A stretch of DNA of 51,773 nucleotides from an uncultured Pelagibacteraceae bacterium (lineage in GTDB: Bacteria; Pseudomonadota; Alphaproteobacteria; Pelagibacterales; Pelagibacteraceae), in contig CACGEW010000008.1 of NCBI GenBank assembly GCA_902572345.1, forward strand, positions 1-51,773. The letters are read 5' to 3'. The number at the start of each line of letters is the position of its first letter. The first letter of the stretch is position 1. Below, one piece after another: positions 1 through 51,773 of the stretch. The notes below the pieces were generated by a model that saw only the letters and a program-made list of their open reading frames with translations, did not search any database and was not told where the DNA came from. Position numbers and translations under genes: made by a program.

Positions 1-143
1 TTTTTAAATTATTAGCTAAAGCAGGAATTTTAGTTCGTAAAATGGATGTTTATGGTATTAAGAATTCATTAAGAATCACGATTGGAAAAAGTGAGGAAAA
101 TAGAAAATTAATTTCCAAAATGAAAAGTATATTAAATGTTTAG
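1..143 (+). CDS. hisC: Histidinol-phosphate aminotransferase, C-terminal end (partial)
   Basis: Only the last 46 codons are in the window, in the frame starting at base 3 and ending in TAG at 141-143. The segment GILVRKMDVYGIKNSLRITI matches the small-domain C-terminus of fold-type I PLP aminotransferases of the HisC family, where the final Arg-containing LRITIG motif contacts the substrate carboxylate/phosphate. HisC transaminates imidazole acetol phosphate in histidine synthesis, and in many alphaproteobacteria it also serves aromatic amino acid synthesis. Its stop overlaps the tyrA start by 8 nt (136-143), so the two are co-transcribed and probably translationally coupled. That fits a joint aromatic role. 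Assignment to HisC rather than another aminotransferase rests on the short match and on the tyrA neighbour. Confidence 0.8.
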   Translation, partial: FKLLAKAGILVRKMDVYGIKNSLRITIGKSEENRKLISKMKSILNV

Positions 144-1032
144 TAAGGTAAGTATAATCGGGTGTGGTTTAATTGGTTCTTCAATTTTGAGAGCAGTAGA
201 AGAAAAAAAATTAGCTTCTAAAATTAGTGTTTATGACAAAGCACCGAAAGTAACTGATTATTTAAAAAAGAACTTTTCAGTTGAAATTTGTAGCAATGTC
301 TCAGATGTAGTTAAGGACTCTGATTTAGTAATAATTGCCTCTCCTTTGAGTAGCTACAAAGAAATATTACTCTCTATTCAGTCTAACTTAAAAGAAAATG
401 TAATTTTAACTGACACAGGATCTGCAAAAAAAGAGGTGAATAAAATTATAAGCAACTTAAATCTTAAAAACGTTAATTGGATTGCTTCACACCCTATAGC
501 TGGAACAGAATACAGTGGTCCCGAAGCTGGTTTTGCAAGTTTATTTAAAAATAGATGGTGCATAATATCAGCAGACAAAAAAGTTTCCAAAGATAAGATA
601 AAATCTTTAGAACAATTTTGGTCAAAGCTCGGAAGCAAGACTAAATTTATGACATTTGAAGATCATGATTATGTTTTATCATTAACAAGCCATTTACCAC
701 ATGCTGTAGCTTACAGTATTGTAAAAACAGCAATTAACAATGAAGATAAATTTAAGCATGATGTTATTCAATATAGCGCTGGTGGATTGAGAGATTTTAC
801 AAGAATTGCAGCATCTGACCCTTTAATGTGGAAAGACATATTTGTTGATAATAGTGATAACATTCTTAAAGTTTTAGAAAATTACTCAAAGAATCTTAAT
901 GAAATTAAAGATGCTATAAAAAATAAGGACAGCAAAAAGCTTTTAGAGATTTTTTCATCAACTAAAAAAGTAAGAAAAGAAATTATAGAAGCCGGTCAAG
1001 ACACTGACAAACCAGGATTCGGAAGAAAATAA
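136..1032 (+). CDS. tyrA: Prephenate/arogenate dehydrogenase
   Basis: A 298-residue cytoplasmic NAD(P)-dependent dehydrogenase that oxidatively decarboxylates prephenate (or arogenate) towards tyrosine. The N-terminal Rossmann motif GCGLIGSS is at residues 9-16. The family motif SHPIAGTEYSGPEAGF follows near residue 117, and SHLPHAVAY near residue 185 holds the active-site His region. Length is typical of the stand-alone TyrA without chorismate mutase or ACT domain. The ATG at 136 lies inside the end of hisC (8-nt overlap), and the GXGXXG motif sits immediately after it, so no other start fits. Whether prephenate or arogenate is preferred cannot be read from the sequence. Arginine codons are AGA, as in the rest of the window. 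Confidence 0.95.
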   Translation: MFSKVSIIGCGLIGSSILRAVEEKKLASKISVYDKAPKVTDYLKKNFSVEICSNVSDVVKDSDLVIIASPLSSYKEILLSIQSNLKENVILTDTGSAKKEVNKIISNLNLKNVNWIASHPIAGTEYSGPEAGFASLFKNRWCIISADKKVSKDKIKSLEQFWSKLGSKTKFMTFEDHDYVLSLTSHLPHAVAYSIVKTAINNEDKFKHDVIQYSAGGLRDFTRIAASDPLMWKDIFVDNSDNILKVLENYSKNLNEIKDAIKNKDSKKLLEIFSSTKKVRKEIIEAGQDTDKPGFGRK

Positions 1033-1048
1033 TTAAGAGGAGTTCAAA

Positions 1049-1939
1049 ATTTTTAAGAAATTTACTGAGGAACATATTAAAGGAGATGGAGTAAATTTAT
1101 TTGTCCGCCGTGCAGGACCTCAAGAAGCCCCACCTATTGTGCTTCTTCACGGTTACCCGCAAACATCAGCTATGTGGCACCTTGTGGCCCCAATTCTTGC
1201 AAAATCATTTCAAGTTGTATGTCCCGATTTGCGAGGTTATGGAAAATCTGAGAAACCAGCTTCTGACACATCACACCTTACTTTTTCCAAGCGTGCAATG
1301 GCCCAGGATATAATCAAAGTGATGAAAAATTTAGGTCATAATAAATTTTTTGTTGGAGCTCATGATCGTGGAGCACGGGTGGCACATAGACTAGGGCTTG
1401 ATCATCCTGATAGTGTTGACTCAATGGTTCTTCTAGATATTGCACCTACCCGAGAGATGTATGATGGAACTACCACGAAGTTCGCACGCGCTTACTGGCA
1501 CTGGTTTTTTTTAATTCAACCACATCCTCTACCAGAACAAATTATATCAAAGGATCCTGAAGCTTTCTGGAAACTGAAGTGTTTCAACCAAACACGAGGT
1601 GAAAATCCTTTTTCTAAAGAAGCATTAGCGGAGTATTTAGAAGCTTTTAAACATCCTGATACAATTCATTCAAGTTGTGAAGATTATCGCGCGGCAGCAA
1701 CCATTGATATTGAGCACGACAATGCAGACAAAGGAAAAAAACTTTTAATGCCTATCTTGGCTCTTTGGGCAAAGCGAGGTGTAATCGAGACTTGTTTCGA
1801 TGCTCTTAAACTCTGGCGTTTACGCGCAGATAAAGTTGAAGGCGAAGCACTTCTGGCGGGACATTATTTGGCCGAAGAAATTCCTGAGGAAGTTGCTAAA
1901 CGTATGTCTGATTTTTTTTCACGCAATATTAAAAAATAA
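1049..1939 (+). CDS. Haloacetate (fluoroacetate) dehalogenase-like alpha/beta hydrolase, apparent ATT start
   Basis: The frame is open from 1037 and encodes about 296 residues if begun at ATT 1049, 6 nt after a strong Shine-Dalgarno AGAGGAG (1036-1042). The extension IFKKFTEEHIKGDGVNLFVR is the expected first strand of this family. The first conventional start (GTG 1139) would remove that strand. Seen: LLHGYPQTSAMWH oxyanion region; HDRGAR with the nucleophile Asp at about residue 106; AYWHWFF, matching the halide-binding His/Trp of fluoroacetate dehalogenases; and AGHYLAEE with the catalytic His. The family hydrolyses C-halogen bonds of haloacetates in the cytoplasm. Composition is clearly foreign: GC is far higher than in the neighbours, and arginine is encoded by CGC, CGT, CGA and CGG rather than AGA. 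This points to horizontal transfer. The substrate is inferred; an epoxide hydrolase-like activity is the main alternative. Confidence 0.85.
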   Translation: MFKKFTEEHIKGDGVNLFVRRAGPQEAPPIVLLHGYPQTSAMWHLVAPILAKSFQVVCPDLRGYGKSEKPASDTSHLTFSKRAMAQDIIKVMKNLGHNKFFVGAHDRGARVAHRLGLDHPDSVDSMVLLDIAPTREMYDGTTTKFARAYWHWFFLIQPHPLPEQIISKDPEAFWKLKCFNQTRGENPFSKEALAEYLEAFKHPDTIHSSCEDYRAAATIDIEHDNADKGKKLLMPILALWAKRGVIETCFDALKLWRLRADKVEGEALLAGHYLAEEIPEEVAKRMSDFFSRNIKK

Positions 1940-1951
1940 GCATTAAGTGGT

Positions 1952-2659
1952 TTAATTAAATTTTTTAATTTCAGTATAGATTTTATTTTCTATATCTTTA
2001 ACAAATTCTTCATTATCTTTACCCGACATGATTGGCTCTAAAAATGAAATGTGAATATCACCTGGGTATTTCATAAAACTACTCTTTGGCCAGATTTTAC
2101 CAGTATTAAGAGCTACAGGAATACAAGGTAAATTTAGAGCTTTGTAAATTCTACCAACTCCTTTTTTAAAAGGTGGATTTTCATCAATTTTTACTCTTGT
2201 TCCTTGTGGAAATATTAAAAGTGGTCTTTTATTTTTCTCAATTCTTTCTTTCACTCTATCAAAAAAATTTAAATTTTCTTTTGTTGTTGTCTCTCTTACT
2301 ATTGCTATTGAACCTATTTTTCTCAAGTACCACCCAAATAATGGAATATTAAGGAGTTCTTTTTTTAAAATAAAAATTGGACCATCTAAGGGTATCTGTA
2401 GAGCAAAAGTTTCAAACATAGATTGATGTGCAGAAGCTACAAAATAATTTTCTACTTTTTTGAGATTTTCTTCACCATGAAAAATTACTTTTGTATTTAA
2501 GATAATTCTCAAAATCAGCACTATATATTTTGCAGATAACCTTCCAAAAAAAATTGTAAACTTACTAGGTAAAACTAAGGTTGGAATTGCTAAAATAAAA
2601 ATTGTTATGAGACCAACGTATAAAAAAATATTAAAAATTAATGATCTAATAAATTGCAT
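1952..2659 (-). CDS. plsC: 1-acyl-sn-glycerol-3-phosphate acyltransferase (PlsC family)
   Basis: A 235-residue inner-membrane acyltransferase that would make phosphatidic acid from lysophosphatidic acid. A hydrophobic N-terminal segment (residues 8-30) is followed by the catalytic HX4(D/E) motif HQSMFE at 78-83 and the glycerophosphate-binding motif FPQGTR at about 150-155. Both acidic positions are variant (E for D in motif I, Q for E in PEGTR). I believe this pattern occurs in alphaproteobacterial homologues, so it does not suggest inactivity. Its ATG overlaps the lysA stop by one base (TAATG at 2657-2661), so it is the last gene of argH-lptM-lysA-plsC. It converges on the dehalogenase gene, with only 12 nt between the stops. 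Confidence 0.9.
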   Translation of the reverse strand: MQFIRSLIFNIFLYVGLITIFILAIPTLVLPSKFTIFFGRLSAKYIVLILRIILNTKVIFHGEENLKKVENYFVASAHQSMFETFALQIPLDGPIFILKKELLNIPLFGWYLRKIGSIAIVRETTTKENLNFFDRVKERIEKNKRPLLIFPQGTRVKIDENPPFKKGVGRIYKALNLPCIPVALNTGKIWPKSSFMKYPGDIHISFLEPIMSGKDNEEFVKDIENKIYTEIKKFN

Positions 2660-3888
2660 TAAGAATTAATCAATTTAAGTAAATTTTGCTTTTTTCTTAT
2701 ATATCTAAGTTTATTTTTATTGATTAAAATTTCAGCGACTAAAGGTCTAGTATTATAATTTGAAGACAACGAAGATCCGTATGCTCCAACATTAGTTATA
2801 GCCACAAACTCATTTTCATTTATTTTAGGATAGTTTTTATAAACTCCAAATTTACAAGTGCTCTCACATATTGGCCCTACAAATTCTATTTTACCTCTCA
2901 TTCTTGATGACTTTTTTGAAATAGGGATAATTTTATGAAAAGCTTCATACAAAGCCGGACGCATAAAATCATTCATACCAGCATCTAATATAATAAAATT
3001 TTTATTAGTGCCCTTTTTAATAAATTGTATTTTACTAATTAGTAGTCCAGTATTACCAATAATAGATCTGCCTGGTTCAAAAATTATTCTACAATTTAAC
3101 TTTTTAGAAAAATTATGTACCAGTTTAGAATATTTACTTAAATTAATTGGTTTTTCTTTATCAGTATAATTAATTCCAAAACCACCGCCCAAATCGACAT
3201 ATTTTAAATTCAGTTTTAATTCTTTTATTAATTTACTCATTACATTTAGAGTTTTTCTAAAAGGTGCATCGTTTAAAATTTGACTACCAATATGCACACT
3301 CAATGCATCTAATTTTACGTTTTTAAAAGACTCAATTGTTTTAAGAAATGCCTTAAAATTTTTAATTGATAAGCCGAATTTGTTTTCTGCTTTACCAGTT
3401 GATATATTTTTATGTGTTTTGGCATCAACATTTGGATTTAATCTAAATCCTATTGAAACTTTCTTCCTTAATTTTCTTGATAAATTATTTATTAATTTGG
3501 CTTCACTTTCAGACTCGCAATTGATTAATAATATTTTTTTATTGATAGCAATTTTAAGCTCCTCTTCAGTTTTACCCACTCCAGAAAAAACAATTTTATT
3601 AGGTTTAATGCCTGCTTTTAAAGCTTTTAATAATTCACCACCAGAAACCACATCAGCCCCAGCACCTAGTTTGCCAAGTATACGAAGTATATTTAAGTTA
3701 CTATTAGATTTTGCAGCAAAACAAATTAAAGGATTAGTTTTTTTAAAAGTATTGGCAAATTTTAAAAAATTGAATGTAATTTGATTTTCTGAATAAATAT
3801 AAAAGGGTGTTTTATTTTTTTTTAAAATATTTTTGATTGATAGTTTCTCAACAAATAAATTTTTACCTACATATCTTAAATTTTGCAT
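2659..3888 (-). CDS. lysA: Diaminopimelate decarboxylase
   Basis: A 409-residue PLP enzyme that decarboxylates meso-diaminopimelate to L-lysine, the last step of lysine synthesis. It is an alanine-racemase-type TIM barrel. The Schiff-base lysine is K60 in CFAAKSNSN. GGGFGINY (phosphate binding) and EPGRSI follow. GPICESTCKFG near the C-terminal domain carries the catalytic Cys supplied across the dimer. Length is normal. It follows the LptM-like gene by 4 nt and shares a TAATG junction with plsC. The pairing lptM-lysA after argH is common in proteobacteria, which supports all three calls. Confidence 0.95.
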   Translation of the reverse strand: MQNLRYVGKNLFVEKLSIKNILKKNKTPFYIYSENQITFNFLKFANTFKKTNPLICFAAKSNSNLNILRILGKLGAGADVVSGGELLKALKAGIKPNKIVFSGVGKTEEELKIAINKKILLINCESESEAKLINNLSRKLRKKVSIGFRLNPNVDAKTHKNISTGKAENKFGLSIKNFKAFLKTIESFKNVKLDALSVHIGSQILNDAPFRKTLNVMSKLIKELKLNLKYVDLGGGFGINYTDKEKPINLSKYSKLVHNFSKKLNCRIIFEPGRSIIGNTGLLISKIQFIKKGTNKNFIILDAGMNDFMRPALYEAFHKIIPISKKSSRMRGKIEFVGPICESTCKFGVYKNYPKINENEFVAITNVGAYGSSLSSNYNTRPLVAEILINKNKLRYIRKKQNLLKLINS

Positions 3889-3892
3889 AAGA

Positions 3893-4003
3893 TTATGAAA
3901 TTATATTGACCTGATCTATTTTACCTTGGTACTTAGGCTCAGATTTTTTTCCGCAACTTGTTAAAATAAAAACTATCAAGAAAAAAGCAGTTATTAGTCT
4001 CAT
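3893..4003 (-). CDS. lptM: Small LptM/YifL-type lipoprotein
   Basis: A 36-residue ORF that standard length cutoffs miss. It starts at ATG 4003, sharing one base with the argH stop (TAATG), and ends just upstream of lysA. The N-terminus is a short hydrophobic signal followed by the lipobox LTSC at residues 14-17, then GKKSEPKYQGK. This is the usual LptM layout: a lipidated Cys, Gly and a short polar tail. LptM (YifL) is a small outer-membrane-directed lipoprotein that in E. coli assists disulfide maturation of the LPS translocon LptD. Function here is inferred from family and position only. The argH-lptM-lysA context strongly favours a real gene over a chance ORF. Confidence 0.8.
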   Translation of the reverse strand: MRLITAFFLIVFILTSCGKKSEPKYQGKIDQVNIIS

Positions 4004-5382
4004 TATATTTCCCTTTTATATTTTTTTATCATTGATTTAACATTAATTATAGATGTTCCTCCATGAGATTTTTTTGCATTCATAGAATTTTTAACATCAA
4101 ACACTTTTAAAGTACTTTTATCTAAATCTTTATAAAATTTTTTAATTTCTTCTAGACTTAAGTCAGATAACATTTTTTTATTTTTTTCTGCGTAGTTAAC
4201 AAGTTTTGCTGAAATAGCGTAAGACTCTCTAAACGATAAATCTTTATTTTTAACAAGATAGTCTGCAAAATCAGTTGCTGTGGTGTAACCTTGGTTAGCC
4301 ATAGAAAGCATATTTGTTTTATTAGGAATTACAGAACCTATCAATTCAGCGCTTATAGTTAGTGTATCTTTTAAAGTATCATAGCCGCCAAAAACTAACT
4401 CTTTATCATCCTGCATATCTTTAAAATATGACATGGGAAGACCTTTCATTATTGTTAGCATTGCATTTAACTTTCCATAATTTATTCCAACTTTTCCTCT
4501 AATTAGTTCTGCAGGATCAGGATTCTTTTTCTGTGGCATAATTGAAGATCCTGTAAGCATACTGTCTTTAAATGAAATTAAATTAAAGGCATTTGAATTA
4601 TAAATAATAAAATCTTCAGCTAATCTTGATAAGTGCATTGCACAAACAGCAGAAGCATATAAAAAATCGATTGCAAAATCTCTATCAGACACAGAGTCCA
4701 TAGAATTATCTGTAGGTTTTTTAAAACCAAGTGTTTTTGCAGTATAGGTTCTATCTATTTTATAAGATGTTCCTGAGAGAGCCGCAGATCCAAGTGGACA
4801 CTCGTCTAAAAGTTCAAGATTATTTTCAAATCTTTTTTTATCTCTTTTTAACATTTCATAGTACGACAACAAATAATGAGCGAATGAAATAGGTTGCGCA
4901 TTTTTTAAATGTGTCAATCCAGGCATAACCGTATCTGTATTTTTTTCAGCTTTTTTAATTAGATTTTTCATAACAACTGAAATGTCTTTTATAATTTCGT
5001 TTGATGCTTCTTTAACCCATAGTTTAAAATCAGTTACCACTTGATCATTTCTTGATCTTGCAGTGTGCAAGAATCCAGCTGAGGGACCAATGATCTCAAA
5101 TAATGCTTTTTCTATATTTAAATGAATATCCTCGAACTTTTCTTTAAACTCAAAATTTCCTCTATCTATCTGAGCTTTAATTTTTTTAAGCCCATTGATA
5201 ATTTTGTTGCCGTCTTCACTTTTAATGATCTTTTGTTTTATAAGCATTTGCGTGTGTACAACAGATGCAGCTATATCTTGTTCATAAAGTCTTTTATCAA
5301 TATGAATTGAAGACCCAATCTTTTGAAAAGATTGAGACGTTTTGTTTTTAAATCTATTAGACCAAATTGTTTTATTTTTCAT
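4003..5382 (-). CDS. argH: Argininosuccinate lyase
   Basis: A 459-residue member of the fumarase/aspartase superfamily that splits argininosuccinate into arginine and fumarate in the cytoplasm; the enzyme is a homotetramer. Seen: HTARSRND at 106-113, GLTHLKNAQP at 155-164 with the catalytic-region His, and the superfamily signature GSSIMPQKKNPD at 278-289 carrying the catalytic Ser on the mobile loop. Length is standard. It heads the argH-lptM-lysA-plsC run. It is divergent from the TlpA-like gene with only 30 nt between start codons, so promoters for the pair must overlap each other or the coding regions. Confidence 0.97.
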   Translation of the reverse strand: MKNKTIWSNRFKNKTSQSFQKIGSSIHIDKRLYEQDIAASVVHTQMLIKQKIIKSEDGNKIINGLKKIKAQIDRGNFEFKEKFEDIHLNIEKALFEIIGPSAGFLHTARSRNDQVVTDFKLWVKEASNEIIKDISVVMKNLIKKAEKNTDTVMPGLTHLKNAQPISFAHYLLSYYEMLKRDKKRFENNLELLDECPLGSAALSGTSYKIDRTYTAKTLGFKKPTDNSMDSVSDRDFAIDFLYASAVCAMHLSRLAEDFIIYNSNAFNLISFKDSMLTGSSIMPQKKNPDPAELIRGKVGINYGKLNAMLTIMKGLPMSYFKDMQDDKELVFGGYDTLKDTLTISAELIGSVIPNKTNMLSMANQGYTTATDFADYLVKNKDLSFRESYAISAKLVNYAEKNKKMLSDLSLEEIKKFYKDLDKSTLKVFDVKNSMNAKKSHGGTSIINVKSMIKKYKREI

Positions 5383-5412
5383 TTTACTGTGTTATTTCTA
5401 ATTTAAATTAAT

Positions 5413-5940
5413 ATGAAAATTAGTAAATCTTTTAAAATCTATATTCACATAATCCTTCTATATTTGATTAGCCACAATCTTTATGGAGCGGAAGATTTTT
5501 CAAAAAATATAGTAATTCACGAAAAACCGACTCAAATTAAAGAATTAAAATTCAAAGATTCAGATCTTAATGATGTCGATTTAACTAACAAAAAAGGCAA
5601 CATCATGATCTTAAATTTCTGGGCTACCTGGTGTGCTCCATGTAAACGAGAGATGCCCTCGCTTGAAGAATTAACTAATCAATTTCCACAAGTTAAAGTT
5701 TACGCCATTAACATGGAACAACCCAATAAACTGAAAGTAAGAGATTTTTTCAGAAGCATTGGCGTTGCTAGTCTAGACACTTACTATGATCCAAAGTTAA
5801 AATTAGTAAAACAATTCAAAATGCGAGGACTTCCCACAAGTATTTTGATCGATAAAAATGGCAATGAATTTGGTAGAGTCATCGGCGAAATTGATTTTGT
5901 GAGCGATGATTTTATAAGCTTAATAAAAGAATATATTTAG
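5413..5940 (+). CDS. tlpA: TlpA-like periplasmic thiol:disulfide oxidoreductase
   Basis: A 175-residue thioredoxin-fold protein. An N-terminal hydrophobic segment (about residues 8-25, ending HNLYG-AEDF) acts as signal peptide or anchor. The redox motif is WCAPCK (C74, C77) within NFWATWCAPCKREMPSL. The cis-Pro region is GLPTSILIDKNG near residue 145. Such proteins keep cysteines reduced in the periplasm, for example during cytochrome c or CuA maturation. TlpA is the best family name; a CcmG/ResA-type role cannot be excluded. It is divergent from argH and convergent with the HIG1-like gene (4-nt overlap of 3' ends). Confidence 0.88.
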   Translation: MKISKSFKIYIHIILLYLISHNLYGAEDFSKNIVIHEKPTQIKELKFKDSDLNDVDLTNKKGNIMILNFWATWCAPCKREMPSLEELTNQFPQVKVYAINMEQPNKLKVRDFFRSIGVASLDTYYDPKLKLVKQFKMRGLPTSILIDKNGNEFGRVIGEIDFVSDDFISLIKEYI

Positions 5941-6137
5941 TTTTTAAAAAAATAAGCCATTAAAACCAAAACTATAATTGCAATAAACTGAAGTAGAACA
6001 CGTAATTGCATTAATTTGTTTGAATATTTTTTACTAGTACTTCCACCCTTAAATAAAGTATATATACCCATTATTAAAACTATGGCTACAGCACCTAATA
6101 AAGTAAAACCTATAAAATTAAAAAAAAATTCAGACAT
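5937..6137 (-). CDS. Small twin-transmembrane protein, HIG1-domain type
   Basis: A 66-residue protein with two predicted membrane helices (about residues 8-28 and 46-63) joined by a basic loop, and the motif SNKLMQLRVLLQ before helix 2. That layout and motif match the HIG1 domain family, whose mitochondrial members (Rcf1, HIGD) associate with cytochrome oxidase and whose alphaproteobacterial members are short twin-helix proteins. A role near respiratory complexes is inference. The start codon is only 16 nt from the divergent carboxylesterase start, and the 3' end overlaps the TlpA-like gene by 4 nt. Confidence 0.75.
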   Translation of the reverse strand: MSEFFFNFIGFTLLGAVAIVLIMGIYTLFKGGSTSKKYSNKLMQLRVLLQFIAIIVLVLMAYFFKN

Positions 6138-6153
6138 TTAATAATCTACTATC

Positions 6154-6810
6154 ATGACCTATTCATTAAATACAATTGTTTTAGAACCTCTTTCTAAAAA
6201 TAAACCCAAAAACGCCGTAATACTTTGCCACGGTTATGGAGGTGATGGTAATGATATCTCAATCCTTGCAAATTACTGGCGTGCTCATTTACCAGACACA
6301 ATATTTATTTGCCCAGATGCCCCTGAGAAATGTGCGGCAAGCCCTTCAGGTTTTCAATGGTTTGATTTAATGGATCAAACCCCTGAACAAGTTTTAGCTA
6401 AATCATTAGTCGCAGAGAATAAATTAAATAAGCTTATTGACGAGGTAAAAACAAAAAATAATTTAAAAACTGATCAAATTATCATTGGAGGATTTAGTCA
6501 AGGCTGCATGATTACTTTACAGACAGGTTTAAAAAGAAAAGACTCTGTGAATTCTGTAATTGGCTACTCAGGTAGAATTATTGACGCTGAACATCTTTCA
6601 AAAAATATTAATTCTAGACCAAAGATTTGTTTAATGCATGGGGACATAGATCAAGTTGTTTCTATCGACTCATTATTAGAGGCTAAAGACTTTTTTAATA
6701 AAAATAATTACGAAATTGAAACACATATTTTCAAAAACTGTGAACATCGTATACCAACTGAAGGGTCAAGTTTGGGCCTACAATTTATTAAAAAACAATT
6801 TAATTCTTAA
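6154..6810 (+). CDS. Carboxylesterase / phospholipase, alpha/beta hydrolase (YpfH/EST family)
   Basis: A 218-residue serine hydrolase of the phospholipase/carboxylesterase family. CHGYGGDGND near residue 25-34 is the oxyanion region. GFSQG at 113-117 gives nucleophile S115. HGDIDQVV holds the catalytic Asp and NCEHRIP the catalytic His. There is no signal peptide, so it is cytoplasmic. These enzymes cleave short acyl esters or lysophospholipids; the true substrate is unknown. It is divergent from the HIG1-like gene (16-nt gap) and followed by a hairpin-rich spacer before the HNH gene. Confidence 0.88.
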   Translation: MTYSLNTIVLEPLSKNKPKNAVILCHGYGGDGNDISILANYWRAHLPDTIFICPDAPEKCAASPSGFQWFDLMDQTPEQVLAKSLVAENKLNKLIDEVKTKNNLKTDQIIIGGFSQGCMITLQTGLKRKDSVNSVIGYSGRIIDAEHLSKNINSRPKICLMHGDIDQVVSIDSLLEAKDFFNKNNYEIETHIFKNCEHRIPTEGSSLGLQFIKKQFNS

Positions 6811-6820
6811 TTATTTATAG

Positions 6821-6858
6821 TGATACATAATTATAACTTGATATAATTTTTTGTATCA
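6821..6858 (+). promoter_or_regulatory. Hairpin overlapping a -10-like box before the HNH gene
   Basis: TGATACA (6821-6827) pairs with TGTATCA (6852-6858), and an inner stem AATTATA/TATAATT closes a 6-nt loop with a small T bulge. TATAAT at 6842-6847 lies in the inner right arm and is spaced to give a transcript starting about 20 nt before the HNH start. A hairpin, a promoter or both are possible. There is no T-tract after it, so a simple terminator is unlikely. Confidence 0.35.
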
Positions 6859-6872
6859 GTTAGCTTTAAAAC

Positions 6873-7442
6873 ATGATTATTTCTTCGGTCGATAAAGTCC
6901 CACTTGAAAAGTGTCCAGCGCTAGTATTGAATGCTGACTTTAGGCCCTTAAGTTATTACCCACTTTCAATTTGGTGTTGGCAAGATGCAGTTAAGTCAGT
7001 TTTTTTAGACAGAGTAAGTATAGTTTCAAATTACAAAAGAAAAATTAGAAGTCCTTCATTTGAAATGAACTTACCAAGCGTTATTGCACTTAAAAATTTT
7101 ATACAACCATCAAAAAATCCGAACTTTACAAGATTTAATGTTTTTTTAAGAGACAAGTTTTCTTGTCAGTATTGTGGAGATAAAAAAGATTTAACTTTTG
7201 ATCATTTATTACCTAAATCAAGAGGTGGCTTAACTGATTGGAACAATGTTGTGACAGCTTGCTCGAGCTGTAATGTTAAAAAAGGTGGAAAGCTTTACAA
7301 AGACTGTGATCTTAAATTAGCAAATAAACCGTACGCACCGACTGTAGAAGATTTACATAGAAACGGGAGAAACTTTCCACCAAACTTTTTACATGAAAGT
7401 TGGATGGATTATTTATACTGGGATATCGAGTTAGAACCCTAG
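6873..7442 (+). CDS. HNH endonuclease domain protein
   Basis: A 189-residue protein with a C-terminal-half HNH fold. A CXXC zinc pair (C98, C101 in CQYCGD) is followed by the catalytic FDHLLPKSRGG (D110, H111), then WNN and a second CXXC pair (C130, C133 in CSSCN). The N-terminal 90 residues (LNADFRPLSYYPLSIW) match the stand-alone HNH proteins found throughout alphaproteobacteria. These are usually chromosomal housekeeping genes rather than homing or restriction enzymes, and their cellular role is unknown. The TAG stop abuts the convergent coq7 stop exactly (7442/7443). Confidence 0.9.
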   Translation: MIISSVDKVPLEKCPALVLNADFRPLSYYPLSIWCWQDAVKSVFLDRVSIVSNYKRKIRSPSFEMNLPSVIALKNFIQPSKNPNFTRFNVFLRDKFSCQYCGDKKDLTFDHLLPKSRGGLTDWNNVVTACSSCNVKKGGKLYKDCDLKLANKPYAPTVEDLHRNGRNFPPNFLHESWMDYLYWDIELEP

Positions 7443-7976
7443 TTAAATTTTTTCTGATATTGTAATTGCTATTCTAGAAGAAGTTTTGATCACTTTATCC
7501 AAAACTCCAAATAAACCTTTTTTAGTAGCCCCATTATCATAGGCAATATCTTTATGATGTAATTCGTCATCTCTAAATTTTTTTATTTTTTCTTTTAATT
7601 CTTTTTCATCATCACCAAGTTTATAAGTTTGATCTTTGTAGTGACCATCAATTACTTCTTCTACCGAAGCCGTACAAAGCATTGCCGCTTTCTCTCCTAG
7701 CATTGCAGTTCCAAATCCAAGGGTTACACCCATTATATCCCAGAGAGGCAATAGTTTTGTTGGTTTAATATTTCTTTTCTTAATTTCTTTATCAAAAAAC
7801 TCATAGTGCTCTTTTTCATGTTCTTTCATCTCTTCAATTTTCTTTTTCAAAAATTCATCTTGTTTGAAAGTTTTAAGGGCTAGAAGTTGTCCTTCATATA
7901 TTTTAATAGCACCGCGCTCACCCGCATGGTCAACTCTTATAATTTCTTCTAACGTTTTTTTGTTAGTTTTTTCCAT
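7443..7976 (-). CDS. coq7: Demethoxyubiquinone hydroxylase (Coq7)
   Basis: A 177-residue di-iron membrane-associated monooxygenase of ubiquinone synthesis, catalysing the C6 (or equivalent) ring hydroxylation. The ferritin-like four-helix bundle shows the metal ligands twice: E20 in RVDHAGERGA, the EXXH at 54-57 (EKEH), E106/E107 in SVEEVIDGHY, and E138/H141 in DELHH. Length fits bacterial Coq7. The start is inside the end of dsbB (14-nt overlap). The yqaA-dsbB-coq7 order on the minus strand suggests one transcript. SAR11 is aerobic with a ubiquinone chain, consistent with this O2-dependent enzyme. Confidence 0.95.
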   Translation of the reverse strand: MEKTNKKTLEEIIRVDHAGERGAIKIYEGQLLALKTFKQDEFLKKKIEEMKEHEKEHYEFFDKEIKKRNIKPTKLLPLWDIMGVTLGFGTAMLGEKAAMLCTASVEEVIDGHYKDQTYKLGDDEKELKEKIKKFRDDELHHKDIAYDNGATKKGLFGVLDKVIKTSSRIAITISEKI

Positions 7977-8439
7977 AATTTTTAATAACTTTAATCATAA
8001 TACCACTAAGTATTATTGAGATAATTGTATTTATTGTAGCAAGTGAAAGTCCTAAAAATCTAAAAGTTACATCTTTACAGCTTACTATCTCTGCTTTTTT
8101 AAGCTGATTTAGAAGCTCTTCTTTATTTGTGGGCTGGCTATTGCCTAAATCACAAACTAAAGATTCGCTAAAAAAACCTTGCTCTATCCCAAAATGATAA
8201 AACGAAACTACAGAACCAAAAATAAAGAATATTAAAATGAGGCTAGAAATTATTTTTTGATATCTGTTTAAAATAAAGATAAGTGAAATAAGTATTATCG
8301 CAGCAATATAAGGAATTCTCTCAATTATACATAAATTGCAAGGTTTGTGACCAAGTACATATTGTATGAAGTAAGCTATTGAGAGTGAGAGAATACTAAA
8401 GGCTAAAATACCATTTAATAATAATTTGTTTGAATTCAT
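7963..8439 (-). CDS. dsbB: Disulfide bond formation protein DsbB family
   Basis: A 158-residue four-helix inner-membrane protein. The first periplasmic pair is C34-C37 in KPCNLC, the quinone-linked pair of DsbB. The second pair is C96 (LVCDLGN) and C121 (IVSCKD) in the other periplasmic loop. DsbB reoxidises DsbA and passes electrons to ubiquinone, so its overlap with coq7, a ubiquinone biosynthetic gene, is functionally sensible. It overlaps yqaA by 4 nt (ATGA). A DsbA partner is not in this window. Confidence 0.92.
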   Translation of the reverse strand: MNSNKLLLNGILAFSILSLSIAYFIQYVLGHKPCNLCIIERIPYIAAIILISLIFILNRYQKIISSLILIFFIFGSVVSFYHFGIEQGFFSESLVCDLGNSQPTNKEELLNQLKKAEIVSCKDVTFRFLGLSLATINTIISIILSGIMIKVIKNYGKN

Positions 8440-9035
8440 TTAACAAAAATTATGTATAAGACGGCTGCTAATATTACAATAAATATTCCAGTAATTGTAA
8501 ACCATAACGCACCTTTCTTTTCGATAAATTCACCAAATTTTTTACCAAAAATATAAGTAAGGTAAGAAACTAATAAAAATCTCAAACCTCTTGTAAAAAG
8601 ACATATAAAAAAGAAAACCGTAAGATTAAAACCAATTACACCGCTCGTAATAGTAAACACTTTAAAAGGTAAAGGCGTAAAGCCAGCCAAAAACATGATA
8701 CCCAGCCAAGCTAAAAAACCTCCCCTTGTAGACATCTTATCTTGAATTTGAAAAACTTTTTCCTCATAGCCGTAAAACTCAATAATGACCATTGAAGCAT
8801 CTAAGAAAAACACACCCAACATGTAACCAAACAATCCACCTAAAACTGATCCAACTGTAGCTATTAGAAATATTTTTAAATAATCCTCTCTTTTAGCCAC
8901 GACCATTGGAACGATCATCAAATCTGGTGGAACAGGAAAAAAGAAACTTTCGATGAAGGACACAAAACCAAGTAAAGGCTTAGAAAATTTATGCCTAGCA
9001 AGTTCAACACATCTATCGTATAATTTTTTCAACAT
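8436..9035 (-). CDS. yqaA: YqaA/DedA-like (SNARE-associated, VTT domain) membrane protein
   Basis: About 199 residues with several membrane helices. FIESFFFPVPPDLM near the N-terminus and LAGFTPLPFKVFTITSGVIG in the second half are the paired re-entrant motifs of the VTT/DedA fold, with the shorter YqaA architecture. Family members are linked to lipid scrambling or membrane proton homeostasis; the exact role is unknown. ATG at 9035 is chosen; a GTG at 9050 would add five residues (MHFKF) without improving the family match. The ATG shares the bases CATG (9033-9036) with the start of the divergent small membrane protein. The 3' end overlaps dsbB by 4 nt. Confidence 0.85.
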   Translation of the reverse strand: MLKKLYDRCVELARHKFSKPLLGFVSFIESFFFPVPPDLMIVPMVVAKREDYLKIFLIATVGSVLGGLFGYMLGVFFLDASMVIIEFYGYEEKVFQIQDKMSTRGGFLAWLGIMFLAGFTPLPFKVFTITSGVIGFNLTVFFFICLFTRGLRFLLVSYLTYIFGKKFGEFIEKKGALWFTITGIFIVILAAVLYIIFVK

Positions 9036-9219
9036 GAATTTAAAATGCACAATTCTTAGATACCTCGCAAGTTTAATTTTATCGACAGTTGTGATCTACG
9101 CTATCGTAATAGTTGCGGGAATGTTTGGAGCAGATTACGGTTTTTCTCCAGGTGATACGTTTATCATTTGGATTTTAATGGCCATTCTTATCAATCAAAG
9201 CGTTACTTGGAATAAATAA
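9034..9219 (+). CDS. Small two-helix membrane protein, function unknown
   Basis: I do not recognise a family. Started at ATG 9034 the product is 61 residues with helices at about 9-30 and 42-54, a short loop GADYGFSPGDT and a polar end NQSVTWNK. An in-frame ATG at 8953 would add 27 residues, but those overlap yqaA's N-terminus and look non-native. The coding region is codon-typical for the window and ends 5 nt before the tandem winged-helix gene, suggesting co-transcription. No Shine-Dalgarno is visible. The start codon overlaps, on the opposite strand, that of yqaA. Confidence 0.6.
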   Translation: MNLKCTILRYLASLILSTVVIYAIVIVAGMFGADYGFSPGDTFIIWILMAILINQSVTWNK

Positions 9220-9224
9220 TCTTC

Positions 9225-10247
9225 ATGAGCAATCCTGTAGACATAAAAATTGCTCACATAAACAATCAAGAAGATCTAAAAGGTAGCTTAGATAAAGACA
9301 AAGTATTTGAAGTTTTTCAAAGAAATATCAACGATATATTAAAAGGTTTTTATAGACTACAGCAAGACTGGGTTAACCGTTCTTATTTAAATTTTAACGA
9401 CTTCGATACGTACTTAATTTTAATGTATCTAATGAACAAAGTTTATATTAACTATTCAGATCGATTTCATTATATGTCTATGGAGGCTTTCTATAGTCAG
9501 GAAAAAGTAGGTATTGAAAAATTAAACTTAATTGAGATTTCAAAAGATCTAAATATTCCAAAAGAAACAGTTAGACGAAAGATAAATTATTTACAAAAAC
9601 ACGATATTATTATTAGAACGGGGAAAACAATCTTTTTAAATTCAAAAGGATTAGAAATTCAAAAACCCATGGCTACGATAGAAAACATGGCAAGTTTGCT
9701 ATCAAAATTTTCAATTTACTTATCAGCTGAAGACTGGTTTGGTAAAGCCTTAGAAAAAGAGGATATCAAAAAGTTTATTACAGAGCATTTCACAGTAAGC
9801 TGGGAATACTGGTACAGATTTCAAATACCTTATTTAACAAGACACAGAGCATTTTTTGGTGATCTAGAATCCTGGAATGTATGGGGGTCTATAGGTTTAG
9901 TTCAAATAAGAAGTTTCATTGAGGAAATTACTAATGATGTATCAACCAAGCCTAAGACTTACGGAGACTTCTTTTTAATGAATTTAAAGCATAAAGCAAA
10001 AAGAGGAATAAATGCTTCTTCTATTTCAGACATATCATCTATCCCAAGAGCAACAGTAATTCGAAAACTTAAAACACTAGAAAAAAAGAAACTTATTAAT
10101 AGAAATAAAAAACTAGAATACTCTATGGGGACAAAACGAGATGATCTAAAAATGATAGAAAAAAATTATCTTATTAGTCAAAGAGCATTTAGTGATTATG
10201 CTTCTACAATGTTTAACTTGATGAAATTTTCAAAATTTAGTATCTAA
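9225..10247 (+). CDS. Tandem winged-helix DNA-binding protein, uncharacterised
   Basis: A 340-residue protein with two clearly similar winged helix-turn-helix segments. The first (about 95-145) contains IPKETVRRKINYLQK. The second (about 250-300) contains IPRATVIRKLKTLEKKKLI. Both share IP(K/R)xTV-RK-L-K in the recognition helix, indicating an internal duplication. Between them lies an aromatic-rich region (WEYWYRFQIPY around 193-203) that could bind a ligand or form the dimer core. The HTHs resemble MarR/GntR-like winged helices, but I know no named family with this double layout. It sits between a small membrane protein and a BASS transporter, both close enough to be co-transcribed, so local regulation is a reasonable guess. 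DNA binding is inferred. Confidence 0.75.
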   Translation: MSNPVDIKIAHINNQEDLKGSLDKDKVFEVFQRNINDILKGFYRLQQDWVNRSYLNFNDFDTYLILMYLMNKVYINYSDRFHYMSMEAFYSQEKVGIEKLNLIEISKDLNIPKETVRRKINYLQKHDIIIRTGKTIFLNSKGLEIQKPMATIENMASLLSKFSIYLSAEDWFGKALEKEDIKKFITEHFTVSWEYWYRFQIPYLTRHRAFFGDLESWNVWGSIGLVQIRSFIEEITNDVSTKPKTYGDFFLMNLKHKAKRGINASSISDISSIPRATVIRKLKTLEKKKLINRNKKLEYSMGTKRDDLKMIEKNYLISQRAFSDYASTMFNLMKFSKFSI

Positions 10248-10264
10248 ACTTATTCAAAAATATT

Positions 10265-11110
10265 ATGGAAATAGCAAAAACAATAGCTCCGGTGTGTTTA
10301 GCCATAATAATGTTCGGATTAGGTCTTGGTCTAACCGTAGCAGACTTTAAAAGAGTAATTACAATCCCTAGAGATTTTATAGTAGGTTTTTTTGGTCAAG
10401 TTATAATACTTCCAATTATCGCTTTTATCTTAATCCATATTATTTCAATGCCTCCAGAAATAGCACTTGGTGTAATGGTCATTGCAGCGGCTCCTGGTGG
10501 AGTTACTTCAAATATATTAACTAAATTTGCCAATGGTGATGTTGCACTTTCTGTTACTTTAACTGCAGTGGTGAGTTTAATATCTGTAATTACAGTTCCT
10601 TTAATTGTTTATAATTCAGCAAGTTTCCTTGGTTTTGAAATAACTAAAGAAATATCCATGATTAATATTGCTGTTAAAATGTTTTTTGTAGTAACAGTTC
10701 CCGTAATTTTTGGCATGATTGTAAGAAGTTTAATGACAGATTTTATTGTATCTAAAACTCTGTTTACTCAGAGATTGTCAGTAATATTGTTTTTAGTTGT
10801 TTTTATCTCTATTTGGGTAGAAGAGTGGGATAGAATTATTAGCTTTATTACAAGAGCAGGTTTAGTAGCTTTCATTTTAAATATTACAATGATTTTAATA
10901 GGTTACTACATGGCAAAATTTTTAGCTTCAGGATTAGAACAAAGAAAATGCATTTCACTTGAGTGCGGTTTACAAAATGGAACTTTAGCTGTTTTTGTAG
11001 CTACACAATTATTTGACGATATAGTATTTATGGTGCCCACAGCAGCATATGCACTAATTATGTTCGTTACCTCAATTATTTTTGTTCTCATAGTTCGAAA
11101 AATAAATTAG
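10265..11110 (+). CDS. Bile acid:sodium symporter family (BASS) transporter
   Basis: A 281-residue membrane protein with about nine to ten helices. AAPGGVTSNILTKFANGDVALSV (positions about 75-97) contains the conserved BASS sodium-site motif. LECGLQNGTLAVFVATQLF in the second half is the matching crossover motif. Family members move organic anions (bile acids, pantothenate, pyruvate, 2-keto acids) with Na+, which suits a marine cell; the substrate here cannot be deduced. It starts 17 nt after the tandem winged-helix gene and ends 15 nt before tRNA-Leu. Confidence 0.9.
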   Translation: MEIAKTIAPVCLAIIMFGLGLGLTVADFKRVITIPRDFIVGFFGQVIILPIIAFILIHIISMPPEIALGVMVIAAAPGGVTSNILTKFANGDVALSVTLTAVVSLISVITVPLIVYNSASFLGFEITKEISMINIAVKMFFVVTVPVIFGMIVRSLMTDFIVSKTLFTQRLSVILFLVVFISIWVEEWDRIISFITRAGLVAFILNITMILIGYYMAKFLASGLEQRKCISLECGLQNGTLAVFVATQLFDDIVFMVPTAAYALIMFVTSIIFVLIVRKIN

Positions 11111-11125
11111 ATTATTTCAAAAAAT

Positions 11126-11212
11126 GGGCGAATGGTGGAACTGGTAGACGCGCCGGACTCAAAATCCGGTGGTAGCAATACCTTGAGAGTTCGAGTCTCT
11201 CTTCGCCCACCA
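11126..11212 (+). tRNA. tRNA-Leu (CAA)
   Basis: The acceptor stem GGGCGAA (11126-11132) pairs with TTCGCCC (11202-11208), followed by A and an encoded CCA (11210-11212). The anticodon stem CCGGA/TCCGG encloses loop CTCAAAA with anticodon CAA at 11160-11162. The long variable arm is typical of class II tRNA-Leu, and the T arm contains GTTCGAGTC. It reads UUG. The next gene's ATG begins only 4 nt after CCA. Confidence 0.97.
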
Positions 11213-11216
11213 AGTT

Positions 11217-12893
11217 ATGGAAATAGATAAACTTAATAGTCTTGTAGAACTATACTTTAAAAAGTGTGAAGAGGTTGATCCCGACAGACCTTTTTTAAAA
11301 TGGTTAAAACCAGGAAAACCAACTTATAGCTGGGGAGATATAAAAGAGAGAATATTTAAACTTTCTTCAAAGATAAAATCTTTAATTCAAGAGGGAGATC
11401 GTTGTTTAATATTATCTGAAAATAGACCGTACTGGTTAATGGCAGATCTTGCTGTGATGAATGCAGGAGGAATATCGGTTCCTATTTTTACAACATACTC
11501 ATCAAATGATTACGAATATATTTTAAATGACTGCAAGCCATCTTTAATTATAGTTTCAAATAATGATCAATTCAAAAAAATAAAAAATTACATTAATTTA
11601 AATGAGCAAAATATAATTTCATTTGAAGCTATAGATGTTGATAGCTTATTAATTAACAATATTTTAAATGAAGAAACTTATAAAAAAGAAATTAATAACG
11701 AATTAAAAAGAAATATGCCTGCATGTATTATTTATACATCAGGCACATCGGGAAATCCTAAAGGAGTTATCTTAAGCCACGGCGGTATTTTATCAAACTG
11801 CGAAGGAGCAGTTGAGTTACTTGAAACTTTAACTAAAAAAAAAGATCCTATTTTTTTAACTTGGTTACCTTTATCTCATTCATATGAACATACAGTTCAA
11901 TTTATTCAAATCATTGTAGGCGCAAAAGTTTTCTACGCTGAAAGTTTAGAAAAATTAATTTCAAATATGGGTGTCGCTAAACCCACCATCATGACAGCTG
12001 TTCCAAGGTTTTATCAAAACCTTTTTACTAAAATAAATATGAATTTTGATAAACAAATAGGTCTTAAAAAAAAATTAATTAATCGAACTTTAGAATTAGG
12101 AAAAAAAATACTTAAAAAAGAGCAATTAAGTCTAAGTGAAAAAATAGTAAATTTTTTATGTGAAAAATTAGTGCGAAAAAAAATCAGAAATCAATTTGGT
12201 GGAAATCTTCAAGCCTTCGTTTCTGGGGGTGGAGCTTTAGATCAAAATATTGGTGAATTTTTAAATGCTATAGGATTACCAACTTTGCAAGGTTACGGTC
12301 TTACAGAAGCCTCTCCTGTTGTAAGCTGCAATTTACCAGATTTAGTCAAAGTCGAATCAGTCGGTCCTCCATTTAGGACTAATAAAGTTAAAATAGCAGG
12401 GGATGGTGAAATTTTAATAAAGGGTGAAAATGTGATGTTGGGTTATTGGAATCTTAAAGAAGAAACTGAAAAAGTAATTAAAGATGGATGGTTATATACC
12501 GGAGATATTGGTGAGTTTGATCAAAATAATTATCTAAAAATAACAGACAGAAAAAAAGATATTATAGTTAATTTAGGTGGTGACAACATTTCGCCAAGTA
12601 AAATTGAAAATATTTTATGTTTAGATGAAAACATTAAACAATCTTTTGTTTATGGAGACAAAAAAAATTATTTAGTTGCAATATTAGTTACAGAAAAAGA
12701 AATTAATAAAGATAAAATTAAACTTATAATTGAAAATATAAATAAAAGTTTAACTTTAATAGAAAAAATTAAAAAATTTGTTTTAATTCATAAAGAATTT
12801 ACAATTGAAAACGGAATGTTAACACCAACTTTAAAGTTAAAAAGAAAAGAAATAATTAAAAATTATAAACAACAATTAGAAAATCTTTATTAA
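11217..12893 (+). CDS. fadD: Long-chain acyl-CoA synthetase (AMP-forming)
   Basis: A 558-residue ANL-superfamily enzyme that activates fatty acids to acyl-CoA through an acyl-adenylate. The P-loop-like A3 motif YTSGTSGNPKGV is near residue 174, LQGYGLTEASPV (A5) near 360, YTGDIGEFDQ (A7) near 427, and ITDRKKDIIVNLGGDNISP (A8 hinge) near 441. Length and motifs fit FadD15-type long-chain synthetases rather than acetyl-CoA synthetase. The ATG follows tRNA-Leu by 4 nt with no Shine-Dalgarno, so the mature mRNA may be nearly leaderless after tRNA processing. The gene ends at the longest AT-only spacer of this half of the window. Confidence 0.92.
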   Translation: MEIDKLNSLVELYFKKCEEVDPDRPFLKWLKPGKPTYSWGDIKERIFKLSSKIKSLIQEGDRCLILSENRPYWLMADLAVMNAGGISVPIFTTYSSNDYEYILNDCKPSLIIVSNNDQFKKIKNYINLNEQNIISFEAIDVDSLLINNILNEETYKKEINNELKRNMPACIIYTSGTSGNPKGVILSHGGILSNCEGAVELLETLTKKKDPIFLTWLPLSHSYEHTVQFIQIIVGAKVFYAESLEKLISNMGVAKPTIMTAVPRFYQNLFTKINMNFDKQIGLKKKLINRTLELGKKILKKEQLSLSEKIVNFLCEKLVRKKIRNQFGGNLQAFVSGGGALDQNIGEFLNAIGLPTLQGYGLTEASPVVSCNLPDLVKVESVGPPFRTNKVKIAGDGEILIKGENVMLGYWNLKEETEKVIKDGWLYTGDIGEFDQNNYLKITDRKKDIIVNLGGDNISPSKIENILCLDENIKQSFVYGDKKNYLVAILVTEKEINKDKIKLIIENINKSLTLIEKIKKFVLIHKEFTIENGMLTPTLKLKRKEIIKNYKQQLENLY

Positions 12894-13024
12894 TTTTACA
12901 AAAAAAGTTTAATAATTTGCTTAAAAAAACATTGATATTACTAACTTTTTTAAAAGTTTATTAAAATTAAAAAAAATTATTAAAAAATTTAAATTTTGAA
13001 TCAATTTTGCAAATTAATTTATGT

Positions 13025-13052
13025 TTGACATGAATCTTTTAATAACTAATGT
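13025..13052 (+). promoter_or_regulatory. Predicted sigma-70 promoter of the basic micropeptide gene
   Basis: A perfect -35 TTGACA (13025-13030) lies upstream of -10 candidate TAATGT (13047-13052, 16-nt spacer). A better -10 match, TTTAAT at 13052-13057, would need a 21-nt spacer. It is the only consensus -35 in this spacer, preceded by about 130 nt of nearly pure A/T sequence. The exact start site is uncertain. Confidence 0.5.
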
Positions 13053-13061
13053 TTAATTAAC

Positions 13062-13084
13062 AAACGAATCATTAAGATTTGTTT
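13062..13084 (+). promoter_or_regulatory. 5' leader hairpin of the basic micropeptide mRNA
   Basis: AAACGAATC (13062-13070) pairs with GATTTGTTT (13076-13084) over nine base pairs including one G-T wobble, with a 5-nt loop ATTAA. It lies between the predicted promoter and the Shine-Dalgarno GGGAG (13093-13097), so it would be the first folded element of the transcript. A stability or translation-control role is inference. Confidence 0.4.
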
Positions 13085-13102
13085 AATAACAAGGGAGAAA
13101 AG

Positions 13103-13177
13103 ATGGCTAAAAGAAGAAAAAAAGCTAAAAAGAAAACTAAAAAGAAAGCTAAAAGAAGAAAAAAAAGAAGAAGATAG
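13103..13177 (+). CDS. 24-residue Lys/Arg-only-type basic micropeptide
   Basis: ATG 13103 to TAG 13175-13177. The product begins MAKRRKKAKKKTKKK and ends in RKKRRR; 20 of 24 residues are Lys or Arg and the rest are Met, Ala and Thr. The gene has every element of a dedicated transcription unit: consensus -35, leader hairpin, a good Shine-Dalgarno (GGGAG, 5-nt spacing) and a perfect intrinsic terminator right after it. I know no named family for it. Its make-up resembles histone H1 tails, protamines or very small basic ribosome-associated peptides such as bTHX, so binding to DNA or rRNA is the natural hypothesis. A-rich sequence can produce Lys/Arg ORFs by chance; the flanking signals argue against that. 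Confidence 0.75.
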   Translation: MAKRRKKAKKKTKKKAKRRKKRRR

Positions 13178-13191
13178 TTTTCTCTTTAACT

Positions 13192-13230
13192 AAACGCCCT
13201 TTTTAATTAATTTAGAAAGGGCGTTTTTTT
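13192..13230 (+). terminator. Intrinsic terminator of the basic micropeptide gene
   Basis: A perfect 11-bp stem, AAACGCCCTTT (13192-13202) with AAAGGGCGTTT (13216-13226), a 13-nt A/T loop, and a T-run 13224-13230. It ends inside the stop codon of convergent carD. On the minus strand the T-run is only three bases, so it works mainly for the plus strand. Confidence 0.9.
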
Positions 13231-13903
13231 ATTCTGAACTTTCTGTAGAAATTGTTCTTCCTAAAGCCTTATCCATTTTTTTTTGAACCTCTTCAGGACT
13301 TATTTTTAGAACAGCTTCAAACTCAGATTTTAATCTTTCATAAGCTTTTTCGAATAGCTGTCTTTCTGAGTAAGATTGATCGGCTATAATATCAGTATTT
13401 TTGTTTAAATCTTTTACAACTTCAGCTAATTCATAAATTTTTCCAGAATTAATTTTCTGATCATATTCCTGGGCTCTTCTACTCCACATTGTTCTTTTAA
13501 TTTTTGGCTTAGTTTTTAATATCGATACACATTTATTGATTTGATTAATTGATGCAATTGGTCTTAATTTTGATTGTTGATTAATTGGAACAGTTAAAGT
13601 TAATTTTTCTTTTTCTACTAAAATTTTATAAAATTGAATATCAATATCTCCAATTGTAGCTTTTTCGATAGAAGTAATCTTTCCCACCCCATGCTTCGGA
13701 TAAACCACAAAATCTTTCAAATTGTAGATTTTTTTTTCTGTTGCCTGTTTTTTAATCTTTTTTATTTCTGGCTTTTCATCTGATCCAGGCACAGCACTTT
13801 TTTTATCTATCGGTTTTATATTTTGTTTAGCTTTTTTAAGTGATTTTAAATTTTTTGCTTTTTTAACTTTTTTAACTTTTTTTACTTTTTTCTTTTTAGG
13901 CAT
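13229..13903 (-). CDS. carD: CarD/CdnL-family RNA polymerase-binding regulator with Lys-rich N-terminal tail
   Basis: A 224-residue protein. Residues 60-120 form the CarD Tudor-like RNAP-interaction domain, with DFVVYPKHGVGKI near 65-77 and IQFYKILVEKEKLTLTVP. The helical C-terminal domain follows, with the MWSRRAQEY region that contacts promoter DNA at the open complex. CarD stabilises open complexes, often at rRNA promoters. Ahead of it is a roughly 55-residue Lys-rich tail with KKVKKVKKAK repeats that is absent from standard CarD (about 160-170 residues). It is last in the helicase-TerB-like-fdxA-carD run and converges on the basic micropeptide gene. Confidence 0.92.
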   Translation of the reverse strand: MPKKKKVKKVKKVKKAKNLKSLKKAKQNIKPIDKKSAVPGSDEKPEIKKIKKQATEKKIYNLKDFVVYPKHGVGKITSIEKATIGDIDIQFYKILVEKEKLTLTVPINQQSKLRPIASINQINKCVSILKTKPKIKRTMWSRRAQEYDQKINSGKIYELAEVVKDLNKNTDIIADQSYSERQLFEKAYERLKSEFEAVLKISPEEVQKKMDKALGRTISTESSE

Positions 13904-13905
13904 AT

Positions 13906-14247
13906 TTATTTTCCAGGTTTTTCAGAGAAATGTTTATCATACTTATCTTTCATATTTTTAAATTTTTCATGGTCTTTCATTGGCTCTTTTTTTTTTGAAA
14001 TATTAGGCCATATTGCAGAAAACTTTTTGTTAATCAATAACCATTTATCCATATCTTTAACACTCTCGTCTGTATCTGCCTTTATCGCATCTATAGGACA
14101 CTCAGGTTCACAAACACCACAATCAATACATTCATCAGGATTAATAGCTAAAAAATTTTCACCTTCGTAAAAACAATCTACAGGGCAAACTTCCACACAA
14201 TCAGTGAGCTTACATTTTATGCATTCATCTTTTACAATATACGTCAT
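13906..14247 (-). CDS. fdxA: Ferredoxin FdxA (3Fe-4S/4Fe-4S type)
   Basis: A 113-residue bacterial-type ferredoxin. Cysteines at 9, 12, 17, 21 and 25 ([17 protein letters not shown]) and at 40, 43, 46 and 50 ([11 protein letters not shown]) give the pattern of the 7-Fe FdxA group, with [15 protein letters not shown] between. The C-terminal 50 residues are the usual helical extension. It is a cytoplasmic one-electron carrier with an unknown partner. It overlaps the TerB-like gene by 4 nt and precedes carD by 2 nt. The helicase-(middle gene)-fdxA-carD order is a recurrent alphaproteobacterial arrangement. Confidence 0.95.
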
Positions 14248-14633
14248 TTCTCTTCCATTAATTTTAACTTTATTTCAGCACACTCCTTATCTGGAAAATA
14301 TATTAGGCCACATATTCTACGCATTAAATTAGACTCGTACTGATCCACTGTATTGTCAGAAATAATTACTTTCCAGAGGTGATTAACTATATCTTTTTTT
14401 ATATCCATTGAATTTTGTTTAATAATATTAGTATAATTTAAAAGTTGATTAGAATTTTTTTCTATATCTTCTGCCTTTTTTAAAATTTTAATGGAATCTT
14501 CATCTTTTAAATATGATTTAATAAAACTCTTAATTAAATCTTTTTCATGGTCAGAATAAATTTCATCTATATTCGCTGCGTGAACAAGTAAAGCAGAAAT
14601 ACCAATTATACTCTCTTTATCTAATTTATTCAT
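14244..14633 (-). CDS. TerB-like (DjlA-type) domain protein
   Basis: A 129-residue all-helical protein. The acidic start [16 protein letters not shown] and the repeat-like second half [19 protein letters not shown] are the paired metal-site segments of the TerB/DjlA-N domain family. Family roles include metal binding and stress-linked membrane processes; none is established for the stand-alone small form. Its ATG abuts the helicase stop with no gap, and its stop overlaps fdxA by 4 nt. As I recall it, an S4 RNA-binding protein usually holds this slot in alphaproteobacteria, so the gene may be a lineage replacement. Assignment to TerB is from pattern, not alignment. Confidence 0.7.
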
Positions 14634-17099
14634 TTATTTTATATTTAAAGAAAGGAGTTTTTTAAATGGATTTTCTTTTTTGTCAAACTGTATTATTTTC
14701 TCTTTTCTCTTTTTTTCACCTCTAAATACATAGGTATCAATTGATTTATCTTTTTTATAATTCATATAATTCATTAATTTATAAAAATTTTCTTTAGAGC
14801 AGCCTAATAAATTCATCATTTCTGCGTTAATCTTAAATTTTCTGTCTTTCGTATTATTAATAATTTTTAAAAATAATTTCTCTAAAATATCTATCCTTAC
14901 AAAAAATTCCCTGAATTTTTCAAATCCACATAACAGTAAAAAGTTTTTTTCGAGGTTTGTTCCTGTCAAAAAATTTAATCCTGATTTAGGAATTTCATTT
15001 TTTTCTGATAGATTGTGAAATATTTTCCAAAGGCCTATACGAAATTCTACTGCTTTAGGTTTCAGCATCTTAGGTAAATAAATATGATATCTTCCAATTT
15101 TAATTCCCATGCTCCATAATTTTTTTCTTTCATTAGTTGGAATTAATCTCACTATTTTGTCCACCTCACTTCTTTTTATAACTCCGTTATTTTCAAAAAG
15201 TTGAAATACCAAACCTCTCAAATATTGATTGTCTATTTGATGCTTAGTTAATTTAATAAGATCTCCTAATACTTCGTTAATATAATTTTCTAACCATTTA
15301 TTTAAAAATAAGGTTAACTTTGATTTTGCATCATCGCTTAATGAATCATCAGCGATTATATCCAAATCAGGGTTGAGGTAATTGTTACCTTTTTTAAGTC
15401 TAGCAATTGGATTTTTTTTCCAAATAATTTTGCTTTCTTTATTAATATCAATCTCAGATGAATTGACAATTTCATCAACTCTTTTTACAAGCTCTTTTTC
15501 AACACCTTTTCTGGCAGCTTTTTTGATTGATTTAATATCAGTGTCTAACGTTTTTGAATTAACTTCAATTAAAAATTTTAAACCTTTAAGCTCACCTATC
15601 AACTGTCCATCAATGTATATTTTATTCTTATCGTTAATCTCTGTATTTAAAAGAAGATCTTGTTTTAAGCTTCTTGAGAGAATGCTTATTTTTTTATCAA
15701 TAAAACTTTTTGTTAGTTCATCGTGTAATTTATCTGATAACTTATCTTCTATACTTTTAGTTAATTGAACCCAATAATCTGAATTTTCTACCCAATTTTT
15801 CTTATTAGCCACATAAGACCAAGTCCTTACGTTAGACAATCTATGAGATAATAAATCTACGTTTCCGTGTTCTTTCTCTAAGCCTTTAAGCTGTTCTTTC
15901 ATAAATGTGCTTGGTATTCTTTGTTTTCTAGTCGATAAAAATTGAAACACCTTATCGATCACATTAATGTGTTGGCCATAAGCCTTTTTTTCAAAATCTG
16001 GTATTTGACAGCATTCCCATAACAGTTCTAAATTTTTATGATAAATAATATTATTTGCACCTTTTTTTAAAAAAAACCTTAAAACACTTTCATCAAGAGA
16101 GTCGTTCGTTCTTAAAAGATTTTTTTTAGCTGGTTTTAATTCTAATGTGCTAATTAATTTTTCAGGACTTTTAAAATCTAAATTTGAATTTCTCCAATAG
16201 ATTGTCTTGGTGTCTGGTAATTGGTGTTTCTCAATTTTTTCTATTTCATCAGAATTTAAAGTTTCACAATCTCCCGTGGTTCCAAACCCGCCATCATTTT
16301 TATATCTTCCTGCTCGACCTGCAATTTGAGATAATTCGATTAAATTAAGCCTTCTTGTTTTTTTTCCATCAAATTTTTTTAAATTTGAAAAATAAATTTC
16401 ATTAATATCCATGTTCAGCCCCATACCTATTGCATCTGTAGCAATTAAATAATCCACGTCACCCGATTGATAAAGACCAACTTGAGAGTTTCTTGTCTTA
16501 GGACTCAAAGATCCCATAATAACTGCTGCACCACCTTTTTGACGTCTAACTAATTCTGCTATTGCATAAACTTCTTCGATAGAGAATGCTATAATTGCAA
16601 CTTTTCTATCTAATCTTGATATTTTTTTTATTCCTGAATAACCTAATTTTGAATACCTCTCTTTATTTTCAAAGACAACATTATCAACTAATTCTTCAAT
16701 AATTTTTGCCATTACTTGAGAGCCAAGAAACATAGTTAATTTATTTCCCCGAGACTCCAACATTCTTTCAGTAAAGATATGACCTCTTTCTCTATCAGCA
16801 CACATTTGAATTTCATCAATCGCGATAAAATCTACATTCTTATTTTTTGGCATAGACTCAACCGTGCAAATAAAATATTTAGCAAGGCTTGGTATTATTT
16901 TTTCTTCACCAGTGATTAAAGCAACCTTTTCTACCCCTACCTTTCCTACACATTTATCGTAAACTTCCCTTGCAAGAAGTCTTAATGGTAGACCAAAAAT
17001 TCCTGAATCAAACTCAAGCATTTTCTCAATAGCCACGTGAGTTTTTCCTGTGTTCGTAGGTCCAAGTAAGGCAACAATTTTTTGCGAAGTGATATTCAT
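14634..17099 (-). CDS. SUV3-like ATP-dependent RNA/DNA helicase
   Basis: An 821-residue superfamily 2 helicase. The Walker A region LLGPTNTGKT is at residues 11-20, DEIQ motif II at 95-98, and SQIAGRAGRY near 257 is motif VI. DEIQ rather than DEAD/DEAH, together with GPTNTGKT, is the hallmark of the Suv3 group, the ancestor of the mitochondrial degradosome helicase. The long C-terminal part (after about 320) carries the SUV3-type helical regions and a Lys-rich end. Substrate and RNase partner are not shown by the sequence. It heads the helicase-TerB-like-fdxA-carD run. Confidence 0.92.
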   Translation of the reverse strand: MNITSQKIVALLGPTNTGKTHVAIEKMLEFDSGIFGLPLRLLAREVYDKCVGKVGVEKVALITGEEKIIPSLAKYFICTVESMPKNKNVDFIAIDEIQMCADRERGHIFTERMLESRGNKLTMFLGSQVMAKIIEELVDNVVFENKERYSKLGYSGIKKISRLDRKVAIIAFSIEEVYAIAELVRRQKGGAAVIMGSLSPKTRNSQVGLYQSGDVDYLIATDAIGMGLNMDINEIYFSNLKKFDGKKTRRLNLIELSQIAGRAGRYKNDGGFGTTGDCETLNSDEIEKIEKHQLPDTKTIYWRNSNLDFKSPEKLISTLELKPAKKNLLRTNDSLDESVLRFFLKKGANNIIYHKNLELLWECCQIPDFEKKAYGQHINVIDKVFQFLSTRKQRIPSTFMKEQLKGLEKEHGNVDLLSHRLSNVRTWSYVANKKNWVENSDYWVQLTKSIEDKLSDKLHDELTKSFIDKKISILSRSLKQDLLLNTEINDKNKIYIDGQLIGELKGLKFLIEVNSKTLDTDIKSIKKAARKGVEKELVKRVDEIVNSSEIDINKESKIIWKKNPIARLKKGNNYLNPDLDIIADDSLSDDAKSKLTLFLNKWLENYINEVLGDLIKLTKHQIDNQYLRGLVFQLFENNGVIKRSEVDKIVRLIPTNERKKLWSMGIKIGRYHIYLPKMLKPKAVEFRIGLWKIFHNLSEKNEIPKSGLNFLTGTNLEKNFLLLCGFEKFREFFVRIDILEKLFLKIINNTKDRKFKINAEMMNLLGCSKENFYKLMNYMNYKKDKSIDTYVFRGEKKRKEKIIQFDKKENPFKKLLSLNIK

Positions 17100-17211
17100 A
17101 TTTGTGTTAGATTATTTTTTTTACACTACATGTAGATCTAAATTGAGAACAAAATAAGATTAAAACATGACCGAATCGTTTTGTCAAATGTTCCAATTTT
17201 TTATAATTAAT

Positions 17212-17241
17212 TTGACTTCTAATAGGCAGTCCCCGTATAGG
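17212..17241 (+). promoter_or_regulatory. Predicted promoter of the aminotransferase gene
   Basis: TTGACT (17212-17217) and TATAGG (17236-17241) with an 18-nt spacer. The ATG is at 17257, so the transcript would have a leader of only about 8-10 nt, with no room for a Shine-Dalgarno. The 156-nt spacer also holds a 10-bp palindrome CTACATGTAG at 17126-17135, close to the divergent helicase start. Confidence 0.4.
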
Positions 17242-17256
17242 TAATTTTAAGATAAA

Positions 17257-18495
17257 ATGTCTTCTAAAGTTAAAAAGAAAATTCTTAAATTAAAAGAGTC
17301 CTCTACACTTGTAATAAACGAAAAGTCGAAAGAACTTATTTCTGAGGGAAAAAAAGTATATCAATTTGGTTTTGGTCAATCACCATTTCCGGTTCCAGAA
17401 AAAATTGTAGAAGCACTAAAAAATAACGCTCATAGAAAAGAATACTTGCCAATACAAGGCTTACCTGAATTAAGAGATAATATTTCAAAATACTTATACA
17501 AAAGAACTGGAAATGATTATCCAAAAGAAAATATATTAATTACACCTGGTTCGAAAGAGGCAATGTTATTAATACACATTGCTTTTAATGGAGAAATAAT
17601 TATTCCAGCACCCGGTTGGGTCTCGTACGAACCGCAGGCAGAAATTGGTTCAAATAAAGTTCATTGGCTTGAAACCTCAAGAGAAAACAATTGGTTCCCA
17701 ACTGGTAAAGAACTTGAAAAAAAAATCAAATCGGTTGGAAAAAACAAAAATTTAATTTTGATTCTTAACTCTCCAAACAATCCATCGGGAGCCGTGTGTG
17801 AAAATTTAGAAGAGCTAGCTAAAGTAGCTAAAAAATATAAGATTATGGTTTTGTCAGATGAAATTTACACTGATCTTACATTTTCAAATAAATATAATTC
17901 TATATCAAAATTTTATCCTGAATTAACTTTTATAACTGGAGGATTGAGCAAATGGTGTGGAGCCGGTGGTTGGAGATTAGGATTTTTAGCTGTTCCAAAA
18001 AAATTAACTGAATTTTTAAAGAGCTTAAAATCCCTTGCTAGTGAATCATATTCAACGGTTAATACACCTACACAATATGCATCTGTGGAAGCATATGCTA
18101 ATGAACATGATCTTTATAAACTTAAAGTTAGAGCAATATTATCAGCTGTAGGAAATTATGTTTATAATAATTTAAAATCAAACAAGATATTAATGGCTCC
18201 TCCCCAAGGTGCATTTTATTTAATGCCAGAATTTAAAAATAAGAAATACAAAACATCTTCAGAACTATGTGAGGCTATTTTAAAAGATACAGGAGTAGCA
18301 ATGTTGCCAGGTTCAGATTTTGGTTTTAAGCCAAAAAAAATGTTAACGAGATTAAGCTATACTGATTTTGATGGAGTAGAATTTTTTAGAAATGTTACAA
18401 ACTGCAAAATGATAGATAATGCGATGATTAAAAAGTATGCCCCAAATGTAGTTGAAGGTGTTTCTAAACTGTCAAATTGGGTTAAAAATTTATAA
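17257..18495 (+). CDS. Class I/II PLP-dependent aminotransferase
   Basis: A 412-residue aspartate-aminotransferase-fold enzyme. NSPNNPSGAV (171-180) is the cofactor-binding Asn motif. SDEIYTDLTF (200-209) holds the Asp that pairs with the PLP nitrogen and the Tyr. GGLSKWCGAGGWRLGF has the Schiff-base Lys at 232. Arg near the C-terminus (LTRLSYTDFDG) would bind the substrate carboxylate. The family is clear; the substrate (aspartate, alanine or another amino acid) is not. It lies 63 nt before the TAXI TRAP binding protein, which has its own promoter, so they are neighbours but probably not strictly one operon. Confidence 0.88.
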   Translation: MSSKVKKKILKLKESSTLVINEKSKELISEGKKVYQFGFGQSPFPVPEKIVEALKNNAHRKEYLPIQGLPELRDNISKYLYKRTGNDYPKENILITPGSKEAMLLIHIAFNGEIIIPAPGWVSYEPQAEIGSNKVHWLETSRENNWFPTGKELEKKIKSVGKNKNLILILNSPNNPSGAVCENLEELAKVAKKYKIMVLSDEIYTDLTFSNKYNSISKFYPELTFITGGLSKWCGAGGWRLGFLAVPKKLTEFLKSLKSLASESYSTVNTPTQYASVEAYANEHDLYKLKVRAILSAVGNYVYNNLKSNKILMAPPQGAFYLMPEFKNKKYKTSSELCEAILKDTGVAMLPGSDFGFKPKKMLTRLSYTDFDGVEFFRNVTNCKMIDNAMIKKYAPNVVEGVSKLSNWVKNL

Positions 18496-18503
18496 GAATC
18501 TCT

Positions 18504-18532
18504 TTGACCTCAATTCAATTAAGTAGTTAAAT
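18504..18532 (+). promoter_or_regulatory. Predicted promoter of the TAXI binding protein gene
   Basis: TTGACC (18504-18509), a 17-nt spacer and TTAAAT (18527-18532). It is followed by a Shine-Dalgarno-like AAAAGG at 18545-18550 and ATG at 18559. Good spacing and a strong downstream terminator suggest that the abundant periplasmic receptor can be made separately from the permease. Confidence 0.55.
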
Positions 18533-18558
18533 TAACTAACTAACAAAAGGATGTACAC

Positions 18559-19563
18559 ATGAAAAAAATGATATCAATGATTTCAGCTTTTTTAGTAATG
18601 ATAGCTTTTTCAAGCCCATTCACTTCAATTGCTAAATCAGCAGAGTTCTTTACAATAGGAACAGGTGGACCTACTGGAGTATATTTCCAAACAGGTAACG
18701 CTATCTGTAAAATGTTACACAAGTCAGCAATCAGTGCTGATCACGGTAGAAAAAAAGGTACAGCTAAAGCTTATAGATGTACTGCACCTTCAACAGGTGG
18801 TTCTAACTACAATATTGGACAAATCAAAGATGGTGAGTTTCAATTTGGTGTTGCTCAGTCAGACTGGCAGTATCATGCTTACAATGGTTCAAGCAAATGG
18901 GAAGGAAAACAGTTTAGTAATTTAAGAGCTGTATTTTCTGTTCACAATGAACCGTTCCAAATTTGGGCAAGTAAAAAATCTGGAATTAAAAATTTCAAAG
19001 GCCTAAAAGGAAAAACAGTAAACATTGGTAACCCTGGTTCTGGTCAAAGAGGAACTATGGAAGAATTAATGAAAGCAATGGGAGCAGATATGAGTATGTT
19101 CAAAGCAACTACTGAACTTACTTCTTCTGAACAAGTTAAAGCTCTTTGCGATGGCAAAATAGATGCATTTGGATATTCTGTTGGATTTCCTAATGGTGCT
19201 ATGGAGCAAGCAGCCACTTGTAAAGCAAAAGCTAGCCCAATTAACTTAACTGGTGCGCCAGTTCAAGGCTTAATTGATGGAGCTGACTACTATGCAAAAG
19301 CTGTAATTCCAAAAGGAACTTATTCTAATCAGAAAAAAGACGCTACAACGTTTGGTGTAAAAGCTACAGTTGTTACAAGCGCAGATGTTTCTGAAGAACT
19401 TGTATACTTAGTAACAAAAGCGGTAATGGAGAACTTTGATGACTTCAGAGCTCAACACCCTGCCTTTGGACCTCTGGAAAAGAAAAATATGATAGCTGAT
19501 GGTTTATCGGCTCCATTACACCCAGGTGCAATTAAGTACTACAAAGAAGCTGGATTAATGTAA
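18559..19563 (+). CDS. TRAP transporter solute receptor, TAXI family
   Basis: A 334-residue periplasmic binding protein. The signal peptide spans about 1-28 (basic MKK, hydrophobic core, cleavage near SIAKSAEFF). FTIGTGGPTGVYFQTGNAIC begins the mature protein and is the TAXI signature; NPGSGQRGTME near 155 is a second conserved segment. TAXI receptors capture small organic acids or amino acids for a Na+-driven TRAP permease; the ligand is unknown. A strong terminator follows, and the fused permease starts 77 nt downstream. Confidence 0.95.
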   Translation: MKKMISMISAFLVMIAFSSPFTSIAKSAEFFTIGTGGPTGVYFQTGNAICKMLHKSAISADHGRKKGTAKAYRCTAPSTGGSNYNIGQIKDGEFQFGVAQSDWQYHAYNGSSKWEGKQFSNLRAVFSVHNEPFQIWASKKSGIKNFKGLKGKTVNIGNPGSGQRGTMEELMKAMGADMSMFKATTELTSSEQVKALCDGKIDAFGYSVGFPNGAMEQAATCKAKASPINLTGAPVQGLIDGADYYAKAVIPKGTYSNQKKDATTFGVKATVVTSADVSEELVYLVTKAVMENFDDFRAQHPAFGPLEKKNMIADGLSAPLHPGAIKYYKEAGLM

Positions 19564-19583
19564 TTCAACTTTTTAGTTTAATT

Positions 19584-19618
19584 AAAAAAGGCCCAATATT
19601 TTTTGGGCCTTTTTTTTT
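19584..19618 (+). terminator. Intrinsic terminator between TAXI receptor and permease
   Basis: AAAAAAGGCCCAA (19584-19596) pairs perfectly with TTGGGCCTTTTTT (19603-19615) around a 6-nt loop, and T continues to 19618. In this position it probably lowers permease expression relative to the receptor by partial read-through. The permease begins only 22 nt later, with no obvious separate promoter. Confidence 0.93.
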
Positions 19619-19640
19619 AGAATAATGTATCTTAAACGAA

Positions 19641-21977
19641 ATGAATCAAACTATTCAAAGTAAGATTAAAGACAAAATTCAAGAAGATATTTCACCAACA
19701 AGAAATTTATCAGGTATTCATTTAAAGATAGTTTTTGGAATAGCTATTCTTTGGACCTTATTTCAACTTTGGTACGCTTCTCCTTTCCCTTTTTGGTTTA
19801 ACTTCGGAATGTTCAAAGGTTTACCTGCTAGAGCCATACATCTAGGTTTTGCACTTACATTAACATTTTTAATTTTTCCTATTGTACGAGGAAAGAAAAC
19901 TTCAGTTTTTGACATTCTTATAAGTATAGTCGCTGCATTTTGTTGTCTTTATATTTATTTTTTTTATGACGATCTTGTTAATAGGGGCGGTATTCTCTTA
20001 GTTAAAGAGATATTTGGATACAAAGTTCCAGTTGAGCTCATTATTGGTGCAATAGGTATTTTAATACTTTTAGAGGCCACAAGAAGAGCAATAGGCTTAC
20101 CTTTAGTGATTATCGCTATATGCTTTCTTTTGTTCTCTTATTTTGGAAAATATGCACCTGATATCATTTCTCACGGGGGTCTCTCTGTAAAAAGATTAGT
20201 TGGATTTCAATGGTTCGATCAAGAGGCTATTTTTGGAATACCTATAGGTGTTTCTGTTGATTTTATATTTTTATTCGTTCTTTTTGGAGCATTGTTAGAA
20301 ACAGCAGGTGGAGGAAAATATTTTTTAGATTTAGCTTTTGCAATGGTGGGTAAGATGCGAGGAGGACCAGCTAAAGCTGCTATTCTAGGATCTGGAATGA
20401 CAGGTATGATATCAGGTTCCTCAATAGCAAATACAGTAACAACAGGAACTTTTACAATTCCTATAATGAAAAAAACTGGTTTCTCTCAAGAGAAAGCAGG
20501 AGCTATTGAAGTTTCATCATCAGTTAATGGTCAAATTATGCCTCCAGTTATGGGAGCTGCAGCTTTCGTTATGGCAAGTTTTATTGGCGTTACTTATTTT
20601 GAAGTTGTTAAACATGCTTTTTTACCAGCTATTATTTCATACATTGCCTTATTTTATATATCCCATCTAGAGGCTCTCAAACTAGGACTTAAAGGAATGG
20701 ATGATGCAGATGTTCCTCATCTTAAGAGAACTTTTTTATCTGGATTACATTTTCTAATACCAATTTTTGTTTTAATTTTTTTACTTGTTTACATGAGATA
20801 CACAGCAGGTTTTTCAATTTTTTATGCAACAATTTCTTTAATCTTAGTGAATTTGATAAATCGTATAATTAAAAACTCAGAATATAAAATTGGCTTAATC
20901 GAGTGGTGGAACCAAACAATTGTAGGACTTCAAAAAGGTGCAATTAACATGGTGGGAGTTGGAATAGCAATTGCTACCGCAGGTATAATAGTAGGAGCAG
21001 TTGGTTCTACAGGATTAAGCACAAATTTAATTATAGTCATTGAGACAATAGCAAGAGATAATGTAATCATATTAATTTTATTAACTATTATTCTTTGTTT
21101 ACTTCTAGGAATGGGTCTACCTACAACTGCTAACTATGTAGTAGTGGCTTCACTAATGGCTACAGTTTTAGTTGACGTTGGAAACGCTTCAGGTTTTATT
21201 TTCCCGTTAATTGCTGTTCACTTATTTGTATTTTACTTTGGATTGATGGCCGATGTTACACCTCCAGTTGGTTTGGCATCATATGCGGCAGCAGCAATAT
21301 CTGGTGGTGATCCCTTAAGGACAGGACTACAAGCTATTTGGTATAGTTTAAGAACAGGAATTTTACCTATAGTTTTTTTATTTAATCATGAACTTTTATT
21401 AATTGGCGTAGATAGTATCTGGCAAGCTTTATTGGTAATAGTAACTTCTCTAATTGGTATTTTAGTGTTTACAGCAGCTACACAACAATGGTTCATCAAT
21501 AAATTAAGATGGTATGAGACTATAGCTTTCTTAATCATATCTTTATCTTTCTTAGCTCCAGACTATGTATTAGGTAAATTCTATCCAAAATTTAACGAAC
21601 AAAAACTTTCAGCAGAAAGTATTCAAAATTTATCTTTTGATCCCTCAAAAGAAGTTCATATAAAAGTGACACGAGTTACCGAATATGGAGAAAGATATAA
21701 ACTATTTGTTATTGATAAAGGAAAATTTGAAAATAATTATAATCTAGAAGAATATGGTGTGACTTTAACAGATCAGAACAATCAATTGACAATTGATAAA
21801 TTAAATTGGAAAGGGGAGGCAAAAAAATCTGGTATTCAAATGGGTGACATCATAAGTAATTTTAAAATTGAAAATCCAGAAAGACCGAATAAAGCAATAG
21901 TTTATCCTTTTGCATTAATATTTTTATTATTTTTTGGATATATGAATTTTAAATCTGGAAAAATATCTCCAAATTAA
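19641..21977 (+). CDS. TRAP transporter fused permease (TAXI type, DctQM fusion with C-terminal DUF3394-like region)
   Basis: A 778-residue inner-membrane protein. Residues about 25-200 give the small DctQ-like helices. Residues about 200-560 form the large DctM domain, with GSGMTGMISGSSIANTVTTG near 250 and LLGMGLPTTANYVVVA near 492, the paired hairpin motifs of the elevator-type ion transporter superfamily. ADVTPPVGLASYAAAAISGG is a further conserved segment. After more helices (to about 655) comes a soluble stretch with a PDZ-like end (GEAKKSGIQMGDII) and a last helix, matching the C-terminal extension common in TAXI permeases. It partners the upstream receptor. Confidence 0.94.
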   Translation: MNQTIQSKIKDKIQEDISPTRNLSGIHLKIVFGIAILWTLFQLWYASPFPFWFNFGMFKGLPARAIHLGFALTLTFLIFPIVRGKKTSVFDILISIVAAFCCLYIYFFYDDLVNRGGILLVKEIFGYKVPVELIIGAIGILILLEATRRAIGLPLVIIAICFLLFSYFGKYAPDIISHGGLSVKRLVGFQWFDQEAIFGIPIGVSVDFIFLFVLFGALLETAGGGKYFLDLAFAMVGKMRGGPAKAAILGSGMTGMISGSSIANTVTTGTFTIPIMKKTGFSQEKAGAIEVSSSVNGQIMPPVMGAAAFVMASFIGVTYFEVVKHAFLPAIISYIALFYISHLEALKLGLKGMDDADVPHLKRTFLSGLHFLIPIFVLIFLLVYMRYTAGFSIFYATISLILVNLINRIIKNSEYKIGLIEWWNQTIVGLQKGAINMVGVGIAIATAGIIVGAVGSTGLSTNLIIVIETIARDNVIILILLTIILCLLLGMGLPTTANYVVVASLMATVLVDVGNASGFIFPLIAVHLFVFYFGLMADVTPPVGLASYAAAAISGGDPLRTGLQAIWYSLRTGILPIVFLFNHELLLIGVDSIWQALLVIVTSLIGILVFTAATQQWFINKLRWYETIAFLIISLSFLAPDYVLGKFYPKFNEQKLSAESIQNLSFDPSKEVHIKVTRVTEYGERYKLFVIDKGKFENNYNLEEYGVTLTDQNNQLTIDKLNWKGEAKKSGIQMGDIISNFKIENPERPNKAIVYPFALIFLLFFGYMNFKSGKISPN

Positions 21978-22008
21978 AATTTTATTATTTCTTGCCTTTA
22001 AAATTAAC

Positions 22009-22065
22009 TTAGTTAATTATTGCGTAAAGAACAGCTACAACTATTAAAATTTCCCAACCCGACAT
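22009..22065 (-). CDS. Candidate 18-residue single-helix microprotein
   Basis: ATG 22065 to TAA 22009-22011 on the minus strand encodes MSGWEILIVVAVLYAIIN, one short hydrophobic helix. A strong GGGGG Shine-Dalgarno-like tract lies 7 nt before the start, unusual in this G-poor region. The spacer between the TRAP permease and the 49-residue gene has no other explanation. No family is recognised. It could be a chance ORF; the ribosome-site quality is the main support. Confidence 0.35.
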   Translation of the reverse strand: MSGWEILIVVAVLYAIIN

Positions 22066-22111
22066 TTAATTACCCCCTAAGAAGATAATTAATAATCTTT
22101 TTGTTAAAATT

Positions 22112-22261
22112 ATGATTAGATGGTTGTATTTATTGTTTTGTAAAGTTGGTATCCACAGGTATGAAAAAATTGATATTAATTATAGTTTTGGACCAGGAGG
22201 TTCAACTGAAACGATAAAATGTAAAGATTGTGGAATAAAAAAGATTAGAAAAAAGGTTTAA
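22112..22261 (+). CDS. Small 49-residue protein with HKW/CXXC-like zinc-ribbon pattern
   Basis: ATG 22112 to TAA 22259-22261. The product has a hydrophobic start (WLYLLFCKVGIHRYEKI) and then YSFGPGGSTETIKCKDCGIK, with a CXXC pair near residues 38-41 and an upstream Cys/His pair (C10, H14). The layout CKxGIHRY...CKDCG resembles short zinc-ribbon-like proteins often found in bacteria and phages, with no known role. Codon use fits the window. Its stop overlaps the convergent thioesterase stop. Too short for most gene callers. Confidence 0.55.
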   Translation: MIRWLYLLFCKVGIHRYEKIDINYSFGPGGSTETIKCKDCGIKKIRKKV

Positions 22262-22647
22262 AGAATTTTCCAAGTTCCAGAGGCAGAAACAACTATATCT
22301 TTATCATTTGAAATTTCGCAGTTTATAAACACGAGTGTCTTTGTTTTTTTTAGAATGTTAACATTCCCTTTGAGTTTATCACCTAACAAACCTGCTGAAA
22401 TGAATTTCATATCTAAATTTATAGTTACACATCTTTTATCACCAGCTACCCTATGTGCTGCAGTGCCCATTCCCGTATCTGCTATTGTTGACAAGAAACC
22501 GCCATGGGCAATTTTTCCAGTATTCAAATGAATTTCTTTTACTTCAACTATAAATTCGTACTGAGTATCGCTGATCTGTTTTAATTCCAGCCCACCTAAA
22601 TGCTTCATAAAACCTTTATTAGTTTCGTCCATAATTTTTTTTATCAT
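22258..22647 (-). CDS. Hotdog-fold acyl-CoA thioesterase (PaaI-like)
   Basis: A 129-residue protein. IAHGGFLSTIADTGMGTAAH (about 47-66) is the PaaI/YbgC-like hotdog signature; HGG forms the active-site turn and Asp near 58 the catalytic acid. CVTINLDMKFISAG follows as the central strand. It hydrolyses acyl- or aryl-CoA thioesters in the cytoplasm; the substrate is not predictable. The first codon at 22647 overlaps the DMT transporter by 29 nt. An ATG at 22632 (residue 6) would reduce this to 14 nt and is equally plausible. Probably co-translated with the transporter. Confidence 0.88.
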   Translation of the reverse strand: MIKKIMDETNKGFMKHLGGLELKQISDTQYEFIVEVKEIHLNTGKIAHGGFLSTIADTGMGTAAHRVAGDKRCVTINLDMKFISAGLLGDKLKGNVNILKKTKTLVFINCEISNDKDIVVSASGTWKIL

Positions 22648-23521
22648 ATATTGGCATTAGTTGTGAGAAAATTACAGCAGCCAAAATCAAGAATATTCCT
22701 AAAATTTTAATTTCATTTAAAAATTGATCAAGTATTAACCAAGCTAATATCGCTGCAAAAACTCCTTCCAACGAGAAAACTATCGCAGCAGGAGCTGGAG
22801 ATATATTTTGCAAACTGTATGTTTGTAATAAAAAAGCAAGGCCACTTGATAAAATTCCCACATATAAAACTTCATATGAGTCTTTTAAAAAATTGTTAAA
22901 CGTTGGGTCTTCAAAGTAGAACATTGGACCTATCAAAACTAAACATGCAACTAAACATTGAGACATTGCTATTGTTATAGGAAAGTTAAACATTTCAATT
23001 GTTTTTCTAATTAGCAAAATATGAACTCCCCAGCAAAAGGCACTCAGTATCCCGAGACTGTCACCTAGTCTTACCGAATAATTATTAAGTTCGCTTAGGA
23101 GCAAGCCACCAAGAATACAGATAAAAACTGACGGCCAAATTGACCAGTGCATTTTTTTTGAAAAGATAAAATAAGAAATTACAGGAACGACTAAAACATA
23201 GAAGACCGTGAAAACGCCAGTGTTTGCTACATCGGTATATATTAAAGAAATTTGTTGTAGCTCTTGGCCTATAGCTAAAACAAATCCTAAGTAGAATAAA
23301 AAATAAGCTATTTTTCTTTTATCAAGTTGTTTGAAATTTATTTTTTTAAATTCAAAAATGAAAAAGAAAGGAAGCAAAGTTAAAAACCCGATTAAAAATC
23401 TTCCTACATTAAAAGTATGTGGCCCTATAAAATCCATACCCATGTCTTGAGCCACAAAAGCTGAACCCCAAAGAACAGACGTAACAACAGCGCAAATTAG
23501 TGAGAACGATTTTTTATCCAT
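22619..23521 (-). CDS. EamA/DMT-family permease
   Basis: A 300-residue membrane protein with ten predicted helices in two EamA repeats. The first repeat starts with VLWGSAFVAQDMG. The second begins near GDSLGILSAFCWGVHILLIR and ends with SPAPAAIVFSLEGVFAAILAWLI, a typical second-repeat motif. DMT carriers export or import amino acids and other small metabolites; direction and substrate are unknown. Its 3' end overlaps the thioesterase gene, and it lies 24 nt downstream of aceF. Confidence 0.9.
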   Translation of the reverse strand: MDKKSFSLICAVVTSVLWGSAFVAQDMGMDFIGPHTFNVGRFLIGFLTLLPFFFIFEFKKINFKQLDKRKIAYFLFYLGFVLAIGQELQQISLIYTDVANTGVFTVFYVLVVPVISYFIFSKKMHWSIWPSVFICILGGLLLSELNNYSVRLGDSLGILSAFCWGVHILLIRKTIEMFNFPITIAMSQCLVACLVLIGPMFYFEDPTFNNFLKDSYEVLYVGILSSGLAFLLQTYSLQNISPAPAAIVFSLEGVFAAILAWLILDQFLNEIKILGIFLILAAVIFSQLMPIYDKKNYGRN

Positions 23522-23545
23522 CAGGGGTTAATAGTTTAAGAAGAT

Positions 23546-24808
23546 CTAAACAGCAAGCTTAAAGGCAAAATCTTTTCCAAGACATTTTCCAAGATAGACA
23601 CAAAATCTAGCACCTTCCGCGCCATCTATTAATCTGTGATCATAAGATAATGATATCGGAAGTATCTTTCTAGAAACTATTTGATTTTTTTCTTTAACAA
23701 GTCGATCAAAAGTTCTTCCAACTCCTAAAATTGCTACCTCTGGCGGATTAATGATAGGTGTAAAATGTGTTCCACCAATTCCTCCTAAACTTGAGATAGT
23801 CATCGATCCACCAAAAAATTCTTTTTTATCAATTTTAAGTTCTCTGCAAAGTTGACTTGTATTTTTAAGCTCTTCCCCAATTTTTTGAATACTCATTTGA
23901 TCAACGTTTCTTAATTTAGGAACCATTAGACCATGAGGAGTATCAACGGCAAAACCGATATGAAAATATTTTTTATAAATAATTTTATTACTCTCAGGGT
24001 TTAATGATGCATTAAAATTTGGGAATTGTTTTAGAGCGCTCACTAAGGCTTTTGCAATAAAAGCAAGAGGAGTTACTTTTATTTTTTCACCAGTATAATA
24101 ATCGTACAAAGAATTTCTAAACTGCTCCATGTCAGTAACATCTATTTCATCATGTTGAGTGACGTGTGGAATTTCTGTCCACGATCTAACTAAATGTGGT
24201 CCCGAAAGTTTCTTAACACGTGGTAAATCTTGTGTTGCTATTTCTCCAAATTCTTCGTGAGAATATTCTTCCACATATTTTGCAACTTCTTTTTTTTGCA
24301 CTTCACCTTGAGAAACTGTAACTTGAGACCTTATAAAATCTTTAACATCTTCTGCTGACACTCTTCCAGCTCGTTGTGTGCCAGAAATTTTAGAAATGTC
24401 CGCTCCCAGTTCTCTTGCAAACTTTCTTATTTTTGGACTTGCAGAGCTTTTTCCTGAAGCAGGAACACTAGGTGCAGTCTGTTGCATTTGTACTTGGACT
24501 ACTTCGTTTTGTTTTTTTGGTTTTATAGGTTCTTTTTTAGATTTTTCTTTTACAGGCTCATTTGTTTTCTGCGTTGACTCTAAAGTAAGAATTAAATCTC
24601 CTTTGTTAATTTTATCACCTATAGAAACATTAATTTTTTCTATCTTGCCTTCGTGAGTTGATGGTACCTCAACACTTGATTTGTCACTTTCTAAAGTAAT
24701 TAAAGATTCATTTTTTTTTATAACTTGACCTTTTTTAACAAGAACTTCGATGACTTCTACATCTTTAAAGTCACCCATATCTGGAACTAAAATTTTTTGA
24801 ATTGTCAT
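23546..24808 (-). CDS. aceF: Pyruvate dehydrogenase E2, dihydrolipoamide acetyltransferase
   Basis: A 420-residue core protein of the pyruvate dehydrogenase complex. One lipoyl domain (1-77) has the lipoylated Lys at 43 in ESDKSSVE. It is followed by a Lys/Pro linker, a peripheral subunit-binding domain (about 122-160, ASPKIRKFARELG...GRVSAEDV) and the catalytic domain ending SYDHRLIDG with H391. A single lipoyl domain is fewer than the three of E. coli AceF; the missing arm may be supplied by the lipoyl domain fused to E1 next door. It starts 1 nt after the aceE stop. No E3 gene (lpd) is in the window. Confidence 0.95.
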   Translation of the reverse strand: MTIQKILVPDMGDFKDVEVIEVLVKKGQVIKKNESLITLESDKSSVEVPSTHEGKIEKINVSIGDKINKGDLILTLESTQKTNEPVKEKSKKEPIKPKKQNEVVQVQMQQTAPSVPASGKSSASPKIRKFARELGADISKISGTQRAGRVSAEDVKDFIRSQVTVSQGEVQKKEVAKYVEEYSHEEFGEIATQDLPRVKKLSGPHLVRSWTEIPHVTQHDEIDVTDMEQFRNSLYDYYTGEKIKVTPLAFIAKALVSALKQFPNFNASLNPESNKIIYKKYFHIGFAVDTPHGLMVPKLRNVDQMSIQKIGEELKNTSQLCRELKIDKKEFFGGSMTISSLGGIGGTHFTPIINPPEVAILGVGRTFDRLVKEKNQIVSRKILPISLSYDHRLIDGAEGARFCVYLGKCLGKDFAFKLAV

Positions 24809-24809
24809 T

Positions 24810-27800
24810 TTATAAATTCGCTGGAAAATCTTTCTCTTTATCTATCTTATATTTTTTTATCGCTTTTTCTGCTTCTTCAGAACCAACAAGCTGTTCTTTT
24901 GCTAATGCACTTAAAGTAAAGGCTACTATATGCTCTTTATCTACCTCAAAAAATTTTCTAAGATTTTTTCTAGTGTCACTTCTTCCGTAACCATCTGTTC
25001 CGAATGAATAAAACTTTTTGTCTGTGTAAGGTCTTATTTGATCAGTGAATGCTCTTGTATAATCTGAAGCAGCTATGACCGGCCCATCTCTTTTAGACAA
25101 ACACTCTTGAACGTAAGATTTTTTTGGTTTTTTATTTGGATTTAAAAGATTCAATCTTTCAGTTTCCATTCCATCTCTTCTTAATTCATTAAAACTTGTC
25201 ACGCTCCAAATGTCTGCATCTATATTATATTCTTTTGATAAGATTTCAGAAGCAGCTATGATTTCTCTTAAAATTGTTCCTGAACCTAATAATTGAACCT
25301 TAGTTTTTCCTTTATTTTTTCCTTCTTTGAATAAGTACATACCTTTTAAAATTCCATCATCACAACCTTTAGGTTTTTCTGGATGAGAGTAGTTTTCATT
25401 CATTGCAGTGATGTAGTAGAAGACATTCTCTTTCTTTTCATGCATTCTTCTTAAGCCTTCTCTAAATATTGTTGCCATCTCATAAGCAAATGTTGGATCA
25501 TAACTAATGCAGTTTGGAATATTTGATGCCAATAATTGGCTGTGCCCGTCCTGGTGCTGTAATCCTTCTCCAGCTAACGTGGTTCTTCCAGCTGTTGCTC
25601 CAATTAAGAACCCTCTAGCTTGGGAGTCACCAGCTGCCCATGCTAGATCTCCAACTCTTTGGAATCCAAACATAGAATAAAAAATATAAACAGGTATCAT
25701 CTCTATATCGTGATTAGTGTAAGCAGTTCCAGCTGCAATCCAAGATGACATTGCCCCGGACTCATTTATACCTTCCTCTAAGACCTGACCACTTTTATCT
25801 TCTCGATATGAACTTAGTTGTTCAGAGTCGACCGGTTCATATTTTTGCCCTTCATGAGCATAAATACCAATTTTCTGAAAGAAACCTTCCATTCCGAAAG
25901 TTCTTGCTTCATCAGGAATGATTGGCACTAATCTTGGAGCAACATTTTTATCTCTAAGCAGTGCAGTCATCATTCTAACTAAAGCCATTGTTGTAGACAT
26001 TTCCTTTTTTCCAGTAGATTTCATAAAGGCATCGAAAATATCTTTTGGTGGAGCTTTAATTTGTTTTGCAAAAGACGATCGTTCAGGAATGAAACCTCCA
26101 AGTTTCATTCTCTTTTCTTTTAAATATTTTATCTCTTCAGAATTTTCGTCTGGTTTATAATATTCTATATTCTTGACTTGTTTATCCGTAAGCGGAACTT
26201 TAAACCTATCTCTATAATACAATAGATCTTCTTCATCTAATTTTTTTTGCTGGTGAGTTGTATTTACACTCTCACCTGTTTTACCCATTCCATATCCTTT
26301 GATTGTTTTTGCTAGGATAACCGTAGGCGATCCAGTATTCTGCATCGCAGCTGAGTAAGCTGCATAAACTTTGTGAGGATCATGGCCACCTCTATTTAAT
26401 CTCCAAATATCTTTGTCTGTTAATGAAGAAACAAGTTCAGTAAGCTCAGGATATTTTCCAAAAAACTTTTCTCTAACATATGAACCACCTTTAGCCTTAA
26501 ACGCTTGATATTCCCCATCTACGCATTCATTCATTCTCTTTATAAGGAGGCCTGTTTTATCTTTAGCTAATAATTGATCCCAGTATGATCCCCAAATAAC
26601 TTTTATTACATTCCAACCCGAACCTCTAAAGCTACCCTCTAGTTCCTGAATAATTTTACTATTTCCTCGAACGGGACCGTCCAGTCTTTGCAAATTACAA
26701 TTTACAACAAAAATTAAATTATCTAATTTTTCACGCGCAGCTAAACCAATTGCACCAAGTGACTCTGGTTCATCCATTTCACCATCACCAAGAAATACCC
26801 AAATTTTTCTTCCCTCATCTTTAACTAATCCTCTATTGATAAGATATTTCAAAAATCTGGCTTGATAGATAGCCATGATAGGCCCAAGTCCCATAGAGAC
26901 AGTTGGAAACTGCCAAAACTTTGGCATCAACCAAGGGTGAGGATATGAGGACAAACCTCCTTTATTTACTTCTTGCCTAAAACCATCTAGTTGTTTTGAG
27001 GTAAGTCTTCCTTCTAAGAAAGCTCTCGCGTACATTCCTGGCGCTGAGTGCCCTTGAAAATAAATTAAATCTCCTCCAAATTTATTATTCTTTGCTCTCC
27101 AAAAATGATTCATTCCTACATCGTACAGAGTAGCTGCAGATGCAAAAGTACCGATATGGCCACCTAGTTCAGGACTTTTTTTATTAGCCTTAACAACCAT
27201 TGCTGCCGCGTTCCACCTTACATATGCCCGTATTTTTTTTTCAATATTTTGATCACCGGGTGACTTGATCTCAGCCTCTGGAGGAATAGTATTAATGTAA
27301 GGAGTAGTTCTAGTATCTGGAAGAACAAGACCAGATTTATAAGCTTGATCGATAACTTTGTTTAATAAGTAACTTGCTCTTGAAGAACCATCATTTTCAA
27401 TGACTGAATTTAGCGAGTCTATCCATTCATTTGTTTCAATAGGATCGATATCATCTTTTGAGGCTGGTTCAGCAAAGACTTTCTTAACTTGTCTTACCTG
27501 ATTAACCTCGCCATTAGTCTTTGGTTTTTCTTGAGTTTGAACTTCTTTTTCAATTTTTTTTTCTTTTGGAGCTGATGCAGCTTGACCATTTTCAATTGTT
27601 GCTAATACGCTTCCCTCTGAAACTTTATCTCCAATTCTAACTTTTAAATCTTTAATTTCTCCGGCAGCAGGAGAAGGTATTTCCACACTGGACTTGTCGC
27701 TCTCAATTGTAACAATAGGATCATTCTTGTTTATTTGGTCTCCAGGTTTAACTAAAACTTCTATGACCTCTACGTCTTTAAAATCACCTATATCTGGAAC

Positions 27801-27818
27801 TGAAATATTCTGAGCCAT
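24810..27818 (-). CDS. aceE: Pyruvate dehydrogenase E1 (homodimeric AceE) with fused N-terminal lipoyl domain
   Basis: A 1002-residue protein, about 110 longer than ordinary AceE. Residues 1-75 are a complete lipoyl domain with the target Lys at 42 (ESDKSSVEIP), nearly the same as the aceF lipoyl domain (shared GDFKDVEVIEVLVK). Residues 76-115 are a charged linker. From about 125 it is standard homodimeric AceE: RASYLLNKVID, GHIGTFASAATLYDVGMNHFW, and the thiamine diphosphate motif GDGEMDEPESLGAI through NCNLQRLDGPVRGN. E1 decarboxylates pyruvate and acetylates lipoyl groups. A lipoyl domain on E1 is known for alphaproteobacterial E1-beta, but on AceE it is unusual. A TATAAT box ends 8 nt before the ATG. 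Confidence 0.95.
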   Translation of the reverse strand: MAQNISVPDIGDFKDVEVIEVLVKPGDQINKNDPIVTIESDKSSVEIPSPAAGEIKDLKVRIGDKVSEGSVLATIENGQAASAPKEKKIEKEVQTQEKPKTNGEVNQVRQVKKVFAEPASKDDIDPIETNEWIDSLNSVIENDGSSRASYLLNKVIDQAYKSGLVLPDTRTTPYINTIPPEAEIKSPGDQNIEKKIRAYVRWNAAAMVVKANKKSPELGGHIGTFASAATLYDVGMNHFWRAKNNKFGGDLIYFQGHSAPGMYARAFLEGRLTSKQLDGFRQEVNKGGLSSYPHPWLMPKFWQFPTVSMGLGPIMAIYQARFLKYLINRGLVKDEGRKIWVFLGDGEMDEPESLGAIGLAAREKLDNLIFVVNCNLQRLDGPVRGNSKIIQELEGSFRGSGWNVIKVIWGSYWDQLLAKDKTGLLIKRMNECVDGEYQAFKAKGGSYVREKFFGKYPELTELVSSLTDKDIWRLNRGGHDPHKVYAAYSAAMQNTGSPTVILAKTIKGYGMGKTGESVNTTHQQKKLDEEDLLYYRDRFKVPLTDKQVKNIEYYKPDENSEEIKYLKEKRMKLGGFIPERSSFAKQIKAPPKDIFDAFMKSTGKKEMSTTMALVRMMTALLRDKNVAPRLVPIIPDEARTFGMEGFFQKIGIYAHEGQKYEPVDSEQLSSYREDKSGQVLEEGINESGAMSSWIAAGTAYTNHDIEMIPVYIFYSMFGFQRVGDLAWAAGDSQARGFLIGATAGRTTLAGEGLQHQDGHSQLLASNIPNCISYDPTFAYEMATIFREGLRRMHEKKENVFYYITAMNENYSHPEKPKGCDDGILKGMYLFKEGKNKGKTKVQLLGSGTILREIIAASEILSKEYNIDADIWSVTSFNELRRDGMETERLNLLNPNKKPKKSYVQECLSKRDGPVIAASDYTRAFTDQIRPYTDKKFYSFGTDGYGRSDTRKNLRKFFEVDKEHIVAFTLSALAKEQLVGSEEAEKAIKKYKIDKEKDFPANL

Positions 27819-27826
27819 AATTAGCT

Positions 27827-27832
27827 ATTATA
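27827..27832 (-). promoter_or_regulatory. TATAAT box just before aceE
   Basis: On the minus strand TATAAT ends 8 nt before the aceE ATG, the usual distance from a -10 box to the first transcribed base. No Shine-Dalgarno is visible, so a leaderless aceE mRNA is possible. No good -35 is seen at the right distance, so support is partial. Confidence 0.4.
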
Positions 27833-27911
27833 AACTGGGTGCAACATATTAAAAAATAAATAATTAATAAACATTAAAGAATAGGGCAAATAGTCGGATA
27901 AGATCAATTTT

Positions 27912-27961
27912 TGTCACATTTTCTGCTTTTTTTCGTCAATTAGTTTTATTCATATGTGACA
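27912..27961. repeat. Inverted repeat TGTCACAT / ATGTGACA in the aceE-acetoacetyl-CoA synthetase spacer
   Basis: TGTCACAT (27912-27919) and ATGTGACA (27954-27961) are perfect 8-bp inverted copies 34 nt apart in a 269-nt divergent spacer. The rest is A/T with no supported gene. Spacing is too wide for one dimer site but would suit two half-sites of one regulator, or a long-loop hairpin. Function unknown. Confidence 0.35.
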
Positions 27962-28068
27962 TGCGTTGGTTAATAAATTTTTTATTTAAAAAAAGAGATA
28001 TTAAAACAAATAGAGCAGTTTTAGTTCAGAAAATTATTCTTAAAAAATATCTATTAAGATAAAAAAAT

Positions 28069-28087
28069 AAAAGCTAAGCTAGCTTTT
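28069..28087 (+). promoter_or_regulatory. Hairpin abutting the acetoacetyl-CoA synthetase start codon
   Basis: AAAAGCTA (28069-28076), 3-nt loop AGC, TAGCTTTT (28080-28087), then ATG at 28088 with no gap. The stem occupies exactly the ribosome-binding position, and no Shine-Dalgarno exists. It may hide the start codon or act as a pause or terminator for an upstream transcript. Confidence 0.45.
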
Positions 28088-30019
28088 ATGGAAAAATTTC
28101 TGTGGGAACCCTCTGGCAAAAGAAAAAAAGAATCTCTTCTTGAGGATTTTTCAAAATATATAAATATAAAATCAAACTACAATTTTAAAAAATTGTGGAA
28201 ATGGTCAGTAGAACATCCAGAGGAATTTTGGTCAAAGTTTTGGGACTATTCAAAGATTATTGGAGATAAAGGAAAAGAAATAATTAAATATAATAAGATA
28301 TTTAATAAAACTAATTTCTTTCCAGATTCTAAATTAAATTATTCTGAAAATATTCTTAAGAAAAAGTCATCAGAAATAGCAATAAGTTTTTTATCCGAGA
28401 AAGGGTTTGAAGAAGAGATTTCTTGGAAACAACTTTATAGTAAAGTTTGTAAATTTTCTAACTACTTAAAATCTATAGGTTTAAAAAAAGGAGATCGTGT
28501 TGCTGCTTATGTCCCAAATAAAATTGAGTCTATAATAGGTTTCTTATCTTGTGCAAAAAATGGAATTATCTGGTCGTCATGTTCCCCCGACTTTGGAACC
28601 CAAGGAGTTGTAGATAGATTTAAACAAATTGAACCTAGTATTTTAATTACTAGTGATCACTATTTTTATAATGGTAAAAAAATTAACATTCTTGAAAAAA
28701 TTGAAAATATTTTAAAACAAATTCCATCGATAAAAAAAACATTAGTGTTTGCATATAATAAGAAAGAAAAGATTAATCTGCAAAATTATATAAACTTTGA
28801 TGAGGTTTTAGAAAAAGAAAAAATGGATGAAACTTTTGAAAGATTTGAATTTAATCATCCTATTTATATTCTCTATTCAAGTGGTACTACTGGAAAACCA
28901 AAATGTATAACACATGGAGCTGGAAACGTTTTAATTGAACATAATAAAGAATACATGCTTCATTGTGATATCAGGGATAATGAAAAATTATTTTATTATA
29001 CTACTACGGGCTGGATGATGTGGAATTGGTTGGTTGGAGGATTAGCAACAGGTTCTTCTATATTTTTATTCGACGGAGCACCTGTATATCCAAAAATAGA
29101 TGTTCTCTTAGAGTATTGTCAAAATAAGAAAATAAATCTGTTTGGAGTTAGCGCTAAATACATCGATCATTTAAAGAATGAAAAATATAATAGTGAAAAT
29201 CTAGATCTAAGTTCAATAAAAATAATAACTTCAACAGGCTCTCCCTTAGCTGAGGAAAGCTTTAAGTATGTATATGATAATTTAAAGAAAGATGTTCATC
29301 TTGCTTCTATTGCAGGAGGAACAGATTTAGTTGGCTGTTTAGTTTTAGGAAATCTTTACTCAAATGTACACATGGGAGAAATTCAAGGTCAGAGCCTGGG
29401 TATTGATGTAGACGTTTTTACCGATGAGGGAAAAAGTGTAAAAGATGGAGAGAAGGGGGAGTTAGTAGTTAAAAAACCTTTTCCATCCATGCCAGTAAAA
29501 TTTTGGGGAGATGACGACGGACAAAAATATCACAAGGCTTATTTCAATAGATTTGAAAATATTTGGCATCATGGTGATTTCATTGAGCGAACTATAAATA
29601 ATGGTTTTATCATGAAAGGACGATCTGATGCTACGTTAAATCCCGGAGGTGTTAGGATAGGAACATCAGAAATTTATCAGCAAGTTGAAGACATTGATTT
29701 CATTACTGAAGGGTTAGTTGTTGGGCAAGATTATAACGATGACATAAGAATTGTCTTATTTATTACTACAAAAAACAATGAAGAGTTAGATGATGAAAAA
29801 ATAAAAACAATTAAATCAAAAATTCGAAAAAACTGCTCTCCGAAACATGTTCCTTCAGTGGTTATTAAGGTACCAGAAATTCCTAGGACTAAAAGCGGTA
29901 AAATAGTTGAACTAGCGGTTAGAAAAGTAATTCATGGAGAAACTATCAATAATAAAGAGGCAATAGCTAACCCAGAGAGTTTAAAATTTTTTGAAAATTT
30001 GCCACAGTTAAAATTGTAG
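28088..30019 (+). CDS. Acetoacetyl-CoA synthetase (AMP-forming)
   Basis: A 643-residue ANL enzyme making acetoacetyl-CoA from acetoacetate, ATP and CoA. The N-terminus LWEPSGKRKKESLL matches the acetoacetyl-CoA synthetase group rather than acetyl-CoA synthetase and supports the chosen start. Seen: YSSGTTGKPKCI (A3), TTGWMMWNWLVGG, SIAGGTDLVGC, and LNPGGVRIGTSEIY (hinge/A8) with PRTKSGKIVE near the end, carrying the C-terminal catalytic Lys. With the thiolase gene 1 kb away it forms a route acetoacetate to acetoacetyl-CoA to acetyl-CoA. It converges on the HDAC-like gene. Confidence 0.9.
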   Translation: MEKFLWEPSGKRKKESLLEDFSKYINIKSNYNFKKLWKWSVEHPEEFWSKFWDYSKIIGDKGKEIIKYNKIFNKTNFFPDSKLNYSENILKKKSSEIAISFLSEKGFEEEISWKQLYSKVCKFSNYLKSIGLKKGDRVAAYVPNKIESIIGFLSCAKNGIIWSSCSPDFGTQGVVDRFKQIEPSILITSDHYFYNGKKINILEKIENILKQIPSIKKTLVFAYNKKEKINLQNYINFDEVLEKEKMDETFERFEFNHPIYILYSSGTTGKPKCITHGAGNVLIEHNKEYMLHCDIRDNEKLFYYTTTGWMMWNWLVGGLATGSSIFLFDGAPVYPKIDVLLEYCQNKKINLFGVSAKYIDHLKNEKYNSENLDLSSIKIITSTGSPLAEESFKYVYDNLKKDVHLASIAGGTDLVGCLVLGNLYSNVHMGEIQGQSLGIDVDVFTDEGKSVKDGEKGELVVKKPFPSMPVKFWGDDDGQKYHKAYFNRFENIWHHGDFIERTINNGFIMKGRSDATLNPGGVRIGTSEIYQQVEDIDFITEGLVVGQDYNDDIRIVLFITTKNNEELDDEKIKTIKSKIRKNCSPKHVPSVVIKVPEIPRTKSGKIVELAVRKVIHGETINNKEAIANPESLKFFENLPQLKL

Positions 30020-30071
30020 CGCGTCATTTTCAAGTATTCATTTTAATCAGATACTAGTTTAACTTTCCAAT

Positions 30072-30126
30072 AAGCTCGGCTCTAACCCCTGGAACTCCTA
30101 TAAAAAGGTAGTTAGGGCTGAGTTTT
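30072..30126 (+). terminator. Long hairpin between convergent acetoacetyl-CoA synthetase and HDAC-like genes
   Basis: Bases 30072-30086 pair with 30111-30125 over 15 bp, including three G-T wobbles, around a 24-nt loop that holds a small CCT/AGG inner stem. On the plus strand the right arm runs into TTTT, so it is likely the terminator of the synthetase gene. G and C content is well above the surrounding sequence. Confidence 0.6.
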
Positions 30127-31018
30127 AAAAAAATTTAGCACAATTTTTGTGAAGCATAGAATGCAATTCAATTAATTTATCAAAATTTTTATTGTATCCC
30201 CCACCTAAAACACCACATAAAGGAGTATTTTTTGAGTAAAAATTTTCAATCACTATTTGATCTCTTTTATTAATTCCATCATCAGTAATTTTTAGTTTGC
30301 CTAAACGATCATCAAAATGAACATCAACTCCAGCTACATAAAATACAAAATCATACTTATTTTTGTTTAGCTCTTTTAAATTTTTATAAAGAATATTCAA
30401 ATACTCCTCATCTTCCATGTGATCTTTAAGTTCAATATCAATATCGCTCTTTGATTTTTTTGCTGGGTAATTGGAGGCACAATGCATACTGAACGTCAGA
30501 GTATTTGGATCATTTCTAAATATTTCTGAATTACCATTTCCTTGATGAACATCTAAATCAACTATGAGTATTTTTTTAGAGTAATTCTTATTTTTTAAAT
30601 AATTGGCTGCTACAGCTACGTCATTGAATACACAATAACCTGCACCACAATCGAATGTAGCATGATGGCTACCACCCGCCGTATTACACGCTAGTTTGGA
30701 GTCTAGTGCAAGTTTACTTGCCAGCACTGTTCCGCCAGTTGCAACAAAAGATCTTCTAGCAACACTATCATTAATTGGAAATCCAATTTTTTTCTGCAGC
30801 TTAATATCTAAACTTTTATTTTTTATATGATTTATGTACTCTAAAGAGTGTGAAGTTTGCATTGTTTTTATTGAGCACTCTTTAGGTATATAAAATTTCT
30901 TAACTACACCTTCTTTTAAAAGATACTTAGCCAGAGCACCAAACTTTTGTATAGGGAATTTGTTATCGTCATTAATTTTAGCAACGTAATCAGGATGATT
31001 TACAACAGGAAGCTCCAT
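30125..31018 (-). CDS. Histone deacetylase/acetylpolyamine amidohydrolase family protein
   Basis: A 297-residue zinc amidohydrolase of the arginase/deacetylase fold. GGSHHATFDCGAGYC (115-129) has the active-site His pair 118-119. VDLDVHQGNGN (153-163) supplies zinc ligands D156 and H158, and the later VAGVDVHFDDRLGKL gives the third Asp. VLGGGYNK is the catalytic Tyr loop. Bacterial members remove acetyl groups from polyamines, acetoin-related or other small molecules, or from proteins. It starts 11 nt after the thiolase stop, so it is read in the same transcript. The link to acyl-CoA metabolism is suggestive only. Confidence 0.9.
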   Translation of the reverse strand: MELPVVNHPDYVAKINDDNKFPIQKFGALAKYLLKEGVVKKFYIPKECSIKTMQTSHSLEYINHIKNKSLDIKLQKKIGFPINDSVARRSFVATGGTVLASKLALDSKLACNTAGGSHHATFDCGAGYCVFNDVAVAANYLKNKNYSKKILIVDLDVHQGNGNSEIFRNDPNTLTFSMHCASNYPAKKSKSDIDIELKDHMEDEEYLNILYKNLKELNKNKYDFVFYVAGVDVHFDDRLGKLKITDDGINKRDQIVIENFYSKNTPLCGVLGGGYNKNFDKLIELHSMLHKNCAKFF

Positions 31019-31029
31019 TGAAAAAAATT

Positions 31030-32208
31030 TTATCTTTCAACACACATTGCAATTCCCATACCACCTCCGATACAAAGAGTTGCTAAACCTTTTTTTACGT
31101 CCCTTTTTATCATTTCGTGAATGAGTGTAACAAGAATTCTTGTTCCTGAAGCTCCGATGGGATGACCTAGAGCAATAGCACCACCGTTCACATTTACTTT
31201 TTCTTCTGGTATAGAAAGAGTTTTTAGCACAGCAAGACTTTGAGCAGCGAATGCTTCATTGATTTCAAATAAGTCTACGTCTTTCACATCCCACCCAGCT
31301 ATTTCTAAAGCTTTTTTTGAAGATGGAATTGGTCCAGTACCCATCAAAGCTGGATCAACTCCACAACTAGCCCAGGATTTTATCGAAACTAATTTTTCAA
31401 TATTTTTCTTTTTAGCTTCTTCTTCTATCATTAACGTCACAGCTGCAGCACCATCATTTATACCAGAGGCATTTCCAGCAGTAACAGTGCCATCCTTTTT
31501 AAAAACAGGTTTTAATCGTGATAAAGCGTCCAAATTTATACCTTCTCTAGGGTGTTCATCGATATTAAAATTTATTTCCGATTTTTTTGATTTAATTTTG
31601 TAATTTACTATCTCATCTCTAAATTTATTTTCTTTCTGCGCCTTAAGAGCTTTTTCTTGAGATTTTAAAGCAAATCTATCTTGTTCATCTCTTGTGATTT
31701 GAAATTTTTCAGCTACATTTTCAGCCGTAATTCCCATATGATATCCATTAAAAGCATCCCATAATCCATCTTTAATCATAGAGTCAATTAATTCAGTATC
31801 ACCTAATTTTTTACCATCCCTCAAATGAACAACATGTGGAGCCAAAGACATGTTTTCTTGACCACCAGCTATAACTATTTTTGAGTCTCCCGATACAATG
31901 CTTTGATAACCCGAAGCCACTGATCTTATGCCTGAACCACAAACTTGATTTACAATATATGCTGGTAACTCTTTAGGCAGACCGGCTTTAATAACTGCTT
32001 GCCTTGCAGGATTTTGTCCTGCACCACCAGTTAAAACTTGACCCATAATTATTTCATCAATGTCTGTATCCTCAATTTTACTTCTTTTTATTGTATTTTT
32101 TATTATCTCAGAACCTAAAGCATCAGCTGAAATATTTTTAAGAGATTTTCCTAGTGATCCAACTGCGGTTCTACAAGCATCAACAATATATATTTTATTT
32201 GAACTCAT
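31030..32208 (-). CDS. atoB: Acetyl-CoA C-acetyltransferase (thiolase)
   Basis: A 392-residue thiolase when started at ATG 32208; the alternative ATG 32235 adds nine residues (MNIKITSPK) that overlap the O-antigen ligase gene and lie outside the family start. MSSNKIYIVDACRT is the expected beginning. Nucleophile Cys is at 90 in NQVCGSGIRS, the His of GHPIGASG at the third-quarter motif, and the second Cys in CIGGGMGIAMCVER at the end. It condenses or splits acetoacetyl-CoA/acetyl-CoA and so completes the acetoacetate path with the synthetase. It starts 1 nt after the ligase stop. Confidence 0.95.
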   Translation of the reverse strand: MSSNKIYIVDACRTAVGSLGKSLKNISADALGSEIIKNTIKRSKIEDTDIDEIIMGQVLTGGAGQNPARQAVIKAGLPKELPAYIVNQVCGSGIRSVASGYQSIVSGDSKIVIAGGQENMSLAPHVVHLRDGKKLGDTELIDSMIKDGLWDAFNGYHMGITAENVAEKFQITRDEQDRFALKSQEKALKAQKENKFRDEIVNYKIKSKKSEINFNIDEHPREGINLDALSRLKPVFKKDGTVTAGNASGINDGAAAVTLMIEEEAKKKNIEKLVSIKSWASCGVDPALMGTGPIPSSKKALEIAGWDVKDVDLFEINEAFAAQSLAVLKTLSIPEEKVNVNGGAIALGHPIGASGTRILVTLIHEMIKRDVKKGLATLCIGGGMGIAMCVER

Positions 32209-32209
32209 T

Positions 32210-33532
32210 TTAGGACTTGTTATTTTTATATTCAATTAAGCCTACAACAAATGGTAAAATAATAAAAATAAAATTCGCATTAAAAGTTGAAAAAAAGCTT
32301 CCAGTGGTTTTAAAAGGAAATATTTCAACGATAAATAATATGAAAAAAACTTTTAAAAATTCAAATTTTTCATTTCTTTTACCTGAAAAATGCAATTTGT
32401 TTATTGAATGATATATAATCGTTATAAAAATCGACAATACAAAAATCAATCCAACTATACCCAACTCGGCTGCTATTTCTAAGTAGTAATTATGTGGATG
32501 GTTGTTGCAATTAACTTCACCTCTTTTACTTACAAAACTTAACATTTTTGAACGGTCAACACTATTACAATTCCATCTAAATGAATTAATTCCACCTCCA
32601 AACAGTTTGTTTCTTTCCCAGGTTAAAATGCCGGACTCGATTTCTTTGATATAAACATTTTTAACTTTTACCTCTCCATAAATTAATCTTTGTTTTACAT
32701 AATCTACAATTTCAACACTTTTCACGATAAAACTTTTATAATGCGGTCGGAATTTTGATTTTTCTAGAATAAGAAAACTTAAAGCAAGAAAAAAACACAA
32801 AAAAACAAGACCTAAATTTTTTCTTAAATTTTTTTCGTAAACAAAAATTAGGCAAAGCATTATTATTAACATTAATACAGGTATTCTATTTCCTGATAGT
32901 AAAATACCAATTAATATTAAAATTAAGGTTGAAAAAAAAAACAAATTGATAATTTTTTTGTTCTGATTTTTAAAAAAAATTACAATAAAAAAAATTATAA
33001 ATATAAAAAATCTTTGTATAAATGATCCAGCAACAAGCTCATCACCAAATGGTCCTGACAATCGCCTTCCACTAGGCGCATATCCAAAAATATCTTTTCC
33101 AAATGAAAATTGGATTAAAATATCGATACTTACAAATAAACTACAACAACCGAAGATAAAAAATAAAAATTTGTAATTTATTATATTATTTAAAATTAAA
33201 TATTTTATAGTGAAATATAGAAAAAAAAATCTTAAAAATGCTAACGATTTTATCAAAACAATATTGTCATAAGGAATATTGGAAAAATTAAAATTTAAAA
33301 AATTGTTGAAAAAACCATTTAACGACGTATAAAAAAAAAAAATTATTACTAATTTATCGATAGTACTAAGTTTTCTTTTAAAAATATCCAATTTATAAAG
33401 AGCTAAACTAGCAAGAATAAGTATTACAATATTTGCATTTAAAATTAAATTTCCAGCTATGAAGCTAACAGGGAGCAAAGCCAGTAAACTATTTGTTACG
33501 TAATAGGGATAATATTTTCTTTGAATTAACAT
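32210..33532 (-). CDS. waaL: O-antigen ligase / polymerase family membrane protein
   Basis: A 440-residue, roughly twelve-helix protein. The long periplasmic region near residues 310-350 contains CNNHPHNYYLEIAAELGIVG, the Wzy_C/WaaL signature with its conserved His. Such enzymes join O-antigen or other glycans to lipid A-core or polymerise repeat units on undecaprenyl diphosphate. WaaL against Wzy cannot be settled from this motif alone. uppP, which recycles the same lipid carrier, is just beyond tRNA-Arg. It is very AT-rich with many Phe and Ile, as expected for such a protein here. Confidence 0.82.
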   Translation of the reverse strand: MLIQRKYYPYYVTNSLLALLPVSFIAGNLILNANIVILILASLALYKLDIFKRKLSTIDKLVIIFFFYTSLNGFFNNFLNFNFSNIPYDNIVLIKSLAFLRFFFLYFTIKYLILNNIINYKFLFFIFGCCSLFVSIDILIQFSFGKDIFGYAPSGRRLSGPFGDELVAGSFIQRFFIFIIFFIVIFFKNQNKKIINLFFFSTLILILIGILLSGNRIPVLMLIIMLCLIFVYEKNLRKNLGLVFLCFFLALSFLILEKSKFRPHYKSFIVKSVEIVDYVKQRLIYGEVKVKNVYIKEIESGILTWERNKLFGGGINSFRWNCNSVDRSKMLSFVSKRGEVNCNNHPHNYYLEIAAELGIVGLIFVLSIFITIIYHSINKLHFSGKRNEKFEFLKVFFILFIVEIFPFKTTGSFFSTFNANFIFIILPFVVGLIEYKNNKS

Positions 33533-33585
33533 AAAATGATATTAAATTAATCTAATTTTTGTTCAATACAAAGATTTTTTATTAA

Positions 33586-33662
33586 GCGCCTGTAGCTCAA
33601 TTGGATAGAGCGCTTGGCTACGGACCAGGAGGTTCTGGGTTCAAATCCTAGCAGGCGCACCA
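33586..33662 (+). tRNA. tRNA-Arg (ACG)
   Basis: Acceptor GCGCCTG (33586-33592) pairs with CAGGCGC (33652-33658), then A and encoded CCA. D arm GCTC/GAGC; anticodon stem CTTGG/CCAGG with loop CTACGGA and anticodon ACG at 33620-33622; T arm CTGGG-TTCAAAT-CCTAG. ACG (edited to ICG) reads CGU, CGC and CGA, codons that are rare in this window except in the foreign dehalogenase gene. Confidence 0.97.
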
Positions 33663-33795
33663 AATTTAGTTTGATTTTTTCTTCAATATTATTAACTATA
33701 TTTATATGAAATTTTTATTAAATTTATCTTTACAAAAATCTGTAATATTTTTTTTTCTTATTATAATACTAATTTTATTAATTTTTACTTTTATA

Positions 33796-34554
33796 CTATA
33801 GATAAGCAATAGCGAAAAGGGCTAGAGCTAAAAAAACTCTATAATATACAAAAACATTTAAATTAAATTTCAAGATATATCTTAAAAAATATTTGATTGT
33901 AATAAGAGAAAATAGAAATGAAAGAAATATTGAAATAAGGTTTAATTTAGCAAGGTAAACACTGTCTGAGGAAATCACATTTTTAAAGCCAAAAAAAGAT
34001 ACTGCACTTAAAATAGGAATTGATAGCAAAAAAGAAATTTTCGCTGCATCTACTCTTTTAAAATTTAGAAGTCTAGCTGCCGTTATGGCAATACCTGATC
34101 TGCTGACACCAGGCACTAAAGATAAAATTTGAAATAAACCGATAAAAATTGCTGATTTAAAAGAAAAGTTTTTTTCCAAGTTTTTTTCTAATTTAAATTT
34201 ATCACTAAAATAAAGCAAAAAACCAAATATCAAAGTTGTCCATGCTATTATTTTGATATTTCTAATTTGATTGATTATTCCTGTTTCAACAAGAAGAAAC
34301 CCGACAATCATGACTGGCAATGAAGAAATTAAAATTTTTAAAAATAGAATTTTATTATCAATAAAACTTATTATATCTTTATAAAAATATACAAGCACTG
34401 CAAACAATGACCCTATATGTAAACTAACATCAATTGAAAGACTTTGATTTTCAAAATCAAGAAGCTCTGACATTAAGATTAAGTGGGAGGAGGAACTTAC
34501 AGGTATAAATTCTGTGACCCCTTGAATAAAAGATAAAATAAATATTTCAATCAC
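33796..34554 (-). CDS. uppP: Undecaprenyl-diphosphatase (UppP/BacA)
   Basis: A 252-residue integral membrane phosphatase that dephosphorylates undecaprenyl diphosphate, recycling the lipid carrier for peptidoglycan and O-antigen. SFIQGVTEFIPVSSSSHL (8-25) holds the catalytic Glu/Ser/His motif and LVPGVSRSGIAI near 150 the Arg/Ser motif. Length is slightly short of E. coli UppP (273). Start at ATG 34554; a 165-nt spacer with dyads separates it from divergent gltD. Confidence 0.94.
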   Translation of the reverse strand: MIEIFILSFIQGVTEFIPVSSSSHLILMSELLDFENQSLSIDVSLHIGSLFAVLVYFYKDIISFIDNKILFLKILISSLPVMIVGFLLVETGIINQIRNIKIIAWTTLIFGFLLYFSDKFKLEKNLEKNFSFKSAIFIGLFQILSLVPGVSRSGIAITAARLLNFKRVDAAKISFLLSIPILSAVSFFGFKNVISSDSVYLAKLNLISIFLSFLFSLITIKYFLRYILKFNLNVFVYYRVFLALALFAIAYL

Positions 34555-34601
34555 TTTAAAAAAAATAAAATTAAAGGTTGTTTTTTTATTGGCAATTATT
34601 A

Positions 34602-34618
34602 ATGCATATCAGGTATGC
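34602..34618. promoter_or_regulatory. Near-palindromic operator-like dyad upstream of gltD
   Basis: TGCATA (34602-34607), TCAGG, TATGCA (34613-34618): two perfect 6-bp arms around five bases, a 17-bp dyad of the size bound by a dimeric regulator. It lies about 50 nt upstream of the predicted gltD -35 box, a usual activator position. The binding protein is unknown. Confidence 0.45.
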
Positions 34619-34667
34619 AATAAATGACATTAATTATTTGAGGCTTTTAGTATATAGGTAATTATTA

Positions 34668-34694
34668 TTGACCTTTAAAAGCTATCATTATAAT
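34668..34694 (+). promoter_or_regulatory. Predicted promoter of gltD-gltB
   Basis: TTGACC (34668-34673), 15-nt spacer, perfect TATAAT (34689-34694). The ATG is at 34720. A hairpin GCTTTTA (34643-34649) / TAAAAGC (34676-34682), with an inner GGT/ACC, overlaps the -35 box and could matter for control. Confidence 0.6.
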
Positions 34695-34719
34695 AAATCT
34701 TGATTATTTTAGGCAAGCT

Positions 34720-36165
34720 ATGACAAATAAAATGCTACAGTTTGTGGACCTTAAACAAGAGACGCCTGAAAAAAGAAGGCAGGATACTAGAAAAGATGAT
34801 TTTAACGAAATCTATAAAGATTACATAAAAAACAAGGCAACTGAACAATCTAGTAGATGCTCACAGTGCGGTGTCCCTTTTTGCCAAATACATTGCCCAC
34901 TTGGAAATAATATACCCGACTGGCTAAAACTTACAGCAGAGGGCAGACTTAAGGAAGCTTACGAAGTATCACAAAGCACTAATAATATGCCAGAGGTGTG
35001 CGGAAGAATTTGTCCTCAAGACAGACTTTGTGAAGGGAATTGTGTTATTGAACAATCTGGCCACGGAACAGTTACTATAGGATCTATAGAAAAATTTATT
35101 ACGGATACAGCTTGGGATAAAGGCTGGGTCAAACCTTTTAAAGTTAAAAAAGAGCTTAAACAATCAATAGGAATTATTGGAGCAGGTCCTGCCGGGATGG
35201 CTTGTGCCGAAGAACTACGGAAATCAGGTTATCAAGTCACTATTTACGATAGATATGATAGGCCTGGCGGACTTTTAATTTACGGAATTCCAAATTTTAA
35301 ATTAGAAAAATTTGTAGTTGAAAGGCGAACAAAGCTATTAAAAGACTCGGGAATAAAATTTGTTCAAAACTTTGAAGTTGGTAAAAATAAAACTTTATAT
35401 GAACTAAAAGAAAAACACGATGCAATATTAATTGCAACAGGAGTTTATAAAGCAAGAGAGATAGATATACCCGGTCACAATCTTCAAAATATTTTTCCCG
35501 CAATGGATTTTCTAACTGCATCCAACAGAAAAGGTTTAGGCGACAAAGTTAAATTATTTGATGATGGTACTTTAAATGCAGAAGGAAAAAATGTTGTCGT
35601 AATTGGCGGAGGTGATACAGCTATGGACTGCGTAAGGACATCAATAAGACAAAAGGCTAAATCAGTCAGATGTCTGTACAGGCGAGATCGAGAAAATATG
35701 CCAGGATCAGCAAGAGAAGTGGGAAATGCTATTGAAGAAGGAGTAGAATTTGTGTGGCTTACAAGTCCAAAAAGTTTCATCGGAAAAAATAAGGTTGAAG
35801 CAGTTGAAGTAAATAAAATGAAATTAGGAGAACCTGATTCTTCGGGTAGGAGAAGACCTGAAATTGATAAGGGATCCGAATACAAAATTCCCGCAGATCT
35901 TGTAATTAAATCTTTAGGATTTGATCCTGAAAACCTACCCAGATTATTCAATGCTAAAGAATTAGTGGTTTCACAATGGGGGACTTTAAAAATTGATTTG
36001 AAATCAATGCAAACTAATTTGGATGGAATATTTGCTGCAGGAGATATTGTAAGAGGAGCTTCACTTGTGGTTTGGGCAATTAGAGACGGTCGAGACGCCG
36101 CCGTTCAAATTGAAAAATATTTACAATTAAAAGCTAATAAGAATAAATCAGTAGCTGCGGCATAA
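34720..36165 (+). CDS. gltD: Glutamate synthase (NADPH) small subunit
   Basis: A 481-residue flavoprotein that passes electrons from NADPH to the large subunit. N-terminal Cys clusters CSQCGVPFCQIHCP and CGRICPQDRLCEGNC bind 4Fe-4S. IGIIGAGPAGMACAEEL near 147 is the FAD Rossmann motif, VVVIGGGDTAMDC near 293 the NADPH site, and IFAAGDIVRGASLVVWAI near the end closes the FAD site. It precedes gltB by 4 nt, so the order is gltD-gltB. With glutamine synthetase (not here) it assimilates ammonium, important in a nitrogen-limited ocean cell. Confidence 0.97.
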   Translation: MTNKMLQFVDLKQETPEKRRQDTRKDDFNEIYKDYIKNKATEQSSRCSQCGVPFCQIHCPLGNNIPDWLKLTAEGRLKEAYEVSQSTNNMPEVCGRICPQDRLCEGNCVIEQSGHGTVTIGSIEKFITDTAWDKGWVKPFKVKKELKQSIGIIGAGPAGMACAEELRKSGYQVTIYDRYDRPGGLLIYGIPNFKLEKFVVERRTKLLKDSGIKFVQNFEVGKNKTLYELKEKHDAILIATGVYKAREIDIPGHNLQNIFPAMDFLTASNRKGLGDKVKLFDDGTLNAEGKNVVVIGGGDTAMDCVRTSIRQKAKSVRCLYRRDRENMPGSAREVGNAIEEGVEFVWLTSPKSFIGKNKVEAVEVNKMKLGEPDSSGRRRPEIDKGSEYKIPADLVIKSLGFDPENLPRLFNAKELVVSQWGTLKIDLKSMQTNLDGIFAAGDIVRGASLVVWAIRDGRDAAVQIEKYLQLKANKNKSVAAA

Positions 36166-36169
36166 AAAA

Positions 36170-39100
36170 ATGAAAAATTATAAAAAAAATAAAAAAATTT
36201 TAGAAAAAAGTTTTAATTATTCTTTAGAAATGGAACACGATGCTTGTGGTGTGGGTTTAATCGCATCGACTAATGGAAAAAAATCTAGAAAAATTGTTGA
36301 GTATGGTATAGAGGCATTGAAAGCTATTTGGCACAGAGGCGCTGTAGATGCAGATGGAAAATCTGGTGATGGTGCAGGAATTCAAATTGAGATAGCGCCA
36401 AATTTTTTTAAAGAAAAAATTTTATCAACTGGACATACTCTTGATGAAAATAAAAGAGTCTGCGTAGGGATGGTTTTTCTTCCAAGAACGGATTATTCTG
36501 AACAAGAAAAATGTAGAGAGATTATCGAGTCCACATTATTACGTAAAAATTATTATATATACGGCTGGAGACAAGTTCCAATTAACCCAAGCGTTTTAGG
36601 TAAAACAGCTGATCAAAATCGTCCAGAAATTGCTCAAGTAATGTTTAAAAAAAATGAGACACTACAAACCAATGATTTAGAAAGGGATTTATTCGAAACA
36701 AGAAAACAAATTGAGAAAGTTGCAAGAGATAAACAAATTAAGGATTTCTATATCTGCTCTTTCAGCTCAAGATCAATTGTTTATAAGGGTATGTTTCTTG
36801 CTGAAATGTTATCTGAGTTTTATCCAGATTTAAATGATGAAAAATTAACTTCAAGATTTGCAATTTTTCACCAAAGATATTCAACTAATACCTTCCCTAG
36901 CTGGGATTTAGCTCAGCCCTTCAGAACTTTGGCACATAATGGGGAGATTAATACAGTTAAAGGAAATATAAACTGGATGAAAATTCATGAGCAAGACATG
37001 TCAAGTCCACTTTTTAAAGATGTAAAAAGTTTAAAACCAGTTATTAGAAGTTCTTCGGATTCTGGTGCACTAGACAATGTTTTTGAACTTTTAACTCACT
37101 CAGGAAAATTAGCGCCATTAATTAAACTGATGATGATTCCAGACTCATGGTCTAAGAGAAGCAAAACAGTCCCAAAAAATCATCAAGATTTATTTAATTT
37201 TCTAAATAGCACAATAGAACCCTGGGATGGCCCAGCAGCTATTTGCGCAACCGATGCTAAATGGGTTTTAGCATCCTCTGATAGAAATGGATTAAGACCT
37301 CTTAGATACTCAATAACTTCAGATGATTTATTTTTTGCAGGATCAGAAACTGGAATGATAAAAATTCCAGAGGAAAAGATCATCGAAAAAGGAAAACTTG
37401 GCCCAGGCCAAATAATAGCAATTGATTTAAAAAAAGGAAAATTATTTAAAGATAAAGAGATAAAAGATCTTCTGGCAAAAGATTATAAAAAATATAATAA
37501 ACAAATTATTGATTTAGAGAAAAAAATTTTACCTGAAGGTGAAAAGCCAAATTTTTCAGGCGAAGACCTAAGAAAAAGACAGTACTTGTCAGGACTCAGC
37601 ATAGAGGATTTAGAGCTAATACTTCATCCAATGGCTGAAGAAGGTAAAGAAGCCTCAGGTTCAATGGGTGATGATACTCCAGTTGCGGTATTATCAAGTC
37701 ATTTTAGACCTGTTTCACATTACTTTAGACAAAACTTTAGTCAAGTAACTAATCCTCCAATAGATTCTCTTAGAGAAAATAAAGTGATGAGTCTTAAAAC
37801 TAGATTTGGAAACCTAGGTAATATTTTAGATTTTGATAACCTTACAGAAGAAAATATTTATGTTTTAGATAGTCCTATACTAACGAATTCACAGTTTAAA
37901 AAATTTAAAAAATTTTTTTCAAAAAAAATAAAAGTAATCGACTGTACATTTGATATTCAAGGTTCCCTTAAAGAAAGGATTGAATTAATTAGAGAAGAGG
38001 CGGAGACAGCTGTTAGAGAAGGAAGTACTTGTTTAGTATTATCTGATAAAAACATTTCAAATCAAAAAGCAAGTATCCCAAGTATATTAACTGTAGGAGC
38101 AGTTCACTCTCACTTAGTAAAACATGGTTTACGAGGCTATTGCTCTCTGAATGTTGAGTGCTCTGATGCAATGGATACACACTCATTTGCAATTTTAATC
38201 GGAGTTGGAGCTACAACGGTAAATCCTTATCTAGCAATAGATAGCATTTATCAAAGATTTGAAAAGAAATTGTTTGGTAAATCAGATTTTGAAACATGCG
38301 TAACTAAATTTAAAAAATCAATTGACGGTGGTCTTTTAAAAATTATGTCAAAGATGGGAATATCAGTAATTAGTTCATATAGAGGTGGATGTAATTTTGA
38401 AGCAGTAGGTTTAAGTAGAGCTATTGTTTCAGATTATTTTCCAGGTATGTCTTCGAGAATTTCAGGAATAGGCATAATCGGAATCGAGAAAAAAATTAAA
38501 GAACTTCATGAAAAATTTAATTCCAAAAATGTATTCACTTTACCTATAGGCGGATTATACAGATATAGAAAAAGTGGAGAAAATCACCAATACCAAGGAA
38601 AATTAATTCATTTATTGCAAAGTGCTGTAGGTAGCGGTTCATACGAACTATATAAAAAGTATTCAGCTGGAATTCATAACTTACCTCCAATTAATATAAG
38701 AGACTTACTAGAATTTAAAAAACAAAGAAAACCTATCGATATTAAAGAAGTAGAGCCAATTGAAGAAATTTTAAAAAGATTTGGAAGTGGGAGTATGTCT
38801 CATGGAGCACTATCAGCTGAAGCTCACGAAACTTTAGCAATGGGAATGAATAGAATTAAAGGCGCCTCTTGTAGCGGAGAAGGGGGTGAGGATGCAAAAA
38901 GATTTAAAATATTACCTAATGGAGATAGCGCAAACTCGAGAGTTAAACAAATTGCGTCTGCTAGATTTGGAGTAACTGTTGATTATTTAAATAATGCTAA
39001 CGAAATAGAAATTAAAATTGCTCAAGGTGCTAAACCAGGTGAGGGAGGACAGCTACCAGGTTTTAAGGTTACAAAAGAAATAGCGCGATTAAGACATTCG

Positions 39101-40666
39101 ACGCCAGGTGTAACTTTAATATCACCACCACCACATCATGATATTTATTCTATAGAGGATTTAGCTCAACTAATTTATGATTTAAAGCAAATCAATCCAG
39201 GTGCAAGAGTTGGAGTCAAATTAGTTGCATCAACTGGTATTGGGACAATAGCAGCAGGTGTAGCTAAAGCAAAAGCAGATATCATTTTGATTTCAGGACA
39301 TTCTGGAGGAACTGGCGCTAGTCCTCAAACAAGTATTAAGTATGCGGGTATTCCCTGGGAGATGGGCTTAACAGAGGCAAACCAAATTCTTACTTTAAAT
39401 AATTTAAGACATAACATTACCTTAAGAACGGATGGGGGATTAAAAACTGGCCGCGATATTGTGATGGCGGCAATGATGGGAGCAGAAGAATATGGAATGG
39501 GCACGTCATCTTTAGTTGCAATGGGATGCATAATGGTAAGACAGTGCCATTCAAATACATGTCCAGTTGGAGTTTGCAGTCAAGATGAGGCTTTGCGAGA
39601 AAAATTTACAGGAACCCCAGAAAAAGTTGTAAATTTATTTAAGTTCGCAGCAACAGAAGTAAGAGAAATTCTCGCTTCTCTTGGATTTAAATCAATTAAT
39701 GAAATTATAGGAAGAACAGATTTATTGGCTCAGGTAAACAAAGGCGCATCTAACTTAGATGATTTAGACTTAAATCCTTTATTAGTTCAAGCAGATCCAG
39801 GTGAAAACCTAAGATATTGTAAAGACAAACATATAAATGAAGTACCAGATACTCTCGACGAAAAGATTTGGTCTGAGATAAAAGATAAGATTAAAACAAA
39901 TTCAGAAAATAAATTTAATTACGAGATAGAAAACACATCAAGATCAGTAGGAACAAGATTATCTCATCATATTTATAAAAAATTTGGTAATAATAAATTA
40001 GAGGAAAATACTATTCATATTAAATTAGAGGGTTCAGCGGGACAGTCTCTTGGTGCTTTTTTAACTAAAGGAATTAAACTTACCGTCGAAGGAGACTGCA
40101 ATGATTATGTTGGCAAAGGATTATCAGGAGGTACTATTGTTGTGTATCCATCATCAAAAAGTTCATTAATTTCGAATGAAAATACAATAATCGGAAATAC
40201 TGTTCTTTATGGAGCAACTTCAGGAAAACTATTTGCGTCAGGACAAGCGGGAGAGAGATTTGCGGTAAGAAATTCTGGAAGCTTGTCGATAGTTGAAGGA
40301 TGTGGAGCCCATGGTTGTGAGTACATGACAGGCGGAACAGCTATAATACTAGGAGAAGTAGGAGACAATTTTGGAGCAGGAATGACGGGTGGAATGGCGT
40401 TTGTTTATGATAATAATAATACATTTGAAAATTTTGTTAATCCAACCTCAATAGTTTGGCAAGAAGTTGAAACAGATTATTGGAGGAAGTTTTTAAAAGA
40501 AAGTTTAAATACTTTTGTCAAAGAAACAAATTCAAAAATTGCTCAGAAAATATTAAATGACTTTGATAATGAACTTAAAAAATTTAAACAAATTTGTCCG
40601 ATAGAAATGCTTGATAAACTAGACAATCCTATTAGTTTAAGATCTAATACTAAGAAAGCAGGTTAA
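36170..40666 (+). CDS. gltB: Glutamate synthase (NADPH) large subunit
   Basis: A 1498-residue enzyme making two glutamates from glutamine and 2-oxoglutarate. The N-terminal class II glutaminase starts at Cys 26 (ACGVGLIAS) after a 25-residue propeptide that must be removed. RYSTNTFPSWDLAQPF and AHNGEINT follow. The central and FMN domains include GSGSMSHGALSAEAHE, GEGGEDAKR and KPGEGGQLPG. The 3Fe-4S cysteines sit in CHSNTCPVGVC. The GXGXG beta-helix is at the C-terminus (GAHGCEYMTGG). Length is standard. The stop shares a base with the next start (TAATG). Confidence 0.98.
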   Translation: MKNYKKNKKILEKSFNYSLEMEHDACGVGLIASTNGKKSRKIVEYGIEALKAIWHRGAVDADGKSGDGAGIQIEIAPNFFKEKILSTGHTLDENKRVCVGMVFLPRTDYSEQEKCREIIESTLLRKNYYIYGWRQVPINPSVLGKTADQNRPEIAQVMFKKNETLQTNDLERDLFETRKQIEKVARDKQIKDFYICSFSSRSIVYKGMFLAEMLSEFYPDLNDEKLTSRFAIFHQRYSTNTFPSWDLAQPFRTLAHNGEINTVKGNINWMKIHEQDMSSPLFKDVKSLKPVIRSSSDSGALDNVFELLTHSGKLAPLIKLMMIPDSWSKRSKTVPKNHQDLFNFLNSTIEPWDGPAAICATDAKWVLASSDRNGLRPLRYSITSDDLFFAGSETGMIKIPEEKIIEKGKLGPGQIIAIDLKKGKLFKDKEIKDLLAKDYKKYNKQIIDLEKKILPEGEKPNFSGEDLRKRQYLSGLSIEDLELILHPMAEEGKEASGSMGDDTPVAVLSSHFRPVSHYFRQNFSQVTNPPIDSLRENKVMSLKTRFGNLGNILDFDNLTEENIYVLDSPILTNSQFKKFKKFFSKKIKVIDCTFDIQGSLKERIELIREEAETAVREGSTCLVLSDKNISNQKASIPSILTVGAVHSHLVKHGLRGYCSLNVECSDAMDTHSFAILIGVGATTVNPYLAIDSIYQRFEKKLFGKSDFETCVTKFKKSIDGGLLKIMSKMGISVISSYRGGCNFEAVGLSRAIVSDYFPGMSSRISGIGIIGIEKKIKELHEKFNSKNVFTLPIGGLYRYRKSGENHQYQGKLIHLLQSAVGSGSYELYKKYSAGIHNLPPINIRDLLEFKKQRKPIDIKEVEPIEEILKRFGSGSMSHGALSAEAHETLAMGMNRIKGASCSGEGGEDAKRFKILPNGDSANSRVKQIASARFGVTVDYLNNANEIEIKIAQGAKPGEGGQLPGFKVTKEIARLRHSTPGVTLISPPPHHDIYSIEDLAQLIYDLKQINPGARVGVKLVASTGIGTIAAGVAKAKADIILISGHSGGTGASPQTSIKYAGIPWEMGLTEANQILTLNNLRHNITLRTDGGLKTGRDIVMAAMMGAEEYGMGTSSLVAMGCIMVRQCHSNTCPVGVCSQDEALREKFTGTPEKVVNLFKFAATEVREILASLGFKSINEIIGRTDLLAQVNKGASNLDDLDLNPLLVQADPGENLRYCKDKHINEVPDTLDEKIWSEIKDKIKTNSENKFNYEIENTSRSVGTRLSHHIYKKFGNNKLEENTIHIKLEGSAGQSLGAFLTKGIKLTVEGDCNDYVGKGLSGGTIVVYPSSKSSLISNENTIIGNTVLYGATSGKLFASGQAGERFAVRNSGSLSIVEGCGAHGCEYMTGGTAIILGEVGDNFGAGMTGGMAFVYDNNNTFENFVNPTSIVWQEVETDYWRKFLKESLNTFVKETNSKIAQKILNDFDNELKKFKQICPIEMLDKLDNPISLRSNTKKAG

Positions 40667-41544
40667 TGGGTAAAACTAAGGTCTTTTGCTTTGGCTTTGG
40701 TCAAGTCGCAGAAAGTTTCATTAATAAGTTAATTAATGAAAATAAAGAATTTGATTTAAGTATTACTTCTAGACAAGAAACTCATCAGATAGAGTTTAAT
40801 AAAATTAAGATAAATGCATACCAATTTACTGACGACAAGTTTGATAACTCTGTAAAAAAAAAAATAGAGGAAGCAGATTACATTTTAGTTTCTATTCCGC
40901 CAATTGATGGCAAAGATATTGTAGCAAATTTCCTTGATACAAATCTAAAAGAAATAATAAATTGTAAATGGATTACATATTTATCAGCAACTAGCGTATA
41001 CGGAGATCATAAAGGTGATTGGGTAAACGAAGATAGCGATACTCAACCTACCTCAGATAATGGAATAAATAGATTAGAAGCAGAAAAAAACTGGAAAAGT
41101 TTATCGAGTAGAAAGAATTATCCGCTACAAATTTTTAGATTAGCCGGTATATATTCAAATGAGTTTAATATTTTGAAAAGGTTAAAAACTGGTAAAGTAC
41201 AAATTGTAGATAAAAAAAATCACTTTTTTTCAAGAATTCATGTTGAGGATATAGCTAACATTTTATTTAAATCTCTAGATAATTTTAAAAACAATGAAAT
41301 TTATAATATTTGTGATGATAAACCTGCCTCGCAAATTGAAGTAGTAGCCTACGGTGCAAAATTACTTAAACTAGAGAAACCTAATTCAGTAAAACTCGAG
41401 GAACTTGAGAGCGAAATGTTAAAAAATTTTTATAAAGATTCAAAAAAAGTAGATAACAAAAAAATGAAAGCTTTTTTTAAATATGATTTAAAATATCCTT
41501 CCTATAAAGAAGGGTTAAATTTTATTTTTAATAATGGTATGTAA
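40666..41544 (+). CDS. NAD-dependent epimerase/dehydratase family (SDR) protein
   Basis: A 292-residue protein with an N-terminal Rossmann motif CFGFGQVAESF (8-18), a variant of GXXGXXG found in atypical SDRs of the YeeZ group. YLSATSVYGDHKGDWVNE (about 105-122) holds the SDR Tyr. RIHVEDIANIL near 184 and YNICDDKPASQ near 211 are family landmarks. Lacking the usual YXXXK spacing, it may be a non-classical member with unclear catalysis. Its start overlaps gltB by one base, so it is in the glutamate synthase operon without an obvious reason. The 3' end overlaps the convergent hydrolase by 30 nt. Confidence 0.82.
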   Translation: MGKTKVFCFGFGQVAESFINKLINENKEFDLSITSRQETHQIEFNKIKINAYQFTDDKFDNSVKKKIEEADYILVSIPPIDGKDIVANFLDTNLKEIINCKWITYLSATSVYGDHKGDWVNEDSDTQPTSDNGINRLEAEKNWKSLSSRKNYPLQIFRLAGIYSNEFNILKRLKTGKVQIVDKKNHFFSRIHVEDIANILFKSLDNFKNNEIYNICDDKPASQIEVVAYGAKLLKLEKPNSVKLEELESEMLKNFYKDSKKVDNKKMKAFFKYDLKYPSYKEGLNFIFNNGM

Positions 41545-42270
41545 TTCTTTAATTATTTTCTTTAAGGACCTTTGATTGGATAAACTGTGATCACCATTTT
41601 TTATTATTATTAATTTCTTTTTAGCTTTACTGAAAACTTTTAATACAAATCTAGAGAAACTCACCGGGACAACTTCATCTTTTTGACCGTGAATCATTGT
41701 TACATCTATTTTAGAATTTATTTTTTTATGTAAAACTTTATTTTTTCTTCCATCCTTAATAAGCTGTGAAGTAATTGGATATTCATAGCCTTCATTTTTG
41801 ATTAAAATTTTTCCTGTTTTAAGTAATTCATCCTTTGTTTTTTTCGAAAACTTATTCCACATAAGTCTTGTTAAAAATTCTGGAGCCGAACCAATTCCTA
41901 CAAAACCTTTTATAAGAGATTTAAAATATTTAAATTGATTAAGAGCAATCCAGGCACCCATACTTGATCCTATTAAAATGAAGTTATTTTTTTTTACAAT
42001 TTTTTTAATTACTCTTTTAGTATCATTTGACCAAATACTTATATTTCCTTTTGTAAAATCTCCTGAAGATTTTCCATGCCCAGAGTACTCTAAACTTAAA
42101 AAACCCAATTTGTTCCTCTTAGCAAATTTTAAAAGAGATTGAGGTTTTTTTCCTTCGATATCGGACATGAAACCAGGTAAAAAAACTATATAAAGTTTTT
42201 TTTTAAAGTATTTATCAATAAATCTAAGTTTTTTTGTCTTTGATAATTTTAAATATTTGAATTTTTTCAT
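41515..42270 (-). CDS. Alpha/beta hydrolase
   Basis: A 251-residue serine hydrolase. FLPGFMSDIEGKKPQSL is the oxyanion loop, SLEYSGHGKSSGDF a family landmark, GSSMG at 101-105 the nucleophile elbow (S103). MIHGQKDEVVPV carries the catalytic Asp and NGDHSLSNQ the His. It resembles the short-chain esterase/peptidase-like YqiA or Bem46/ABHD10 group; the substrate is unknown. Its last 30 nt overlap the SDR gene in the opposite direction. It begins 36 nt from the divergent glycosyltransferase start. Confidence 0.85.
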   Translation of the reverse strand: MKKFKYLKLSKTKKLRFIDKYFKKKLYIVFLPGFMSDIEGKKPQSLLKFAKRNKLGFLSLEYSGHGKSSGDFTKGNISIWSNDTKRVIKKIVKKNNFILIGSSMGAWIALNQFKYFKSLIKGFVGIGSAPEFLTRLMWNKFSKKTKDELLKTGKILIKNEGYEYPITSQLIKDGRKNKVLHKKINSKIDVTMIHGQKDEVVPVSFSRFVLKVFSKAKKKLIIIKNGDHSLSNQRSLKKIIKELHTIIKNKI

Positions 42271-42306
42271 ATAAGATTGTTTTAGTGATATTATATAACA
42301 AATAAC

Positions 42307-43464
42307 ATGAGTACTAAATTAAATGTTCTCCAGGTTATTCCAAAACTTGGATATGGTGGTGCTGAAACTGGTTGTTATGATATTGCTCATTTTTTATCGG
42401 AAAATGATTGCGGTTCATTTTTAGCTACTTCAGGTGGAGCGTTAATAAAGTTTATTAAAAAGGATAAGGTGAAATTAATTAGGCTACCAGTTCATTCAAA
42501 AAATCCACTTCTAATATTACTCAATACTCTTCTGTTGGTTCTTTACATTATTTTTTTTAAAATAAACATTGTTCATGCTAGAAGTCGGGCACCCGCCTGG
42601 TCATGTTACTTTGCATCATTAATAACGAGAAGAATTTTTGTTACTACGTTTCATGGAACTTACAATTTTAAAAATAAAATAAAAAAATTTTATAATAGTA
42701 TAATGTTAAGAGCGAAATTAACCATTGCCGGATCTAATTTTATTTTTGGTCACATTAATGAAAATTATAGTGAATATCTAAGTAAAGATAAAAAACTTAG
42801 AGTAATTTTTAGAGGGATTAATATCGATTATTTTAATTCCCAAAATATATCGGCACTTAAACAAGAAAAACTTAAACAAGAGTGGGGATTAGACTCAAAT
42901 AAATTTACAATACTTTTACCAGGCAGATTAACTTATTGGAAAGGACAAGAAAAATTTATTGAGTCGCTTAATATATTAATTGAAGATTTTAATTTCACAA
43001 ACTTTCAAGCGATAATTCTTGGACCAGATCAAGGCAGAAAAGTTTATTCGAAGAAACTAATTAACCTTGTTCAAAGATATAGTTTAAATAAAAAAATTAA
43101 ATTTATTCAATACTGTAAAGAAATGCCTCTTGCTTATTCTTTAGCCGATGTAGTGGTTTCAGCCTCGATAGAGCCAGAGGCATTTGGTAGGGTTTCAGTC
43201 GAAGCTCAATCCATGGGAAAGCCAATTATCGCAAGTAATATTGGTGGGTCAAAAGAAACAGTTGTTAATAGAAAAACGGGTTTTTTATATAAGCATGACG
43301 ATCCTAGAGAACTTGCTAAAATTTTAAATACTGTTATTCAATTATCACCAGATGAATTAAGATCTATGGGAAATGAGGGCAGAAAAAATATCGTTAAAAA
43401 ATTTGATGTTGAAACAATGTGCCAATCTAATTTAAAAGAGTACAGAAGATTAATTAAAAATTAA
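42307..43464 (+). CDS. Glycosyltransferase family 4 (GT-B fold)
   Basis: A 385-residue enzyme. PKLGYGGAETGCYDIAHFL (about 12-30) is the acceptor-side N-terminal motif, LLPGRLTYWKGQEKFIES (about 197) the start of the C-terminal domain, and SIEPEAFGRVSVEAQSMGKP (about 279-298) the EX7E sugar-nucleotide motif. It transfers a sugar to a lipid or glycan acceptor during LPS or capsule assembly. The nearest envelope genes here are waaL and uppP, 8 kb away. The last base of its TAA is the first base of thrS (TAATG). Confidence 0.9.
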   Translation: MSTKLNVLQVIPKLGYGGAETGCYDIAHFLSENDCGSFLATSGGALIKFIKKDKVKLIRLPVHSKNPLLILLNTLLLVLYIIFFKINIVHARSRAPAWSCYFASLITRRIFVTTFHGTYNFKNKIKKFYNSIMLRAKLTIAGSNFIFGHINENYSEYLSKDKKLRVIFRGINIDYFNSQNISALKQEKLKQEWGLDSNKFTILLPGRLTYWKGQEKFIESLNILIEDFNFTNFQAIILGPDQGRKVYSKKLINLVQRYSLNKKIKFIQYCKEMPLAYSLADVVVSASIEPEAFGRVSVEAQSMGKPIIASNIGGSKETVVNRKTGFLYKHDDPRELAKILNTVIQLSPDELRSMGNEGRKNIVKKFDVETMCQSNLKEYRRLIKN

Positions 43465-45380
43465 TGCCGCAAATTCATTTATTAGACGGGAAAAAAATAA
43501 AGTTCAATAAGTCCATTACTGGTTTTGATTTAACCAAAAAAATTAGTAAGTCTCTTGAAAAAACAGCTCTCATAATGGAAGTTGATGGAGATCTTAAAGA
43601 TTTGAGTCATCAGATTACTAAAGATGCCAAGGTTAGAATTATTACCCCTAAAGACAAAGAAGGTCTAGACGTCATCAGGCATGACGCTGCTCATATTTTG
43701 GCAATGGCTGTTCAAGAGCTTTATCCAGGCACTCAAGTTACAATTGGTCCAGTAATTGAAAATGGTTTCTATTATGATTTTTCTAGAAAAGAACCTTTTA
43801 CAGAGGAGGATTTAAAAAAAATTGAAAAAAAAATGGGTGAGATAGTCGATCGAGATGAAAAAACACATAGAGAAGTATGGAAAAGAGATGATGCAGTTAA
43901 ACATTTTTTAAAGATTGGTGAAAAATATAAAGCAGAAATTATTGAAAGCATTCCCTCCGGTGAAGAAGTGTCTATTTATCATCATGGAAAGTGGCACGAT
44001 TTATGTAGGGGACCTCATTTAGCCTCTACTGGAAAAATAGGTAAAGCTTTTAAACTAACCAAAGTATCTGGCGCATATTGGAGAGGTGACTCTGACAACG
44101 AAATGCTTCAAAGAATTTATGGTACTTGTTGGGCCTCAAAAAAAGAACTTGACGATTACCTTCATCGACTGGAGGAAGCTGAGAAAAGAGATCACAGAAA
44201 ATTGGGAAAAGAAATGGATCTTTTCCATTTTAGAGAAGAAAGTCCAGGAGCAGTGTTTTGGCATGAAAAAGGCTGGTTGCTTTTTCAAAGGCTTGTAGAA
44301 TACATGCGAGCAAAACAAAGACTTGCTGGTTATAAAGAAATTAATACGCCAGAACTTTTAGATAAAACTCTTTGGGAAAAGTCTGGTCATTGGGATAAAT
44401 TTGGAGAGCACATGTTTACATCTGAAACGCCAGATGAAAAAACTTTCGCTGTTAAACCAATGAATTGTCCAGGTTGTGTTCAAGTATTTAATCAAGGTTT
44501 AAAAAGTTATAGAGATTTACCCTTAAAATTATCTGAGTTTGGTAAGGTGCATAGATACGAACCTTCTGGAGCTTTACACGGTTTATTAAGAGTAAGAGCA
44601 TTTACCCAAGATGATGCCCATATATTTTGTACAGAAGATCAAATTACAGATGAGTCTCTATCCGTTACAAATTTGATTTTAGAAATCTATAAAGATTTAG
44701 GGTTTGAAAATGTTATTTTAAAATATTCTGATAGACCTGAGAAGCGAGTTGGTGATGATAGTGTTTGGGATAAATCAGAAGCAGCTCTATTAGCTGCAAT
44801 TAAACAATCAAAACTTGAATATACTATTAATAAAGGTGAGGGGGCATTTTATGGTCCAAAAATTGAATTTGTTTTAAGAGATGCTATTGGAAGAGATTGG
44901 CAATGTGGAACATTACAAGTAGATTTAAATTTACCTAATAGATTAGGTGCTTCTTACGTTGCTAAAGACGGCAATAAAAAAGTTCCTGTTATGTTACACC
45001 GAGCACTATTTGGTTCTTTGGAGAGATTTATAGGAATTTTAATTGAAAATTATGCTGGCAAATTACCTTTTTGGCTTTCACCGGCACAAGCAGTTGTGTG
45101 TCCTATTGCTGAAGAGAACAATGAATACGTAAAAAAGTTATTTAAAGATTTATTTAAAGAAGGTATAAAATGTGAAATGGATTTAAGAAACGAAAAAATT
45201 AATTATAAAGTTAGAGAACATTCACTTGCAAAAGTGCCTTTTATTATTGTCTGTGGAAAAAAAGAAGTTGCAGAAAACACAGTTACAGTTAGAAAATTAG
45301 GTTCTGATAAACAAGAAATAATGAAAAGAGAAGATTTAATAAAAAATATGCTTGCCTCAAATAAGTTGCCTTTAAATTAA
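43464..45380 (+). CDS. thrS: Threonyl-tRNA synthetase
   Basis: A 638-residue class II synthetase. A TGS domain covers 1-60 and the editing domain has HDAAHILAMAVQELYPG (about 74-90). The catalytic core has MNCPGC (zinc Cys), RVRAFTQDDAHIFC (motif 2 region) and HRALFGSLERF (motif 3, Arg). The C-terminal anticodon-binding domain follows. Length matches E. coli ThrRS (642). It leads the thrS-infC-rpmI-rplT-pheS-pheT block conserved in many bacteria; E. coli thrS represses its own translation through a leader, but here it shares its start with the upstream gene's stop, so that control is unlikely. Confidence 0.98.
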   Translation: MPQIHLLDGKKIKFNKSITGFDLTKKISKSLEKTALIMEVDGDLKDLSHQITKDAKVRIITPKDKEGLDVIRHDAAHILAMAVQELYPGTQVTIGPVIENGFYYDFSRKEPFTEEDLKKIEKKMGEIVDRDEKTHREVWKRDDAVKHFLKIGEKYKAEIIESIPSGEEVSIYHHGKWHDLCRGPHLASTGKIGKAFKLTKVSGAYWRGDSDNEMLQRIYGTCWASKKELDDYLHRLEEAEKRDHRKLGKEMDLFHFREESPGAVFWHEKGWLLFQRLVEYMRAKQRLAGYKEINTPELLDKTLWEKSGHWDKFGEHMFTSETPDEKTFAVKPMNCPGCVQVFNQGLKSYRDLPLKLSEFGKVHRYEPSGALHGLLRVRAFTQDDAHIFCTEDQITDESLSVTNLILEIYKDLGFENVILKYSDRPEKRVGDDSVWDKSEAALLAAIKQSKLEYTINKGEGAFYGPKIEFVLRDAIGRDWQCGTLQVDLNLPNRLGASYVAKDGNKKVPVMLHRALFGSLERFIGILIENYAGKLPFWLSPAQAVVCPIAEENNEYVKKLFKDLFKEGIKCEMDLRNEKINYKVREHSLAKVPFIIVCGKKEVAENTVTVRKLGSDKQEIMKREDLIKNMLASNKLPLN

Positions 45381-45926
45381 GTGTCAAACTTTAAACCCAA
45401 CTATTTTCAGAGAAGAAGCAAACCTAAAGGTCCTAAAGCCAATGAGAGAATTAGAGCTTTAGACGTGCAGGTCATCGGGAGTGATGGAGGAAATTTAGGA
45501 ACTTTGCCACTCAACAAAGCCATTGAACTAGCAAAACAAGATGGATTAGATTTAATCGAAATCTCACCAAATGCAAATCCACCAGTATGTAAAATTATGG
45601 ATATGGGCAAGTATAAGTACGACTTGCAGAAAAAAGCCAATCAAGCAAAGAAAAAACAAAAAATAGTTTCACTTAAAGAAATAAAATTAAGACCAGGAAC
45701 TGAGACACATGACTATAATTTTAAGATTAAAAATGCTAAAAAGTTTATTTCAAAGGGTAATAAAGTTAAATTTACAGTCAAATTTAAAGGAAGAGAAATG
45801 CAACATACAGATCTCGGTAAAGACTTGATGAACAAGATCATAGAGGAAACCAAAGAAGTAGCTAAAGTAGAAAGCAAGCCAAAATTTGAAGGTAGACAGA
45901 TGGTTATGATAATTCAACCTCTGTAA
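45381..45926 (+). CDS. infC: Translation initiation factor IF-3
   Basis: A 181-residue factor that checks start codons on the 30S subunit. The N-terminal domain has NERIRALDVQVIGSDGGNLG, and the linker KKQKIVSLKEIKLRPGTETHDY leads into the C-terminal domain with KFTVKFKGREMQHTDLGK. Start is GTG immediately after the thrS TAA (TAAGTG). E. coli infC uses AUU for autoregulation; a non-ATG start here is in keeping. The apparent ATT start at 1049 makes IF-3 discrimination relevant to this window. Confidence 0.97.
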   Translation: MSNFKPNYFQRRSKPKGPKANERIRALDVQVIGSDGGNLGTLPLNKAIELAKQDGLDLIEISPNANPPVCKIMDMGKYKYDLQKKANQAKKKQKIVSLKEIKLRPGTETHDYNFKIKNAKKFISKGNKVKFTVKFKGREMQHTDLGKDLMNKIIEETKEVAKVESKPKFEGRQMVMIIQPL

Positions 45927-45986
45927 ATCACCAATAATATCATCTTGTAAAGATTTATTAATGCCTATATAAGTCCGAAATATTTT

Positions 45987-46193
45987 ATGCCAAAACTTAA
46001 AACAAAAAGCTCTGCAAAAAAAAGATTCAGATTTACTGCTACAGGTAAAATTAAAATGCCTCAAGCTGGTAAGAGACATGGTATGATTAAAAGAACAAAT
46101 TCACAAATTAGAAAACAACGAGGCACTACAATTATGACTAAACAGGATTCAAAAATTGTCAAATCGTATATGCCATATAACTTAAGAGGATAA
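45987..46193 (+). CDS. rpmI: 50S ribosomal protein L35
   Basis: A 68-residue basic ribosomal protein; it starts [20 protein letters not shown], as the family does, and ends in the MPYNLRG type tail. It lies 60 nt after infC and 1 nt before rplT, the universal order. Confidence 0.97.
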
Positions 46194-46194
46194 T

Positions 46195-46551
46195 ATGGCT
46201 AGAACAAAACGAGGTGTAGTAAGTAGAGCAAAACACAATAAAGTTTTAAAATCAGTAAAAGGTCAAAGAGGAAGACGAAAGAATACTATCCGTATAGCAC
46301 GTCAAGCTATGGAAAAAGCAATGCAATATGCTTACAGAGATAGAAAAGCCAAAAAAAGAGAATTCAGATCATTATGGATACAAAGAATAAATGCTGGAGT
46401 TAGAGCTGAAGGTTTAACTTATGCAAAATTCATCAATGGTTTAGCTAAATCAAAAATTAAACTAGATAGAAAAGTCCTAGCAGAGCTTGCTTACAATAAT
46501 CCCGAAGTCTTTAAATCAGTAGTAAAAAAGGTTCAATCCTCCCTAGCTTAA
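46195..46551 (+). CDS. rplT: 50S ribosomal protein L20
   Basis: A 118-residue early-assembly rRNA-binding protein. The basic N-terminal tail [19 protein letters not shown] is followed by [20 protein letters not shown] and the globular part with [12 protein letters not shown]. In E. coli it represses its own operon; whether this holds here cannot be seen, as the 60-nt infC-rpmI spacer has no clear pseudoknot. Confidence 0.97.
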
Positions 46552-46599
46552 AAGGGCCTTTGATTTAATCTCAACTTAATATAAAAAATCAATAACCCA

Positions 46600-47667
46600 A
46601 TGAGTGATTTAGATAAAATAAGTTCAGTATTTAATGCAAAGATTGACTCTGTTAAAACAAAAGATGATCTTCAAAATATTAAGACAGAATTTTTCGGTAA
46701 AAATGGCCAGATAACTCATCAGTTTAAATTTTTAGGTTCTTTAGAACCAGAAAAAAGAAAAGAATTCGCCTCGAATTTAAATAAAATCAAAGATGATCTA
46801 ACTAGTCAGCTAGAACAAAAGAATATTGAAATTGAAACTCAAGAAATTAATGAAAAACTTAAAAATGAAAAGGTTGATGTTACTTTACCTATTCGACCTG
46901 ATCGTCAAGGAAAGATCCATCCAGTTTCTCAGGTAATTGATGAAATATCCTCGATCTTTTCAGAAATAGGTTTTTCGGTAGCTGAGGGGCCCGATGTTGA
47001 GTCCGAATATAATAATTTTACAGCTTTAAATACCCCAGAGGAACATCCTGCTAGAGATATGCACGATACTTTTTATTTAGAGGAAAATAAAAAATTATTG
47101 TTAAGAACACATACATCACCAGTTCAAATTAGAACGATGTTGTCAAGTAAGCCACCTTTTAAAATAATTGTACCAGGAAGAACTTACAGATGTGATAGTG
47201 ATCAAACTCATGCCCCTATGTTCCATCAGCTTGAAGGACTTCATATAGATAAAGGTATTACAATGGGACATCTTAAAGGCTGCCTAGATTATTTTATAAA
47301 AGAATTTTTTGAAGTTAAAAATGTAAAAATGAGATTTAGACCGAGTCATTTCCCTTTTACAGAACCTTCTGCAGAAGTTGACATTGGATATAAAATTGAA
47401 AAAGGGAAAATAGTTATTGGCGAGGGAGATAAATGGTTAGAAGTTTTAGGATGCGGAATGGTTCATCCCAATGTTTTAAAAAATGTAAAAATTGATACTA
47501 AAAAATATCAAGGATTTGCTTTTGGAATAGGTATTGATCGTTTAGCAATGTTAAAATATGGAATTAATGATCTAAGAGCTTTCTTTGAGGCAGATTATAG
47601 ATGGTTAAGCCATTTTGGATTTGATCCATTAGATGTTCCAACTAATTATAGAGGATTGAGTAAATGA
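46600..47667 (+). CDS. pheS: Phenylalanyl-tRNA synthetase alpha subunit
   Basis: A 355-residue class II subunit. The N-terminal coiled coil (1-85) binds t[23 protein letters not shown] opens the catalytic domain, TSPVQIRTM is motif 2 region, [10 protein letters not shown] and [15 protein letters not shown] near the end (motif 3) bind ATP. Length is a little over E. coli PheS (327). The stop overlaps pheT (ATGA). Confidence 0.97.
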
Positions 47668-50066
47668 TTATTACAATTACTTGGCTTAAAGAACATCTTA
47701 AAACTTCAGCTAAAGAAAATGAGATTATTGATCGTCTTACAAATATCGGACTTGAAGTCGAAGGTGTAAAAGAAAACTCTGGAGAGATGGCTAAGTTTAA
47801 AATTGCGAAAGTTTTAAAAGCAGAAAAACATCCTAATGCTGATAAGTTAAAAGTTTGTGATGTTACTATCGGCGGTAAAGAGATCTTAAAAGTTGTCTGC
47901 GGAGCTCCAAATGCTAGAGAGGGTTTAATCACAATCTATGCACCTCCAGGAGCAGTAATACCTAAAACTAATTTTGAATTGAAGGTAGCTAAAATAAGAG
48001 GAGTTGAGTCAAAAGGGATGCTTTGTTCCGAAAGTGAACTCAATTTATCTGAGGAAAGTGATGGGATTATTGAACTTAAAAATAAAGATAAAGAGATAGG
48101 AAAAAGCTATTTTAAAAGTATATCAGAAAAAGCAATCGATATTTCAATAACCCCTAACCGCGCTGATTGTTTAGGCGTTAGAGGGATTGCAAGAGATCTC
48201 TCTTCAGCAGGAGTTGGAAAATTAATACCAATAAAAGGAAAAAAAATTAAACAAAATTCAAAACACCAAATTAAAACATCAATTACTAAAGAAAAGAACC
48301 AGGGGTGCGATATCTTTGGAAGCTGTTATATCAAAAATATTACAAACAAAGAAAGCCCTGAATGGCTTAAAAATAAATTAATCGCTTTAGGTTTAAAACC
48401 CATTTCTGCAGTAGTGGATATTACTAACTATGTAATGTTTGATCTAAACAGACCATTGCATGCTTATGATGCAGATAAAATTAACAAAGAAATTATAGTT
48501 AGAAATGCTAAAGAAGGTGAAATATTTGAGGCATTAGATAATAGAAAATATAAATTAAAAAAAGACATGTGTGTCATCTCTGATAAATCAGGCGTTCTCG
48601 GGTTAGGTGGGATTATTGGAGGAACCTCTACCTCTACCGAATTAGATACGAAAAATATACTTTTAGAAGCTGCTTATTTTAGCCCATCTTCAATAAGAAA
48701 AACGGCTAGAGACCTTAATATTAATACCGACGCTAAGTACAGATTTGAAAGAGGAATTGACCCTAACTCGATTAAAGAGGGGCTAGAACTTGCAACTGAA
48801 CTAATTTTAAAAATTTGCGGAGGGGAAGCTAGTAAGTTTCAAATTACCGGAAAGACAATCCAAAAAAATAAGATAATTAACTTTCAAGTAGAAAAATTTG
48901 AAAAACTAATTGGTATTTCTATCACTGCTAATGAAATTGATAAAATTTTATCCTCACTAGGTTTTAAATGTAAAAAAAGTCAAAAAGCTATAAAAGTAGA
49001 AGTGCCAAGTTGGAGGCCAGATGTGAGTTTGGACGAAGATTTGATTGAGGAGCTAATTCGGATCAAAGGATTCAATAATATAAAATTAATTGAACCAAGC
49101 AAAAACAGAAACCAAGATACTCTTAACTTTAAGCAAAAACTATTCCATTTGTCACAGAGATCTTTAGCTTCTAAAGGCTATATGGAAATAGTTACTTGGT
49201 CTTTTACTGACTCAAAGATTGATAAACAATTTTCTAAAGGCGAAAAAGAAATTCCAATATACAATCCTATTTCTTCTGATCTAGATGTATTAAGACGATC
49301 AATTTTCTCTAATTTAGCAATTTATTTAAAAAAGAATCAAGACAGAGGATACGAAGACTTATCTTTATTTGAAGTTGGCCCAACATTTTTTGGAAAAAAC
49401 CCAGGCGAACAACAGATTGTAGTTGGAGGTTTGAAATCTGGAAAAATAAATAGAAAGAGCTGGCTAGATAAGGAGAGAAATGTAGATGTTTTTGATATTA
49501 AAAGTGATGCTATTAAAACTTTAGTCGAACTTGGAATAGAAGAAAAAAATCTTTTTGTAACTGATAATACAAAGCACAGTTATCATCCAGGCAGATCAGG
49601 TTCGATAACTTTAAAATCAGAAAAAGGACCTCACTTAGCTTATTTTGGTGAAATACATCCTGCAATAATTAAGAACTTAGATTGTAAAGACAAAAATATA
49701 TTTGGCTTTGAAATATTTCTGAAAAACATCCCTGAACCCAACAAAAAATTAAGACAAAGTAAAAAAAGTTTTCAAACCTCAGATTACCAAAAATCAGAAA
49801 GAGATTTTGCTTTTGTCATTGATAAAATCTTTAAAATTGGTGTTTTAGAGAAAATTATAAGTGAAGTAGATGAAAATATAATCCAAAATGTATCCACTTT
49901 TGATGTTTACGAGGGGGAAAATATTCCAAAAGATAAAAAGTCAGTTGCAATTAACGTTACTTTACAGGCCATCGATAAAACTTTATCAGAGAATGATTTA
50001 GAGGAAATCAGTAAAAAGATTGTTGATACAGTGAGTAAAAAAACTGGCGCTACAATTAGATCATAA
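47664..50066 (+). CDS. pheT: Phenylalanyl-tRNA synthetase beta subunit
   Basis: An 800-residue subunit. The EMAP/OB tRNA-binding domain is at about 40-150 ([24 protein letters not shown]). The B3/4 editing domain has [19 protein letters not shown] and [17 protein letters not shown]. The B5 domain (about 400-480) has [20 protein letters not shown]. The C-terminal ferredoxin-like anticodon-binding domain starts near [15 protein letters not shown]. Length matches bacterial PheT. Its start overlaps pheS (ATGA) and its stop overlaps lepA (TAATG). Confidence 0.97.
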
Positions 50067-51301
50067 TGTCAGACATAAAAAGAATACGTAATTTTTCCAT
50101 AATTGCGCATATAGACCATGGTAAATCAACGATTGCTGATCGTATTATCCATAAATGTGGAGGACTAACCGATAGGGAAATGAAACAACAAGTTCTCGAT
50201 TCAATGGATATTGAGAGAGAAAGAGGAATTACGATTAAAGCACAGACTGTTAAACTTAATTATAAAGCGAAAGATGGAACAGAATATATATTAAATATTA
50301 TCGATACTCCGGGCCACGTAGATTTTGGTTATGAAGTAAGTCGATCTTTATCAGCATGTGAGGGATCTCTTCTAATTGTGGACAGCACCCAAGGAGTAGA
50401 GGCTCAAACTTTAGCAAATGTTTACCAAGCTTTAGAAATTAATCATGAAGTGATACCAATTTTAAATAAAATAGATTTACCTGCTTCAGACGTCGAAAAA
50501 ACAAAAACTGAAATTGAGGATGTTGTTGGAATTGAGACAACGAATGCTATTTCTTGTTCTGGAAAAACTGGAGAAGGAATAGATGAGATATTAGAAGCAA
50601 TTATTAACAAATTACCTGCTCCAAATGGGGTTATCGATCAAAAATTAAAATGTTTATTAGTGGATAGCTGGTATGACAGTTATCTTGGCGTAGTAATTCT
50701 GGTCAGAGTCATCAACGGTAAATTAAAAAAAAATATGAAAGTAAGACTAATGTCTAATGATCAAGAATATACAATTGAGAAGGTGGGTGTGTTCACACCA
50801 AAGCCTAATGATATTGACGAGTTAAGCTCTGGAGAGATAGGATTTATAATAACAGGCATAAAGTCTTTATCAGAAACAAAAGTTGGAGATACAATTTGTG
50901 ATGCTAGTGACCCTATTGATAAACCTCTTCCAGGGTTTAAACCTAGTAAACCAGTAGTTTTCTGCGGCCTTTTTCCGGTCGACAGCTCTGAGTATCAAAA
51001 ATTGAAAGATGGTTTGGCAAAATTAAAGCTTAATGATGCAAGTTTTTCTTATGAGGCAGAGTCATCGAGTGCGCTGGGATTAGGATTTAGGTGTGGTTTT
51101 TTAGGGTTACTGCATTTGGAAATTATTACCGAAAGGCTTGAAAGAGAGTTTGACGTTAATCTAATCACGACAACTCCAGGTGTAATTTACAAAGTTCATA
51201 AAAATAAGGGAGAAGTTTTAGATTTGCAAAATCCATCGAACATGCCTGACCCATCTCAAATTGAAAAAATAGAAGAACCTTGGATTAAATCTACGATTAT
51301 T
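50066..51301 (+). CDS. lepA: Elongation factor 4 (LepA), truncated by a fusion at about residue 411
   Basis: A translational GTPase thought to back-translocate or remodel stalled ribosomes. Present: G1 AHIDHGKST (14-22), G2 RERGITI (51-57), G3 DTPGHVD (80-86), G4 NKID (134-137), G5 near SCSGKTGEG, domain II, and the start of domain III-V through [11 protein letters not shown] (401-411). A normal LepA has about 600 residues and continues with a segment like TPDEYLG and then the unique C-terminal domain. Here the frame instead runs into a PDZ domain. The whole LepA-specific C-terminus is missing, so this copy could not do the full job. TAATG overlap with pheT. Confidence 0.9.
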
Positions 51302-51773
51302 GGGATGGAAGCTGGGGTGGTAAAAGTTATTTCACCAATTGATGATACTCCAGCTGCGCAAGCTGGAATAAAAGCTGGAGACTTTATTGTTAAAATTGGC
51401 AAAGAGCAAGTTCAAGGTAAAACTTTAATGGAAGCCGTAAAGCTAATGCGAGGTCCTGTTGGAACTTCAATTAATTTAACAGTAAGAAGAAAAAAATGTT
51501 AAAAAACCTCTTGAGTTTCTTATAGTTAGAAAAATTATTGAAATCCAATCAGTAAGTTCTGAAATAATAAGTAAAGAAAAAAATATAGGCTATTTAAGAT
51601 TGAAATCATTTAACGAAAATAGTGACAACCAATTTTTAAAATCTATTAAAAAATTTGAAAAAAACTTTAAAATTAAAGGCTATATTATAGATTTGAGGAA
51701 TAACCCTGGAGGATTATTAACACAGGCAATTAATATAACAGATTTTTTTCTCGATAATGGAGAGATAGTGTCC
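51302..51773 (+). pseudogene. ctpA: CtpA-type S41 processing protease, 5'-truncated and frameshifted fragment
   Basis: Residues continuing from Lep[21 protein letters not shown] to [14 protein letters not shown], are the PDZ domain of carboxy-terminal processing proteases. The signal peptide and all sequence before the PDZ are absent. At the A-run 51490-51496 the frame ends in TGTTAA (stop at 51500-51502). Shifting by one base (codons from 51492) restores [13 protein letters not shown] and then GYLRLKSFNENSD and IIDLRNNPGGLL, the S41 core, open to the window edge. One base too many or two too few in the A-run explains the break. The catalytic Ser/Lys region would lie past the edge. Confidence 0.85.

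Follow-up and report, generated by a model that had tools for sequence, protein, structure and literature searches.

A conserved free-standing micro-gene for a 24-codon Lys/Arg-rich product next to carD in SAR11 bacteria

Protamines are Arg-dominated proteins, very short and extremely basic. Tiny ribosomal proteins (bTHX and similar) are basic as well and have a length of about 25 aa. SAR11 bacteria rank among the most abundant cells on Earth and possess a compact, AT-rich genome.

Longer Lys-rich polycations are represented by AlgP (AlgR3) and the PhaF tail in Pseudomonas. As described in the available part of the source, AlgP is a 352-aa protein with a helical N-terminal domain of 124 aa and a Lys/Ala/Pro-rich, disordered, H1-like C-terminal domain with KPAA repeats; it associates with polyP granules and the nucleoid, and KPAA peptides bind DNA in vitro (PMC9239181). 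Hc2 (HctB) of Chlamydia is an H1-like DNA-binding protein, the length of which is set by Lys-rich repeats and amounts to 165-237 aa in C. trachomatis (PMC2848022, available part).

The gene described here is located in a window of 51,773 nucleotides (the whole stretch of DNA that was analysed), where positions 13025-13230 are a free-standing protein-coding gene with a 24-codon product (Table 1). The product, MAKRRKKAKKKTKKKAKRRKKRRR, contains 12 Lys and 7 Arg, i.e., 19 basic residues of 24 (79%, instead of the 20 residues, or 83%, counted in an earlier sequence-only reading), as well as three Ala, no Pro and no KPAA repeat. It shares small size and extreme basicity with protamines, but Lys prevails over Arg (12 to 7), and the long orthologues are Ala/Pro-rich. 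It also resembles bTHX-type proteins in being basic and about 25 aa long; unlike them, it varies strongly in length among relatives, and no sequence similarity was detected, the sensitivity being poor for 24 aa of low complexity.

The long orthologues are Lys/Ala/Pro low-complexity polycations with KPAA-like units, as are AlgP and the PhaF tail. KPAA-type repeats are found in the second family of the order and in genus g12 and are lacking in the 24-mer of the window. In contrast to AlgP, there is no folded N-terminal domain: the orthologues do not exceed 91 aa, and by reading their Lys/Ala repeats have started by about residue 10. Because a separate N-terminal domain is lacking, the orthologues were not filed as members of the AlgP family. 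Like Hc2 and a similar Bordetella protein, they are stand-alone Lys-rich repeat proteins of variable length, although the SAR11 proteins comprise 21-91 aa instead of 165-237 aa. The Lys, Ala and Pro composition of the long forms is also that of the C-terminal tail of eukaryotic histone H1; however, the SAR11 forms have no globular domain, and there is no evidence of common descent.

Organization of the locus

Table 1. Features of the micro-gene and its neighbours (positions in the window)
Feature	Positions	Strand	Remarks
Micro-gene ORF, MAKRRKKAKKKTKKKAKRRKKRRR	13103-13177	+	ATG to TAG, 24 codons
-35 box TTGACA	13025-13030	+	conserved among relatives
Candidate -10 box TAATGT	13047-13052	+	matches 3/6, 16-nt spacer, from sequence alone
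GANTC site 1 (GAATC)	12998-13002	+	5' of the -35 box
GANTC site 2 (GAATC)	13032-13036	+	between -35 and -10
GANTC site 3, within the invariant leader CGAATC	13066-13070	+	CGAATC in 95/96 loci
Leader hairpin AAACGAATC-ATTAA-GATTTGTTT	13062-13084	+	fold prediction
Shine-Dalgarno GGGAG	13093-13097	+	5 nt before ATG
Intrinsic terminator, 15-bp stem followed by a T run	13192-13226	+	at the 3' end of convergent carD
carD (CarD/CdnL-type RNA polymerase-binding protein)	13229-13903	-	PF21095 E 2.7e-20, PF02559 E 6e-12
fdxA, ferredoxin, upstream of carD	13906-14247	-	NF045490 E 2.3e-46
AMP-binding (acyl-CoA synthetase-like) gene	11217-12893	+	PF00501 E 9.2e-67

The sequence-only reading regarded the 206 bases as a self-contained gene, and its ORF, leader hairpin, Shine-Dalgarno sequence and terminator were all recovered in place. 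The promoter it proposed stands in part: the -35 box is conserved (TTGACA in 88 of 93 loci), and the -10 box is poor, with three matches of six. A consensus promoter scan made no call for the micro-gene promoter. The leader hairpin has a stem of nine pairs, including one G-U, and is predicted to begin a few nt from the mRNA 5' end. The terminator was called on the plus strand only and is the only terminator-like site listed in 12500-13700, where shuffled sequences give 0.1 on average. The fold of the RNA 13045-13235, terminator included, is 3.5 sd below that of shuffles (z -3.5).

The upstream neighbour on the same strand is the AMP-binding gene, and carD is the convergent neighbour. The CarD N-terminal extension (MPKKKKVKKVKKVKKAKNLKSLKKAKQ..., 13800-13903, minus strand) is Lys-rich and represents a second Lys-rich product of the locus. 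The CarD open frame comprises mostly about 270-325 aa in genus g4 versus 230 in the window.

Conservation of the gene and its reading frame

An initial search (query 13104-13175, one base off frame, E up to 10) gave matches in 55 of 197 genomes of the window's family; the off-frame query still found the right loci, since the DNA is conserved. Thirty of these loci (L002-L031, L002 being the window's own) contained carD in 30 cases, fdxA in 29 and the synthetase gene in 26, the loci devoid of fdxA or the synthetase gene being near contig ends. The ORF was in the correct frame in all 30. Of 397 genomes from the order, 85 matched a degenerate DNA pattern, whereas the reversed control pattern had no matches; the modest number results from sequence variation and not from absence of the gene. 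Among the matches listed (80 loci of at least 120 stretches), all named genomes with the pattern are titled Pelagibacteraceae or Pelagibacterales, by which the window is assigned to SAR11. One pattern match away from carD (L034) proved to be the start of an unrelated 473-aa ORF and was dropped.

With carD alone as the query, a match was obtained in 217 of 247 genomes of the order. Forty-one carD-anchored loci were fetched, 20 from genomes without an on-target pattern match and 21 from other genera or the second family, covering eight genera of the window's family (18 loci from g4 and 12 from g2, g3, g5, g6, g7, g9 and g12) and four genera of the second family (11 loci); genus labels were assigned by hand from tables. 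The micro-gene adjoins carD in all 41, one copy being frameshifted, which rules out a chance ORF. The frameshifted copy (L086, 1368-1511, carD on the minus strand) has a one-base insertion within a run of A (A8 versus A7 in L027), by which the last codons are shifted and the Arg tail is replaced; it could be an assembly error or a true change. Another copy (L085) has a GTG start. The synthetase gene is located upstream in 29 of the 41 loci; it was not found there in the 11 second-family loci nor in L078, where the contig ends.

In the window's genus, all 17 genomes with a carD match also carry the pattern. Six other genomes of this genus (G018, G064, G079, G098, G102 and G106, 89-98% complete) have neither, whether because the segment was lost, because it diverged or because the assemblies have gaps. 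Beside carD in 28 loci from other alphaproteobacterial families, no similar ORF was found (filter: 20-300 aa, >33% Lys/Arg, >70% Lys/Arg/Ala/Pro/Thr), although every one of these loci contains carD and 20 of them contain fdxA as well. The 58-aa form had no match at E 1e-6 in 289 genomes of the class, an absence that shows nothing. A phage origin was considered as well; viral contigs contained no exact pattern match, which rules out close copies only.

For the codon analysis, ORFs were extracted if basic and preceded by a Shine-Dalgarno-like match, as was the case in 100 of 101 loci (the exception being L034); removal of four duplicates left 96, and L086 was excluded from codon counts. In 68 unique ORFs (codons 2-5 of second-family ORFs excluded), 1642 codons consisted of A and G only, and G occupied codon positions 1, 2 and 3 in 0, 416 and 350 cases, respectively. 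Substitutions were counted along 32 minimum-spanning pairs; the ORFs of a pair were equal in length and differed at no more than nine positions (g1, g4, second family). In frame, 52 changes were synonymous and 22 nonsynonymous, versus 1:72 and 12:59 in the other two frames. The synonymous fraction of 0.703, obtained from pairs that are not fully independent and ORFs chosen through a Lys/Arg filter, compares with 0.309 (sd 0.045) in a null with the same substitutions placed at random, and none of 2000 null runs was as high; new Asp, Glu, Gly or stop codons numbered 0 against 14.9 in the null. A looser count of nearest neighbours at any distance gave 10:8 for g1 and 38:25 for g4; for the second family, with its misaligned repeats, the ratio was 23:41.

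The Lys/Arg filter cannot explain a synonymous excess between basic codons, and it hides few degenerate copies, because the carD-anchored loci carry the gene. Two basic residues followed by the stop terminate 95 of 96 ORFs, and no acidic residue occurs beyond residue 4 in 95 ORFs. The constraint is synonymous and frame-specific, with start and stop kept. What is kept is the reading frame and not A-richness, and a non-coding purine-rich RNA is contradicted by the frame-specific substitutions and the G counts at codon positions. The same ORF beside carD with codon-level conservation, proposed in the sequence-only reading as the thing to look for, is therefore present (41/41 loci, 52:22 in frame), and the outcome it named as contrary, a drifting frame with only A-richness or RNA folding conserved, is contradicted by the comparison with the other two frames.

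The ORF of the window includes A runs of 7 (13117-13123) and 8 (13159-13166), which are slippery-like. Frameshifting or stalling at Lys codons in these runs could affect expression.

Upstream region and GANTC sites

All 93 loci with a full upstream have TTGAC (TTGACA in the 88 mentioned above), and the -35 box precedes CGAATC by 39-42 nt in 92 of the 93. The only leader of 96 without CGAATC is cut by the contig end and still has GAATC (L019). The distance from the start of the -35 box to CGAATC is about 40 nt, which puts CGAATC close to the predicted transcript 5' end; CGAATC starts or overlaps the hairpin. GGRG lies no more than 16 nt from the start in all 96 loci, a Shine-Dalgarno-like match having also been a condition of extraction. 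GATTC or GATTT is the usual partner arm of the hairpin in g1-g4, g6 and the second family. The arm pattern fits 73 loci, of which 70 have A-U, G-U or G-C as the outer pair and 3 have a mismatch. The motif CGAATCA-N1-10-GATTYG was found once in the gene's own genome, so that a regulon defined by this leader hairpin was rejected.

The window contains fewer GANTC sites than expected (88 versus 147, 0.6-fold). This depletion is milder than the at-least-2-fold average depletion stated in the available part of PMC3973325 for Alphaproteobacteria other than Rickettsiales. Despite the depletion, three GANTC sites lie within 73 bases (12998-13070). Each of the 93 full upstreams (105 nt) has at least one GANTC, against an expectation of 0.16-0.18. 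Upstreams from g1, g4, g6 and the second family have about two on average, those from the other genera 1.0-1.3; a count of two does not represent independent sites in g4 and the second family, because the hairpin palindrome supplies the second one. An additional GANTC upstream of CGAATC occurs in 17 of 22 g1 loci versus 6 of 71 others.

The own genome encodes an N6/N4-methyltransferase (PF01555 E 9.8e-69, 361-aa frame, L256), which adjoins an RNase HII-like ORF (RNase HII read by eye). A PF01555 methyltransferase beside RNase HII is presumably the usual ccrM arrangement. A CcrM homologue in SAR11 (PMC3973325) and the same methyltransferase/RNase HII neighbour pair in Ca. P. ubique (PMC2704228) are described in the available parts of these sources. 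The enzyme is called CcrM-type here on the grounds of PF01555, the neighbour and these papers rather than a CcrM-specific model. A GANTC site conserved in position within the promoter coexists with a CcrM-type enzyme in the genome, and control of the micro-gene by CcrM is offered as a testable proposal: methylation of GANTC at the transcript start could link transcription to replication or the cell cycle. The 5' hairpin could stabilise the short mRNA.

Alternatively, CGAATC and the hairpin could be an RNA feature only, i.e., a 5' stabiliser or a protein site, without a CcrM switch. The chances of this explanation are about even, and it is compatible with the reading of the product given below. 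In nearly all g1 leaders, and in those of g2 and g3, the 3' arm is GATTTG, by which a G-U pair keeps the pairing and the second GANTC is lost, and A-U, G-U and G-C all occur as the outer pair. However, in g5, g7, g9 and g12 the predicted hairpin moves downstream and CGAA is mostly unpaired, yet CGAATC is unchanged; pairing alone is insufficient there, so the CGAATC sequence itself is probably recognised by something.

Length variation and nature of the product

The orthologues comprise 23-24 aa in the window's genus, 21-35 in g4, 23 in g2, 21 in g3, 21 in the intact g6 copy, 31 in g5, 32 in g7, 36-38 in g9, 34-58 in g12 (KPAAKK-type forms) and 76-91 in 11 of 11 second-family loci, where they are Lys/Ala/Pro repeat proteins, e.g., MEELKVIFAKARKKAKKKAAPKKKRKAAKRKPAKKKAAPKKKK... 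Within the order the length ranges from 21 to 91 aa, the forms differing by Lys/Ala/Pro units. In an alignment of 12, few parts are as well conserved as the N-terminus, and MAKRRKKAKK is found in 29 of the 30 loci L002-L031. Short and long forms are regarded as the same gene because of their place, shared upstream and shared start region.

By analogy of composition, the product is probably a very short, repeat-poor, nucleic-acid-binding relative of the bacterial histone-H1-tail-like proteins; nucleic-acid binding is suggested by the composition together with the published DNA binding of KPAA peptides. MAKRRKKAKKKTKKKAKRRKKRRR would be a disordered polycation, which with 19 basic side chains could coat and neutralise the backbones of DNA (probably also of RNA) without sequence specificity and work beside HU/IHF. 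The own genome has three separate HU/IHF-type matches (PF00216), which were counted against this reading, and MAKRRKKAKKKTKKKAKRRKKRRR does not match the Bac_DNA_binding profile PF00216. Likeness by composition can also arise through convergence. The protamine-like nucleoid peptide of the sequence-only reading gains, as far as the nucleoid is concerned, from the longer orthologues of H1-tail composition, though 'H1-tail-like' is the better description.

Neither short nor long forms were matched by a Pfam or NCBIfam model (meaningless matches at E 3.6-8.5 only), and the solved-structure search returned nothing useful for either (one match at E 0.52). These results say little, because low-complexity proteins are poorly served by HMM and BLAST statistics. 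The PF07382 (HC2) profile gave no case over the cut-off in 40 genomes of the order and likewise none in 14 control genomes, which makes this a weak test; one case at E 0.92 has two stops inside. Profile scans of the short and long forms gave no HC2 match either. The remark in the sequence-only reading that no described family was known was too strong, as the longer orthologues resemble H1-like bacterial proteins. Titles and abstract starts among the literature matches listed contained no description of the gene, and it is not mentioned in the available parts of PMC2704228, PMC5069961, PMC8707726, PMC3686209, PMC13198564, PMC3973325, PMC9239181, PMC2848022 and PMC5069720.

A conserved polycation gene with no matching family model provides a handle on chromosome packing or RNA management in SAR11, and the order offers a natural series of sizes, from 91 down to 21 residues, by which the minimum working length of an H1 tail can be addressed. 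Because of the GANTC pattern, it is possible to test in a streamlined genome whether such a protein is under cell-cycle control. Low-complexity filters of family models would tend to overlook such genes. More tentatively, and less probably than not, the SAR11 order may carry its own nucleoid protein, an H1 tail cut down to 21-24 residues in some genera, its transcription timed to replication by CcrM via a fixed GANTC at the transcript 5' end. If so, it would count as one of the smallest known nucleoid proteins of a chromosome, produced from a stand-alone micro-gene.

A small basic protein bound to the ribosome or RNA, lying in rRNA grooves and stabilising the ribosome as bTHX-like proteins do, is an unlikely but still serious alternative. 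The size and charge of MAKRRKKAKKKTKKKAKRRKKRRR fit tiny ribosomal proteins, and a specific binding site could explain the conserved N-terminus. On the other hand, a range of 21-91 aa within one order is unusual for a fixed site, the immediate neighbour genes are not ribosomal, and no ribosomal model of Pfam/NCBIfam (up to E 10) or PDB chain matched the 24-mer, in searches of poor sensitivity. Still less probable is a role in balancing the charge of some other polyanion, chiefly polyphosphate, or in scaffolding a condensate. Its model is the nearest described analogue, AlgP, which associates with polyP granules too (PMC9239181, available part), but the genes adjoining the micro-gene, the only ones considered here, have no polyP link. 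A purine-rich regulatory RNA with an incidental ORF, also raised in the sequence-only reading, would suit the own -35 box, hairpins, terminator and strong fold (z -3.5), but it can hardly be maintained against the frame-specific substitution pattern and the missing G at codon position 1 (0 of 1642 A/G-only codons, versus 416 and 350), and Rfam at gathering thresholds has no match at the locus, the matches in the window being two tRNAs only.

The H1-tail-like protein may have a nucleoid function and may have shrunk from a longer ancestor. In a carD + fdxA tree (39 of 73 usable loci, midpoint root) the second family lies on one side, and among the genera of the window's family g5/g7/g9/g12 are separated from g1-g4 and g6. 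A longer ancestor that lost repeats is the simplest reading; since no outgroup has the gene, growth from a short form may have occurred instead. In 9 of the 11 second-family loci (L092-L096, L098, L100-L102) the stop is followed on the 3' side by two consecutive stem-loops with T runs, e.g., GCATTGATTAATCAATGC(T)9 and then GCGCCC...GGGGCG(T)6.
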